Below are positions 1-45,119 of a stretch of 45,119 nt of DNA, one piece after another. This DNA is from Candidatus Buchananbacteria bacterium (GTDB lineage Bacteria; Patescibacteriota; Patescibacteriia; Buchananbacterales; UBA6539), in NCBI GenBank assembly GCA_016930315.1, contig JAFGGX010000018.1, positions 1 through 45,119 of the forward strand, given 5' to 3'. A program made the position numbers and the translations under genes. Each line of letters opens with the position of its first letter. The first letter of the stretch is position 1. Below the pieces are notes generated by a model that was not told the origin of the DNA, searched no databases, and worked only from the letters and a program-made list of their open reading frames with translations.

Positions 1-1
1 G

Positions 2-2035
2 ATTGACCAAACAATCCTGCAGCAAATCCTTGATAAATTAGAGGCGCTTGATCGACGTCTTAAAAAACTTGAATCAGCCTCGACTGGTTTGGCACCCGAG
101 CCGGAAAAGCCGGTCTTGCAGGCTAAACCTGATCCGGCTGAATCTACCCAAACTCCGGCGGCTCCAGCTCTAGCGCCGAAGAAATCCAATTTTTCCGAAG
201 CCAAAATCGGTAAAGAGTGGTTTAATAAAATTGGTGCGCTATCAATTATCATTGGTGTTGTTTTGTTTATTGGTTACACTTTTCAATATTTAGGACTGGT
301 AGGAAAAATTGCGATTGGTTATCTAGTAGCCTTGGTTTTATTTGGCAGTGGTTGGTTTTTAGTAAAAAAATACAAGTCCTATGCGGATAGTTTGTTGGCT
401 ATCGGTTGGGCAATTGCTTATTTTACTACCTTTGCTACCCATTATATTAGTGCTTCTCGTATTATCGAAAGCGTCAATCTAAATTTATTTTTATTATTTA
501 TTGTTAGTGGCGGTTTGGCAATTTTTTCTTATTTTTATAAATCAGAGCGGTTTTCGGTAATGGCAATTTTGTTAGGAGCAATTAGTGCTATTATTAGTCC
601 AACTCCTTTTCTTAGTCTGATTGCCATTTTAGTTTTGATCCTTTATGCTGCCAGCCTGGCCATTGTAAAGAATTGGGCGGTCCTCGGATTTTCATCAGCC
701 GTAGTTAGCTACGTGACTTATTTTATCAGCTTTGATCGTCAAGGTTATTTCTATTCATTAGACATTTTTAAATTGGGAGCAATTTTTTTGACGATATATT
801 TTTTGTTGTTTGTTATTGCCAGTCTTTTTATGAAGCCGGGAATGTTTAAAGAAGATAAATATGCTGCTTCTTTAATTAGCTTTAATGCTTTTGCTTTTTT
901 TATTTTATTTTTAAGCCAACTCTATCATTTTTATCCGCAACAAGATGGAATTTTTACCACTATTTTTGGTTTGGCTTTATTAATGATTGCTTTGGTCAAT
1001 TATTTGTTTTTTAAAGAGAAAAAATATATCTGGTCTACTTATGGTTGGTTGGGTTGGGGATTTTTGACTTTGGCTATTCCATTGCAGCTGACCGGTACTT
1101 GGATTGCTGGCGTTTGGTTGGCAGAAGGGGCAGCTTTATTGGCGGTTGGTCTGCTTAATAATCGTCAGTCATTTATCAATAAGGGCGCAATTACTATTGG
1201 TTTGTTTTTGGTGCATCTTTTAGGATACGATATTTGGAAAGAAAATACTGTTGATATTTTTGGTCTAGCGGTTAAAAGTCGGGTGATATTTATTGTTTTT
1301 ACCACTTTTGTTTTTTTGGCAATTAGCTTGGTTTGGGAAAAAGCCCGACGGTTGCTATCAGAGCAGTTGAGTGTTTTGATTTTTTTACCTTGGCTGGCGG
1401 TTGCTTTAACGGTGATGCTCGGGTTTGTTTTAGATATTAATCGATATGTTTTGTCGGTGGCATTTTTGTCAGAAGGTTTTGTTATCTATCTGGTTGGGTT
1501 ACTTGCCAATCGGCAGCATTTAAGATTAATTGCTTTGTTGCCATTGTCTTGTTTTGCCTTGCGTTGGTTTGGCTTTGATTTTTTCTATTTAAAAGACGTT
1601 AGTTTAGGTTTATTCGGTAATTTAACTTATCTAACGGCCAATTCCGTTATTGCAATTATTATATTTTATTTCCTCTATACGGCGTCGCAATTCGATAGTA
1701 AATTAGGAGAAGAAGAAAAATCAATTGTTGATTTTTTTGCTCTAGGTGCTTCAATCATTTTAATTTTATTAACTTTTGTTAAAGGTAACGATAGATTAAT
1801 TAGTGTTTCTTGGACAGCTGAGGCTGGTTTAATTTTGACTGCCGGATTTATTTTTAAAAAAAGAATATTACGTTTAACCGGTATCGCTATATTGCTATTG
1901 GCGATACTTAGGGTCTTTATTATTGATTTGTCTTTCTTGGAAACAATTTATCGAATTATTTCTTTTATTATTTTGGGCGGAATATTAATGGCCGTTTCTT
2001 TCCTTTATACGAAATATAAAGATAAGATATTGTAG
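2..2035 (+). CDS. DUF2339-type multi-spanning membrane protein, 5'-truncated by window edge
   Basis: The reading frame is open to the first bases of the window. It starts with a short charged coiled-coil stretch (IDQTILQQILDKLEALDRR and on), then a Pro/Ala-rich linker, then a conserved-looking block (KIGKEWFNKIGALSIIIGVV). From there to the C terminus it is almost continuous hydrophobic helices, well over a dozen. This order of coiled coil, linker and many transmembrane segments is typical of DUF2339 'predicted membrane proteins', whose biochemical function is not established. A TTG at 89 could be read as a start, but the in-frame coiled coil upstream belongs to the family, so I treat the true start as lying outside the window. 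The gene ends with TAG at 2033-2035 and is followed by a hairpin terminator. Family call fairly confident; function unknown. Confidence 0.8.
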   Translation: MDQTILQQILDKLEALDRRLKKLESASTGLAPEPEKPVLQAKPDPAESTQTPAAPALAPKKSNFSEAKIGKEWFNKIGALSIIIGVVLFIGYTFQYLGLVGKIAIGYLVALVLFGSGWFLVKKYKSYADSLLAIGWAIAYFTTFATHYISASRIIESVNLNLFLLFIVSGGLAIFSYFYKSERFSVMAILLGAISAIISPTPFLSLIAILVLILYAASLAIVKNWAVLGFSSAVVSYVTYFISFDRQGYFYSLDIFKLGAIFLTIYFLLFVIASLFMKPGMFKEDKYAASLISFNAFAFFILFLSQLYHFYPQQDGIFTTIFGLALLMIALVNYLFFKEKKYIWSTYGWLGWGFLTLAIPLQLTGTWIAGVWLAEGAALLAVGLLNNRQSFINKGAITIGLFLVHLLGYDIWKENTVDIFGLAVKSRVIFIVFTTFVFLAISLVWEKARRLLSEQLSVLIFLPWLAVALTVMLGFVLDINRYVLSVAFLSEGFVIYLVGLLANRQHLRLIALLPLSCFALRWFGFDFFYLKDVSLGLFGNLTYLTANSVIAIIIFYFLYTASQFDSKLGEEEKSIVDFFALGASIILILLTFVKGNDRLISVSWTAEAGLILTAGFIFKKRILRLTGIAILLLAILRVFIIDLSFLETIYRIISFIILGGILMAVSFLYTKYKDKIL

Positions 2036-2056
2036 TTTTTGGGTAATAATTGTCAT

Positions 2057-2087
2057 AAAAAATGGTCAGTTTATCTGGCTATTTTTT
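2057..2087 (+). terminator. Rho-independent terminator after DUF2339 gene
   Basis: A 13-bp A-start stem (2057-2069) pairs with 2075-2087 through a 5-base loop, with two G-T wobbles. The right arm itself ends in six T, followed by more T. The A-rich left arm makes it readable in both directions. Confidence 0.75.
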
Positions 2088-2110
2088 GTTTTTTAAAATA
2101 TCACTAATTT

Positions 2111-2119
2111 TGCTATAAT
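2111..2119 (+). promoter_or_regulatory. Extended -10 promoter for the helicase gene
   Basis: TGCTATAAT matches the extended -10 consensus (TGnTATAAT) and lies 38 bases before the helicase ATG. No convincing -35 box is seen at normal spacing, as expected for extended -10 promoters. The same TGnTATAAT form recurs at 13541 and 27230. Confidence 0.6.
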
Positions 2120-2157
2120 CAATCAGTGCTTATTATCCACTCACCAAAAAATAATCA

Positions 2158-3519
2158 ATGAAACAAGCGGAAGCGGAAGAAATCTTGAAAATGGGCCATA
2201 ATGTCTTGCTCACCGGACCGGCCGGTTGCGGCAAGACTTTTTTATTGAATCGCTATATCAAATACCTTAAAGACCATGGTATTGACGTGGGTGTGACTGC
2301 TTCAACCGGGCTGGCTGCTTCGCATTTAAATGGCCGGACCATTCATTCGTGGTCGGGGATTAACGTGGCCAAATCAATTACAGATTTGAACATGAAAAAG
2401 TTACTCAAAAATAATCGGCTCAGGAGTCGAGTGCGCGCCGCTAAGGTTTTAGTGATCGACGAAGTTTCGATGTTAAGCGCTACCCAGCTGGATTTAATTA
2501 ATTATGTTTGTCAGGCGTTTAAACAAGACATTCGGCCGTTTGGTAATTTGCAAATTGTGCTTTGTGGTGATTTTTTTCAGCTGCCGCCGATTGGTCGGGG
2601 TGATTCGGCGGATAGTCGATTTGTGACTGAATCAATTGTTTGGCCGCAGATGGATTTAAAAATTTGTTATTTGGAAGAACAACATCGCCAACAAGACGGT
2701 GAATTTTTAGAAATTTTAGAAAATATCAGAGCGGCGCGCAGCAGTCCAAAAATTTTTGAAACTTTACAGCGGCGATTAAACGAACCGTTAAAAACTAAAA
2801 TTCGGCCCACTAAATTGTATACGCACAAAGCTGATGTGGGGGCCGAAAACGATGTTGAGTTAAATAAATTGCCGGGCCAGTCCGAAACTTATTTAATGAA
2901 TTCCAATGGACCCAGCCGGTTGGTGAAAAGTTTAAAAGAAAGTTATTGCTTGGCCGCCGAAACTTTAGTTTTAAAAAAAGGGGCGGTAGTAATGTTTGTT
3001 AAAAATAATTTTGAGCGTGGGTATATTAATGGCAATTTGGGCAAAGTGGTTGATTTTGATTTTGCCACTCGGCTGCCGATTGTCGAAACTTTTAACGGTC
3101 AGCGGATTTTGGCCGAACCGGAAAGTTGGGGAGTGGAAGAAGGCGACAAAATTATCGCTTCGGTTTGCCAGGTGCCACTGCGACTGGCTTGGGCCATTAC
3201 AGTTCATAAAAGTCAGGGGATGACTTTGGATTGCGCCGAGATTGATTTAAGCAAATCTTTTGCTTTTGGGATGGGTTATGTGGCAATGTCTCGGGTGCGG
3301 TCGTTTGCGGCCATGAAATTAATTGGTTTAAATAAATTGGCGTTGCAAGTTGATAAAAAGGTGGTTGCGTTCGATAAAACTTTGCGTAAAAAATCAGCTC
3401 AGGATTTAAAAATGGTATTAAAAAAAGCCAAAACCGAAATCGAAAAATTAAAGGCAGGGTTCATTAAGGAAAATAAAGAAGGTTTTGTGGAAGATAATTT
3501 ATTTGGTGATTTTGTTTGA
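2158..3519 (+). CDS. PIF1-like superfamily 1B DNA helicase
   Basis: This ATP-dependent 5'-3' DNA helicase is of the PIF1/RecD-like SF1B group. Walker A is GPAGCGKT (residues 20-27). Motif Ia is TASTGLAA (about 48-55) and Walker B is IDEVSML (100-106). Motif III is GDFFQLPP (137-144), followed by EEQHRQ (173-178). Near the C terminus are HKSQGMTLD and a motif VI of GYVAMSRVRS. All nucleotide-binding motifs are intact. At 453 residues it is a compact bacterial PIF1, with a short Lys-rich C-terminal tail after the helicase core. It stands alone behind its own extended -10 promoter, with no clear Shine-Dalgarno. A role in replication-fork or recombination intermediates is inferred from the family. 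The last codons lie in a duplicated 22-bp segment (see the repeat at 3495). Confidence 0.9.
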   Translation: MKQAEAEEILKMGHNVLLTGPAGCGKTFLLNRYIKYLKDHGIDVGVTASTGLAASHLNGRTIHSWSGINVAKSITDLNMKKLLKNNRLRSRVRAAKVLVIDEVSMLSATQLDLINYVCQAFKQDIRPFGNLQIVLCGDFFQLPPIGRGDSADSRFVTESIVWPQMDLKICYLEEQHRQQDGEFLEILENIRAARSSPKIFETLQRRLNEPLKTKIRPTKLYTHKADVGAENDVELNKLPGQSETYLMNSNGPSRLVKSLKESYCLAAETLVLKKGAVVMFVKNNFERGYINGNLGKVVDFDFATRLPIVETFNGQRILAEPESWGVEEGDKIIASVCQVPLRLAWAITVHKSQGMTLDCAEIDLSKSFAFGMGYVAMSRVRSFAAMKLIGLNKLALQVDKKVVAFDKTLRKKSAQDLKMVLKKAKTEIEKLKAGFIKENKEGFVEDNLFGDFV

Positions 3520-3561
3520 ATATTTTTTAGAAAAAATATTAATTTATTTGGTGATTTTGTT
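3495..3561. repeat. 22-bp direct repeat flanking a perfect AT palindrome
   Basis: An identical 22-bp segment occurs at 3495-3516 (last codons of the helicase gene) and again at 3540-3561. Between them 3519-3538 form a perfect inverted repeat (10-bp arms AATATTTTTT/AAAAAATATT around AG). The hairpin could act as a weak terminator. The duplication looks like a local slippage or repair event. Confidence 0.8.
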
Positions 3562-3606
3562 ACTTTTGGTAAAAAGTTTTTATTTTATAAATTATTTTTT
3601 TTGAGA

Positions 3607-3612
3607 TATAAT
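3607..3612 (+). promoter_or_regulatory. -10 box for the YibE/F gene
   Basis: A perfect TATAAT lies 37 bases before the ATG at 3650, in very AT-rich sequence. No clear -35 is seen. Confidence 0.4.
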
Positions 3613-3649
3613 TATTTGTAGTTAAAAATAGATAATTAGATATAAAATT

Positions 3650-4765
3650 ATGAAGATTAGAATTTTATCGTTAGTGATTGTTTTTCTGTGTTTTTTTCCG
3701 CCCTCAGTCTCAGCAGCTCAAGAACAAGCCAGTGATGAGATTTTTAAGGCTAAAGTAGTGGAGATATTAGAAAATAATAAAATCGTTCATGATGACGGCT
3801 CAGTTTCAATTCAGCAAAAAATGAAGCTACGAGGTTTAGATGGCAATTGGAATGATCAAGAAATAATTTTTGATGGTACTCAATTTGACGTTTTATCGGC
3901 CAGTGAATATGGGGTGGGGGATAAGGTTTTAGTTAGTCATAGCTTAAGGCCAGATGGCCAATCTGATTTTTATATTGTTGGTTTTTCCAGAAGCCCGGCT
4001 CTTTATTGGTTGGGTGTTTTGTTTGCGTTTGTTGTTTTGGTAGTCGGGCGTTTAAAAGGGGCTAGGTCTTTAGTGGTTTTATTTTTAACTTTTTTTATTA
4101 TTTTAAAATTTATTATTCCTAAAATTTTAGCTGGTGCTAGCCCATTATTTATTAGTATAGTTGGTTCTTTTTTGATTTTGATTTTAGCAATTTATATTAC
4201 CGAAGGGTTTAAAAAAACTTCTACAGTTGCTATATTTTCAATTTTAATTTCTTTAATTTTAACGGGACTGTTATCAACTTATTTTTCCACCCTGACTAGG
4301 TTGACTGGCTTTGCTAGCGAAGAGGCAATGTATTTGGTTGGTCTTCAGGGCGGGTTTATAAATGTTAAAGGGCTTTTGTTGGCTGGCATTATTATTGGCG
4401 CTTTGGGTGTTTTGGATGATGTGGCTATTTCTCAGGTGATGCTGGTTAAAGAGTTGAAGTTGTCAAATCCAGATTCATCAAATTATCAAATTTATGTTCA
4501 AGCGATGAGGGTTGGTATTTCGCATCTTAGTTCTATGGTTAATACTTTATTTTTGGCCTATGCCGGTGTTTCTTTACCATTGTTGATTTTATTTAGCCTT
4601 AAGCAACCGCCATTTTTGACTTTTGGCCAAATCATTGACAATGAAATGGTTGCCACTGAAATTGTCCGGGCATTGGTTGGCAGTATTGGCTTAATTTTAG
4701 CTGTACCGATTACGACTTTTTTAGCTTCTTATTTTATTAAGCATCAAAAAAGTAGTAGTAACTGA
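3650..4765 (+). CDS. YibE/F-like multi-pass membrane protein
   Basis: The protein has an N-terminal signal or anchor (residues 6-23), then a soluble extracytoplasmic domain to about residue 115 (beta-rich, OB-like by appearance). About seven hydrophobic helices follow. The hallmark GALGVLDDVAISQ (about residues 250-262) is the conserved YibE/F family signature. The 371-residue length fits the family. YibE/F proteins are predicted membrane transporters or permeases of unknown substrate; nothing in the sequence identifies one here. The gene has its own -10 box upstream. It is 65 bases ahead of a secreted surface protein on the same strand. Confidence 0.85.
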   Translation: MKIRILSLVIVFLCFFPPSVSAAQEQASDEIFKAKVVEILENNKIVHDDGSVSIQQKMKLRGLDGNWNDQEIIFDGTQFDVLSASEYGVGDKVLVSHSLRPDGQSDFYIVGFSRSPALYWLGVLFAFVVLVVGRLKGARSLVVLFLTFFIILKFIIPKILAGASPLFISIVGSFLILILAIYITEGFKKTSTVAIFSILISLILTGLLSTYFSTLTRLTGFASEEAMYLVGLQGGFINVKGLLLAGIIIGALGVLDDVAISQVMLVKELKLSNPDSSNYQIYVQAMRVGISHLSSMVNTLFLAYAGVSLPLLILFSLKQPPFLTFGQIIDNEMVATEIVRALVGSIGLILAVPITTFLASYFIKHQKSSSN

Positions 4766-4830
4766 TGTTTGATGATTATTTGACAATGTTGTAAAATATT
4801 AGTGTCTAAATTTTTTAAAATCAAAACTAT

Positions 4831-7341
4831 ATGACAAAAAAAATTACTTCGTTTACTTTGGCCGCCGCTTTTGTGGTTTCGGCCGTGTTTTGCTTTGGTT
4901 TGTCGGCTAAGGCCGCTTCAAGCTATAGCGGTAAATTAATTAAGATGAATGGTTTGAGCACCGTTTATTACGTTGCCTCTGACGGCAATCGTTATGTTTT
5001 TCCTAACGAAAAAATTTATAAATCGTGGTTTTCTAATTTTGGCAGCGTGCTAACGATTGGCGCTGATGAATTGCAGGACATACCGTTGAAAGGTAATATT
5101 TTGTATCGACCGGGTGTGGTGTTGGTTAAAGTAGACAGCGATCCAAAAATTTATGCGGTGACTAAAAATGGAGTTTTAAGATGGTTGCAAAATGATGCAG
5201 TCGCTCAAGCTTTGTATGGTAATAATTGGAAATTGTTAATTGACAGTTTGCCTGATTCTTTTTTCTTTAATTATCAAGTTGGTAGCCCAATTGCTAATGT
5301 CGGTGATTATAACCCTAGTCAAGAAGTCGAAGATGTCAAAACCATTGAAGCCGATATTAATTTAGCCCCGGGCAACGCCAAGGTTTCTGATACGGGCAAA
5401 TGTCAGATTGTCGGTGGGGTGAGAAGTTGTAAACCTGGTCAAGCCACTACCGATAATAACACTAACAATAATACAAATTCAGTGGTTGATAAGACTAGTC
5501 CCTACATCACCAGCATTGCGGTTGCTAATGGCGGCAATATTGGTTATGTCGACGCTGGGGATTCGATTACTATTACTTTTAGCGAACCGATTAACCCAAA
5601 AACAATTAATGGCAGTTTAGTGGCTGGTGGTAGCGTTAGTAATATTGCCTATGCCAGTCCAGGCGGAGTGAGAATTTATTCCTCGGGTAAAATTGATGTT
5701 AACAGCATTATTAGTTTTGATATTGGCTCGGTTAATACGGCCGAAACTTATTTGGTTCGGTTAAATTTAAATTCGGCCGGCAAAGTTTTAACCGTGACTT
5801 TAACCAGCGGTAATGACGATCAAATTATTAATGAAGCTTTCAGTAAGGCCGTTCAAGTTGGTGGTCAGGTTGAAGATTTGGCTGACAATGTAATGACTAG
5901 CCAAGAAAATGTTGTTTATCCAACCGGTACTTTTGGTGGTAATGTTGATGATGGCTCCACTCCTTATATTAAATCAATTGTGGTGGAAAACGGTGGTAAA
6001 GATGGTTATATTGATATTGACGATTCAATTGCCATTACTTTTAGCGAACCAATTGATCCGCAATCGGTTAATACTAATTTGGAACGCGGCGGTTATGTCA
6101 GTTCTATTAATGACTCAGAAGTTGCCGGTTTAAGTATCTATTCTAAGGAATTTAACATCAACGGCATCGCCAGTTTCTATATCGGTTCGGTTTCCGGCTC
6201 CGGCACTTTTGTTTCTAAGGTGGCTTTAAATGAGGATGGTGATGTTCTAACTATTACCATTACCAGCGGTAATTCAATTGTTATCTGGGATGATAATTTC
6301 ACTAACGCCAACCAAATTAGTGGAACAATAACCGACTGCTCTGGCAACAAAATGAAGTCTAACTCAAGCCTTGCTAATCCAGTTGGTACTTTTGGTGGTA
6401 GTTTGTTAGACGAGGCCAACGCCGGCCCGGTCATTACCGGCATTAATGTCTCCAATGGTGGTAGTGATGGGTATATTGATGTTAATGATAGCATTGTGAT
6501 TACTTTTGATAAGCCAATTGATCCGCAGTCAATTCATACCAGCTTGAATGAAGGTGCTTCGGTTTCCGATATTGCTTATTCTAAGCGCGGCGGAGTTCAG
6601 GTTAATTCCGATGGTTTGGTAACGATTACAGATATTGCCAGTTTTGATATGGGTTCGGTTAGTCAATCCGGTACTTTTACCGACAAAATTGCTTTGAATT
6701 CTTCTGGTAAAGTTTTAACCATTACTTTAACCAGTGGTAATGATCTAAAAATTACCAAAGAAAATTTTGGCAATACTAATCAGGTTGGTGGAGCCGTGAC
6801 TGATTGGGAAGATCACAAAATGGTTGCTAAATCTAATATCTTTGAACCAACCGGTACTTTTGGTGGAGTTTATGGCTATACCGGCACTGATGATGGTTTT
6901 GCGCCAAAAATTAATTCGATTCAAATTACTAATGGCGGCGCTAACGGTTATATTGATGTTGGCGATTCAATTGCTATTACTTTTAGCGAACCAATTGATC
7001 CGGAAATTATTGATAGTAGCTTGCATGAAGGTCAATCAATTAATGGAGTTGCTTATTCAAAGACTGCTGGCGTGAGTGTGTTTCCAACTGGTTTGATGTA
7101 TATTCAAGATATTGCCAGCCTCGATGTTGGCACTGTTGCCGGTTCTGGTGTTTTTGGTTCTCGAGTGGCTTTGAATTCAGCCGGTGATGTTTTAACTATC
7201 ACGTTAACTAGCGGCAGTTCGGTTCAAATCACCAACAAGAATTTTAGCGATTCCAAGCAAACCGGCGGGGTGATTGAAGATTTAAGCGGTAATAAAATGA
7301 ATAGTAATTCTAATCTCGGTAATCCGGGCGGAGGTTTCTAG
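4831..7341 (+). CDS. Secreted surface protein: N-terminal YVFPNE module plus four Ig-like repeats
   Basis: A signal peptide (about residues 1-28, ending AKA) is followed by a module at about 32-155 with the pattern YVFPNExxYxxWxxxFGSV. The same module is in the larger surface protein at 32900. A low-complexity Asn/Thr linker (about 205-220) follows. Then come four tandem repeats of about 150-160 residues, starting near 225, 377, 533 and 692. Each opens with an 'I.V.NGG..GYID..DSI.ITF..PI.P' core and closes with a TGTFGG-like motif. The cores resemble SbsA/Big-type Ig-like domains of Gram-positive surface proteins. No cell-wall anchor, Cys lipobox or C-terminal transmembrane helix is visible, so retention at the surface is inferred. 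A TTGACA at 4780 has no convincing -10 at standard spacing. A hairpin terminator follows. Function (S-layer component, adhesin or sheath) is unproven. Confidence 0.8.
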   Translation: MTKKITSFTLAAAFVVSAVFCFGLSAKAASSYSGKLIKMNGLSTVYYVASDGNRYVFPNEKIYKSWFSNFGSVLTIGADELQDIPLKGNILYRPGVVLVKVDSDPKIYAVTKNGVLRWLQNDAVAQALYGNNWKLLIDSLPDSFFFNYQVGSPIANVGDYNPSQEVEDVKTIEADINLAPGNAKVSDTGKCQIVGGVRSCKPGQATTDNNTNNNTNSVVDKTSPYITSIAVANGGNIGYVDAGDSITITFSEPINPKTINGSLVAGGSVSNIAYASPGGVRIYSSGKIDVNSIISFDIGSVNTAETYLVRLNLNSAGKVLTVTLTSGNDDQIINEAFSKAVQVGGQVEDLADNVMTSQENVVYPTGTFGGNVDDGSTPYIKSIVVENGGKDGYIDIDDSIAITFSEPIDPQSVNTNLERGGYVSSINDSEVAGLSIYSKEFNINGIASFYIGSVSGSGTFVSKVALNEDGDVLTITITSGNSIVIWDDNFTNANQISGTITDCSGNKMKSNSSLANPVGTFGGSLLDEANAGPVITGINVSNGGSDGYIDVNDSIVITFDKPIDPQSIHTSLNEGASVSDIAYSKRGGVQVNSDGLVTITDIASFDMGSVSQSGTFTDKIALNSSGKVLTITLTSGNDLKITKENFGNTNQVGGAVTDWEDHKMVAKSNIFEPTGTFGGVYGYTGTDDGFAPKINSIQITNGGANGYIDVGDSIAITFSEPIDPEIIDSSLHEGQSINGVAYSKTAGVSVFPTGLMYIQDIASLDVGTVAGSGVFGSRVALNSAGDVLTITLTSGSSVQITNKNFSDSKQTGGVIEDLSGNKMNSNSNLGNPGGGF

Positions 7342-7364
7342 AATTTATCAGTGATTAAAAATTT

Positions 7365-7399
7365 AAAAAACAGTTCTGCTAAAAGTGGGACTGTTTTTT
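7365..7399 (+). terminator. Rho-independent terminator after the four-repeat surface gene
   Basis: A 12-bp stem (7365-7376 with 7388-7399, one G-T wobble) encloses an 11-base loop. The 3' arm ends in six T. Confidence 0.8.
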
Positions 7400-7442
7400 A
7401 AATTGGTTGCTTTGGTTGCTTTTAACAAACCAATTATTGTTA

Positions 7443-7549
7443 TTTCGACTGAGTTATGACAAAGACTGGTGGAGCGGAGAAATCCCATCTTAATGATTTT
7501 ACCTTAGATCTCTCGACTCCACTCCGCCAAAAATAAAGCTCGCTCGAAA
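7443..7549. repeat. REP/MITE-like intergenic palindromic element
   Basis: The element has imperfect terminal inverted repeats: 7443-7453 TTTCGACTGAG against the complement of 7539-7549 CTCGCTCGAAA, two mismatches. An inner inverted pair is GGTGGAGCGGAG (7469-7480) against CTCCACTCCGCC (7517-7528). It is more GC-rich than its surroundings, lies wholly between genes and has no ORF. The style matches dispersed intergenic repeats common in many genomes. A second copy is not present in this window, so dispersal is inferred. Confidence 0.55.
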
Positions 7550-7601
7550 TGGCAAGAAAATGTTTTAGATTTAAAAGGTTTTATTTTTTTCAGGTCTGAG
7601 T

Positions 7602-7607
7602 TATACT
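7602..7607 (+). promoter_or_regulatory. -10 box with start codon at the predicted transcription start
   Basis: TATACT ends seven bases before the ATG at 7615. Transcription would start at or next to the start codon and give a leaderless or near-leaderless mRNA. Confidence 0.4.
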
Positions 7608-7614
7608 TAAAAAT

Positions 7615-8979
7615 ATGAAAATCTCATTTCACGGAGCCGTCAGAGAAGTCACCGGCTCTTGTCATTTAATTCAAGCGGGCGAAACTAAATTTTTGCTTGA
7701 TTGCGGCATGTTTCAGGGTTCAAATTTTGCCGAAGAGCGCAACAACGATCAATTTGGCTTTGACCCAATGTCAATTGATTTTGTTTTACTCACTCACGCC
7801 CATGCCGATCATTGCGGCCGGTTGCCAAAATTAGTCCACGATGGGTTTAAAGGCAAAATTTTTTCTACTCCGCCAACCAAGGATTTTGCCGCTGTGATGT
7901 TGGCTGATTCCGCTCGAGTAATTGCCGAGGAAGCTAGGGAGCAGGGCCGGTTACCACATTATACTTTAAACGATGTTAAAAAAGCCTTGCAACTTTTTGA
8001 AACGGTTGATTATCGTCAAGAAAAACAAGTGACTGAAAATATTAAAGTAGTTTTTCGTGATGCCGGCCATATTTTAGGCTCGGCTTTTTTGGAAATTTAT
8101 GTCACTGAAAATGGTCAAGAAAAAAAGTTAGTTTTTTCTGGTGATTTAGGCAATCCGCCCGTGCCATTACTGAAAGACACAGAATTTATTGACAGCGCTG
8201 ACGTGGTAATTACCGAATCAACTTATGGCAGCCGAATCCACGAACCCAGCGCCGAACGCTTAAAAATGTTACGAGAAATTTTTACCCGCACTATCAAGGG
8301 CGGGGGAGTTTTAATGATCCCGGCCTTTGCCTTGGAAAGAACTCAAGAATTACTCTACGAACTTAATTATTTAGTAGAAAATCATCAAGTGCCCAGAGCA
8401 CCAGTTTTTGTTGATAGTCCGTTAGCTATTAAAGCCACTACAGTTTATAAAAAATATGCCAAAGATTACGATCGGGCTTCGCGTAAATTAATTGAAAGCG
8501 GTGATGATTTGTTTAATTTCCCGGGCTTAAGCTATACAAGCAGTGGTCGTAGTTCAATGGCAATTAGAAAGATTAAAGCGCCGAAAGTAATTATCGCCGG
8601 CAGTGGCATGTGTACCGGTGGGCGGATTGGTTATCATCTACGCGATTATTTGAGTGATGCTAAAAGTCAGTTATTAATTATTGGCTATCAGGCTCAAGGC
8701 AGTTTGGGCCGGCGATTGCTTGATGGTGAAAAAAGAGTGGAGATTTTTAAAACCCTAGTTGATGTTAAGGCTAGGGTTTCAGCGGTTGGTGCTTATTCGG
8801 CCCATGCTGATCAGCTGAAACTGCTCAAATGGATTGGAGCGATGAAAAAAAATAAACCTAAAAAGATATTTTTGATTCATGGGGAGCTGTCGGCTAATCA
8901 GGGTTTAGCGAAGCGCATTAATCAGCAATTAAAGCTGCCAACCACTATTCCAGTTTATGGCCAAACCTACGAGATTTAG
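7615..8979 (+). CDS. Beta-CASP metallo-beta-lactamase-fold RNA hydrolase
   Basis: This is a CPSF-73/Ysh1-like bacterial beta-CASP nuclease. Metal ligands are visible: HAHADH at residues 61-66 (motif 2), the DAGHILGSA histidine (motif 3) and FSGDLGN (motif 4). The beta-CASP signatures follow: TESTYGSR, the SGMCTGGR segment, AYSAHADQ and the C-terminal FLIHGE. All zinc-binding positions look intact. At 454 residues it has the usual length for the stand-alone MBL/beta-CASP form. It lacks the C-terminal domain of RNase J, so an RNA-processing or decay role is likely but its substrate is not defined. It is preceded by a REP-like element and a -10 box directly abutting the ATG, and followed by a very long perfect hairpin. 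Confidence 0.9.
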   Translation: MKISFHGAVREVTGSCHLIQAGETKFLLDCGMFQGSNFAEERNNDQFGFDPMSIDFVLLTHAHADHCGRLPKLVHDGFKGKIFSTPPTKDFAAVMLADSARVIAEEAREQGRLPHYTLNDVKKALQLFETVDYRQEKQVTENIKVVFRDAGHILGSAFLEIYVTENGQEKKLVFSGDLGNPPVPLLKDTEFIDSADVVITESTYGSRIHEPSAERLKMLREIFTRTIKGGGVLMIPAFALERTQELLYELNYLVENHQVPRAPVFVDSPLAIKATTVYKKYAKDYDRASRKLIESGDDLFNFPGLSYTSSGRSSMAIRKIKAPKVIIAGSGMCTGGRIGYHLRDYLSDAKSQLLIIGYQAQGSLGRRLLDGEKRVEIFKTLVDVKARVSAVGAYSAHADQLKLLKWIGAMKKNKPKKIFLIHGELSANQGLAKRINQQLKLPTTIPVYGQTYEI

Positions 8980-8987
8980 TTTAAAAA

Positions 8988-9049
8988 AACAGCAACAAAA
9001 AAGACGTATTTTTTAATGTTGTTTAAATTACGTCTTTTTTGTTGCTGTT
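8988..9049. terminator. Perfect 21-bp inverted repeat, probable bidirectional terminator
   Basis: Positions 8988-9008 pair perfectly with 9029-9049 (21 bp, no mismatch) around a 20-base AT-rich loop. The arms contain A6/T6 runs, but no T tract follows the + strand hairpin. Termination is therefore likely but not textbook. The right arm overlaps the stop codon of the minus-strand remnant at 9048. Confidence 0.6.
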
Positions 9050-9185
9050 ACTTTGTCAATTTATTGTAAATCCAGGCGAAAATATAGTAACCGATAAAAC
9101 CATCCAAAAAACCATAGATTAGCCCGACAATAATGCCCGCGCCACTCACTTGGTAACTTGGGTAAATATTGCTTATTATTTTGAT
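9048..9185 (-). pseudogene. 3' remnant of a small holin-like two-helix membrane protein
   Basis: Translating the minus strand from 9185 gives 45 residues with no start codon. They are preceded directly by an in-frame TAG (9186-9188) and end at TAA (9048-9050). The segment includes VSGAGIIVGLIYGFLDGF followed by IGYYIFAWIYNKLTK. The Gly-rich helix, the GF.DGFIG turn and the FAW.YN end match the C-terminal half of small 'holin-like' membrane proteins that are common in Patescibacteria and archaea. The N-terminal half and any ATG are missing, so I read it as a degraded gene. A rare ATT/ATA start giving a truncated peptide cannot be excluded. Confidence 0.55.
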
Positions 9186-9281
9186 CTATAATTAAATTTT
9201 TTAAAAAAATTGGTGTGTCAAAGTCACAAATTCATTCCGAACGATTTGGCTTTTAGGTTGCTCAAAATTTTAATTCAGGTT

Positions 9282-9305
9282 AGAATCGTTGGGAGAGACG
9301 ATTCT
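9282..9305 (+). other. Hairpin in the leader of the DEDDh exonuclease gene
   Basis: Perfect 8-bp arms AGAATCGT/ACGATTCT enclose the loop TGGGAGAG, 11 bases before the ATG at 9317. The purine-rich loop is Shine-Dalgarno-like but too far from the ATG to act as one. It could be an RNA hairpin or an operator. Confidence 0.45.
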
Positions 9306-9316
9306 TATATTAATTT

Positions 9317-9883
9317 ATGATAAGTGAATTACCAAAGCAAATCATTATTTTAGATACAGAGTACACGGCTTGGGAGGGGAGCTGGGAGAGGGATTGGAAA
9401 TTACCTGATGAACATCGAGAAATTGTCCAAGTCGCCGCTTTAAAGATTGATACTGAAAATTTAAGAGAGCTTGACAGTCTATCAATATTTGTTAGGCCGC
9501 GGATTAAAGATCAGCTTTCAGATTACTTTATTAATCTTACCGCCATTACTCAAGATCAGATTGATCGGCATGGAATAGATTTCGCCTTGGCTCTAGAAAA
9601 GTTTCAAAAATTTATTGGTGAGTTGAATGTTTATTCTTTTGGTGGTGACCAAAAAGTTTTTAAAGAGAATTGTGAGTTGTATAAAATCAAATATCCTTTC
9701 GATGATTCAAAATTTTTTGATATGCGTGATTATTTTATTGCTCGTGGGGTTGATGCGACTAAATATCAAAGTGGCAATATCACCGAAGCTTTTGGTATTG
9801 AACCGAAAGAGCGTGGTCACAATGCCTTGAATGATTGTCGCAGTATTGTTGATGGTTTGAAATTATTAAAGAATAAAAAATAA
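9317..9883 (+). CDS. DEDDh-family 3'-5' exonuclease
   Basis: The RNase T/DnaQ-fold domain covers nearly the whole 188 residues. ExoI is DTEYTAWEG (Asp13, Glu15 as metal ligands). ExoII is the central segment with YSFGGD. ExoIII is H168-NALN-D173, the DEDDh H-x4-D pattern. The D-T-E-Y-T-A-W-E opening resembles the ERI-1/KapD branch, which trims RNA ends, more than the polymerase epsilon subunit. Substrate is not determinable here. It is followed after 12 bases by an SDR gene on the same strand, so the two are probably co-transcribed. No good Shine-Dalgarno; a hairpin sits just upstream. Confidence 0.85.
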   Translation: MISELPKQIIILDTEYTAWEGSWERDWKLPDEHREIVQVAALKIDTENLRELDSLSIFVRPRIKDQLSDYFINLTAITQDQIDRHGIDFALALEKFQKFIGELNVYSFGGDQKVFKENCELYKIKYPFDDSKFFDMRDYFIARGVDATKYQSGNITEAFGIEPKERGHNALNDCRSIVDGLKLLKNKK

Positions 9884-9895
9884 CTAGTAAAATCT

Positions 9896-10582
9896 ATGGA
9901 TTTAAAAGATAAGGTAGTAATTATTACCGGAGGAAGTAAAGGGTTGGGTTTGAGTTTGGCTAAAAAATTTATTAGAGCTGGCTCAAAAGTAATTATTGCC
10001 AGCCGCGATGAGGCAGAGTTAAAAAAAGTAGCTGAGCAAATCGGAGCAATTAGTCAGTTCGTTGATGTGACTGATGAAAGTTCGGTTCAGGCTTTAGCCG
10101 ATTTCGTGGTTAAAAAATTTGGGCGAATTGATGTTTGGGTTAATAATGCAGGAATTTGGTTGCCTCATGGCCCAATTGAAGATATGGATTTAAAGCGGGT
10201 TCACGACATGTTAGAAGTTAATTTATTTGGTACAATTTATGGTTCCAAATATGCTTTGCTACAAATGAAAAAACAAAAAGGTGGTACAATAGTCAACATT
10301 TTATCAACCAGTGCTTTGACCGGTCGTCCTTTTTCTTCCGGCTATTGTGCCAGTAAATATGCTGCCACCGGCTTTACAAAATCTTTGCGCTTAGAAGTAG
10401 AGTCAGATAATATTATGGTTGTAGCTGCTTACCCAGGCGGAATGCAGACTCATTTTTTTGACGAACAGAAACCGGAAAATTATGACGAATATATGTCACC
10501 AGATGAGGTGGCTGAAAAAATTGTTGCTAATTTGCAATCTAATCAGTTGGAATTAGAACAAGAAATCCGTAGGCAAAAATAA
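9896..10582 (+). CDS. Short-chain dehydrogenase/reductase (SDR)
   Basis: This is a classical-type SDR with a Rossmann fold. The dinucleotide-binding TGGSKGLG is at residues 11-18, NNAG at 83-86, the catalytic Ser in ILSTSA near 137, and the Y150-x3-K154 pair in YCASK. A complete Ser-Tyr-Lys set indicates an active NAD(P)-dependent oxidoreductase. The substrate cannot be read from sequence. At 228 residues it is slightly short for the family (about 250), mainly at the C terminus. It lies 12 bases downstream of the DEDDh exonuclease. A small AT-rich hairpin at 10586-10607 follows. Confidence 0.88.
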   Translation: MDLKDKVVIITGGSKGLGLSLAKKFIRAGSKVIIASRDEAELKKVAEQIGAISQFVDVTDESSVQALADFVVKKFGRIDVWVNNAGIWLPHGPIEDMDLKRVHDMLEVNLFGTIYGSKYALLQMKKQKGGTIVNILSTSALTGRPFSSGYCASKYAATGFTKSLRLEVESDNIMVVAAYPGGMQTHFFDEQKPENYDEYMSPDEVAEKIVANLQSNQLELEQEIRRQK

Positions 10583-10585
10583 GTA

Positions 10586-10607
10586 AAATTGAAATAAACT
10601 TCAATTT
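10586..10607. other. Small AT-rich hairpin between SDR and sigma factor genes
   Basis: Perfect 8-bp arms AAATTGAA/TTCAATTT enclose a 6-base loop. It could be a weak terminator for the SDR gene or part of the sigma-factor promoter. No T tract follows. Confidence 0.4.
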
Positions 10608-10624
10608 GCAGCGTATTAATATAT

Positions 10625-11206
10625 ATGGCCGAAAATCTTGATTTTGCTACTAAAACCGACAACCAGCTTGTTGCCTTAACCCTGGCTAATCAGGATAATT
10701 TTTTGTATCTGGTTAATCGTTATGATCAAAAAATTTTGCGTTATATTTTACGGATTTCGAATGTCGACGCTGATTCGGCCCAGGATTTATTGCAAGAAAT
10801 TTTTATCAAGGCTTACCAAAATTTAAATAGTTTTGATCAAAATTTGAAATTTTCTTCTTGGCTTTATCGGATTGCTCACAACCACGTCATCAGCAGTTTT
10901 CGTAAAAATCAGGCTAGACCGCAAACGTTTAGTTTAGAAGTCAACGAACAGATTTTAGAAAATTTAGCCGACGATTCTTCTGTTGTTCAAAAAATTGATC
11001 AGCAATTTTTGAGAGATCATTTGGAAAAAATTTTAAATCGGCTTGATAAAAAATATCGCGAAGTAATTATTTTGCGTTATTTTGAAGATAAAGACTACAA
11101 AGAAATTTCTGATATCATTAGAAAACCGGTGGGAACGGTTGGCACACTAATTAATCGGGCTAAAAAACAAATAGAAGAAATTATCAAAAATTATGACCGA
11201 CAATAA
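10625..11206 (+). CDS. ECF-type sigma-70 family RNA polymerase sigma factor
   Basis: The 193-residue protein has region 2 (DLLQEIFIKAYQNL and FSSWLYRIAHNHVISSFRK, about residues 50-100) for -10 recognition and core binding. A short acidic linker follows. Region 4 is an HTH (YREVIILRYFEDKDYKEISDI to TLINRAKKQ, about 140-188) for -35 recognition. There is no region 1 or 3, which is the ECF architecture. Its last 14 bases overlap the start of the next gene, a membrane protein that is likely its anti-sigma partner. The secreted Met-rich protein at 12033 is the nearest candidate target. The ATG is only a few bases past TATTAA-like sequence, and no Shine-Dalgarno is seen. Confidence 0.9.
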   Translation: MAENLDFATKTDNQLVALTLANQDNFLYLVNRYDQKILRYILRISNVDADSAQDLLQEIFIKAYQNLNSFDQNLKFSSWLYRIAHNHVISSFRKNQARPQTFSLEVNEQILENLADDSSVVQKIDQQFLRDHLEKILNRLDKKYREVIILRYFEDKDYKEISDIIRKPVGTVGTLINRAKKQIEEIIKNYDRQ

Positions 11207-11924
11207 AAATAACACTGGTCAAAAAATTTTAGATCAGATTAAAGAAAAGAATTTAAAACCAACGCCGCGCTGGGAATTTTTACTCAAAGATTATCTAGTT
11301 TGGGGTATTTTTGTTTTCGCCATTGTCATTGGCAGTTTGGCCACGGCGGTGATTATTTTTGTTTTTTCGCGTTCCGGTTGGCAGCTGTCTTTGTTAGATG
11401 ATGATACTTATTTGACTAATTTTTTATTGCTGATGCCGTATTTCTGGTTGTTGTTGATGATCATTTTTGTGGCAGTGGCTTTTTATAATTTCAAACACAC
11501 TAAAACCGGCTATCGTTACAATGCTTATTTGGTGGTTTTAACTAGCATTGTTTTAAGTTTAGTTTTTGGCAGTGGTATTTATGGGTTGGGTTTAGGTGAA
11601 AAATTTGAAGATATTTTTTATCAGCAAGTGCCTTTTTATCGTAATTTTGTAGAACATCGTTCCGAGATGTTTGTTCGACCAGAGCGGGGTCGGATCGCCG
11701 GCCGGGTGATCGAAATTACTCCTGATTACATCAAAGTTCAAGATTTTAAAGGTAATACTTGGCAGTTTACCACCACAACCGATGAACTTTCAATTGGCCA
11801 AAGAGTAATTATTTTTGGTCAAAGAAATGACCCCGATGATTTTTTACCAGATCAAATTCGGCCATGGTTTGGGCCGGGTCCGGAAATGATGCCGCCAGGT
11901 CGAATGATGCCACCGCGCTTTTGA
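11193..11924 (+). CDS. Three-helix membrane protein, putative anti-sigma factor with Met/Pro-rich tail
   Basis: A cytoplasmic N terminus (1-35) carries KNLKPTPRWEFLLKDYL (19-35), matching a motif in the DUF5667 protein at 31746. Three transmembrane helices follow at about 35-58, 73-95 and 106-128. Then comes a soluble beta-rich domain (about 155-215: GRIAGRVIEITPDYIKVQDF and on, small-barrel-like). The protein ends in a Pro/Met-rich tail containing EMMPPGRMMPPRF. Position and topology fit a regulator that holds the sigma factor at the membrane and senses an extracytoplasmic signal. The paired methionines could bind soft metals such as Cu(I), but this is inference. The start overlaps the sigma gene by 14 bases, implying translational coupling. 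Confidence 0.65.
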   Translation: MTDNKNNTGQKILDQIKEKNLKPTPRWEFLLKDYLVWGIFVFAIVIGSLATAVIIFVFSRSGWQLSLLDDDTYLTNFLLLMPYFWLLLMIIFVAVAFYNFKHTKTGYRYNAYLVVLTSIVLSLVFGSGIYGLGLGEKFEDIFYQQVPFYRNFVEHRSEMFVRPERGRIAGRVIEITPDYIKVQDFKGNTWQFTTTTDELSIGQRVIIFGQRNDPDDFLPDQIRPWFGPGPEMMPPGRMMPPRF

Positions 11925-11974
11925 TGAAATAAAATTTTTTTAGGCGCGTATTACTAGGCAGAGAGGGGCCCAAA

Positions 11975-12009
11975 TGACAGTTGACAGTTTACTATTGACT
12001 GTTGACTCT
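11975..12009. repeat. Five tandem 7-bp units upstream of the secreted Met-rich gene
   Basis: Consecutive heptamers read TGACAGT, TGACAGT, TTACTAT, TGACTGT and TGACTCT. The unit junctions create three -35-like hexamers: TTGACA at 11981, TTGACT at 11995 and TTGACT at 12002. This may be a regulator- or sigma-binding array, or a degenerate microsatellite. Confidence 0.65.
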
Positions 12010-12029
12010 AAAAAATAATCTATTATAAG
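12002..12029 (+). promoter_or_regulatory. Promoter for the secreted two-repeat protein
   Basis: TTGACT (12002-12007), a 16-base spacer, then TATAAG (12024-12029). A TATTAT at 12021 overlaps. The ATG at 12033 follows almost immediately, so the mRNA would be leaderless or nearly so. Confidence 0.5.
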
Positions 12030-12032
12030 CCT

Positions 12033-12659
12033 ATGAAAAAATCCTACTACGCAGTAGCTGCTGTGCTCGGTTTAATCATTACAACTGGTATAGTGGCTGC
12101 TACTAGTCTAGCCGCTGATTCTAATGTCAGCCAATTTAATCGAGGACCGAGATTTGATTCTCAAGCCCATCAATCTATTTTGCAGGCCTTGGAAAATCGA
12201 GATTACCAAGCCTGGAAAGAAGCGGTGGGCAACAATCCGATCGCTAATGTCATCACTCAAGATAATTTCGATCAATATGCCGAAATGCATGATTTAATGC
12301 AGGCGGGTAAAATTGATGAAGCCAAAGCGATCGCCGACCAATTAGGAATAAAAAATGGTTTTGGCATGATGGGTGGCCGCGGTTATGGTCTACAGATTGA
12401 TTCAGTCAAGCAGCAAGCTATCCAGCAGGCTTTGGATAATAAAGATTACACTGCTTGGAAAGCGGCGGTTGGTGATAATAAATTAACTCAAGCAATCACT
12501 GAAGACAATTTTGATCAGTATATGCAGATGCATGATTTGATCAAGCAAGGTCGAGAAAAATTTGATCAAGCTCAAACTATTGCCAGAACTCTCGGCTTGA
12601 ATGGTTTGGGTAGAGAAGCCGGCGGTCGAGGCATGGGCATGATGATGGGTTATCGTTAA
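12033..12659 (+). CDS. Secreted two-repeat protein with Met/Gly-rich segments, unknown function
   Basis: A signal peptide (about 1-28) precedes two homologous repeats of about 60 residues. The first lies near 45-105 and the second near 128-192. Both follow the pattern A(L)xx.DY.AWK.AVG.N....AIT.DNFDQY..MHDL, then A..LG. Each is followed by a glycine/methionine-rich stretch: GFGMMGGRGYG after repeat 1, and GGRGMGMMMGYR at the C terminus. I do not recognise a named family. The helical repeats and Met clusters invite comparison with periplasmic Spy/CpxP- or metal-binding proteins, but no diagnostic motif is seen. It lies downstream of an ECF sigma/membrane-protein pair with its own promoter, so it may be a target of that sigma factor. 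A hairpin terminator follows. Confidence 0.7.
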   Translation: MKKSYYAVAAVLGLIITTGIVAATSLAADSNVSQFNRGPRFDSQAHQSILQALENRDYQAWKEAVGNNPIANVITQDNFDQYAEMHDLMQAGKIDEAKAIADQLGIKNGFGMMGGRGYGLQIDSVKQQAIQQALDNKDYTAWKAAVGDNKLTQAITEDNFDQYMQMHDLIKQGREKFDQAQTIARTLGLNGLGREAGGRGMGMMMGYR

Positions 12660-12724
12660 AAATTAAGCCAACTCAAAAATAAAATAATATAATCAAGATA
12701 ATAAAAATCTAATTACTAAGCAAG

Positions 12725-12755
12725 AAAGGTTCAACGAGAAAAGTTGACCTTTTTT
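12725..12755 (+). terminator. Rho-independent terminator after the two-repeat secreted gene
   Basis: AAAGGTTCAAC (12725-12735, one bulged T) pairs with GTTGACCTTT. A run of six T ends at 12755. Confidence 0.75.
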
Positions 12756-12769
12756 GTCTGTAAAGGAAA

Positions 12770-12808
12770 ACCGCGAGAGCATGACACGGTGTCAATCGCT
12801 CTCGCGGT
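12770..12808 (-). terminator. Strong GC hairpin terminating the minus-strand orphan gene
   Basis: A perfect 11-bp stem ACCGCGAGAGC/GCTCTCGCGGT has a nested GACAC/GTGTC inverted pair in its loop. On the minus strand it is followed by TTTTCCTTT. The GC content contrasts sharply with the other terminators here except those at 21232 and 21802. Confidence 0.75.
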
Positions 12809-12830
12809 CTGAGTGGATTGCTCCAAAGAG

Positions 12831-13385
12831 CTAAAAGATCAGGCTTGCCACATCCCGACTTGTGAGAACTTCGCTCAGAAGGCGGTTTGTTGCACTGTTT
12901 TGGTGCCGGCCATTGGCTTCCTTAGCTTTTTCGATTTTTTTGATCGTAGAGCTAAGCCAGACAAATCTGGCAACCGTTTTCAGGAGGTCTTCAATGGCGT
13001 CTGCTAGGTGTTGAGTCGTGAAACTTTTTGCTCCACAGAAAGGTCCGAATTCGAACTTGAACAGAGTTCCTCCTGCCGGAAACTTCTGAATACCCAGGGC
13101 GTAGGCCTCGCAAGCTGTATGTCTGCTGCCAATAATCGGCAGATTGACGTCGGTTGTCAGGCTGATTGCCTTGAGATCTTGGACTTCACCGAGATTAAGG
13201 CCTTTGATCGGCAGGTCATCGTGCGCTGAGAAGGGGTTGGGGCCACAGAGTCTTTTTAAGTTCAAGATAAGCTGGCCCACAATGTAGCCATCTTCTCTTT
13301 CGCCTTCAAGCTCAATAACCTCGATAGGCCTTGGTCGATTTTGTGGTTGGCGGTACCGTCTGAATTCGAAAGTGAGGCAAAACAT
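12831..13385 (-). CDS. Orphan protein of unknown function in a foreign-looking single-gene unit
   Basis: This is a 184-residue soluble protein with no signal peptide, no transmembrane helix and no motif I recognise. The N-terminal half is beta-strand-like (MFCLTFEFRRYRQPQN, IEVIELEGEREDGYIVGQLI). The C-terminal half is helical and basic. The minus strand is chosen for three reasons. A strong AAAGGAGG Shine-Dalgarno (13393-13400) lies seven bases before the ATG. A promoter and structured leader sit upstream. A GC-rich terminator lies downstream on the same strand. Base composition is visibly richer in G+C than the flanking genes, and codon use differs (many CTG, AAG, GGC, few TTA). Plus-strand ORFs within it are shadows. 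Signs of transfer are strong; function unknown. Confidence 0.65.
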   Translation of the reverse strand: MFCLTFEFRRYRQPQNRPRPIEVIELEGEREDGYIVGQLILNLKRLCGPNPFSAHDDLPIKGLNLGEVQDLKAISLTTDVNLPIIGSRHTACEAYALGIQKFPAGGTLFKFEFGPFCGAKSFTTQHLADAIEDLLKTVARFVWLSSTIKKIEKAKEANGRHQNSATNRLLSEVLTSRDVASLIF

Positions 13386-13392
13386 GATGTTT

Positions 13393-13400
13393 CCTCCTTT
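13393..13400 (-). promoter_or_regulatory. Strong Shine-Dalgarno of the minus-strand orphan gene
   Basis: AAAGGAGG (minus strand) lies seven bases before the ATG at 13385. It is almost the full anti-SD complement, unlike nearly every other gene in the window. Confidence 0.8.
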
Positions 13401-13403
13401 CTG

Positions 13404-13476
13404 CCGCTGTTAAGCGGAACTACAGTATTTTTGGGCCTGTAGCACGCCAGATTTTGGACCGTTCAAAAGAGCGGTC
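13404..13476 (-). ncRNA. Structured 5' leader with three hairpins
   Basis: Reading the minus strand, three stem-loops occur in series before the Shine-Dalgarno. The first is GACCGCTC/GAACGGTC with a TTTT loop (13457-13476). The second is CTACAG/CTGTAG with an 11-base loop (13420-13442). The third is CCGCT/AGCGG with a tetraloop (13404-13417). The predicted transcription start, near 13480, lies just before the first. It could be a cis-regulatory RNA or an mRNA-stabilising leader. No known riboswitch class is recognised. Confidence 0.5.
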
Positions 13477-13486
13477 AGCTGCCAGA

Positions 13487-13515
13487 ATCTTAGTATTATT
13501 TTTATAAAATTGCAA
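13487..13515 (-). promoter_or_regulatory. Minus-strand promoter of the orphan gene
   Basis: On the minus strand, TTGCAA (13515-13510), exactly 17 bases, then TAAGAT (13492-13487). It resembles the TTGACA-17-TAAGTT arrangement in front of the orphan gene at 20555. Confidence 0.5.
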
Positions 13516-13540
13516 GGATTTATCTAATGTTTTATTTTTA

Positions 13541-13549
13541 TGCTATAAT
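13541..13549 (+). promoter_or_regulatory. Extended -10 promoter for malic enzyme
   Basis: TGCTATAAT is a perfect extended -10, 31 bases before the ATG at 13581. No -35 is obvious. The leader has no Shine-Dalgarno. Confidence 0.65.
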
Positions 13550-13580
13550 ACGAACTCATCTATTTTTAAATGATTAAAAT

Positions 13581-14753
13581 ATGTCTATTCAAGAGGAATC
13601 ATTAGAAAAACATCAAGAATGGCAAGGAAAAATCGAGATGGTTAGCCGGGTGCCGGTTAAAGATAAACACGATTTATCGTTAGCTTACACGCCGGGTGTG
13701 GCTGAGGCTTGCTTGGCAATCCAAAAAGAACCAGACCTTTCTTATCAATACACGCGGCGCTGGAATACGGTGGCGGTGATTACCGATGGCACGGCAGTTT
13801 TAGGGTTGGGTGATATCGGCCCGGAAGCGGCCATGCCGGTGATGGAGGGCAAGGCCGTATTGCTTAAAACTTTCGGTAATGTTGATGCTATCCCATTGTG
13901 TCTGCGCACTAAAGACGTTGATCAGATAGTTGAAATTGTAAAATCGTTGGCCGGCAGTTTTGGCGGGGTGAATTTGGAAGATATTTCAGCGCCAAGATGT
14001 TTTGAAATTGAACGGCGATTAAAAAAGGAATGTGACATTCCAATTTTTCACGACGATCAGCACGGTACAGCCGTAGTTGTTTTGGCGGCGTTGATTAATG
14101 CTTTAAAAATTGTTAAAAAACAAATTGCCGATATTAAAGTGGTAATTAATGGTTCGGGCGCGGCTGGGATTGCAATTGCGCGCTTGTTGATTAGTAGAGG
14201 TTTAAGAGAGGTAATTTTGTGTGATACTAAAGGTGCAATTTATCAGGGCCGGGAAAATTTAAATGATGAAAAAATAGCAATGGCTAAAATTTCCAATCCA
14301 AATAAAATTGCCGGAACATTAAAAGAAGTTATTGCTAACGCTGATGTGTTTGTTGGTGTGTCAGCCCCAAATTCAGTTACGCCCGAGATGGTTAAAAGCA
14401 TGGCCAAAGATTCGATTATTTTTGCCATGGCTAACCCGACCCCAGAAATCATGCCAGAAGTGGCGAAGTCAGCCGGAGCAAAAATTGTTGGGACTGGCCG
14501 ATCGGATTTTGCTAATCAGATTAATAATGTTTTAGCTTTTCCGGGAATTTTTCGTGGTGCTTTGGATGTACGCGCTAGCGACATTAATGATGAAATGAAA
14601 ATCGCCGCGGCGGAAAAGTTAGCTTCGTTAGTTGGAGTGGAGGAGTTGAGTGAAGATTATATTTTGCCGGCTCCGTTTGATTCAAGAATTGCCAAGGCAG
14701 TAGCCGAAGCGGTTGCTAGAGAAGCTAGGGAATCTGGTGCAGCTAGAATTTAG
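13581..14753 (+). CDS. NAD(P)-dependent malic enzyme (oxaloacetate-decarboxylating)
   Basis: The enzyme converts malate to pyruvate and CO2 with reduction of NAD(P). The N-terminal malic domain has [15 protein letters not shown] (about residues 34-48), [22 protein letters not shown] (about 74-95) and [15 protein letters not shown] (about 155-169). The Rossmann NAD-binding domain has the glycine motif [15 protein letters not shown] (about 190-204). The C-terminal end is [11 protein letters not shown] and [11 protein letters not shown]. All family blocks are present in a normal-length (390 residues) short prokaryotic malic enzyme without the PTA-like extension. It is transcribed alone from an extended -10 promoter. 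In an organism with reduced metabolism it is a plausible route to NAD(P)H and pyruvate. Confidence 0.93.
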
Positions 14754-14763
14754 TTTTTAAGGT

Positions 14764-14790
14764 TTGACATTATTTTAAATTAATTATAAT
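14764..14790 (+). promoter_or_regulatory. Promoter of the tetR-efflux operon
   Basis: TTGACA (14764-14769) and TATAAT (14785-14790) are separated by 15 bases. An overlapping TAATAT at 14787 would give 17. The TetR operator starts three bases after the -10. Confidence 0.75.
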
Positions 14791-14792
14791 AT

Positions 14793-14817
14793 AAACATAC
14801 CGACCGTCGGTATGTTT
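14793..14817. promoter_or_regulatory. TetR-family operator palindrome
   Basis: Perfect 12-bp arms AAACATACCGAC/GTCGGTATGTTT surround one central base. The site covers the expected transcription start and ends four bases before the TetR start codon. CATACCGACCGTCGGTATG is a classical TetR-type operator form. Autorepression of the operon is the natural reading. Confidence 0.85.
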
Positions 14818-14821
14818 TAAT

Positions 14822-15520
14822 ATGAAAAAAAATACTCATTCTATCGAAACTAAAGATAAATTGGTCAAAACGGCCATGGCTCTTTTTTATCGCAATGGTT
14901 TTGATAAAACTTCAGTGGCGGAAATTGTTAAACAGGCTAAGGTTTCCAAGGGGGCATTTTATCATTATTTCGATACAAAAATTGATATTTTACGGTCAAT
15001 TGCTAATGCTAAAGCCAGAGAACTGACCGGAGTTATTCAAAAGATTGTTGATAACCAAAAATTAAACGCAATCGAAAAATTTAATCAGGTGATCAGAGAA
15101 GCTCAAATGTTCAAATTGGCTAACGTTTCTGAACATATGCAAATTTATAAAATTACTGAAAATGCCGAAAATGTTAGATTAAAAAAAGAAATGATGCAGG
15201 CCGTGGCTTTGGTTATCTCTCCACTATTAGAGAGGATTTTTCAGCAAGGGGTGAAGGAAAAATTTTTTGATACTGCTTATCCCAAAGAATTGGCAGTGAC
15301 TTATTTTGATATCGGGCTGGTCTTGAGTCAGCCGTTGGTAAAGTTAGCCATGGACTTGGATAAACGGCCGGAAAATGCTAAAATTATTAAACGTCAATTA
15401 TTGTTTTTTGAAGACTTTTTGACTCGAATTTTGGGGGCAAAATCTGGTGCGATTAAATTTGCCGACTTGGTTTATCAAAATTTATTAAAAAATAGAAAAA
15501 TATTAAAAAAATATAATTAA
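14822..15520 (+). CDS. TetR/AcrR-family transcriptional repressor
   Basis: The N-terminal TetR HTH covers about residues 10-56: TAMALFYRNGFDKTSVAEIV, then KQAKVSKGAFYHYF. A long helical ligand-binding domain runs to residue 232. The family's A.LF...G...TS...I....VS.G..Y.HF pattern is complete. The gene sits directly behind a perfect palindromic operator and two bases ahead of an adaptor-protein gene, so it almost certainly represses itself and the downstream efflux genes until an effector binds. The inducer cannot be predicted. The tail after about residue 200 is Lys/Asn-rich. Confidence 0.92.
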   Translation: MKKNTHSIETKDKLVKTAMALFYRNGFDKTSVAEIVKQAKVSKGAFYHYFDTKIDILRSIANAKARELTGVIQKIVDNQKLNAIEKFNQVIREAQMFKLANVSEHMQIYKITENAENVRLKKEMMQAVALVISPLLERIFQQGVKEKFFDTAYPKELAVTYFDIGLVLSQPLVKLAMDLDKRPENAKIIKRQLLFFEDFLTRILGAKSGAIKFADLVYQNLLKNRKILKKYN

Positions 15521-15522
15521 AT

Positions 15523-17169
15523 ATGAAGAAACTTTTCAAGTCAAAAATTTTTTGGGGGGTGGTGGTGGTTTTAATCGTTGTGATAATTCTTATTGTCCGA
15601 TCGATAAACTCGGGCACCAAGCAGACCTATGTTACCGAAGAGGCTAAAATTGGTAATATCGTCCAGACAGTCTCGGCTACCGGGCAAATTAAGTCGGCTT
15701 CAGAAATTGAATTGAATTTTAAAAATACTGGTCAATTGGCTGTCTTGAATGTCAAGAAAGGCGATGAAGTAAAAAGTGGCCAGGTTTTAGCTCAGCTTAA
15801 ATCCACTAATTCATCAATTAGTATTACCAGCGCTCAAGCTGATTTGTTAGAAGCACGGGCCAATCTAGACAAAGCGATCGCCGGCGTAACCCAGGAAGAA
15901 ATTGATGTGGCTAAGGCAGCCGTTGATACAGCCAAAACCGATTTAGCTAATGCCGAAAAAACTTATAGCCAAGCAATCGAAAACGCTAAACAGGATGCTT
16001 TAACCAACGTTAATTTGGCTTTAACCAAATCAAGGATTGCTCTGCAGCAAGTTAATGACACTATTATTTATAAAGGCGATCCTGCTAATTTTAATACTTC
16101 TAATCCAAGTCTAGAAATTAAAGTTGAAAATGGTTATCAGGCTGGTTTGATTGCAATCAATGCCGCTAACACTTCTTATCAATCAGCTCAGGCTAGTTTA
16201 TCGGATGTGGCGGTGGACCAGGCCATTAGCGATGGATTATTGGCAATTGATAAGACGGAAACTAATTTGGATGATTTGGGAGATTTGCTCGATTATGTCA
16301 TCACCGACTCAACCATCACTCAAACCGTTTTGGACACGATGAAAACCAGCATTAATACTCAGCGCACCACCATTGATAGTAGTTTAAGTACAGTTCAAAC
16401 CTATAAGCAGAATTTAGCGGATGCAAAGATTACTTATCAAACTAAAGTTTCTGCTGCTCAAAAAAATTTGGAATCAGCCGAAGCGTCTTTGGCCTTAAAA
16501 CAGGCTCCGTCAAGACCGGAAGATATTGCTTTGTATCAAGCTAGGGTAAAGCGCGCGCAAGCTAATCTAAGTTTGGCGCAAGACCAATATAATGACACAA
16601 TTTTGCGCGCGCCGATTGATGGCATAATTACTGAAACCAATTTTTCGGTTGGCGAGCAGACCAATTTGAGTAAACCGGTAATTAAGATGTTAGCCAATCA
16701 AAATTATGAAATTGAAGTTGATATTCCAGAATCTGACATTGCCAAATTAATCGTTGGCGATTCAGCCAGCATCACATTGGATGCTTTTACCGAAGACGAT
16801 ATTTTTGCCGGCACGGTTACCACAATTAATCCGGCTCAAACTGATATTCAAGATGTGGTTTACTATAAAGTGACAGTGATATTTAGCCCAGACCAGTCGG
16901 AAGCAATTATGAATTTGATGGATAAAATTAAACCGGGCATGACTGCCAATGTCGATATTAAAACTGCCGAAAAAGATGATGTATTAATTATTCCATTGCG
17001 AGCAGTCAAAGAAGACGGCGGCATCAAAACAGTCAGCGTTTTAGCAGCCGACAATCAAGTTAAAGATTTCACGGTTGAAACCGGCTTGCGAGGCGACGAA
17101 GGCTTGGTAGAAATCACCAATGGTTTAAAGGCCGGTGATCAAGTTATTACTTATACCAAGAACCAATAA
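15523..17169 (+). CDS. HlyD/MacA-like membrane-fusion (adaptor) protein with a long coiled-coil hairpin
   Basis: A single N-terminal transmembrane anchor (about 9-27) is followed by a beta-barrel/lipoyl half-motif (about 40-95, FKNTGQLAVLNVKKGDEV). A very long Ala/Gln/Asp-rich alpha-helical hairpin follows, at about 98-355. Then come the second lipoyl half (APIDGIITETNFSVGEQTN, about 365-383) and the beta-barrel and membrane-proximal domains to residue 548. This is the order of periplasmic adaptors that work with MacB-type ABC pumps. The hairpin is much longer than in E. coli MacA, and the protein is about 170 residues longer. It is the second gene of the TetR operon, two bases after tetR and four before the ATPase. 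In a cell without a classical outer membrane the hairpin may span the wall or S-layer gap. Confidence 0.88.
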   Translation: MKKLFKSKIFWGVVVVLIVVIILIVRSINSGTKQTYVTEEAKIGNIVQTVSATGQIKSASEIELNFKNTGQLAVLNVKKGDEVKSGQVLAQLKSTNSSISITSAQADLLEARANLDKAIAGVTQEEIDVAKAAVDTAKTDLANAEKTYSQAIENAKQDALTNVNLALTKSRIALQQVNDTIIYKGDPANFNTSNPSLEIKVENGYQAGLIAINAANTSYQSAQASLSDVAVDQAISDGLLAIDKTETNLDDLGDLLDYVITDSTITQTVLDTMKTSINTQRTTIDSSLSTVQTYKQNLADAKITYQTKVSAAQKNLESAEASLALKQAPSRPEDIALYQARVKRAQANLSLAQDQYNDTILRAPIDGIITETNFSVGEQTNLSKPVIKMLANQNYEIEVDIPESDIAKLIVGDSASITLDAFTEDDIFAGTVTTINPAQTDIQDVVYYKVTVIFSPDQSEAIMNLMDKIKPGMTANVDIKTAEKDDVLIIPLRAVKEDGGIKTVSVLAADNQVKDFTVETGLRGDEGLVEITNGLKAGDQVITYTKNQ

Positions 17170-17173
17170 AATT

Positions 17174-17905
17174 ATGGCCGATGAAGTTTTGATTCAAATC
17201 AAAGACCTGAAAAAAGATTACGTAACTGGTGAGGTGGTTACCCCGGTTTTAAAGGGGTTGAATTTCGAAGTTAAAAAAGGAGAATTCCTGGCGATCATGG
17301 GCCCGTCCGGGTCTGGTAAGTCAACTTTAATGCATATCTTGGGTTTTTTGGATAAATTAACTACTGGACAGTATTTGTTTGAAGATCACAACATCGTGGA
17401 ATTTGATGATGATGAATTGGCGCGATTACGCAATGCCGAGATTGGTTTTATTTTTCAGAGTTATAATTTGTTACCAAAAACCACGGTTTTAGATAATGTC
17501 AAACTACCTTTAATTTATGCTAAAAATGTCAGCGCCAAGCAAGCCGACCAACGCGCTACTAAAGCAATTGAATCAGTTGGTTTAACTCATCGAATCCATC
17601 ATTATTCCAATCAACTTTCTGGTGGTGAACAACAACGAGTGGCGATTGCTCGAGCGTTAGTTAATGATCCGGCTGTTGTTTTTGCCGATGAGCCAACCGG
17701 CAATTTGGATTCAAAATCCGGCACTCAAGTCATGAATATTATTCAGGGTTTAAATGATTTAGGTAAAACTGTGATTTTAGTGACTCACGAGCAAGATACC
17801 GCTGAGCACGCTAAAAGAATTATTATGGTTAGAGATGGTTTAATCGTTAGCGACCAGCCGGTCTCACGTCAGCGCTTGGCTTCGGACGGTGAATTAAGAA
17901 AATAG
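17174..17905 (+). CDS. MacB/LolD-type ABC transporter ATP-binding protein
   Basis: This is the nucleotide-binding subunit. Walker A is GPSGSGKST, the Q-loop is [10 protein letters not shown], the ABC signature is [15 protein letters not shown], Walker B is [12 protein letters not shown], and the H-loop is [10 protein letters not shown]. All are intact. The FQSYNLLP and [12 protein letters not shown] segments are typical of the MacB/LolD/FtsE group. I take ATG at 17174 (243 residues), four bases after the adaptor stop. An upstream in-frame ATG at 17135 would overlap the adaptor gene by 35 bases and add a non-family N terminus. It works with the two permeases that follow. Confidence 0.93.
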
Positions 17906-17920
17906 AATTAAGCTAATTCT

Positions 17921-19162
17921 ATGCGCATTGACCAAAGCATTAAAAATAGTTTCAAAAATTTGAGAGCGCATAAATTGCGTTCATTTTTAACGACGTTAGG
18001 GATGGTTATCGGTATTGCTTCGGTGATGTTAATTATGTCAATTGGCGCTGGTGTGCAAAGTTTAATTTTGGGTGAAATCCAAAGTGTTGGGTCTAATTTA
18101 GTTGGGGTTTTACCAGGTGCCTCTGACGAAAATGGTCCGCCGGCTTCAGTGATGGGAGTGGTGGTCACTACTTTAATTTACGACGATGCTAAAGCGATTG
18201 GCCAAAAACAAAATGTACCCCACGCCACGGCTGTATCTTCTTATGTCCGAGGAGCGGGGACGATCCAATATCGAAATCAAGATATCAGTTCAAACTTTAC
18301 CGGCACAACCGCCAGCTATTTGGAAGTTGAAAGCGCTGACGTGGCCGAAGGTCATTTTTTTGATGAATCGGATGAGCGGGGAATTAGTCGAGTGGCAGTT
18401 TTGGGCAGTAGTGTAGCTGACGATTTATTTGCCGGTCAGGATCCAATTGGTAAAGAAATTAAAATTAAAAAGCAACTCTTTAAAGTAATTGGAGTGATGA
18501 AAGAGCGGGGGACGGTTTTTTTTGTTAATCAAGATGACCAGGTTTTTATTCCGTTGGAAACCGCTCAAAAAATTTTATTAGGCATAAATCATCTTAATTT
18601 TATTCGAGTTAAAATTGACAAAGTCGACAATCTCGACCAGTCGGTTGAAGATATAAAAATGACTTTGCGTGAACGTCACGACATCACCGACCCGAGTCAA
18701 GACGATTTTTCGGTTCGCAATACTCAGCAGGCGTTAGATGTCTTAACTCAAGTTACCGACGCTTTAAAGTTTTTTCTTGTTGCTATTGCCGGCATTGCTT
18801 TGTTGGTCGGTGGAATTGGGATTATGAATGTAATGTTAGTGGCCGTTAATGAACGAATTAAAGAGATTGGTTTACGCAAGGCGGTCGGGGCAACCAAAGG
18901 CGGAATTTTGACTCAATTTTTGGTTGAGACAATCGTGGTTTCTTTGGTGGGCGGCGTAATTGGTATTTTAATTGGTTTAATTATTTCTGGTTTAGTGGCT
19001 ATTGTCATTAATTTTTTGGGTTATAATTGGCCATTTGTAGTGCCAATTAGTGCCATTATTTTAGCCAGCAGCTTTTCTTTGGCAGTTGGCTTGATTTTTG
19101 GTCTTTATCCAGCCTGGAAAGCCGCTAAACTTGATCCAATCACCGCTTTAAGATACGAATAA
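17921..19162 (+). CDS. MacB/FtsX-like ABC transporter permease 1
   Basis: The 413-residue permease has an N-terminal transmembrane helix (about 18-43, HKLRSFLTTLGMVIGIASVM). A large extracytoplasmic MacB_PCD domain (about 45-270) follows. The C-terminal FtsX core has three helices and contains GGIGIMNVMLVAV, ERIKEIGLRKAVGA and a closing PAWKAAKLDPITALRYE. These are standard MacB-family features. It is 15 bases after the ATPase gene and three bases before a second, homologous permease, so the transporter is probably a heterodimer. The substrate is unknown; export of peptides, lipids or antibiotics is typical of the family. Confidence 0.92.
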   Translation: MRIDQSIKNSFKNLRAHKLRSFLTTLGMVIGIASVMLIMSIGAGVQSLILGEIQSVGSNLVGVLPGASDENGPPASVMGVVVTTLIYDDAKAIGQKQNVPHATAVSSYVRGAGTIQYRNQDISSNFTGTTASYLEVESADVAEGHFFDESDERGISRVAVLGSSVADDLFAGQDPIGKEIKIKKQLFKVIGVMKERGTVFFVNQDDQVFIPLETAQKILLGINHLNFIRVKIDKVDNLDQSVEDIKMTLRERHDITDPSQDDFSVRNTQQALDVLTQVTDALKFFLVAIAGIALLVGGIGIMNVMLVAVNERIKEIGLRKAVGATKGGILTQFLVETIVVSLVGGVIGILIGLIISGLVAIVINFLGYNWPFVVPISAIILASSFSLAVGLIFGLYPAWKAAKLDPITALRYE

Positions 19163-19165
19163 TTT

Positions 19166-20413
19166 ATGAATTTAGTTACTCTAAAAATTGCCTTAAGAGC
19201 CTTGTCTAGTCATAAAAGCCGGACGTTTTTAACCGTTTTGGGCATTGTGATTGGGATTGCCGCAGTGGTAGCAGTGATGTCAGCCGGTCAGGGAATTAAA
19301 GCATTGGTGGTTGATCAGGTTGAATCTTTTGGTTCCGATTTGATCCAAACCGAAATCAAAGTGCCGAGCGCCAAAAAAAATTCTTCGGAAAATGCTTTTG
19401 GTATTGCTAGCGGAATTGAAGTAACGACTTTAAAACTTTCTGATCGCGACGCTATTATGAAGTTGCCAAATATCAAAGACAGTTATGCTGGTTCAACCGG
19501 TCAGGAATTAGTTTCTTACAATGGGCAGAACCAGCAAGCATTGCTTTATGGCGTTTCGGCTACGTTTATTAATATTGACAAAGGCCAAGTGGAGACGGGT
19601 CGGTTTTTTACCAATGAAGAAGATAATGGTCTGGCTAATGTCGCGGTGATTGGTCAAAAAGTTAAAGATAAATTATTTAATAATGGGCAGGCGATTGATA
19701 AATTGATTAAAATTGGCAAGCAAAAATTTCGGGTGATTGGCGTAATGGAAAAAAGGGGAGCGACTTTTGGTTTTGATATGGATAACATGATTTATATTCC
19801 GGTTCAGACCCTGCAGAAAAAAATTATGGGCGTTGACTATATTATGTTTATTACCTCTCAGGTTAGAAATCCGGATTTAATTGATCAAACCGTTGCCGAA
19901 ATGGAGCAGCTGTTGCGCGAGCGCCACGACATCACCGACCCGGATAAAGAAGATTTTGCCGTCACTTCGATTGCCGAAGCGTTGGATATGTTAAATACAA
20001 TTTTTTGGGCAATCTCGGTTTTGTTAATTGCCGTGGCGGGAATTTCGTTAGTGGTCGGTGGGATTGGGATTATGAATATTATGTATGTGTCGGTAATGGA
20101 GCGAACTTACGAAATTGGTTTGCGCAAATCAGTGGGTGCGACTAACAATAATATTTTGTTTCAATTCTTGTGGGAAGCAGTGATTGTTACTTTCTTGGGT
20201 GCAATCATTGGGGTTTTGATTGGAGTGCTGTTTGCGTGGCTGGTTTCGGTGGTGGCTACATCTCAAGGTTTTGCCTGGAAGTTTGTAGTTTTGCCGTCGT
20301 CTTTAGCCTTAGCCAGCGGCGTAGCCATTGCGATTGGTTTATCGTTTGGAGTTTTTCCAGCCAAAACAGCGGCTAACATGGATCCAGTAACGGCCTTGAG
20401 GTATAATCGATAG
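19166..20413 (+). CDS. MacB/FtsX-like ABC transporter permease 2
   Basis: This is a paralogue of the preceding permease with the same layout: helix 1 at about 17-40 (HKSRTFLTVLGIVIGIAAVV), a MacB_PCD domain, then the FtsX core with GGIGIMNIMYVSV, ERTYEIGLRKSVGA and the terminal PVTALRYNR. The two share near-identical stretches such as LRERHDITDP near the end of the PCD, so they arose by duplication but have since diverged, mainly in the extracytoplasmic domain. It is the last gene of the operon and is followed by a hairpin terminator at 20446. A short 12-base direct repeat (AATCTCAAAAAT) occurs right after its stop. Confidence 0.92.
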   Translation: MNLVTLKIALRALSSHKSRTFLTVLGIVIGIAAVVAVMSAGQGIKALVVDQVESFGSDLIQTEIKVPSAKKNSSENAFGIASGIEVTTLKLSDRDAIMKLPNIKDSYAGSTGQELVSYNGQNQQALLYGVSATFINIDKGQVETGRFFTNEEDNGLANVAVIGQKVKDKLFNNGQAIDKLIKIGKQKFRVIGVMEKRGATFGFDMDNMIYIPVQTLQKKIMGVDYIMFITSQVRNPDLIDQTVAEMEQLLRERHDITDPDKEDFAVTSIAEALDMLNTIFWAISVLLIAVAGISLVVGGIGIMNIMYVSVMERTYEIGLRKSVGATNNNILFQFLWEAVIVTFLGAIIGVLIGVLFAWLVSVVATSQGFAWKFVVLPSSLALASGVAIAIGLSFGVFPAKTAANMDPVTALRYNR

Positions 20414-20445
20414 AATCTCAAAAATTAAATCTCAAAAATATGGTG

Positions 20446-20469
20446 TCTCGCTAGTCGCGGGATTTTTTT
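20446..20469 (+). terminator. Terminator of the TetR-efflux operon
   Basis: TCTCGC (20446-20451) pairs with GCGGGA (20457-20462), one G-T pair, followed by seven T. Confidence 0.75.
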
Positions 20470-20472
20470 AGT

Positions 20473-20501
20473 TTGACAAATTTAGCGAAAAATAGTAAGT
20501 T
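20473..20501 (+). promoter_or_regulatory. Promoter of the second orphan single-gene unit
   Basis: A consensus TTGACA (20473-20478), a 17-base spacer, then TAAGTT (20496-20501). It starts four bases after the previous terminator's T run. Confidence 0.5.
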
Positions 20502-20554
20502 TTCGGTGGTTCTTTGATGTATGAACAAACCCTTTTAGCATAAGGAGAAGTGTC

Positions 20555-21190
20555 ATGGATCCGAGAAGGGAACGTTGTTTTAAATCTTTTAGGGCAACCT
20601 GTATTCATGTGTTGCCTCGTGTTATCGCTGAGCAGGCTGATGAGCCAAGCACTTGGAGAAGACTCAATCAGGTTAGCGAGTTTGGCCTAATCAACTTCTG
20701 TTGTTTTGCTTATCTTGCCACCCAAGAGTCTTTTTACCGTATTGTATTCGGGCAAAAAATCCTTCAGCCGGCCTTGCGCTCTTTCGTGCCGAGAATGGAT
20801 GCAACGGATTGGTGTGAGTGCTATCGATACGCGATACAACAAGCCATAGCCGACGCCTTGAGTGCGTGCACTGATGTGCCAGAGGATTGGGGCGATACTC
20901 AGAACCAATTCAAGATTGACATGTATTGCAGTGCTCTTAGTCTGCTTCTACTGTGCTTGCACGATGGTTTCTTTGAAACACCTCCAGCATCAAAAGTGCT
21001 CGGATTGATTAGTCGTGGCGAATTAACCCCAGATGCGCTTGATGTGGGGTTCAAAGAAGCTCTCACCGCTGATCATCTGGCCGGCATGTTGGGCGTTGAA
21101 AGGCCGGGAGGTAGGGAGAGGATCAATATGGCTACGGCTTTTTTTGTTTTGTTAGCTGGAAGTGGTGATCATGAAATCCAAGGGCCTTGA
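20555..21190 (+). CDS. Orphan 211-residue protein of unknown function with a strong Shine-Dalgarno
   Basis: The start is fixed by AAGGAG (20542-20547) seven bases before the ATG, a clean Shine-Dalgarno of a kind rare in this window. The product is soluble and mostly helical, with no signal peptide. It is unusually rich in Cys and Trp for its surroundings (for example INFCCFAYLATQESFYRIVF, DWCECYRYAIQQAIADALSA). It ends in a small Gly-rich segment (ERPGGRERINMATAFFVLLA). I do not recognise a family. G+C and codon choice (CTT, CTG, CGT, CAG, GCC) differ visibly from neighbouring genes, which favour TTA, AAA and AAT. It has its own promoter and two stacked hairpins after the stop, so it forms an independent unit. 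Horizontal origin is likely; function unknown. Confidence 0.7.
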   Translation: MDPRRERCFKSFRATCIHVLPRVIAEQADEPSTWRRLNQVSEFGLINFCCFAYLATQESFYRIVFGQKILQPALRSFVPRMDATDWCECYRYAIQQAIADALSACTDVPEDWGDTQNQFKIDMYCSALSLLLLCLHDGFFETPPASKVLGLISRGELTPDALDVGFKEALTADHLAGMLGVERPGGRERINMATAFFVLLAGSGDHEIQGP

Positions 21191-21206
21191 TGCCCCGCTT
21201 TCGTAT

Positions 21207-21228
21207 TTAGAGTCAATAGCAACTCTAA
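21207..21228 (+). other. First of two hairpins after the orphan gene
   Basis: A perfect 7-bp stem TTAGAGT/ACTCTAA encloses an 8-base loop, three bases before the GC-rich terminator. Confidence 0.6.
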
Positions 21229-21231
21229 AAA

Positions 21232-21264
21232 ACCCGCGTCTTTTATTTTGGCGCGGGTGTTTCT
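21232..21264 (+). terminator. GC-rich terminator of orphan unit 2
   Basis: ACCCGCGTC (21232-21240) pairs with GGCGCGGGT (21250-21258) across a T-rich 9-base loop, followed by GTTTCTTTTA. Stem, loop style and tail are nearly identical to the terminator at 21802. Confidence 0.85.
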
Positions 21265-21279
21265 TTTATTATAAAATGG

Positions 21280-21309
21280 TTGACAAAAATATTAATAATA
21301 TGCTAAATA
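21280..21309 (+). promoter_or_regulatory. Promoter of the third orphan single-gene unit
   Basis: TTGACA (21280-21285), 18 bases, then TAAATA (21304-21309) preceded by TGC (extended -10 style). It lies directly after the previous unit's terminator. Confidence 0.5.
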
Positions 21310-21349
21310 TATGATGAATTCCAATTCAGAGAGTGAGGTGAAAAGCAAG

Positions 21350-21748
21350 ATGAGAAGAGCTAAAGAATCAAAGCGGAGTGTGTTGACAGAGCGAAATAAT
21401 CTGACAGAGCGAAAGGCGGGTCAGGCCAGAAAAGCAATTGCTGTCCTTGAGCAAACTTTTACATGTAAAGTCTTGTACCTGCCGACAAATGATCTCAATG
21501 AGAATCCTGTAGTTGCGATTTCTGTTCTGAAGAAAGGGTCAGAATTCACGCACTCAGATTTGGAAAAAATTGGTACGGTAGTTGGTGGCTTGGTGTGCGA
21601 CGACGGATTCATTATTGTGATGCATGGGGAAAAGGCCTTCCTTGGCCCTGACCCCTGTGACGCAGATGGGTCCAAGCACAACGGCGAAGTGATCAGTTAT
21701 TATAAAGTTGAATATGATCTCGAGCTCACCGCCCCAGCCGTCGCGTGA
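21350..21748 (+). CDS. Orphan 132-residue protein of unknown function
   Basis: ATG at 21350 is chosen because GAGGTG (21335-21340) sits nine bases upstream. The earlier in-frame ATG at 21311 overlaps the -10 box and would be inside or before the transcription start. The product is small and soluble. Its N terminus is very basic (MRRAKESKRSVLTERNNLTE), followed by an alpha/beta-looking domain (TFTCKVLYLPTNDLNENPVV, then VGGLVCDDGFIIVMHG). No motif or family is recognised. As with the other two orphan units, G+C is high for the window, the gene is alone between its own promoter and a CCCGCG-type terminator, and codon use is atypical. The convergent gene at 21834 begins its stop codon inside the terminator tail. 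Confidence 0.65.
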   Translation: MRRAKESKRSVLTERNNLTERKAGQARKAIAVLEQTFTCKVLYLPTNDLNENPVVAISVLKKGSEFTHSDLEKIGTVVGGLVCDDGFIIVMHGEKAFLGPDPCDADGSKHNGEVISYYKVEYDLELTAPAVA

Positions 21749-21767
21749 CCGTCGACAGCATCCAAGA

Positions 21768-21782
21768 AGCGCAATGTGCGCT
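21768..21782 (+). other. Small hairpin before the orphan unit 3 terminator
   Basis: AGCGCA/TGCGCT arms enclose a 3-base loop in the 3' untranslated region. The position parallels the extra hairpin of orphan unit 2 at 21207. Confidence 0.45.
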
Positions 21783-21801
21783 GACGTCCTTTGGACATAA
21801 A

Positions 21802-21836
21802 CCCGCGTCTTGTTTTTTGGCGCGGGCTTTCTTTTA
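21802..21836. terminator. GC-rich terminator shared by convergent genes
   Basis: CCCGCGTC (21802-21809) pairs with GGCGCGGG (21819-21826) across TTGTTTTTT, followed by CTTTCTTTTA. It is almost the same sequence as 21231-21264. The minus-strand exonuclease ends in its tail, so it may terminate both genes. Confidence 0.85.
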
Positions 21837-22409
21837 CCACGGCATTGTTAAGTTGATTGTGGTTTCTTTTTTTTCTTCCCAAGCGGCAGTTTCAATCGGG
21901 AATTGTTTAATTTCATCTAAAATTTTATAGCGTAAGAATTTGTTGTTGAGGGCAAATTCATAAATCTCTTTGGTGATTTTTACATCTTGCTGGCAGTATT
22001 GTTTGATTTTTTCAATCTCGCCATTTTTATACCAAGTAATTGCATCCAAGCCATTACCGCTTTTTTTTATTCCAAGAGTCCCGTCAGCTACCGAATCCAA
22101 ACGGATTTTGTGACCCAAGGATTTTCTGATTTCTTCCAATAAATCTAGACTTTTGATTTTGGTTAAGTCGCCCGGATAATATTTATTTAAAATCGGAATA
22201 TCAAAATAATCGGAATTATATCCGATAATTAAATCCGTGTTTTCTAAAAGCGGCCAAAGTTTATTTAATTCGTTTTCCAGAAAAGTAAAATATTGATCGG
22301 TTTGGTAGTCGTAAACAACCAACAAAGAAATATCTAAAAGTTTAGGTTCGTTTTTACCAACTTGCTGGAAAGTATTTTTTGTTTCAATATCTAAAACAAC
22401 TTTTTTCAT
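21834..22409 (-). CDS. DEDDy-type RNase H-like 3'-5' exonuclease
   Basis: This 191-residue protein has a DnaQ/RNase H-like fold similar to YprB-type and PolB-type exonuclease domains. ExoI is LDIETK (Asp7, Glu9). ExoII is IIGYNSDYFDIPIL with its conserved Asp. ExoIII is YCQQDVKIT, the Y-x3-D pattern of DEDDy enzymes. The middle part (LDLLEEIRKSLGHKIRLDSV) is also typical. All four acidic ligands appear present, so it should be an active nuclease. DNA or RNA as substrate is not determined. The start codon follows a minus-strand TATATA at 22420-22415 by only five bases, suggesting a leaderless mRNA. It is convergent with orphan unit 3. Confidence 0.82.
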   Translation of the reverse strand: MKKVVLDIETKNTFQQVGKNEPKLLDISLLVVYDYQTDQYFTFLENELNKLWPLLENTDLIIGYNSDYFDIPILNKYYPGDLTKIKSLDLLEEIRKSLGHKIRLDSVADGTLGIKKSGNGLDAITWYKNGEIEKIKQYCQQDVKITKEIYEFALNNKFLRYKILDEIKQFPIETAAWEEKKETTINLTMPW

Positions 22410-22506
22410 AGGTTTATATAGTCTAGCCTAAAATTTAACAGTAATCAAATAATAATCGGCTAGGCGTAAAAAGCCTGGTTTTTAACAATGGGGGGTGGGT
22501 CGCGTA

Positions 22507-22527
22507 GGCGAGGAATTTATCCTCGCC
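22507..22527. repeat. REP-like GC hairpin in the intergenic region
   Basis: A perfect 8-bp stem GGCGAGGA/TCCTCGCC encloses ATTTA, inside a GC-rich islet (about 22491-22545) without an ORF. The style is that of dispersed palindromic intergenic units. It lies in the gap between the divergent genes at 22409 and 22575. Confidence 0.5.
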
Positions 22528-22559
22528 GTTGGTGTTTGCTCGTCAAAAAATTATTTTTT

Positions 22560-22568
22560 TGTTAAAAT
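22560..22568 (+). promoter_or_regulatory. Extended -10 directly before the glycosyltransferase ATG
   Basis: TGTTAAAAT (extended -10 form) ends six bases before the ATG at 22575. Transcription would start at or next to the start codon. Confidence 0.5.
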
Positions 22569-22574
22569 AAACTC

Positions 22575-23933
22575 ATGGTTAAAATCAAAAAATCAAAATC
22601 AAAAAATTTAGCCTGGGTGGTGGCAGTGAATATGGGCTATGGCCATCAACGTCCGGCTCATAGTTTGCATCAATTGGCTTATCAAAATCAAGTGATTGTT
22701 GCCAATTCTTATCCGGGCATTCCTCAATCAGACAAAAGAATTTGGAAAACCAGCCGCAAATTTTATGAATTTGTTTCGCGTTTTACTCACGTGCCAATTG
22801 TTGGGCCGTGGGTTTTTTCGATTTTTGATCGAATTCAAGAAATCCCTTCTTTTTATCCGCGGCGCGATTTATCCAAACCAACCATCCAAATTAAACAAAT
22901 TTATCGATTTATCAAACGCAATCATTGGGGCAAGCACTTGATCGAAAAATTGGCTAAAAATCCATTGCCACTGGTTACTACTTTTTTTGCCATTGCTTTT
23001 ATGGCCGAAGAATATAATTATCCGGGTGAAATTTATTGTGTTGCCACCGACACCGATATCACTCGAGCTTGGGCACCGAAAAATCCCCATCAAACTCGGA
23101 TTAAATATTTTGCCCCAAATTATCGGGTGGTTGAAAGGCTTAAAGAATATGGTGTACCCGAAAAAAGTATTCATTTAGCCGGTTTTCCGTTGCCAATGGA
23201 AAATATCGGTGGGCCGACTATGAATATTTTGCGTCGCGATCTAGCCAACCGATTAATTAATCTTGATCCAAAAAATAATTATCGGAATAATTATGGTGCA
23301 CTGGTAACTAAAAAAATAAAATTAAAAAGTTTACCAAAAGAAAGCAATCATCCTTTAACTTTAACTTTTGCAGTTGGGGGAGCGGGCGCACAGCGAGAAA
23401 TCGGCGCTTTGATTTTGGCGAGCTTAAGAAAAAAAATTAAAGAGAAAAAAATTCGGTTGGTTTTGGTGGCCGGTATTCACAATAGTGTTAGTACTTATTT
23501 TCGTCAGCAAGTCAAAAAAAACGGATTGGCTAATCAACTTGATTCGGGGGTGGTGATTGTTCACGCTTCTTCTAAGGAAGAATATTTTGATTTATTTAAC
23601 GAAGCCATGCGCGTCACTGACATTTTGTGGACCAAACCATCAGAACTATCTTTTTATTGTGCGTTAGGAATTCCGATTGTAATGTCGCCGCCAATTGGTT
23701 CGCAAGAGGTCTTTAATCAGCGCTGGCTACAAACGTTGGGTGTGGCGGCCAACCAAGATCGGCCGGAATATACTCATGAATGGCTATTTGATTGGATTGA
23801 TAGCGGCTGGTGCGCCGAAGCGGCGATGCAAGGCTTTATTGAAGCGCCAAAATGCGGTACTTGTAACATTGAAAAAATTATTGCCCGCAAACCTCAAGCA
23901 ACTAAAAAAATTAAGATGACTTTGCAATACTAA
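22575..23933 (+). CDS. GT28/MGDG-synthase-like glycosyltransferase (putative)
   Basis: The 452-residue soluble protein has the two-domain look of GT-B enzymes. Near the N terminus is VNMGYGHQRPAHSL (about 18-31), a G-x-G-H phosphate/acceptor loop like that of MGDG synthase and MurG relatives. The second domain opens with LTFAVGGAGAQREIGALILA (about 257-276), the sugar-nucleotide-binding glycine turn. It continues with the donor-site segment TKPSELSFYCALGIPIVMSPP (about 355-375, read in two parts: TKPSELSFYC and ALGIPIVMSPP). A C-terminal extension holds CGTCNIEK. Glycolipid or cell-wall precursor glycosylation is inferred. The acceptor is unknown, and assignment to GT28 rests on these motifs only. 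No Shine-Dalgarno is seen, consistent with a leaderless message. Confidence 0.65.
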   Translation: MVKIKKSKSKNLAWVVAVNMGYGHQRPAHSLHQLAYQNQVIVANSYPGIPQSDKRIWKTSRKFYEFVSRFTHVPIVGPWVFSIFDRIQEIPSFYPRRDLSKPTIQIKQIYRFIKRNHWGKHLIEKLAKNPLPLVTTFFAIAFMAEEYNYPGEIYCVATDTDITRAWAPKNPHQTRIKYFAPNYRVVERLKEYGVPEKSIHLAGFPLPMENIGGPTMNILRRDLANRLINLDPKNNYRNNYGALVTKKIKLKSLPKESNHPLTLTFAVGGAGAQREIGALILASLRKKIKEKKIRLVLVAGIHNSVSTYFRQQVKKNGLANQLDSGVVIVHASSKEEYFDLFNEAMRVTDILWTKPSELSFYCALGIPIVMSPPIGSQEVFNQRWLQTLGVAANQDRPEYTHEWLFDWIDSGWCAEAAMQGFIEAPKCGTCNIEKIIARKPQATKKIKMTLQY

Positions 23934-23987
23934 ATTGACCTTGATTTAAATTTCCCTTAAATACTAGTATTTTTTTAAATTTTCCTT

Positions 23988-23993
23988 TATAAT
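23988..23993 (+). promoter_or_regulatory. -10 box for the HU gene
   Basis: A perfect TATAAT, with the ATG 48 bases downstream and an AAAAAGGAAA ribosome-binding stretch just before it. A 14-bp AT palindrome (AAATACTAGTATTT, 23959-23972) lies in the -35 region and may be the previous gene's weak terminator. Confidence 0.55.
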
Positions 23994-24041
23994 ACCATTG
24001 TGTATAACTAAAAAGCCTTAATTATTAATAAAAAGGAAATT

Positions 24042-24323
24042 ATGGCAAAAATGACCAAGTCTCAGTTATTAGCCGTTTTGGCTGAGAAAACTGAGCTAAG
24101 TAAGAAGGACGTCGCTAATTTTATGGATAAAATGACGGAACTTGCTTACGTAGAAGTCAAAAAGAATGGCGAATTTACCATCCCAGGCGTTGGTAAATTA
24201 GTCAAAGTCGACCGAAAAGCAAGAATGGGCCGAAATCCAGCCACTGGCGAAGAAATCAAGATTCCTGCTAAAACTGTGGTGAAGTTCCGAGTTGCTAAAG
24301 CTGCCAAAGACGCCGTATTATAA
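24042..24323 (+). CDS. HU-family nucleoid-associated DNA-binding protein
   Basis: The 93-residue protein has the complete HU/IHF fold. The N-terminal helices are MTKSQLLAVLAEKTELSKKD. The beta-arm region carries GVGKLVKVDRKARMGRNPATGEEI (positions about 49-72, the conserved G..F/L.....R..R.GRNP.TGE pattern with the intercalating Pro). The C-terminal strand-helix is VVKFRVAKAAKDAVL. It bends and compacts DNA. It has its own TATAAT promoter, an AAGGAAA Shine-Dalgarno and a good terminator, consistent with strong expression. Length is normal (about 90). Confidence 0.97.
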   Translation: MAKMTKSQLLAVLAEKTELSKKDVANFMDKMTELAYVEVKKNGEFTIPGVGKLVKVDRKARMGRNPATGEEIKIPAKTVVKFRVAKAAKDAVL

Positions 24324-24341
24324 TCTAGTTTAAGGCGAATC

Positions 24342-24369
24342 AAAAGAGGGCTATTTAGCCCTCTTTTTT
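24342..24369 (+). terminator. Terminator of the HU gene
   Basis: AAAAGAGGGCTA pairs with TAGCCCTCTTTT, followed by further T (24362-24369). Confidence 0.9.
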
Positions 24370-24394
24370 GTTTTGATAATTTTGGTCGGGCTGG

Positions 24395-24418
24395 TCACGT
24401 CGCTCGCGAGCGACGTGA
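24395..24418. repeat. Perfect 24-bp GC-rich palindrome
   Basis: TCACGTCGCTCG followed directly by its exact reverse complement (12+12, no spacer), in otherwise AT-rich intergenic DNA between the HU terminator and the tRNA gene. It could be a REP-type unit, a protein-binding site or the terminator hairpin of the minus-strand tRNA. Confidence 0.7.
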
Positions 24419-24464
24419 AGGCTTTATCGTTCCGAATCCATCACCTTATTTAAAAATTTCTTTG

Positions 24465-24537
24465 TCGGGGTAGCCGGATTTGAACCGACGACCTCATCGT
24501 CCCGAACGATGCGCGCTACCAACTGCGCTATACCCCG
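24465..24537 (-). tRNA. tRNA-Pro (anticodon CGG)
   Basis: The cloverleaf can be drawn completely on the minus strand. The 7-bp acceptor is CGGGGTA/TACCCCG. The D-arm is GCGC-AGTTGGTA-GCGC. The anticodon stem CATCG/CGATG carries the 7-base loop TTCGGGA, with CGG at positions 34-36. The T-arm is GTCGG-TTCGAAT-CCGGC. The discriminator is A. The 3' CCA is not encoded (the genome reads A-CAA), so a CCA-adding enzyme is needed. The tRNA is 73 bases and decodes CCG. Confidence 0.95.
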
Positions 24538-24597
24538 GCAGAAAAATTTTAATTTAAAAAATATAAGATGAAAGACGCGCTAGCCAATGGAGTTTAT

Positions 24598-24613
24598 CCC
24601 GACGAATGTCGGG
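24598..24613. repeat. Small GC hairpin, probable dispersed intergenic repeat unit
   Basis: CCCGAC-GAAT-GTCGGG within a TTTATCCCGACGAATGTCGG context, downstream of which GGCTACA follows. It is GC-rich against the background and resembles dispersed REP-like units in other genomes. The rest of 24538-24736 is AT-rich with no gene seen. Confidence 0.45.
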
Positions 24614-24736
24614 GCTACAGCTCGATTGTGTCTTTGCTAGTTTAACTTTTTTTGTTACTAAAATCAAGCCATTTGTTGTTAAAGAGGTCATTAAATTAGT
24701 CTATATTATTATATTTTTGTCAAGTTTGGGATAATT

Positions 24737-24765
24737 TTGACCATTGTCTTAATTAAAGGTAAAAT
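24737..24765 (+). promoter_or_regulatory. Promoter of the uppS gene
   Basis: TTGACC (24737-24742), exactly 17 bases, then TAAAAT (24760-24765). The ATG at 24800 is 34 bases on. Confidence 0.7.
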
Positions 24766-24799
24766 GTAATAGCATTTAAAGCTTAAAAATTGCGATTTT

Positions 24800-25492
24800 A
24801 TGGCCGAAATTAACCAATTAGCACATTTAGGCATTATTATGGACGGCAATCGACGTTGGGCCAAAAATAATGGTCTGGCTAGTCTTGTAGGCCATCGCAA
24901 AGGGTATGAAAAGATGAAAGAAGTGGCTAGTTGGTGTATTGAAGCTGGTGTAAAAGTTTTGACCGTTTATGCTTTTTCAACTGAGAATTGGAACCGCTCT
25001 GAGTATGAGGTCAAATATTTAATGGATCTGTTTCGGCTGGTATTAAAAAACGATTTAGCAAAATTAGCCGAGCAGGGAATTAGAGTTAATGTCATTGGTC
25101 AAAAAGAAAGATTGGATGCCGACATCCAAGATTTAATTGCTCAAGCTGAAATCAAAACTAAAAACAATCAGCGTTTGATTTTTAACTTAGCCATTTCATA
25201 CGGCGGTCGGCCGGAAATTATTCAGGCAGTCAAAAAAATCATTGATCAAAAAATTGCAATTGAAAAAATTGACGAAGATTTAATTAAAAAATTTTTGTGG
25301 ACAGATGGCTTACCCGATCCAGATTTAATTATTCGCACTTCCGGTGAACATCGCTTGTCAAACTTTTTAACTTGGCAATCAGTTTATTCCGAATTGTTAT
25401 TTATCGATAAACACTGGCCGGATTTTAGTCAGGCCGATTTACAACAAGCAATTGAGGTGTTTAATAACCGCCAACGTCGATACGGAAAGTAA
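24800..25492 (+). CDS. uppS: Isoprenyl transferase / undecaprenyl diphosphate synthase
   Basis: This cis-prenyltransferase makes the C55 lipid carrier for cell-wall and surface-glycan synthesis. Motif I is HLGIIMDGNRRWAK with catalytic Asp15. FSTENWNRS holds the substrate helix. NLAISYGGRPEI is present. The C-terminal signature PDPDLIIRTSGEHRLSNFLT continues to WQSVYSELLFIDKHWPDF. All family blocks are present, and 230 residues is normal. It has a good sigma-70-like promoter and is followed four bases later by rarA. The lipid carrier would feed the glycosyltransferase and ligase genes found later in the window. Confidence 0.96.
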   Translation: MAEINQLAHLGIIMDGNRRWAKNNGLASLVGHRKGYEKMKEVASWCIEAGVKVLTVYAFSTENWNRSEYEVKYLMDLFRLVLKNDLAKLAEQGIRVNVIGQKERLDADIQDLIAQAEIKTKNNQRLIFNLAISYGGRPEIIQAVKKIIDQKIAIEKIDEDLIKKFLWTDGLPDPDLIIRTSGEHRLSNFLTWQSVYSELLFIDKHWPDFSQADLQQAIEVFNNRQRRYGK

Positions 25493-25496
25493 TTTT

Positions 25497-26744
25497 ATGG
25501 ATTTATTCGACCAAAATTTAGAAAACAATTTAGCCAGTCAAGCTCCGCTGGCCGATCGCTTGCGGCCAAAAACGCTGGATGATTTTGTCGGTCAAAAAGA
25601 AATTATTGGCCCAGGTACTTTATTGCGCCAAGCGATTGAAAACGATAATTTGCCGTCAATTATTTTTTGGGGCCCGCCGGGCAGCGGCAAAAGTACTCTG
25701 GCCAGAATCATTGCCCAAATGACTAAGTCAGTTTTTATTCAATTTTCGGCTGTGACCTCGGGGGTTAAAGAATTGCGCGAAATTATTCAGCAAGCCCGCG
25801 ACCGTCGGAAGTTTAATAGCCAACGAACCATTCTTTTTATCGATGAAATCCATCGTTGGAATAAATCTCAGCAAGATGCGTTACTGCCTCATGTCGAACA
25901 AGGTCTAATTACTTTAATTGGCGCCACCACTGAAAATCCAAGTTTTGAAGTGAATTCAGCTCTGCTTTCCAGAAGTCGAGTTTTTGTGCTCCAACAACAT
26001 TCCGATCACGATTTAGAAATGATTATTGAGCGGGCAATCAAAACCGCTTTCAAGCATTTAAAAATTGATATTGATGCTCCAACGATTCGTTATTTTGCCT
26101 CTTTGGCTAATGGCGATGCTCGAGTGGTTCTAAACGCTCTTGAATTTGCGGTTAATTCGATTCGGCCAGACAGCCAAGGAAAAATTGTGATTACTAAAGA
26201 CAAAATTAAAGAGGCATTGCAAAAATCCAGTTATCTTTACGACAAAGATGGCGAACAACATTACAACATTATTTCGGCTTTGCATAAGTCAGTCCGAGGC
26301 GGTGATGCCGACGCGGCTCTTTATTGGCTCAGCCGGATGCTGGAAGCCGGCGAAGACCCTCTTTACGTCGCTCGGCGCATGATTAGAATGGCGGTTGAAG
26401 ATATTGGTTTAGCCGACCCGCACGCCCTAGAACAGGCCGTGGCTGCTTATCAAGGCGCTCATTTTTTAGGCATGCCCGAATGTGACATTATTTTAGGCCA
26501 ATGTATTGTCTATTTGGCCCGAGCGCCAAAATCGGTGGAGGTTTATCGCGCTTATGGCCAGGTTAAAGAAGATGTAAAAAATACCATGGATGAACCAGTC
26601 CCGCTTCACTTGCGCAACGCGCCGACCAAATTGATGAAGGATTTAAATTACGGCAAAGATTATAAATATTCGCCAGACTACGATTGGCAAGAAGACCAGC
26701 AATATTTGCCGACCAGCTTAAAGGGTAAAAAATATTTAGACTAA
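25497..26744 (+). CDS. rarA: Replication-associated recombination protein A (RarA/MgsA), AAA+ ATPase
   Basis: This clamp-loader-like AAA+ ATPase acts at stalled forks. Its N terminus is [20 protein letters not shown]. Walker A is GPPGSGKS (59-66), Walker B is [10 protein letters not shown], sensor 1 is [15 protein letters not shown] and the arginine finger lies in LLSRSRVF. The C-terminal RarA tetramerisation domain follows, containing [20 protein letters not shown] and [18 protein letters not shown] choose ATG at 25497 (415 residues), four bases after uppS. An upstream in-frame ATG at 25452 overlaps uppS by 41 bases and adds a non-family leader. Complete and normal length for the family. Confidence 0.95.
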
Positions 26745-26790
26745 AAATAAAATAGATTAAAAAACTAGCTTAAAACATGAACTAAATTTT

Positions 26791-27222
26791 ATGGTTAGGC
26801 AAAACACAATCGGCTTTGTCATTTTTAAAATGGTGGGCCGTGAAATCAAATATTTGATGTTGCATCACGAGGGTCAATATTGGAATTTTCCTAAAGGTCG
26901 CCAGGAGTCGGGGGAAAGCGAGCTAGCAACCGCCAAACGAGAATTAGCCGAAGAAACCGGTATCCAGACAGTCGAAGTGATTAAAGATTTTCGTTATGAG
27001 TATGATTATGATATCGATACAATTGTTAGCGACGGAGTAAAAGAAAAAGCCGCCAAACACGCCATTTTTTTCTTAGGTCAAGTCCAAGATCAAGAAATTA
27101 AAATTTCGGCTGAACATCTTGACTATGGTTGGTTTGATTTTGAAACCGCTTTAAAGAGAGCCTTTTATCAGGATGGTCAGAATCTAATTAAAGCGGCTAA
27201 TCAATTTCTTTCAAAAAGGTAG
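26791..27222 (+). CDS. Nudix hydrolase
   Basis: The 143-residue Nudix fold has a perfect Nudix box, G36-x5-E42-x7-REL-A-EE-T-G-I58 (GRQESGESELATAKRELAEE). The WNFPKGR run just before the box and the opening 'GFVIFK' resemble diadenosine tetraphosphate (Ap4A) hydrolases, so (di)nucleoside polyphosphate or damaged-nucleotide clean-up is likely. The exact substrate is uncertain. It is 46 bases after rarA, with no clear promoter or Shine-Dalgarno in the gap, so it is probably in the same transcript. Confidence 0.88.
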   Translation: MVRQNTIGFVIFKMVGREIKYLMLHHEGQYWNFPKGRQESGESELATAKRELAEETGIQTVEVIKDFRYEYDYDIDTIVSDGVKEKAAKHAIFFLGQVQDQEIKISAEHLDYGWFDFETALKRAFYQDGQNLIKAANQFLSKR

Positions 27223-27229
27223 GATTTTG

Positions 27230-27238
27230 TGTTATAAT
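27230..27238 (+). promoter_or_regulatory. Extended -10 promoter of the unknown envelope operon
   Basis: TGTTATAAT (27230-27238) matches the extended -10 consensus and lies 32 bases before the ATG at 27271. Confidence 0.65.
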
Positions 27239-27270
27239 CAACAATAATTAACTGCTAAAATTTTTGAATT

Positions 27271-27609
27271 ATGACTGACGAAAAATGGCAAGACATCAAG
27301 TGGCTAGTCAAAGATAAATTTGGCATTGATGTTGACGACACCCAAGATTTGCCTGAAGACGAAGGCCCAGGAATAATTGAAATTATTGAATTTCATGGTC
27401 CGTTGGGTAAAATGCGGCTGACTCGAACAACTAAGCCATTGATCTTAGAAAAAAAAGTTTTAGGTTCACGCCGAATTGGCAGCGATTCTTCGGTCCAATA
27501 TAAATATTCCGACACGGAAAAAACTTATAAATTTACCGTTTATCGATGGGACGATACCGCCAACGATTGGGTGGAGATGGAAAAAGAGCGCGGTGAAATG
27601 ATTTTTTAA
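27271..27609 (+). CDS. Conserved-looking small hypothetical protein
   Basis: The 112-residue soluble acidic protein has no signal peptide. It has a short N-terminal helix (EKWQDIKWLVKDKFGIDVDD) and then a beta-rich body. The body includes IIEFHGPLGKMRLTRTTKP and a strand pair ending YKFTVYRWDDTANDWVEME. The composition is native (AAA, GAA, AAT-rich) and it leads a tightly spaced operon behind an extended -10 promoter. I do not recognise a domain. The layout resembles small hypothetical proteins often annotated in Patescibacteria genomes. No function is proposed. Confidence 0.75.
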   Translation: MTDEKWQDIKWLVKDKFGIDVDDTQDLPEDEGPGIIEIIEFHGPLGKMRLTRTTKPLILEKKVLGSRRIGSDSSVQYKYSDTEKTYKFTVYRWDDTANDWVEMEKERGEMIF

Positions 27610-27620
27610 TAGTTTAACCA

Positions 27621-28022
27621 ATGAGCATACTAAAAAAAACCATTCTGCCATCAATTTTGTTATTTAGCCTTTTTATTTTTTCCGGCTGCAGTTCACAAAA
27701 TAACAATCAGACGGTTGATGTTGGCAATCAAGATGCTGTAGTTCAGTCGCAATTGTTGACGGAACAAGTTGAAAAAGATTATCAAGTTCAACTTGCAAAT
27801 ATTCTTGCGCCCTATTGGTTAACCGGTCAATTTACTGGTATTAAAGACCAGATATTAGACTTGCGCGCGCCAAGCCAAGATCTTAATCTTCACCTTAATT
27901 TGGTTTTAGCTTTACAGGATTTAGAAGATGGTACTAACGACAATGATCAAGAAAAAATTGATCAAGCTAAAAAAAGAATTGACCAGTTAGCCAACCAATA
28001 TGATTGGTTAAAAAGTAAATAA
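27621..28022 (+). CDS. Small putative lipoprotein
   Basis: The N terminus MSILKKTILPSILLFSLFIF is a signal peptide ending in the lipobox FSGC, so Cys23 would be lipid-modified and the protein anchored outside the membrane. The mature part of about 110 residues is Gln/Asp-rich and helical, with heptad-like spacing toward the C terminus (DNDQEKIDQAKKRIDQLANQ). No family is recognised. It is 11 bases after the previous gene and two before the next, in the same operon. Confidence 0.78.
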   Translation: MSILKKTILPSILLFSLFIFSGCSSQNNNQTVDVGNQDAVVQSQLLTEQVEKDYQVQLANILAPYWLTGQFTGIKDQILDLRAPSQDLNLHLNLVLALQDLEDGTNDNDQEKIDQAKKRIDQLANQYDWLKSK

Positions 28023-28024
28023 TA

Positions 28025-28717
28025 ATGGTTAGAATTGATCACATTGAAGATCTTGAAGCCGATGACGATTGGCAGCGACCCAAAAGAAAGTATCGTCGGC
28101 GTAAACGGCTTAAGGCCAAATTTAAAAAAGGCTGTTGTGTTTTTGTCGTTCTTATTTTTATTGGTTTATTGCTGGTTGGTCTGGCCGCCTTGGCTAAAAG
28201 TGGTTTGGTGAAAATTCCAATTTTTTCCGATATTTTTTATCAGTTGCCAACGGCAGAAAAAAACGTTAAGATTGACCCTGCCGATTTGAATAATTTGCAA
28301 ATCAATCAGAACCTTAGTCAAACGGGTGATGGTTTGACTTTAACTATTTCTGATGAGCAGTTAACCTATTTGTTGCGTCAAACTTTAGCCACTGGCCAGG
28401 ATCCATACTTTGCCGATGGGGTTCAAGCGACAATTGATTCGGAAAAAATTGAAATTTTTGGTTCACTGCTTAAACCAATCAAAACTGATTTAACTGTCGA
28501 TTTAGTACCAACGTTAGTTGATAATCAGGTTAAGTTTGATATTAAGTCGGTTCAGGTCGGCAATCTGGGCTTACCTAGTTCGACCATCAATCAGTTATTT
28601 GGCGGCCTGTTGGATAGTTTGATCAGTGATTTTAGCCAGCTGATTAATGACTATGGGTCAGTTCAATCTATTAGCTTATCGGCCGGTCGAGCAACCGTAA
28701 AAATTTCACCAAAATAA
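28025..28717 (+). CDS. Single-pass membrane protein with extracytoplasmic domain, unknown
   Basis: A short acidic then strongly basic cytoplasmic segment (QRPKRKYRRRKRLKAKFKK, about 18-37) precedes one transmembrane helix (about 40-60, VFVVLIFIGLLLVGLAALA). An extracytoplasmic domain follows to residue 230, rich in beta strands and alternating hydrophobics (ISDEQLTYLLRQTLAT, TIDSEKIEIFGSL, VDLVPTLVDNQVKFDIKSVQ). The pattern resembles LEA/DUF-type lipid-binding beta domains, but that is only an impression. It lies in an operon of envelope proteins, two bases after the lipoprotein gene and one base before the next. Confidence 0.7.
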   Translation: MVRIDHIEDLEADDDWQRPKRKYRRRKRLKAKFKKGCCVFVVLIFIGLLLVGLAALAKSGLVKIPIFSDIFYQLPTAEKNVKIDPADLNNLQINQNLSQTGDGLTLTISDEQLTYLLRQTLATGQDPYFADGVQATIDSEKIEIFGSLLKPIKTDLTVDLVPTLVDNQVKFDIKSVQVGNLGLPSSTINQLFGGLLDSLISDFSQLINDYGSVQSISLSAGRATVKISPK

Positions 28718-28718
28718 T

Positions 28719-29483
28719 ATGAATTTACTTAATCGTTTATCAGTTTGGATTTCTAGTTTATTATTTTTGAGTTTCTTTTGGTTGGTTTTAGTCCAGGCTG
28801 AGCTTTTTTATTGGTTATCGGTTTTGTCTTTAGTGATATTATTTTTAACTATCTGGCAGTTGACCGGTCGCCAAATTAGAAAAAGTCAGTTTTGGTTTTT
28901 GAGCATTTCCCCAACGATTTTTTTGTTTTCGGCCTGGTTATTTTTTCTTTTTGTTGAAGGCAGGTGGTTGCGTTATTTTTATGGTTTAGTTTTCACATTT
29001 TTTTTGTTTATTTTTTTACAAATTATTTATCTTTATTTACATCGTCGGCCAAAATATGAAGCTTATGCTTTAGAAAATATTTCCAATTATTTGAATGTTT
29101 TTGCTGTCTTTTTACTTTTCAGTGGTTTTTTCGGCCTTCAGCTTTTTTTGAATTTTAATATTTGGTCGATTTTATTACTTGGCGGCGTGGCTTTGTTTTT
29201 ACTTACTTTTGAATTATTTTATGTCAGCAATCTTTCTTTCACCAAAAGTCGTCTAGCAATATTGATAATTATTTTAGTTAGTTTGGAGGTCTGTTTGGCA
29301 GTTAATTATTTGCCAACCAGTATTTATGTCGATAGTTTGATTGTGACTTTGACTTATTATTTAATGTCCGGGTTAGCCAGAAATTGGCTGCTTAATATTA
29401 AAGAAAAAAGGGTGATCATTAGATACGTCATTATTACTTTAGTCTGCTTGGTTTTGATTTTATTTTCAGCTAAGTGGGTTTAA
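28719..29483 (+). CDS. Polytopic membrane protein of unknown function
   Basis: The 254-residue protein has about seven or eight hydrophobic helices spread over its whole length, short loops and no recognisable catalytic motif. Positively charged loops include RQIRKSQ (about 48-54), LHRRPKYEAY (about 108-117) and NIKEKRVIIRY near the C terminus. It starts one base after the previous stop and ends nine bases before the pseudo-HtrA gene, so co-translation and a shared envelope role are likely. Function unknown. Confidence 0.72.
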   Translation: MNLLNRLSVWISSLLFLSFFWLVLVQAELFYWLSVLSLVILFLTIWQLTGRQIRKSQFWFLSISPTIFLFSAWLFFLFVEGRWLRYFYGLVFTFFLFIFLQIIYLYLHRRPKYEAYALENISNYLNVFAVFLLFSGFFGLQLFLNFNIWSILLLGGVALFLLTFELFYVSNLSFTKSRLAILIIILVSLEVCLAVNYLPTSIYVDSLIVTLTYYLMSGLARNWLLNIKEKRVIIRYVIITLVCLVLILFSAKWV

Positions 29484-29492
29484 CTTTTTATT

Positions 29493-30638
29493 ATGAAATT
29501 ATTTAAAAATCAAAAAGATCGCAAACTTTTACAATCAATTTTTTTGGCTTCCGCCTTTGGTTTTTTTGCCGGTTTGGCTGGTCAAGCCTTAGGGACTGTT
29601 TATTTTGATCCGTGGCGGCAACATTTTTTGAATTATCAGACGCAAGTTATCCAGCAGCAAAATAATCAAACCTCAGATATCCAGGAGCTAAAAAAAGTTA
29701 AAAAAGTAATTGGCACCGAACAAGATTTTGCAGTTGACCAAGCGATTCGAAAAGTTGACGCCAGCGTGGTCGGTTTTTATCCAATCAAAAAGGCGAGTCA
29801 GAATATTTTACAGTCGATTTATTATCCGGCTGATTTGTTAGGCAGTGGGTTTATTTTAACCAGCGATGGCTGGTTAGCTACCGACCAATCAGTGGTGAAT
29901 GAAAATAAAAAGGGCTTGGTGGTTGTGGTTTATCAAGGTCAAGAGTATAAAATTGATCAATTAGTTACCGACCCGATGACTGGTATTACTTTTGTCAAAA
30001 TCACCGCTAATAATTTGCCAGTAGTTTTGCTGGGTGATTCCGATGAGCTTTTGGCTGGTCAATTGGTGGTGGGGGATAATTCTTTTGGTCAGGCCAGTGT
30101 TGATTATGTCAAAAGTCTCAATTTTCAAAATCAATCGACTAGTCAAGATTATGTTTTATCTTCGGAAAAATATGCTCGATTTATTTTATTAACTAACAAT
30201 CTAGATAATTCATATTTAGGTGGGCCAATCATTAATTCTAATGGCGAGGTGGTTGGCGTTATTCAATCAAATAAAAATCAGACTATTGTGGTACCAATTA
30301 ATCATTTTCGGCCAGTTTTGGTTAGCGTTTTTCGGGATGGTTCGATTAGGCGTTCTTATCTAGGAGTTCAATATATTGATTTATCTAATACAACCAGTGC
30401 ATCCGATCAGCAATCCGGTGCTTTAATTTATAGTCAGCCGAAAAAAAATTCGCCAGCCGCTAATGCTAAGTTACAAGTTGGTGATGTAATCATTAGTGTT
30501 GAAAATCAGTTGATCGACAAGACTAATAGTTTAGCTGAAATCATTCAGCAGTATCAGTCTGGCGATAGCTTAAATTTAGAGGTTTTGCGTGATGATAAAA
30601 ATATTAAATTGAACGTTTCTTTGTCCCCGTTGCCATAA
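29493..30638 (+). CDS. HtrA/DegP-like protein with PDZ domain and no catalytic triad (pseudoprotease)
   Basis: An N-terminal transmembrane anchor (about 15-35) and coiled linker lead to a trypsin-like fold (about 85-280) and a PDZ domain (about 286-380). Alignment by eye to DegP is clear, yet all three catalytic residues are replaced. VTNNHVV is ATDQSVV (His to Ser133). DPRSDIALI is DPMTGITFV (Asp to Gly164). GNSGGAL is SYLGGPI (catalytic Ser to Leu242). The structural GSG, GG and NGEVVGV motifs are kept, so the fold is under selection but proteolysis should be lost. A chaperone, scaffold or sensing role is inferred. It is the last gene of the envelope operon and is followed by a strong bidirectional terminator. 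Confidence 0.85.
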   Translation: MKLFKNQKDRKLLQSIFLASAFGFFAGLAGQALGTVYFDPWRQHFLNYQTQVIQQQNNQTSDIQELKKVKKVIGTEQDFAVDQAIRKVDASVVGFYPIKKASQNILQSIYYPADLLGSGFILTSDGWLATDQSVVNENKKGLVVVVYQGQEYKIDQLVTDPMTGITFVKITANNLPVVLLGDSDELLAGQLVVGDNSFGQASVDYVKSLNFQNQSTSQDYVLSSEKYARFILLTNNLDNSYLGGPIINSNGEVVGVIQSNKNQTIVVPINHFRPVLVSVFRDGSIRRSYLGVQYIDLSNTTSASDQQSGALIYSQPKKNSPAANAKLQVGDVIISVENQLIDKTNSLAEIIQQYQSGDSLNLEVLRDDKNIKLNVSLSPLP

Positions 30639-30656
30639 AAAATATTTTAAATTTTT

Positions 30657-30696
30657 TAACTAAAAAATCCCTCAACAAGTGGGGATTTTTTAGTTA
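30657..30696. terminator. Bidirectional terminator between convergent genes
   Basis: A perfect 15-bp stem (30657-30671 with 30682-30696) has A6/T6 in its arms and a 10-base loop. It serves the pseudo-HtrA operon on + and the HTH gene on -, whose stop codon is two bases away. Confidence 0.88.
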
Positions 30697-30697
30697 G

Positions 30698-30970
30698 TTA
30701 TTTTTCGAGTAGTTTTGGGTTAGGGGAGTAGAGTCGGTTTTTAATTTTCCATTTATCCACATATTGGCCGATGCCATTTTTAGCCAATTTATTTTTGGCA
30801 GTGGTTCTATTTTGCGACCATTCCAAAAGACTCTCAAAATTGATTTTATATCGACCTCTTACCACCACATATTTTATTTCTTGTTTGGCCAGCGCTCGTC
30901 TGATTGTTTTTTGGTCAACGCCAAATAGCCTTGAAGCCTCTGACACTGACACCCTAATCATGTTATTCAT
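30698..30970 (-). CDS. Small HTH (MerR/excisionase-like) DNA-binding protein
   Basis: The 90-residue protein begins with a winged-HTH-like segment: VSVSEASRLFGVDQKTIRRA (about 7-26) then the wing VVVRGRYKINFESLLEWSQ. This is the pattern of excisionase/MerR N-terminal or 'helix-turn-helix domain' regulators. The basic tail (TTAKNKLAKNGIGQYVDKWK) has no effector domain. A second ATG at codon 4 is possible. It is divergent from the ECF sigma gene. A perfect 11-bp inverted repeat at 30998-31027 lies over its likely promoter, suggesting autorepression. No phage or integrase genes are nearby, so I favour a chromosomal regulator. Confidence 0.75.
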   Translation of the reverse strand: MNNMIRVSVSEASRLFGVDQKTIRRALAKQEIKYVVVRGRYKINFESLLEWSQNRTTAKNKLAKNGIGQYVDKWKIKNRLYSPNPKLLEK

Positions 30971-30997
30971 AAGTTATTTTCTATTGACTTATTAAGG

Positions 30998-31027
30998 TAT
31001 TTTGTCTAGAATATTGTAGACAAAATA
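30998..31027. promoter_or_regulatory. Palindromic operator between HTH and sigma-factor genes
   Basis: Perfect 11-bp arms TATTTTGTCTA/TAGACAAAATA are separated by 8 bases. A minus-strand TATAAT (31032-31027) abuts it, so a bound regulator would block transcription of the HTH gene. No other copy of the site was noticed in the window. Confidence 0.75.
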
Positions 31028-31109
31028 TTATATATTTACTATACAATAGTGATTTAAAATAAGCAAGTTAATCTATCAAATCTGTGGGTATCTTAGTTTT
31101 TTAACCCCA

Positions 31110-31139
31110 TTGACTAAAGGTGGATAAATTAATTATAAT
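31110..31139 (+). promoter_or_regulatory. Promoter of the second ECF sigma operon
   Basis: TTGACT (31110-31115), 18 bases, then a perfect TATAAT (31134-31139). The transcript would start near 31146, which excludes the GTG at 31120 as start and supports ATG at 31183. Confidence 0.75.
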
Positions 31140-31182
31140 CAGGTTATTGTGTAACATTTATGCCTATTTATCGTCTACTATA

Positions 31183-31740
31183 ATGAGTTTAAGTTTAAAA
31201 GAAAAACTTCTACTAGTCAGGTTGAAAAAGAAAGATAAAGATGCTTTTGGTGAGCTTTATGATTTGTACGTTGCTTCGATCTATCGGTTTATTTTTTTTA
31301 AGGTTCCAACCAGACAAGATGCCGAAGACTTAACCTCAGAAACTTTTTTGAAAATTTGGAATTACGTTGCCGAAACTCAAGAAGAAGTTAAGAATTTAAA
31401 ATCACTTTTATACACCACGGCCAGAAATTTAGTGGTCGATTTCTATCGCAAGAAATCGCAAGTTCAACTGGTTGGCGACGAGGAAACGCTTTTGAAAATT
31501 GAAGATAGCAGGCAGCAAAACATTCTTTCCCAAATTGACATCAAAGCAGAGGTCAATAATATTGAAGAAATTATTAAGGGATTAAAAGATGAATATCGGG
31601 AAGTAATTGTGATGCGGTATGTTGAACAACTTTCAATCACCGAGATTGCTGAAGTTTTAAATAAATCAAAAGGTTCGGTTCGAGTATTGGTCCATCGAGC
31701 TTTGAAAGTAGTTAAAGAGACTATCGAAAAAAATGTTTAA
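31183..31740 (+). CDS. ECF-type sigma-70 family RNA polymerase sigma factor
   Basis: This is a 185-residue ECF sigma factor. Region 2 lies at about 20-85: FGELYDLYVASIYRFIFFKV, DAEDLTSETFLKIW, and LLYTTARNLVVDFYRKKS. The region 4 HTH lies at about 130-180: YREVIVMRYVEQLSITEIAE, then GSVRVLVHRALKVV. ATG at 31183 is preferred because the -10 box lies downstream of the upstream in-frame GTG (31120), and sigma region 2 begins soon after this Met. The next gene, five bases on, encodes a membrane protein with a cytoplasmic N terminus, the likely anti-sigma. The large surface-protein gene follows, so this sigma factor may control surface-layer expression or envelope stress. Confidence 0.9.
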   Translation: MSLSLKEKLLLVRLKKKDKDAFGELYDLYVASIYRFIFFKVPTRQDAEDLTSETFLKIWNYVAETQEEVKNLKSLLYTTARNLVVDFYRKKSQVQLVGDEETLLKIEDSRQQNILSQIDIKAEVNNIEEIIKGLKDEYREVIVMRYVEQLSITEIAEVLNKSKGSVRVLVHRALKVVKETIEKNV

Positions 31741-31745
31741 ATCAA

Positions 31746-32624
31746 ATGACTGAAGAAAAGTTGATTAAAAAAATTAAGAGTTTAAAAAATGTTAAACCAC
31801 GATCAGAGTGGCAAACTTTGAATCGTGATTTTTTATTATCTCAGATCAACCAGACAGCTGAAGAAAAGAGTTTTGGTTGGCAAGACTACGTGGTGGCTTT
31901 TGGTTCTCTTTTTCGCCAACGATTGTTAGAGCCGGCAGTTGTGATGTTGTTGGTCCTTGGTTTTTCAGTCGGCAGTAGTTTGGTGGTTAACGCTTCTTTT
32001 TATAGTTTGCCTGGTGACGGTCTGTATCCGGTTAAATTAGCTTTAGAAAGTGTTCAAATTGCTGTTAGCTCTGGTGATGAAAGAAAGGTTGAATTAAAAA
32101 TTGAATTCGCTAAAAAAAGAATTAATGAATTTGATCAAATTGCTTCTCGTTCAGACGATCAGACCCAAGAAAAAAATGATAAGTTAGCTGCAGTAGTCCA
32201 AGAATTACAACGTAATGTCGCTTCAGTTCAAAATCATATTAATAATATAGATAAAGATGGCAATCAATCCGATCACGATCGAACACTCAGAATCGCCATC
32301 ACCATCAGTAACGAAACTAAACAGTTAGCTCAGTCGCTAGATCAAAAAGCTAAAACCATCAGCGAAACCGATCCGGAAATTAAACAAATTGTCGATCAGG
32401 CAGTCGAATCAGTGCAGGCGGTCACTGTTTCGGCCGATAAGTTAGTTGAAGAAGAAAAGCAGTCTGCTATTGCCACCAGCACCGATCAAATAATTGATCA
32501 AGACAATCAACCCGGCGAGGTCTTGGGAGAAAGCAAAGATCTTACCGAGCAATCAAGTCAGGCAGAAGTCGAGTCGGCTGACAACAGTCAATCAGAATCA
32601 ACTGCCACTAATATAGAAAATTAA
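31746..32624 (+). CDS. DUF5667 single-pass membrane protein, putative anti-sigma factor
   Basis: A cytoplasmic N terminus (1-60) carries KNVKPRSEWQTLNRDFL (14-30), sharing K-N-[LV]-K-P-x3-W-x2-L-x2-D-[YF]-L with the membrane protein at 11193. A transmembrane helix lies at about 62-84. Directly after it comes the DUF5667 signature (FYSLPGDGLYPVKLALESVQ, then KVELKIEFAKKRINEF). A long helical extracytoplasmic region with Gln/Asp/Glu-rich coiled-coil character and a disordered Ser/Glu tail follow. In many Patescibacteria and actinobacteria DUF5667 proteins follow ECF sigma genes; that association and the topology suggest sigma-factor sequestration. Direct proof is lacking. Confidence 0.78.
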   Translation: MTEEKLIKKIKSLKNVKPRSEWQTLNRDFLLSQINQTAEEKSFGWQDYVVAFGSLFRQRLLEPAVVMLLVLGFSVGSSLVVNASFYSLPGDGLYPVKLALESVQIAVSSGDERKVELKIEFAKKRINEFDQIASRSDDQTQEKNDKLAAVVQELQRNVASVQNHINNIDKDGNQSDHDRTLRIAITISNETKQLAQSLDQKAKTISETDPEIKQIVDQAVESVQAVTVSADKLVEEEKQSAIATSTDQIIDQDNQPGEVLGESKDLTEQSSQAEVESADNSQSESTATNIEN

Positions 32625-32637
32625 ATAATTTATCTTA

Positions 32638-32660
32638 CCTGCCAACTATAAGTTAGCGGG
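32638..32660 (+). terminator. Hairpin after the DUF5667 gene
   Basis: CCTGCCAAC/GTTAGCGGG pair over nine positions with one mismatch and one wobble, with a TATAA loop. No T tract follows, so it may be a leaky terminator or the first element of the downstream leader. Confidence 0.45.
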
Positions 32661-32697
32661 CTAGATAAGTTCATTTAAACTTTTTAGATTAATTAGG

Positions 32698-32844
32698 GTT
32701 TAGATTAGCCTTAAGTTTTAAGATAAAGGTCGACCACTAAAAAAGTCGGATCTTTAAACTTTTGAGGAATTTAGTAATCTAAACGCTCCATTCCTAGGGG
32801 AGCTAAGTGATGTTGTTGGTTTAGCCTAGGCGCAACAATATCAC
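32698..32844 (+). ncRNA. Long folded 5' leader of the 1185-residue surface protein
   Basis: The 275 bases before the gene contain nested complementary segments. GTTTAGATTA (32698-32707) pairs perfectly with 32775-32784. Inside it, 32713-32723 pairs with 32751-32761 (10 of 11). Inside that, TCGAC (32730-32734) pairs with GTCGG (32745-32749). A separate stem follows at 32807-32818 with 32833-32844 (12 bp, one wobble). Together they suggest an extended structured leader, as known for S-layer mRNAs, that could stabilise or regulate the message. No known riboswitch is recognised. An AAAGGAA ribosome-binding stretch sits just before the ATG. Confidence 0.5.
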
Positions 32845-32899
32845 TTTAAAGTTACCTAACTAAAAAGTTTTCAAGTGGACTAGAAAGGAATTTATTTTC

Positions 32900-35800
32900 A
32901 TGATTAAAAAATTATTAACCTACGCGTTAGTTGTAACAACAGCAGTCTGGTCATTAGGATTGCTTGCTACTCCATTGGCAGTAGGCGCCGCTTCAACCGG
33001 TGATTTAGTCAAACTTGATTGTGCGGCTAAAGACGGTATTTGCGATGCTGTTTACTACATTGGAACTGACGGTAGAAAGTATGTTTTCCCAAATGAGGGT
33101 ACATACTCAACCTGGTACACTGGTTTTGGCTCGGTGAAAAAGATTTCCCAAGTTGAAATGTCAGCTTATCCATCAGGCGGATTTGTGACTGTCAGACCAG
33201 GCGCTAGAGTCATTCAAATTGGTGGCGATTCAAGTTACTATGTGGTTTCTGGCGGCGGCAAGCTTCATTCAGTAACCGAAGCTCAAGCAGCTGAAATTTA
33301 TGGTAGTGATTGGAAAACCACTTCATTGGTTAGTATGAATGCTTTAAACAGCTACTACTACACCATGAATCCATCTCCAATTCCAGCTTTAGGGTCAGCT
33401 TCTGACTACGACAAAGCTGCTGAAATGGATGCTTCAGCTACTATTGATGCTGATAAAGCTTTAAGCGATAGTTCTCCAATCTCAACTGGTAGTTCTGTAA
33501 CTGTTTCATTAGCTCCAGACAGTCCAGCTTCTGGGATTGTTGTTGGTGGTGCAGCTGACGTTGCATTTACCAAAATCAACTTAACCGCTTCAGCTGACGG
33601 TGACATTATCATCGACAACTGGGGTGTAGTAAGAGGTGGTTTAGGTAATGATGCTGCTTTTGCCAGCGTTGACATCTTAGATGGTGCAACTATGTTGCCA
33701 ATCAACGATTCAGGCAAAACCTTCAACTCAGAACATGTTGCTAACTTTACCGATGACTTTACCATCCCAGCCGGTACAACTCGTTCAGTTTACTTAGCTG
33801 GTAACATGGCATCTCAAGCCACTATGGCTAGTTATGCCGGTGAAGTACCTGCTTTAGGTCTAAAAACATTGACCTTAAAAGGCAGTAGTTCAATTTCTGG
33901 CAGTTTGCCAATTTTTGGTAACTATCAGACAACCAATGCTACTATTACTATTGGTACTGCTACTGTTTCTAGAGGTGCTTACACCAATTCAACTTCAACT
34001 TTGGAAGTTGGAAAGACTAACTACACAATGTTTTCTTTCCAGGTTGCCAACAGCTCAGCTGAAGAAGCTCAATTTAGTTCAGTCAAAGTGTACCAGAGTG
34101 GTAGCGCTAGCTTGGCTAACGATTTAGCCAATATTAAGCTTTATCAAGATGGCACTGAGATTGCTAATGGTGTAGTTAGTGGTAATTACGTTACTTTTAC
34201 TTTTAGTCCAATTACTTTGACTAAAGGTCAAACTAAACAATTCTTAGTTAAAGCTGATGTTGTTGATGGTTCAGCTCGAACTATCCAATTAGGTCTTTAC
34301 CGATCAACCAACTTATTGTTGAAAGGTTTAACCTATGGTTACAACATTACCCCAACTTACAGTGGAACCGGTTCAAGCAGCAACAATCCAGTATTATCTG
34401 ACAACACCTTTACTATTTCGGCTGGTAGCTTGAGAGTTGGTCGCGCTAACACTATTGCCGCCGGCAATATCACTATTGGTGCAGATCAAACCATTGGTGC
34501 CTTCGAATTCCAAGCTAAAGGTGAACCAACCACTATTACTGCATTAACTTTGACCATCACTTCAAGTACTTCTGGTACTATTACCGAAGATGCTTTCAAG
34601 TCAGTCAAATTAGTTGACGCAGCTGGTAAAACCGTTGCTGGCCCAACCGATATTACTAACAATGCTTTGACCGTTGCTTTCACTGACACATTTACTGTGC
34701 CAACTGGCACTTCGGTTTATAAAGTTGTTGGTACTTTGGACACTAATGGTGGTTGGACAACCAATGACACCATTTATGCCAGCGTTACTCCTTCGGCCAT
34801 TACCGCCAAAGGTGAAACAACCGGTTTAACCATCACTCCATCACCAGCTTCAAGCATCTCAACTGTCACTCAAACAGTGAAAACTGCTACTTTGACCGTT
34901 GCTAAAAATTCTACTCCAACTGACAAAAATGTCATTGTTAATAGCACTGGCGTGTTGATTGGTAGCTGGAATTTTGATGCTTCAAATTCTGGTGAAAATA
35001 TCAGAGTCACTTCAATTTCAGTTAGAGCATCAACTACTGGTGCCTTGAATAACTTGACATTGAAAGATGGCAGTACAATTTTATTGCCAGTCAACGACAA
35101 TCCAGTCACTTATGACGGTGATGGCGATGCAACCGCTACTTCAACCTTCGCTTTAAGTGAACCTTTGATTATTACTAAAGGTACTTCAAAGAATTTAGAC
35201 CTTTATGCTGACATTGGTTCAAATTCAGCCGCTGGCGAAGTAGATGCTTGGGGTATTACTTCAAGCGCAGCTATTACTGCCTATGGTGTAACCACTGGCA
35301 ACGCTGCCACAGTTACTGTGACTGCTAACGATGGTGCTTTAGTTACCACTACTGGTGCAGGTACATTGGCAGTAAATGTCAATGGTATTCCTGGCCAATT
35401 ATTAGTGGCTGGCACTACCGGTGTTACATTGACCAATGTCAACTTAAAAGCTACTAATGAACCAATCGACGTTACTAAATTAACTGTTCGTATTGGTGAT
35501 GGTGGTTTAGAGGGTACAGCCGCTGGTGACTATACTCAAATCAGCAAAATCTACTTAAAGATTGATGGTAGCGTTGTTGGTAATGCTGATGGTTATGCAG
35601 TTGCCGCTGCTACTAAGCAGATCAACCTTGAAAGAGGCGCATTAACCATTCCAGCCACCGATGATGGTAAAGATTTAGTTGTTTTGGGTGACATTGTTTC
35701 GATGGGCACCAACCAACCAGGTACAGCTAATGCCGACATTGTCGTTGGTTTATCTGGTCAAAATGGTTTCACTGCCACTGGTAACGGTTCTAATACTACT

Positions 35801-36457
35801 GCTACCTTCGACTACAACAGTTCAACCGGTTCAGCGATGATTATTCACAAAGCTGTTCCTCAGGTTGTAATTGAAACCCCAACTAACAAATTAGCCGCTA
35901 CCGCTTCTCTACAGAGAACCAAAATTACCGCCGTTGGTAACAAAATTGGTGTGTACAAATTATCATTTGTGACCACCACTTCAACCGGTGTTAATTTGAC
36001 TAACGGTTATATCAAGTTGGCTTCAAGTTGTGGTAGTTTAAGTTCAGGTACAGTGTTATCTGCCGCAACCCCTGCTGGCACAGACATTGGCGCTGGTATT
36101 AAGACTTGGGGTCTTAAAATTAGTAACGCCTTGAATACAACCAAATATTATTTGGATATCAACAAAGACAGTACTTGTAGTATTGATTTCTATGCTACTA
36201 TTGGTACTACATCTAATGTTGATACTGTTTCAACTAGTTTGTTGGGCGATACCGCCACTAGCACTACTAATCATGTTGCTGGTGCGGAAGCTGATACATT
36301 CGTTACTAACGACCAAGGTAACTTTGTTTGGTCAGATTTGAATGCAGATCAGACTCAAACCGCTGGTTCTTTGACTGCCAGCCAATGGTACAATGGTTAC
36401 CTAGTTGAAGGCTTAGGTTCTACTTCTACTTCTACACCAGTTACTGTCGGTGAATAA
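32900..36457 (+). CDS. Large secreted surface (S-layer-like) protein with N-terminal YVFPNE module
   Basis: A signal peptide (about 1-30, ending VGA-A) is followed by a module at about 33-165 with YVFPNExxYxxWxxxFGSV and a [LI]YGxxWK motif, shared with the protein at 4831. It has two Cys (CAAKDGIC) of its own. The remaining thousand residues are Thr/Ser/Gly/Ala-rich beta domains of about 120-170 residues. They recur with GVTTG/GETTG-like turns and 'LTI.KGT/LTKGQTK.F' strands, typical of S-layer or fibrous surface proteins. The C terminus is a short Ser/Thr tail with no anchor. Codon choice is more uniform (GCT, ACT, GGT, TTA) than in neighbours, suggesting high expression. A long folded leader and a very strong terminator flank it. 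S-layer identity is inferred. Confidence 0.82.
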   Translation: MIKKLLTYALVVTTAVWSLGLLATPLAVGAASTGDLVKLDCAAKDGICDAVYYIGTDGRKYVFPNEGTYSTWYTGFGSVKKISQVEMSAYPSGGFVTVRPGARVIQIGGDSSYYVVSGGGKLHSVTEAQAAEIYGSDWKTTSLVSMNALNSYYYTMNPSPIPALGSASDYDKAAEMDASATIDADKALSDSSPISTGSSVTVSLAPDSPASGIVVGGAADVAFTKINLTASADGDIIIDNWGVVRGGLGNDAAFASVDILDGATMLPINDSGKTFNSEHVANFTDDFTIPAGTTRSVYLAGNMASQATMASYAGEVPALGLKTLTLKGSSSISGSLPIFGNYQTTNATITIGTATVSRGAYTNSTSTLEVGKTNYTMFSFQVANSSAEEAQFSSVKVYQSGSASLANDLANIKLYQDGTEIANGVVSGNYVTFTFSPITLTKGQTKQFLVKADVVDGSARTIQLGLYRSTNLLLKGLTYGYNITPTYSGTGSSSNNPVLSDNTFTISAGSLRVGRANTIAAGNITIGADQTIGAFEFQAKGEPTTITALTLTITSSTSGTITEDAFKSVKLVDAAGKTVAGPTDITNNALTVAFTDTFTVPTGTSVYKVVGTLDTNGGWTTNDTIYASVTPSAITAKGETTGLTITPSPASSISTVTQTVKTATLTVAKNSTPTDKNVIVNSTGVLIGSWNFDASNSGENIRVTSISVRASTTGALNNLTLKDGSTILLPVNDNPVTYDGDGDATATSTFALSEPLIITKGTSKNLDLYADIGSNSAAGEVDAWGITSSAAITAYGVTTGNAATVTVTANDGALVTTTGAGTLAVNVNGIPGQLLVAGTTGVTLTNVNLKATNEPIDVTKLTVRIGDGGLEGTAAGDYTQISKIYLKIDGSVVGNADGYAVAAATKQINLERGALTIPATDDGKDLVVLGDIVSMGTNQPGTANADIVVGLSGQNGFTATGNGSNTTATFDYNSSTGSAMIIHKAVPQVVIETPTNKLAATASLQRTKITAVGNKIGVYKLSFVTTTSTGVNLTNGYIKLASSCGSLSSGTVLSAATPAGTDIGAGIKTWGLKISNALNTTKYYLDINKDSTCSIDFYATIGTTSNVDTVSTSLLGDTATSTTNHVAGAEADTFVTNDQGNFVWSDLNADQTQTAGSLTASQWYNGYLVEGLGSTSTSTPVTVGE

Positions 36458-36480
36458 TAGTTAGTTAGAACACAAGTTAG

Positions 36481-36517
36481 AATTTCAATGAGCCCCCAAA
36501 AGGGGGCTCTTGAAATT
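36481..36517 (+). terminator. Very strong terminator after the surface-protein gene
   Basis: GAGCCCCC-AAAA-GGGGGCTC is extended outward by AATTTCAA/TTGAAATT across a single bulged T (16 bp in all). It is the strongest hairpin in the window, fitting a highly expressed gene. Confidence 0.85.
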
Positions 36518-36574
36518 TGTAGTTTAAAATATTATAATATTCTTGAGTATTAAGTAATATGTCTTTTATATAAT

Positions 36575-37327
36575 ATGGATAATTTGGATCAAAAAGTTAA
36601 ATTAAACAGTAAAAAGATGGTTGTTAGAATCGTAGCAGTTGCTATTTTAGCCATTGTCGTGGTTTTTGGTGTGTTATTTTATTATCAATCTCAAGGTTTA
36701 ATTAAGGTTTTTCCAACGGCTAAAGATTTTGAGATCAGAAAATTAACCAGTATCGATGAAAATAAATTTAGACCGGCTGAAGGCTTGGACATGAAAATCT
36801 TTGATGATAAAATTAGCCAACTTCAAAATCTAAGGTCAGAGATTCTAAAAGACCCAGAAAATCCTTCAAATTGGGATGATTTTGCCCAGATAAAAGAATT
36901 TTTAAATGATCATCAAGGAGCAATCGATGCTTGGGAAATGGCTTATCAGTTGCAGCCATATAATTTTAGAACCACTTATAATTTGGCTAATGTCTATCAA
37001 TATTTTATTAAAGATTATCAAAAAGCAGAAGAATATTATCTTGAAACTCTTGAGCTGCAGCCGGGCTTAACAATCGCTTATCAGGGCTTGATGGATCTGT
37101 ACCGCTATAATTTGCCAGACTCACAGGATAAATATGAGCCAATTGTTTTGCAAGCAATTGAAAAAAACTCAGCCAATAGCGTTGAGTACTATTCGCAATT
37201 AATTAGTTTTTTTGAATCTAAAAACAATCAAGATTTAGACAAGGCTAAAGCCTATTATTCTGAATTAAAAAAGATAGATCCAAAAAAAGCCGCTTCGGTT
37301 TTGGGTAATTATCCTAATTTAAAGTAG
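36575..37327 (+). CDS. Membrane-anchored TPR protein
   Basis: A basic N terminus and one transmembrane helix (about 18-40, VRIVAVAILAIVVVFGVLFYY) are followed by an extracytoplasmic region with two or three TPR units: EFLNDHQGAIDAWEMAYQLQ, YNFRTTYNLANVYQYF, QKAEEYYLETLELQPGLTIA. A fourth, degenerate unit lies near residue 220. It presumably scaffolds protein contacts. It is six bases before the O-antigen-ligase/TPR gene, which also carries TPRs, so the two likely act in one complex at the membrane. The immediate upstream neighbour is the large surface-protein gene. Confidence 0.82.
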   Translation: MDNLDQKVKLNSKKMVVRIVAVAILAIVVVFGVLFYYQSQGLIKVFPTAKDFEIRKLTSIDENKFRPAEGLDMKIFDDKISQLQNLRSEILKDPENPSNWDDFAQIKEFLNDHQGAIDAWEMAYQLQPYNFRTTYNLANVYQYFIKDYQKAEEYYLETLELQPGLTIAYQGLMDLYRYNLPDSQDKYEPIVLQAIEKNSANSVEYYSQLISFFESKNNQDLDKAKAYYSELKKIDPKKAASVLGNYPNLK

Positions 37328-37333
37328 TTAATT

Positions 37334-39619
37334 ATGACTAGTTATTTGGAAAAAATTAGTCTTTGGATTATTTATATTTGCGTTGGTATTACTCTAGTTG
37401 CAGCTTTGTTGATTGATAATCGATTTTTTTTCCCATTTATTTTTACAAAAGTTTTGGTTTTTCGCTTGGCTGTCGAAATAATGCTTTTAGCTTATCTTTT
37501 TTTGATTTATAGAAATCGTCAATATTTACCTCGGTTTAATTTTTTGTCAGTAGTCCTTTTGTTATTTGTTATTATAGCTTTTTTTTCTTCAGTTTTTGGA
37601 GTTGATTTTCATCTAAGTTTTTGGGGGGATATTGAAAGGGGAGAGGGGCTAATTTTATGGCTTCATTTGCTGGCATATTTTTTTATTTTAAGTTCGGTAT
37701 TTAGAAAAGAAAATTATTGGTTGCCATTTTTTGATTTTTCCTTATTGGTTTCTTTGTTCGTCTCAGCCTTTGCTTTGGCTCAATTATTCGGCGCGGAGTC
37801 AATTTTGAATACCACTGGTAGTCGAGTGGCGTCAACTATTGGCAATCCAGCCTTTTTAGCAGCCTATCTTTTGCTTAATCTTGGCTTGGCTATTTATTTA
37901 TTATTTCGTCGCCATAACATTTATTTAAAAATATACTACAGTATTTTAAGTTTACTTTTTATTTTTATTATGGTTCAAACTCAGACCAGGGGAGCTATCG
38001 TTGGGCTTGCTATTGGTTTGTTTTTGGCGTTGGTTCTTTGGTTGTTTAAGGCTAGCAATAAAAAAGTTAGAATTTGGGCAGGGGGAGGAATCCTAATTAT
38101 TTTGGTTATTAGTTTTTTATTTTATTCCGCTAGAAATAGTAATTTTATAAAAAATAATCAAGCTTTGGCTAGAATCGCTTCTATCTCCTTGCAAGAGCGA
38201 ACCGCAGAAACTAGGCTGGCAACTTGGCAGGCGGCTTGGCAGGGGGTTAAGGAGCGTCCATTTTTTGGCTATGGCTTAGAGAATTTCACTTACGTTTTTG
38301 ATCGACATTTTCCGGCCATTATTTATGAAGATCAGGGTTCACAAGTCTGGTTTGACCGTGCCCATAATATAATCTTTGACCGAGCTATAACAGTTGGAAT
38401 CGCAGGCTTGATTGTCTACCTTCTATTTATTTTTAGTCCGGTTTTTTATTTGAATCGAAAGGAAAAATTTAAAACCAGTATGTCTTTGCCAATTATTATG
38501 GTTGGCTTAATAATTGCTTTTTTTGTTCAAGATTTGTTTGTCTTTGAAGCTGTTACTACCTATATTATGTTATTTTTTGTTTGGTCTTTTATGTCAATTT
38601 TTGCAACTGATTTTAAATTTAAATGGCCGCAGCAGGGTGCGAATCGGATAATTGGTCTATTGCCATTTATCACTTATTTAATCTTTATTTCCCCGTTGAT
38701 TTATTTAGTTAATATCAAACCAGCCCAAGCCAATCTTGATGCCGCTACCGCCATTGTTGATAGTCAAAATGGCACTAATGACTTTTTTAAAGTGGTCGAT
38801 CAATTTAAAAATGTTTTAGCTATTGACACTTACGGCATCCCAGAATATCGTATTCAATTCATTCAGTTTGTCGATCAGAATTTGGCTAATTTAGGGCCGG
38901 TCGCGCTGTCGGTTATTCCGATCCTTAATTATGCCGATCAACAGGTTGATATCCAACTAATCGACCAGCCTAACAATGCTAAAAATTATTTGTTGGCGAT
39001 GAGGCATTATAATTATACTTTTGCTTCTCTACCGGAGCAAAAATTTGATCGTCTACAAAAAGCTTTGAGTTACTTGCCTAAACTAGAAGAATTATCACCT
39101 GATCGACCGCAGGTTTATCAAGAGGCTGGCTATAGTCATTTGTATTTATATCGCAATTATAAAGATCAGAACAATTTGGATCAGGCAGGTCAAGAGGTGG
39201 CTTTAGCTGAGCAATATTTTAATCGAGTCATAGATATTAATCCACAAGTGGTTGAATCTTATTCTAATTTGATTATGTTGTATTTGAATACTAATGATAA
39301 TGAAAAAATTCAAAAAACAGTTGATGAGATGGTTGATTTGGCGCCTAATTATCAAAAACCTTCCTATTTAAATAATTTTATTAATTTATCGGTTGGCAAT
39401 AAAAATTATTATTGGGCTCAGTATTTTGTTGAACGCTGGTTAGAAGTTGATCCAGAAAATTTAGATTTATTTACTCAATTAGCTCTGGCTTACGCCTATC
39501 AGGGTAAAGATCAGCAGGCGATCGATACGGCCAATAAAATTAAGGCTATAAACGGTCAATATTCCGACCAAGCGGATTTATTTATTCAGGATGTCAAGGC
39601 TGGCAAATATAAAAATTAA
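37334..39619 (+). CDS. O-antigen ligase (Wzy/WaaL-type) membrane protein with C-terminal TPR domain
   Basis: The protein has 761 residues. The N-terminal two thirds have about 12 transmembrane helices. The Wzy_C/O-antigen-ligase core includes TQTRGAIVGLAIGLFLALVL (about 215-235) and, in the large loop, WQGVKERPFFGYGLENFTYV (about 300-320) with its conserved G.G...F pattern and downstream DRAHNIIFD (the catalytic-type His). From about residue 470 the chain is soluble with TPR units near the end (YFNRVIDINPQVVESYSNLI, QLALAYAYQGKDQQAIDTAN). Such ligase-TPR fusions transfer lipid-linked glycans to lipids or to proteins. Protein O-glycosylation of the adjacent surface protein is a tempting inference. 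The next gene overlaps it by 29 bases. Confidence 0.82.
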   Translation: MTSYLEKISLWIIYICVGITLVAALLIDNRFFFPFIFTKVLVFRLAVEIMLLAYLFLIYRNRQYLPRFNFLSVVLLLFVIIAFFSSVFGVDFHLSFWGDIERGEGLILWLHLLAYFFILSSVFRKENYWLPFFDFSLLVSLFVSAFALAQLFGAESILNTTGSRVASTIGNPAFLAAYLLLNLGLAIYLLFRRHNIYLKIYYSILSLLFIFIMVQTQTRGAIVGLAIGLFLALVLWLFKASNKKVRIWAGGGILIILVISFLFYSARNSNFIKNNQALARIASISLQERTAETRLATWQAAWQGVKERPFFGYGLENFTYVFDRHFPAIIYEDQGSQVWFDRAHNIIFDRAITVGIAGLIVYLLFIFSPVFYLNRKEKFKTSMSLPIIMVGLIIAFFVQDLFVFEAVTTYIMLFFVWSFMSIFATDFKFKWPQQGANRIIGLLPFITYLIFISPLIYLVNIKPAQANLDAATAIVDSQNGTNDFFKVVDQFKNVLAIDTYGIPEYRIQFIQFVDQNLANLGPVALSVIPILNYADQQVDIQLIDQPNNAKNYLLAMRHYNYTFASLPEQKFDRLQKALSYLPKLEELSPDRPQVYQEAGYSHLYLYRNYKDQNNLDQAGQEVALAEQYFNRVIDINPQVVESYSNLIMLYLNTNDNEKIQKTVDEMVDLAPNYQKPSYLNNFINLSVGNKNYYWAQYFVERWLEVDPENLDLFTQLALAYAYQGKDQQAIDTANKIKAINGQYSDQADLFIQDVKAGKYKN

Positions 39620-41312
39620 TTTAATAGTTTTAGCGGTTATTTTATTATTAGCCGGATTTCTGCGTGGCTATGGCCTGACTAGTCATGATTTATTGACCGA
39701 CGATTCTCTCTATTCATTTCGCGCCCTTGGTTATTTTGATTATTTAGCCGCTGGTGGACAGACTACTCCGATTCAATGGTTTGGTCACATTCCTTGGTGG
39801 GCAAATTTGTCTTTTCATGATGCTCCTCCGTTAGTTTTTATTATTCAAAAAATATTTTTTTTAATTTTTGGGGATAATACTTTAGCGGCTCGGTTACCAT
39901 TTTTTTTCGCTGGCTTAGTCTCGGTGGCTATAATGTATTTTATTTTTTTAGAATTATTCAAAAAAAAGTGGCCCTCATTTTTAGGAGCAACTTTTTTTTC
40001 ATTTCTGGCTAGTAATATTTGGGTTAGTCAGGTGGGCTATTTGGAAGGCTTTGCTATTGTTTTTATTAGTTTATCACTACTATTTTTTATTAAGTTTATT
40101 AATTCTGATAAAAATAGTTGGCTGATGTGGTGTGGGGCTGCGATTGGCTTGGCCTTAATAACTAAATATACAACTCTATTTTTAATTCCCACTTACCTTT
40201 TTTATCTAGTATTTTTTAAAAGAGAAATTTTTAAGCAATCAAGATTTTATTTATCGATATTGATTTCTTTTATCGTCTTTCTGCCAGTTGGTTTTTATAA
40301 TTTGATGGTTTATCAAACTCGGGGCCATTTTGATGCGGCCATCTCTTCGATGGTTGGCATGCATCCACAAGATTTTAGTACTATTTCTGGTCGTAGTATT
40401 AGTATTAATTATTGGTCTAATTTTTCGGCCATTTTTAAAACTTTGGCCAGTCTAGTTTCTTGGCCAATTATGGCTTTATTTGTCCTTTCATTGATTTATG
40501 CTGTTTGGTGTTTGACTAGTAGGAGGAATACTAATTATTTCTTTTTATTTTTTATTGGATTAATTTTTTTAATTTTAGAATTTATTTTTATTGGAGCTAG
40601 TAATCGATTTTTGCCAATTTTTAATTCATTTTTGGTTGGGATTATTTGCTTGGCATTTTTTGATTGTTGGTCATTATTTGCCAGCCATAAAATTAAATCT
40701 TTTATTCTCCTGACTTTGGTCGGTTTGATGCTCGGCTGGGAGCTATTTTATGGAATTAATTTTTTAGCTCAGGGTGGAATCAATAAAAATAGATTTTTTT
40801 ATTCTGTTGGCTTGAGTGAAAAAAGTTTAGGTTTTAATAGGTTGACTGATTATTTTGATAAAAATATTTTGACAGAAGATGATAGATTAGTTAGACCAAA
40901 GAAGCTTTCAGATGTTTCTGATCGTGCTGGAGAATATATAAAAGAAAAGAGAACCATTTTTTTAGTTGATGGCTCAATCAGTTGGTTTGCTTATATGTGG
41001 TATGAGTTGAAATATCCTATTTATTATGGCCTACCATTTGTTTTCATTGATCAGCAGCAGTTTTTCACTCAACAAGATTTTATTCAATATTTAGACAATT
41101 TCGAAAAAATAGGAGCAGAGAATTTTTATTATATTTTTGCTCAAGATAGCTCCTTGGTTGATTCGGTAAAAATAAATAATGGTTCAAGAGAGAATAATCA
41201 AGCGGTTGCCAGTTATCTTAATAATTTTAGCGTCTCTTTTGATGAGATAAAAAACGATCGTGGCTTTGTTGCTTTCAGAATTTATCAATTTAATTTAAAA
41301 ACTATAAATTAG
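39591..41312 (+). CDS. GT-C fold glycosyltransferase, GT39/ArnT-like
   Basis: A polytopic membrane protein of 573 residues with about 10-12 helices. The first luminal loop holds LTDDSLYSFRALGYFDYLAA (about 34-53), with the paired acidic residues (DD) expected for the GT-C catalytic site, and later a HDAPPLVFIIQ segment matching the P.L.Y/F motif of PMT/ArnT proteins. The soluble C-terminal domain has no recognisable fold. It would transfer a sugar from a polyprenyl-phosphate donor to a lipid or protein acceptor. The ATG overlaps the ligase gene by 29 bases, so the two are translationally linked. Its 3' end overlaps the convergent GT4 gene by 18 bases. No Shine-Dalgarno is evident. Confidence 0.8.
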   Translation: MSRLANIKINLIVLAVILLLAGFLRGYGLTSHDLLTDDSLYSFRALGYFDYLAAGGQTTPIQWFGHIPWWANLSFHDAPPLVFIIQKIFFLIFGDNTLAARLPFFFAGLVSVAIMYFIFLELFKKKWPSFLGATFFSFLASNIWVSQVGYLEGFAIVFISLSLLFFIKFINSDKNSWLMWCGAAIGLALITKYTTLFLIPTYLFYLVFFKREIFKQSRFYLSILISFIVFLPVGFYNLMVYQTRGHFDAAISSMVGMHPQDFSTISGRSISINYWSNFSAIFKTLASLVSWPIMALFVLSLIYAVWCLTSRRNTNYFFLFFIGLIFLILEFIFIGASNRFLPIFNSFLVGIICLAFFDCWSLFASHKIKSFILLTLVGLMLGWELFYGINFLAQGGINKNRFFYSVGLSEKSLGFNRLTDYFDKNILTEDDRLVRPKKLSDVSDRAGEYIKEKRTIFLVDGSISWFAYMWYELKYPIYYGLPFVFIDQQQFFTQQDFIQYLDNFEKIGAENFYYIFAQDSSLVDSVKINNGSRENNQAVASYLNNFSVSFDEIKNDRGFVAFRIYQFNLKTIN

Positions 41313-42404
41313 CTTAGTTTTTTCAATCATATTTGTTAGGTCAAATTCTGGAGTCACATCATTTTTAGCTTGGTGGCTTATTTGTTCGGCTAGATTTTTA
41401 TTTCTCATTAGCCAATTGATCGAACGAGCAATGGTTTCTGCGCTTGATGGCTTAATTAATAAGCCGTTTTTTTTGTCTTGAATTGCCTCTGGAACACCGC
41501 CCACATCAGTACTAACAATCGGTAATCCAGCCTGCATTGCCTCTAGAATTGAGTAGGGGAATCCTTCCTTGACCGATGGACAAACATAAATATCCAGTGC
41601 CGGCAAAAATTGCCAGGCATTTTTTGTGTTTTGTAAAAAAATAAAATTATTTTCTAAATCACTATCTTTGATTTTTTGTTTTAAGTTTTTATTGCCAAGT
41701 CCGTCGTTGATGACAATAAAAATTGTATTAGGAAAATCATTTTTAATAATTTTTGCCGCTTCAACTAAATATCTCAAACCCTTGGTTGGATAATCACGAG
41801 CAATTGTGCCAATGATTATTTTGCTTGTTGGTAAATTTAATTTTGCGCGTAGTCGCTCTTTTGACTCAAATGGCAATTGGTTTATTCCGTTGTGAATTAC
41901 GGTCATTTTGTTTTCAGGAATATCAATTTTTATCCCGGCTTGATAATCGTATTCGGAAACACAGATTAATTTGTCTTTAAACTTAGAAGTTAACTTTTCT
42001 AGATAAATGTAAAGATTTTTTTTCCAGTTGGGTAGAGGTTCATTAAAAACAAAACCATGCACAGTATAAATAATTTTTTTTACCCCTAATTTTTTAGCAG
42101 CAATTGAACCAATAATGCCAATTTTAGTACTGTTTAAGTGAACGACATCTGGCTGGAAATTTTTGATGATTTTTTTAATTTCGAAATAAGCTAAAAAATC
42201 TTTAATCGGATTAATTTCTCTGACCAAATTTTTAATTTTGATTGTTTCAATTTTAGCTTGTTGTAATTCGTCAAACATTTCACTAGCCCCACCAGCCCCA
42301 ACTAAAATTTTGTTTTCTGCAGCTAAATTAGTTGCCAAGTCGATGATATATTTTTGAGCGCCGCCTAGCTCCGATTGAGTAACTAAATAGAGGATTTTTT
42401 TCAT
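41295..42404 (-). CDS. GT4-family glycosyltransferase
   Basis: A GT-B enzyme of 369 residues. The acceptor-side loop is VTQSELGGAQKYIIDLATNL (about 7-26). A nucleotide-sugar segment lies at IARDYPTKGLRYLVEAAKII. The GT4 donor signature is CPSVKEGFPYSILEAMQAG, with the E-x7-E pattern in EGFPYSILE, then PIVSTDVGGVPEAI. It is soluble or peripheral, with no transmembrane helix. It is the only glycosyltransferase of the cluster on the minus strand and overlaps the GT39 gene tail-to-tail by 18 bases. Sugar and acceptor are not predictable. Confidence 0.9.
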   Translation of the reverse strand: MKKILYLVTQSELGGAQKYIIDLATNLAAENKILVGAGGASEMFDELQQAKIETIKIKNLVREINPIKDFLAYFEIKKIIKNFQPDVVHLNSTKIGIIGSIAAKKLGVKKIIYTVHGFVFNEPLPNWKKNLYIYLEKLTSKFKDKLICVSEYDYQAGIKIDIPENKMTVIHNGINQLPFESKERLRAKLNLPTSKIIIGTIARDYPTKGLRYLVEAAKIIKNDFPNTIFIVINDGLGNKNLKQKIKDSDLENNFIFLQNTKNAWQFLPALDIYVCPSVKEGFPYSILEAMQAGLPIVSTDVGGVPEAIQDKKNGLLIKPSSAETIARSINWLMRNKNLAEQISHQAKNDVTPEFDLTNMIEKTKLIYSF

Positions 42405-42440
42405 TAAATTAAAGATTGACTAAATTAAGAATTTATACAA

Positions 42441-42517
42441 TAATAATAGAGTATTATTAGTTATTTTTCAAGCCTAGTCTTGGAAAAGTTTTATATTATT
42501 TTAGCTAAATTTAGCTA
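42441..42517. promoter_or_regulatory. Divergent intergenic region with hairpin and perfect palindrome
   Basis: TAATAATA-GAG-TATTATTA (42441-42459) and the perfect 16-bp palindrome TAGCTAAATTTAGCTA (42502-42517) lie between the two divergent GT4 genes. The palindrome is 15 bases before the ATG at 42533 and could be an operator. The region is too AT-rich to assign -35/-10 boxes with confidence. Confidence 0.45.
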
Positions 42518-42532
42518 TTTTACACTTATTTA

Positions 42533-43618
42533 ATGAAAGTTTTAATTTTTTCTTTAGCTTATTTGCCGTTTATTGGTGGAGCAGAAGTGGCAATTAAGGA
42601 AATTACCGATCGAATTGGTGATATTGAGTTTGATTTATTGACTGTTAACCTCGACGGAAAACAAAAAAATCAAGAGCGGATCGGCAATATCAACGTCTAT
42701 CGTTTAGGTAAAAATAAGTTGGCAAAATATTTTTTCCCTTGGACTGCTTATGAAAAGGCCAAAGAATTAAATCAAGAAAAAAAATATGATGCTATCTGGG
42801 CGATGATGGCTAATCAAGCTGGCTTGGCGACTTTATTTTTTAAATGGAAATTTCCGGCTGTAAAATACTTGCTGACTTTACAGGAAGGAGATTCAAACAG
42901 AAGTATTTGGCTTAGGACTTGGTTTATGCGCCCGCTTTACAAAGCAATTTATCGCCAAGCCGATTATATTCAAGCGATCAGTAATTTTTTAGCTCAGCGC
43001 GCCAAGCAGTTGGGTGTTAAATGCCCAGTTGAAGTTGTGCCTAATGGAATTATTTTGCCGGCTGACCAGGTAAGTAGTCAGAAAATAGGTAGTTATGTTA
43101 TTAGTGTTTCTCGTCTGACTAAAAAAAATGGTCTTGAAGATTTAGTTAAAGCAATGCAGTTTGTTCCGGGCAAGCAACTTAAATTGGTTGGCGACGGAGA
43201 GCTTAAAGAAAAGTTAAAGAAGTTAACGGCCAATCTTGGTTTGCAGGATCGGGTTGAGTTCGTTGGCCAGGTAGATTATCGGTTAGTCTATGATTATTTA
43301 AGAAACGCTAGTGTTTTTGTCCGGCCATCTTTGTCGGAAGGTTTAGGCAATGCATTTTTAGAAGCAATGGCGGTTAATACGCCAGTTATTGCTACGCCGG
43401 TTGGCGGTATCCCGGATTTTTTAATTGATGGTCAAACCGGTTGGTTTTGCAAAGTCAGAAATCCAGAAAGCATTGCTAAAAAGATTAACTATATTCTAGA
43501 TCCCCAAAATGCTAATGAAGTTAATCGGGTAGTTGAAGATGCTTATCAAATGGTTCGCCAAAAATATCGGTGGGATTTAATTGCATCACAAATGAAAGAA
43601 ATTTTTAGTCATTTATGA
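42533..43618 (+). CDS. GT4-family glycosyltransferase
   Basis: The 361-residue GT-B fold begins with FSLAYLPFIGGAEVAIKEIT (acceptor loop GGAE). The middle part has SVSRLTKKNGLEDLVKAM. The donor site is VRPSLSEGLGNAFLEAMAV, with the E-x7-E of GT4, followed by TPVIATPVGGIPDFLIDGQT. Complete and normal length. It overlaps the next glycosyltransferase gene by four bases (ATGA), so the two are coupled in one operon. Together with the GT39 and ligase genes it builds a surface-glycan cluster. The sugar is unknown. Confidence 0.9.
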   Translation: MKVLIFSLAYLPFIGGAEVAIKEITDRIGDIEFDLLTVNLDGKQKNQERIGNINVYRLGKNKLAKYFFPWTAYEKAKELNQEKKYDAIWAMMANQAGLATLFFKWKFPAVKYLLTLQEGDSNRSIWLRTWFMRPLYKAIYRQADYIQAISNFLAQRAKQLGVKCPVEVVPNGIILPADQVSSQKIGSYVISVSRLTKKNGLEDLVKAMQFVPGKQLKLVGDGELKEKLKKLTANLGLQDRVEFVGQVDYRLVYDYLRNASVFVRPSLSEGLGNAFLEAMAVNTPVIATPVGGIPDFLIDGQTGWFCKVRNPESIAKKINYILDPQNANEVNRVVEDAYQMVRQKYRWDLIASQMKEIFSHL

Positions 43619-44718
43619 AAATTATTATTGCCTCTGGGACATATAAGCCAGAAATTTCCGGTCAGTCGACTTTTATTTCTAATTTAATTTCAGCTTTAAA
43701 AAAAGTTGAGCCAAGTTTTGATGTTAGCGTTGTTACTTATTCGGATTCTAAACCGGCTGAAGCAGAAGATAAAATTTATCGGGTGCCTCGGAATTTATTT
43801 AGGCATTTTAGTTATTTTTTGCAAATTAAAAAATTATTGAATCAAGATTCGATTATTTACGCCCAGGATTTGTTTTCTTCCGGCTTGCCGTCAGCCTTGG
43901 CAAAAATGAAAAAGAAAAAGTTGGTGATTCGTCTTGGCGGTGATTTTCTGTGGGAAAAAATGGTTAACAGCGGCAAAATTAAAGTGCCGCTAAGTCAGTA
44001 CTATCAATTAAAAAAAACTTTTGTCGAAAAATTTTATTTGTTTTTGTATCGTTTTGTTTTAAAACGAGCTGATTTATTAATTTTTAATACTTTGTGGCAA
44101 AAAAATTTTTATCAATCAATTTTTAATTTGTCAGCCGACCACCTGGCAGTAATTGAAAATCCTTTCCCAACGATTGGTTCAGCGGTGATTGATCAAGATC
44201 AGCAATATAATCAGGCGATTGTTTTTGCTGGCCGGTTTATTAAATTAAAAAATTTAACCAGTTTAGTGGATGTTTTTAGAAAAATCAAGACCGATAAAAA
44301 GTTGATATTGATTGGCGAAGGGCCGGAAAAAATTAATTTGCAAAACCGGGCCGCTGGAGACAACCGGATTGAATTTATTGATTCCAAAGGCCGAGAAGAG
44401 CTGCTAAAAATTTTAGCCAGTAGCTATTTGGTGGTGCTTCCATCTTTGTCCGAATTAAATCCAAATCTGGCTATGGAATGTTTGGGCTTAAAAAAGCCAA
44501 TGGTTTTAACCAGTGAAGTTGGTTTTCGTCCAGAGATTAAAAAATCATTTAAATTAGTTGATCCTACAAGTCAAGAGCAAATTAAGCAGGCGATTGAGTT
44601 TTTTTTGGTACCTGATAACTATAATCTTTTTGTGGAAAATTTACAGTCAACAGAAATATCTAAATATAGTTGGGATGACTTAGCTAAAAAACATATTGAT
44701 TTTTTTTCAAATCTATAA
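43615..44718 (+). CDS. GT4-family glycosyltransferase
   Basis: The 367-residue GT-B enzyme has the N-terminal loop SGTYKPEISGQSTFISNLIS, a Rossmann-like middle (AIVFAGRFIKLKNLTSLVDV) and the donor region VVLPSLSELNPNLAMECLGL. The position of the second acidic residue of the E-x7-E motif (SELNPNLAME) is kept. The start codon overlaps the previous stop in an ATGA junction. The next gene begins nine bases after its stop. It is less typical of GT4 than its neighbour but clearly the same fold. Confidence 0.85.
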   Translation: MKIIIASGTYKPEISGQSTFISNLISALKKVEPSFDVSVVTYSDSKPAEAEDKIYRVPRNLFRHFSYFLQIKKLLNQDSIIYAQDLFSSGLPSALAKMKKKKLVIRLGGDFLWEKMVNSGKIKVPLSQYYQLKKTFVEKFYLFLYRFVLKRADLLIFNTLWQKNFYQSIFNLSADHLAVIENPFPTIGSAVIDQDQQYNQAIVFAGRFIKLKNLTSLVDVFRKIKTDKKLILIGEGPEKINLQNRAAGDNRIEFIDSKGREELLKILASSYLVVLPSLSELNPNLAMECLGLKKPMVLTSEVGFRPEIKKSFKLVDPTSQEQIKQAIEFFLVPDNYNLFVENLQSTEISKYSWDDLAKKHIDFFSNL

Positions 44719-44727
44719 GATTTTGCC

Positions 44728-45119
44728 ATGCATATTGTAAACATTGGTACAGATAAAACTTTAGTTGGCGGGCCAAAACTTGGTGATGCACTGGCCCGGC
44801 ATGCTAGTTATGGTCGGTTTGTTGATCAATTAGATGTTATTGTCTATACAAATAAAAATGAAGGGTTGAAAAAATTTGTGATTTCTGACAACGTTATCGG
44901 CCATCCAACTAATTCATTGGCCAAAATATTTTTTATTTTTGATGCTGTTAAAATTTTTCAAAAAATCAACCAAGAAAAAAAAGTTGATGTGGCAGTCTGT
45001 CAAGATCCGTTTGTGATGGGGCTGGCGGGAGTATTGTTAAAATTTAAATATAAAATAAAATTGCAGGTTAATTTCCATGGTGATTTTTGGCAAAATAAAA
45101 ATTGGCTTAAAGAAAACAA
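44728..45119 (+). CDS. GT4-like glycosyltransferase, 3'-truncated by window edge
   Basis: From ATG at 44728 the frame is open to the last base (130 codons visible). The N-terminal GT-B half is recognisable: MHIVNIGTDKTLVGGPKLGD with a GGPKLGDA acceptor loop, then a hydrophobic strand and KKVDVAVCQDPFVMGLAGVL, and KLQVNFHGDFW, where an H in this position is typical of GT4 acceptor sites. The C-terminal donor domain lies outside the window. Nine bases separate it from the previous glycosyltransferase gene, so it belongs to the same operon. Confidence 0.75.
   Translation, partial: MHIVNIGTDKTLVGGPKLGDALARHASYGRFVDQLDVIVYTNKNEGLKKFVISDNVIGHPTNSLAKIFFIFDAVKIFQKINQEKKVDVAVCQDPFVMGLAGVLLKFKYKIKLQVNFHGDFWQNKNWLKEN

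Follow-up and report, generated by a model that had tools for sequence, protein, structure and literature searches.

Two adjacent genes in a genome of Candidatus Buchananbacteria (Patescibacteriota) each form a compact unit with its own expression signals, and both are ordinary members of a large, genome-wide class of such genes. We consider it likely that the pair belongs to a lineage-specific accessory set that was laterally acquired as expression-autonomous units and numbers approximately 70-80, or 10% of all genes encoding 100 aa or more. The window, meaning the whole stretch of 45,119 nucleotides that was analysed (GenBank assembly GCA_016930315.1, JAFGGX010000018.1), is one contig of a genome of 897 kb in 53 contigs, which is 98.8% complete.

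Anatomy and setting of the two units

The pair is located between the operon of a MacB-type ABC transporter (15523-20413, identified by Pfam) and a predicted 3'-5' exonuclease encoded on the opposite strand (21834-22409). Its features, together with a third such unit found elsewhere in the window, are as follows.

20473-20501, + strand: promoter-like site of unit 1 (-35 TTGACA at 20473-20478, 17-nt spacer, -10 TAAGTT at 20496-20501)
20542-20547, + strand: Shine-Dalgarno (SD) sequence AAGGAG of ORF1, 7 nt upstream of the ATG, from the sequence and SD scoring
20555-21190, + strand: ORF1, 211 aa
21206-21229, + strand: small hairpin 3' of the ORF1 stop, predicted fold
21230-21268, + strand: terminator of unit 1, stem 21232-21258 and C-interrupted T tail; copy 1 of the direct repeat
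21280-21309, + strand: promoter-like site of unit 2 (-35 TTGACA at 21280-21285, -10 TAAATA at 21304-21309), by consensus resemblance only
21335-21340, + strand: SD sequence GAGGTG of ORF2, read from the sequence
21350-21748, + strand: ORF2, 132 aa (145 aa from an alternative in-frame ATG at 21311)
21768-21782 and 21786-21796, + strand: two small hairpins 3' of the ORF2 stop, predicted fold
21799-21836, + strand: terminator of unit 2, stem 21802-21826; copy 2 of the direct repeat
12831-13385, - strand: third unit, 184 aa, with SD AGAAAGGAGG, a GC-rich terminator and codon z of -8.7; a Pfam search matched no family

The first-pass annotation of this DNA had described the pair as foreign-looking modular single-gene units, and much of that description is borne out. 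A TTGACA promoter-like site and a strong SD can be read directly before each gene, the unit 1 promoter being recognised by its resemblance to the consensus and absent among the promoter-scan matches listed. Additional hairpins are indeed present after both stops in the predicted folds. We took ATG 21350, the start proposed previously, as that of ORF2 because the SD points to it. The higher G+C and unusual codon use that had been noted were confirmed by scanning both properties: G+C is 0.48 in ORF1 and 0.46 in ORF2 (91st-93rd percentile; native mean 0.37), and the codon z of -5.5 and -6.4 falls among the lowest 8-9% of genes.

The genes have no recognisable product, as had been supposed: neither has a Pfam or NCBIfam family or a credible relative in the PDB. 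No homologue was found in six genomes of the same family, and 380 other genomes of the taxonomic class gave chance-level matches only; nor does ORF1 occur in the 379 other genomes sampled from the phylum, a set that overlaps the class sample. The weak matches within the class (E of 0.002-0.006 per genome) are expected by chance over 381 genomes; on inspection those of ORF1 were short pieces or lay in an odd reading frame, and that of ORF2 fell inside a protein resembling an HD-domain enzyme. Searches with tblastn against 50,697 phage and 72,556 plasmid records returned no match for either gene, nor did IMG/VR, and a PADLOC match to ORF2 (E of 0.031) is not meaningful. Structure models were unusable (mean pLDDT 48.7 for ORF1 and 45.3 for ORF2); ORF1 is helical in its low-confidence, single-sequence model.

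A genome-wide class of genes with the same signals

We analysed 895 kb of the genome, in which ORFs of at least 100 aa were called by a simple home-made script, and defined a class of genes whose codons deviate strongly and whose G+C exceeds 0.42; it comprises 82 of the 775 genes. (One contig, C8, also L137, of 2905 bases, has a computed G+C of 0.000 and was presumably read as N.) An SD match of at least 6 nt precedes 52 of the 82 class genes (63%) compared to 44 of 607 native genes (7%; p 2e-30), where each gene is scored by its best match among the possible starts within the first 50 codons, which raises the background in all classes. GC-stem terminators follow 42 of the 82 (51%) and 26 of the 607 (4%; p 1e-26), and both signals occur together in 31 class genes but in a single native gene, although in part of the tests the class was itself defined by codon deviation. 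Among strong terminators, a C lies within the first six bases of the T tail in 82% of those of the class and 32% of those of native genes. These figures agree with the earlier statements that native genes mostly lack SD sequences and mostly end in AT-rich hairpins, and they give the broader idea of modular foreign genes a firmer basis than was first claimed for it.

Class genes are clustered, with 22 adjacent pairs where 8.0 +/- 2.5 are expected, and the stems of their terminators differ from one gene to another. When 64 class proteins were scanned, matches were found in 41 Pfam families, including one member each of LeuA, DAHP synthase, OMP decarboxylase, a KhpA-like KH protein, DegT aminotransferase, SPFH and radical SAM. 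The class is mixed, in that some of its genes are metabolic and have distant homologues in G004, the one same-family genome that was available complete.

Several loci of the class display features of their own. At L186:3522-5427, tandem class genes encode proteins that are 32% identical, with very similar promoters and leaders and somewhat similar terminators, and are perhaps a tandem duplicate that diverged fast. At L156:16360-17014, the leader element GTTC.TG.TCTTGG.GACT.AAACGCTCTTT precedes each of two tandem class genes. The mini-hairpin AGTCCTTTGGACT of the 3' regions was considered as a shared element and rejected, its core being present once in the genome. One protein family, F1 (L193:10945-11685 and L179:19333-19935, with relatives L251-L279), is present in 58 of 381 genomes of the taxonomic class in up to seven copies and is a target of diversity-generating retroelements (DGRs): a variable repeat of 119-125 bp in L256, L260, L267 and L274 differs from a nearby template at template adenines only (15/15, 12/12, 9/9 and 18/18). 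A CPR-restricted DGR clade is already known (PMC8144416). Dispersed palindromes with the core GTTCCACGTGGAAC lie near the DGR-type gene at L193:10777-12695, and similar copies are found in G004 at C3:15368-15445.

Comparison with related genomes

Only 10% of class genes have a homologue in G004, compared to 78% of native genes. In a test that is independent of codons, SD and GC-rich terminator coincide in 30 of 262 genes without a G004 homologue and in 6 of 514 shared genes (p 5e-10); the reciprocal test in G004 gave 13 of 286 unshared and 8 of 554 shared genes (p 0.009). Among 131 lineage-specific genes with native-like codons, only 5% have an SD of at least 6 nt, and therefore youth or fast evolution alone is insufficient to account for the signals. 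In three other genomes, too, a strong SD is more frequent among genes not shared with the host.

The first-pass annotation had called for comparison of orthologous loci, which gave clean empty sites in G004 for several other units but not for the pair itself. Native genes that flank units here are 0-149 bp apart in G004, according to simple gene calls, at L132 (6210-6962), L133 (15439-16293) and L184 (13374-14177), and likewise around a tandem pair on L156 and another on L176. Contamination of the bin therefore cannot explain those units, and the empty sites show either gain here or clean loss there. At the pair, the exonuclease is 66% identical in G004 and has a different neighbour, while relatives of the ABC transporter are located elsewhere; hence the flanks are rearranged and an exact empty site is lacking. 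Across conserved intervals, again with simple gene calls, units also occur in G004 at 4 of 15 that bear a unit here and at 14 of 279 others (p 0.009). Three of the four co-occupied intervals hold unrelated proteins and one perhaps a diverged orthologue.

Patescibacteria of higher G+C were considered as a simple source of the SD style and rejected, since genes that they share with the host are also without a strong SD. Two such genomes of the taxonomic class (57% and 65% G+C), sampled in part (200 and 141 kb) with simple gene calls, have an SD of at least 6 nt in 7% of genes shared with the host and in 24% and 16% of unshared genes, respectively.

The twin terminators

The two GC-rich terminators, previously reported as nearly the same, form a 39-nt direct repeat of 89.7% identity. 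Their hairpins have predicted energies of -17.3 kcal/mol (unit 1) and -15.6 kcal/mol (unit 2), with z of -4.5 and -4.3 relative to shuffled sequences. The pattern of the 25-nt core occurs twice in the window, where the expectation is 0.00, and the pair is the most similar of 3,321 comparisons of 3' ends within the gene class, scoring 55 against a 99.9th percentile of 39.

It had been suggested that the terminator is reused as a common junction, and a search for it across the genome and relatives had been set beforehand as the check. No third copy emerged: there is none with up to three mismatches elsewhere in the genome, and the exact variable-loop pattern is absent from six family relatives, 380 other genomes of the class and IMG/VR. 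The matches listed in a collection-wide scan come mainly from G+C-rich organisms and are chance-like; one terminator pattern used in scanning describes a single copy of the repeat and not both. As a general junction the idea fails because the sequence occurs only in this pair, other units having each its own stem. The only case that links two genomes speaks against it as well. At L199:3643-4040 and L251:2199-2600 (G004 and G005, two genera of the same family), the proteins are 41% identical over 129 aa, the terminator is identical and the 3' UTR matches at 104 of 110 positions, but conservation runs on beyond the terminator, with 162 of 175 positions identical further downstream.

Most likely, then, the shared terminator of the pair is a one-off local duplication and not evidence for a special gene-moving system. 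The near-identical copies that flank unit 2 would record a single local event, most probably one in which either the terminator was duplicated or unit 2 recombined into the unit 1 terminator site.

Origin of the units

Neither ORF1 nor ORF2 has relatives, so the case for their lateral transfer is built on composition, signals and absence from related genomes, and these same properties suggest that the class as a whole probably originated by transfer. Against transfer stands the donor search through class, phylum, phage, plasmid and viral sets, which found no relatives of ORF1 or ORF2; loss in relatives would equally leave empty sites, and the mixed make-up of the class and the rearranged flanks of the pair also count against it. 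In this reading a unit brings its own promoter and leader, a strong SD, a gene of higher G+C and a unidirectional GC-rich terminator whose T tail is interrupted by a C; units lie between conserved native genes, singly or as short tandems. A full set of expression signals would let a gene work at any landing place, and its own terminator would insulate the neighbours from read-through; presumably the proteins are expressed. The likeliest route would be that short DNA is taken up and then recombined into intergenic sites. This is probably the simplest route, because individual gene transfers are reported to be frequent among Patescibacteria, with horizontal transfer accounting for up to 13% of genome length (PMC12455944), and natural transformation has been demonstrated in Saccharibacteria (PMC10633639).

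We regard it as rather unlikely that the class is native and under another expression regime, with fast-evolving, strongly translated genes in which selection explains SD and G+C and homologues are missed. The unit at L161 (8138-8542) may be a diverged orthologue of the one that occupies the corresponding site in G004 (z of 2.7), and family F1, as a DGR target, diversifies fast, both of which accord with native genes; but the G004 sites are truly empty at gaps of 0-149 bp, the three co-occupied sites hold unrelated proteins, and strong SDs are rare in the 131 lineage-specific genes with native-like codons. A broader view is that Patescibacteria of this taxonomic class share a mobile pool of autonomous single-gene units, which come and go at preferred intergenic sites by a common mechanism and stand out, by strong SDs and GC-rich terminators, from a core genome in which SDs are scarce; this we think improbable.

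A dedicated cassette-moving system, with junctions provided by terminators or other 3' elements, is highly unlikely. Terminator direct repeats flank unit 2, units cluster, and some intergenic sites are occupied in two genomes (the 4 of 15 intervals above), as such a system might produce, but the terminator sequence is confined to the pair and there is neither an attC-like structure nor any edge repeat; searching the outer edges for terminal inverted repeats or a target-site duplication yielded only poly-A/T matches of 5-7 nt. The earlier observation that no attC-like site, integrase or transposase is visible holds: a simple pattern test for RYYYAAC...GTTRRRY with inner complementarity gave 0 matches, both in 20401-21900 and across the window, and the Pfam families listed for the window (for part of it, 25 of 38) include neither enzyme. 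Phages often carry compact, homologue-less units with strong signals, and a prophage or plasmid, since decayed, might have carried both genes. This is very improbable: ORF1 and ORF2 match no phage, plasmid or IMG/VR record, just 16 PHROG families were matched among 64 class proteins, and no phage structural or replication genes adjoin the pair.

Relation to known systems

Integron cassettes have attC at the 3' end, depend on an IntI integrase, and are promoterless, being transcribed from an external Pc promoter. The units resemble them as single genes of mostly unknown function that stand side by side, but differ in having their own terminator and promoter-like site (the latter by consensus only), in being without an attC-like site, and in being scattered over the genome rather than held in one array. 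Unlike a transposon or insertion sequence, the pair shows no terminal inverted repeats or target-site duplication, and no transposase is found in the Pfam listing of the window. ORFans and other genes of foreign composition in bacteria are characterised by a lack of relatives, deviant composition and absence from related genomes. The class is like them in all three respects, but its G+C lies above that of the host and not below, and it carries SDs, which are mostly lacking in the inherited genes. By deviant composition and absence from six same-family genomes, the pair fits a laterally acquired accessory gene.

Single-gene transfer in Patescibacteria is already known. The transfers and genomic islands described in PMC12455944 similarly involve acquired genes of varied function that are dispersed through small genomes; that study differs in relying on similarity together with tree reconciliation, and its text does not contain the word 'codon'. 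As far as we searched, it describes no pairing of strong SD with GC-rich terminator as a shared mark of acquired genes. A limited literature search turned up no account of the SD/terminator dichotomy, nor any open paper that combines Patescibacteria, Shine-Dalgarno and codon usage.

If these signals do separate acquired from inherited genes, gene gain could be mapped without donors or trees, which would serve the study of the uncultured and mostly symbiotic Patescibacteria. It would then become possible to ask whether the two gene sets are handled differently by ribosomes, and the units would show which expression signals function together as a self-contained whole in such cells.
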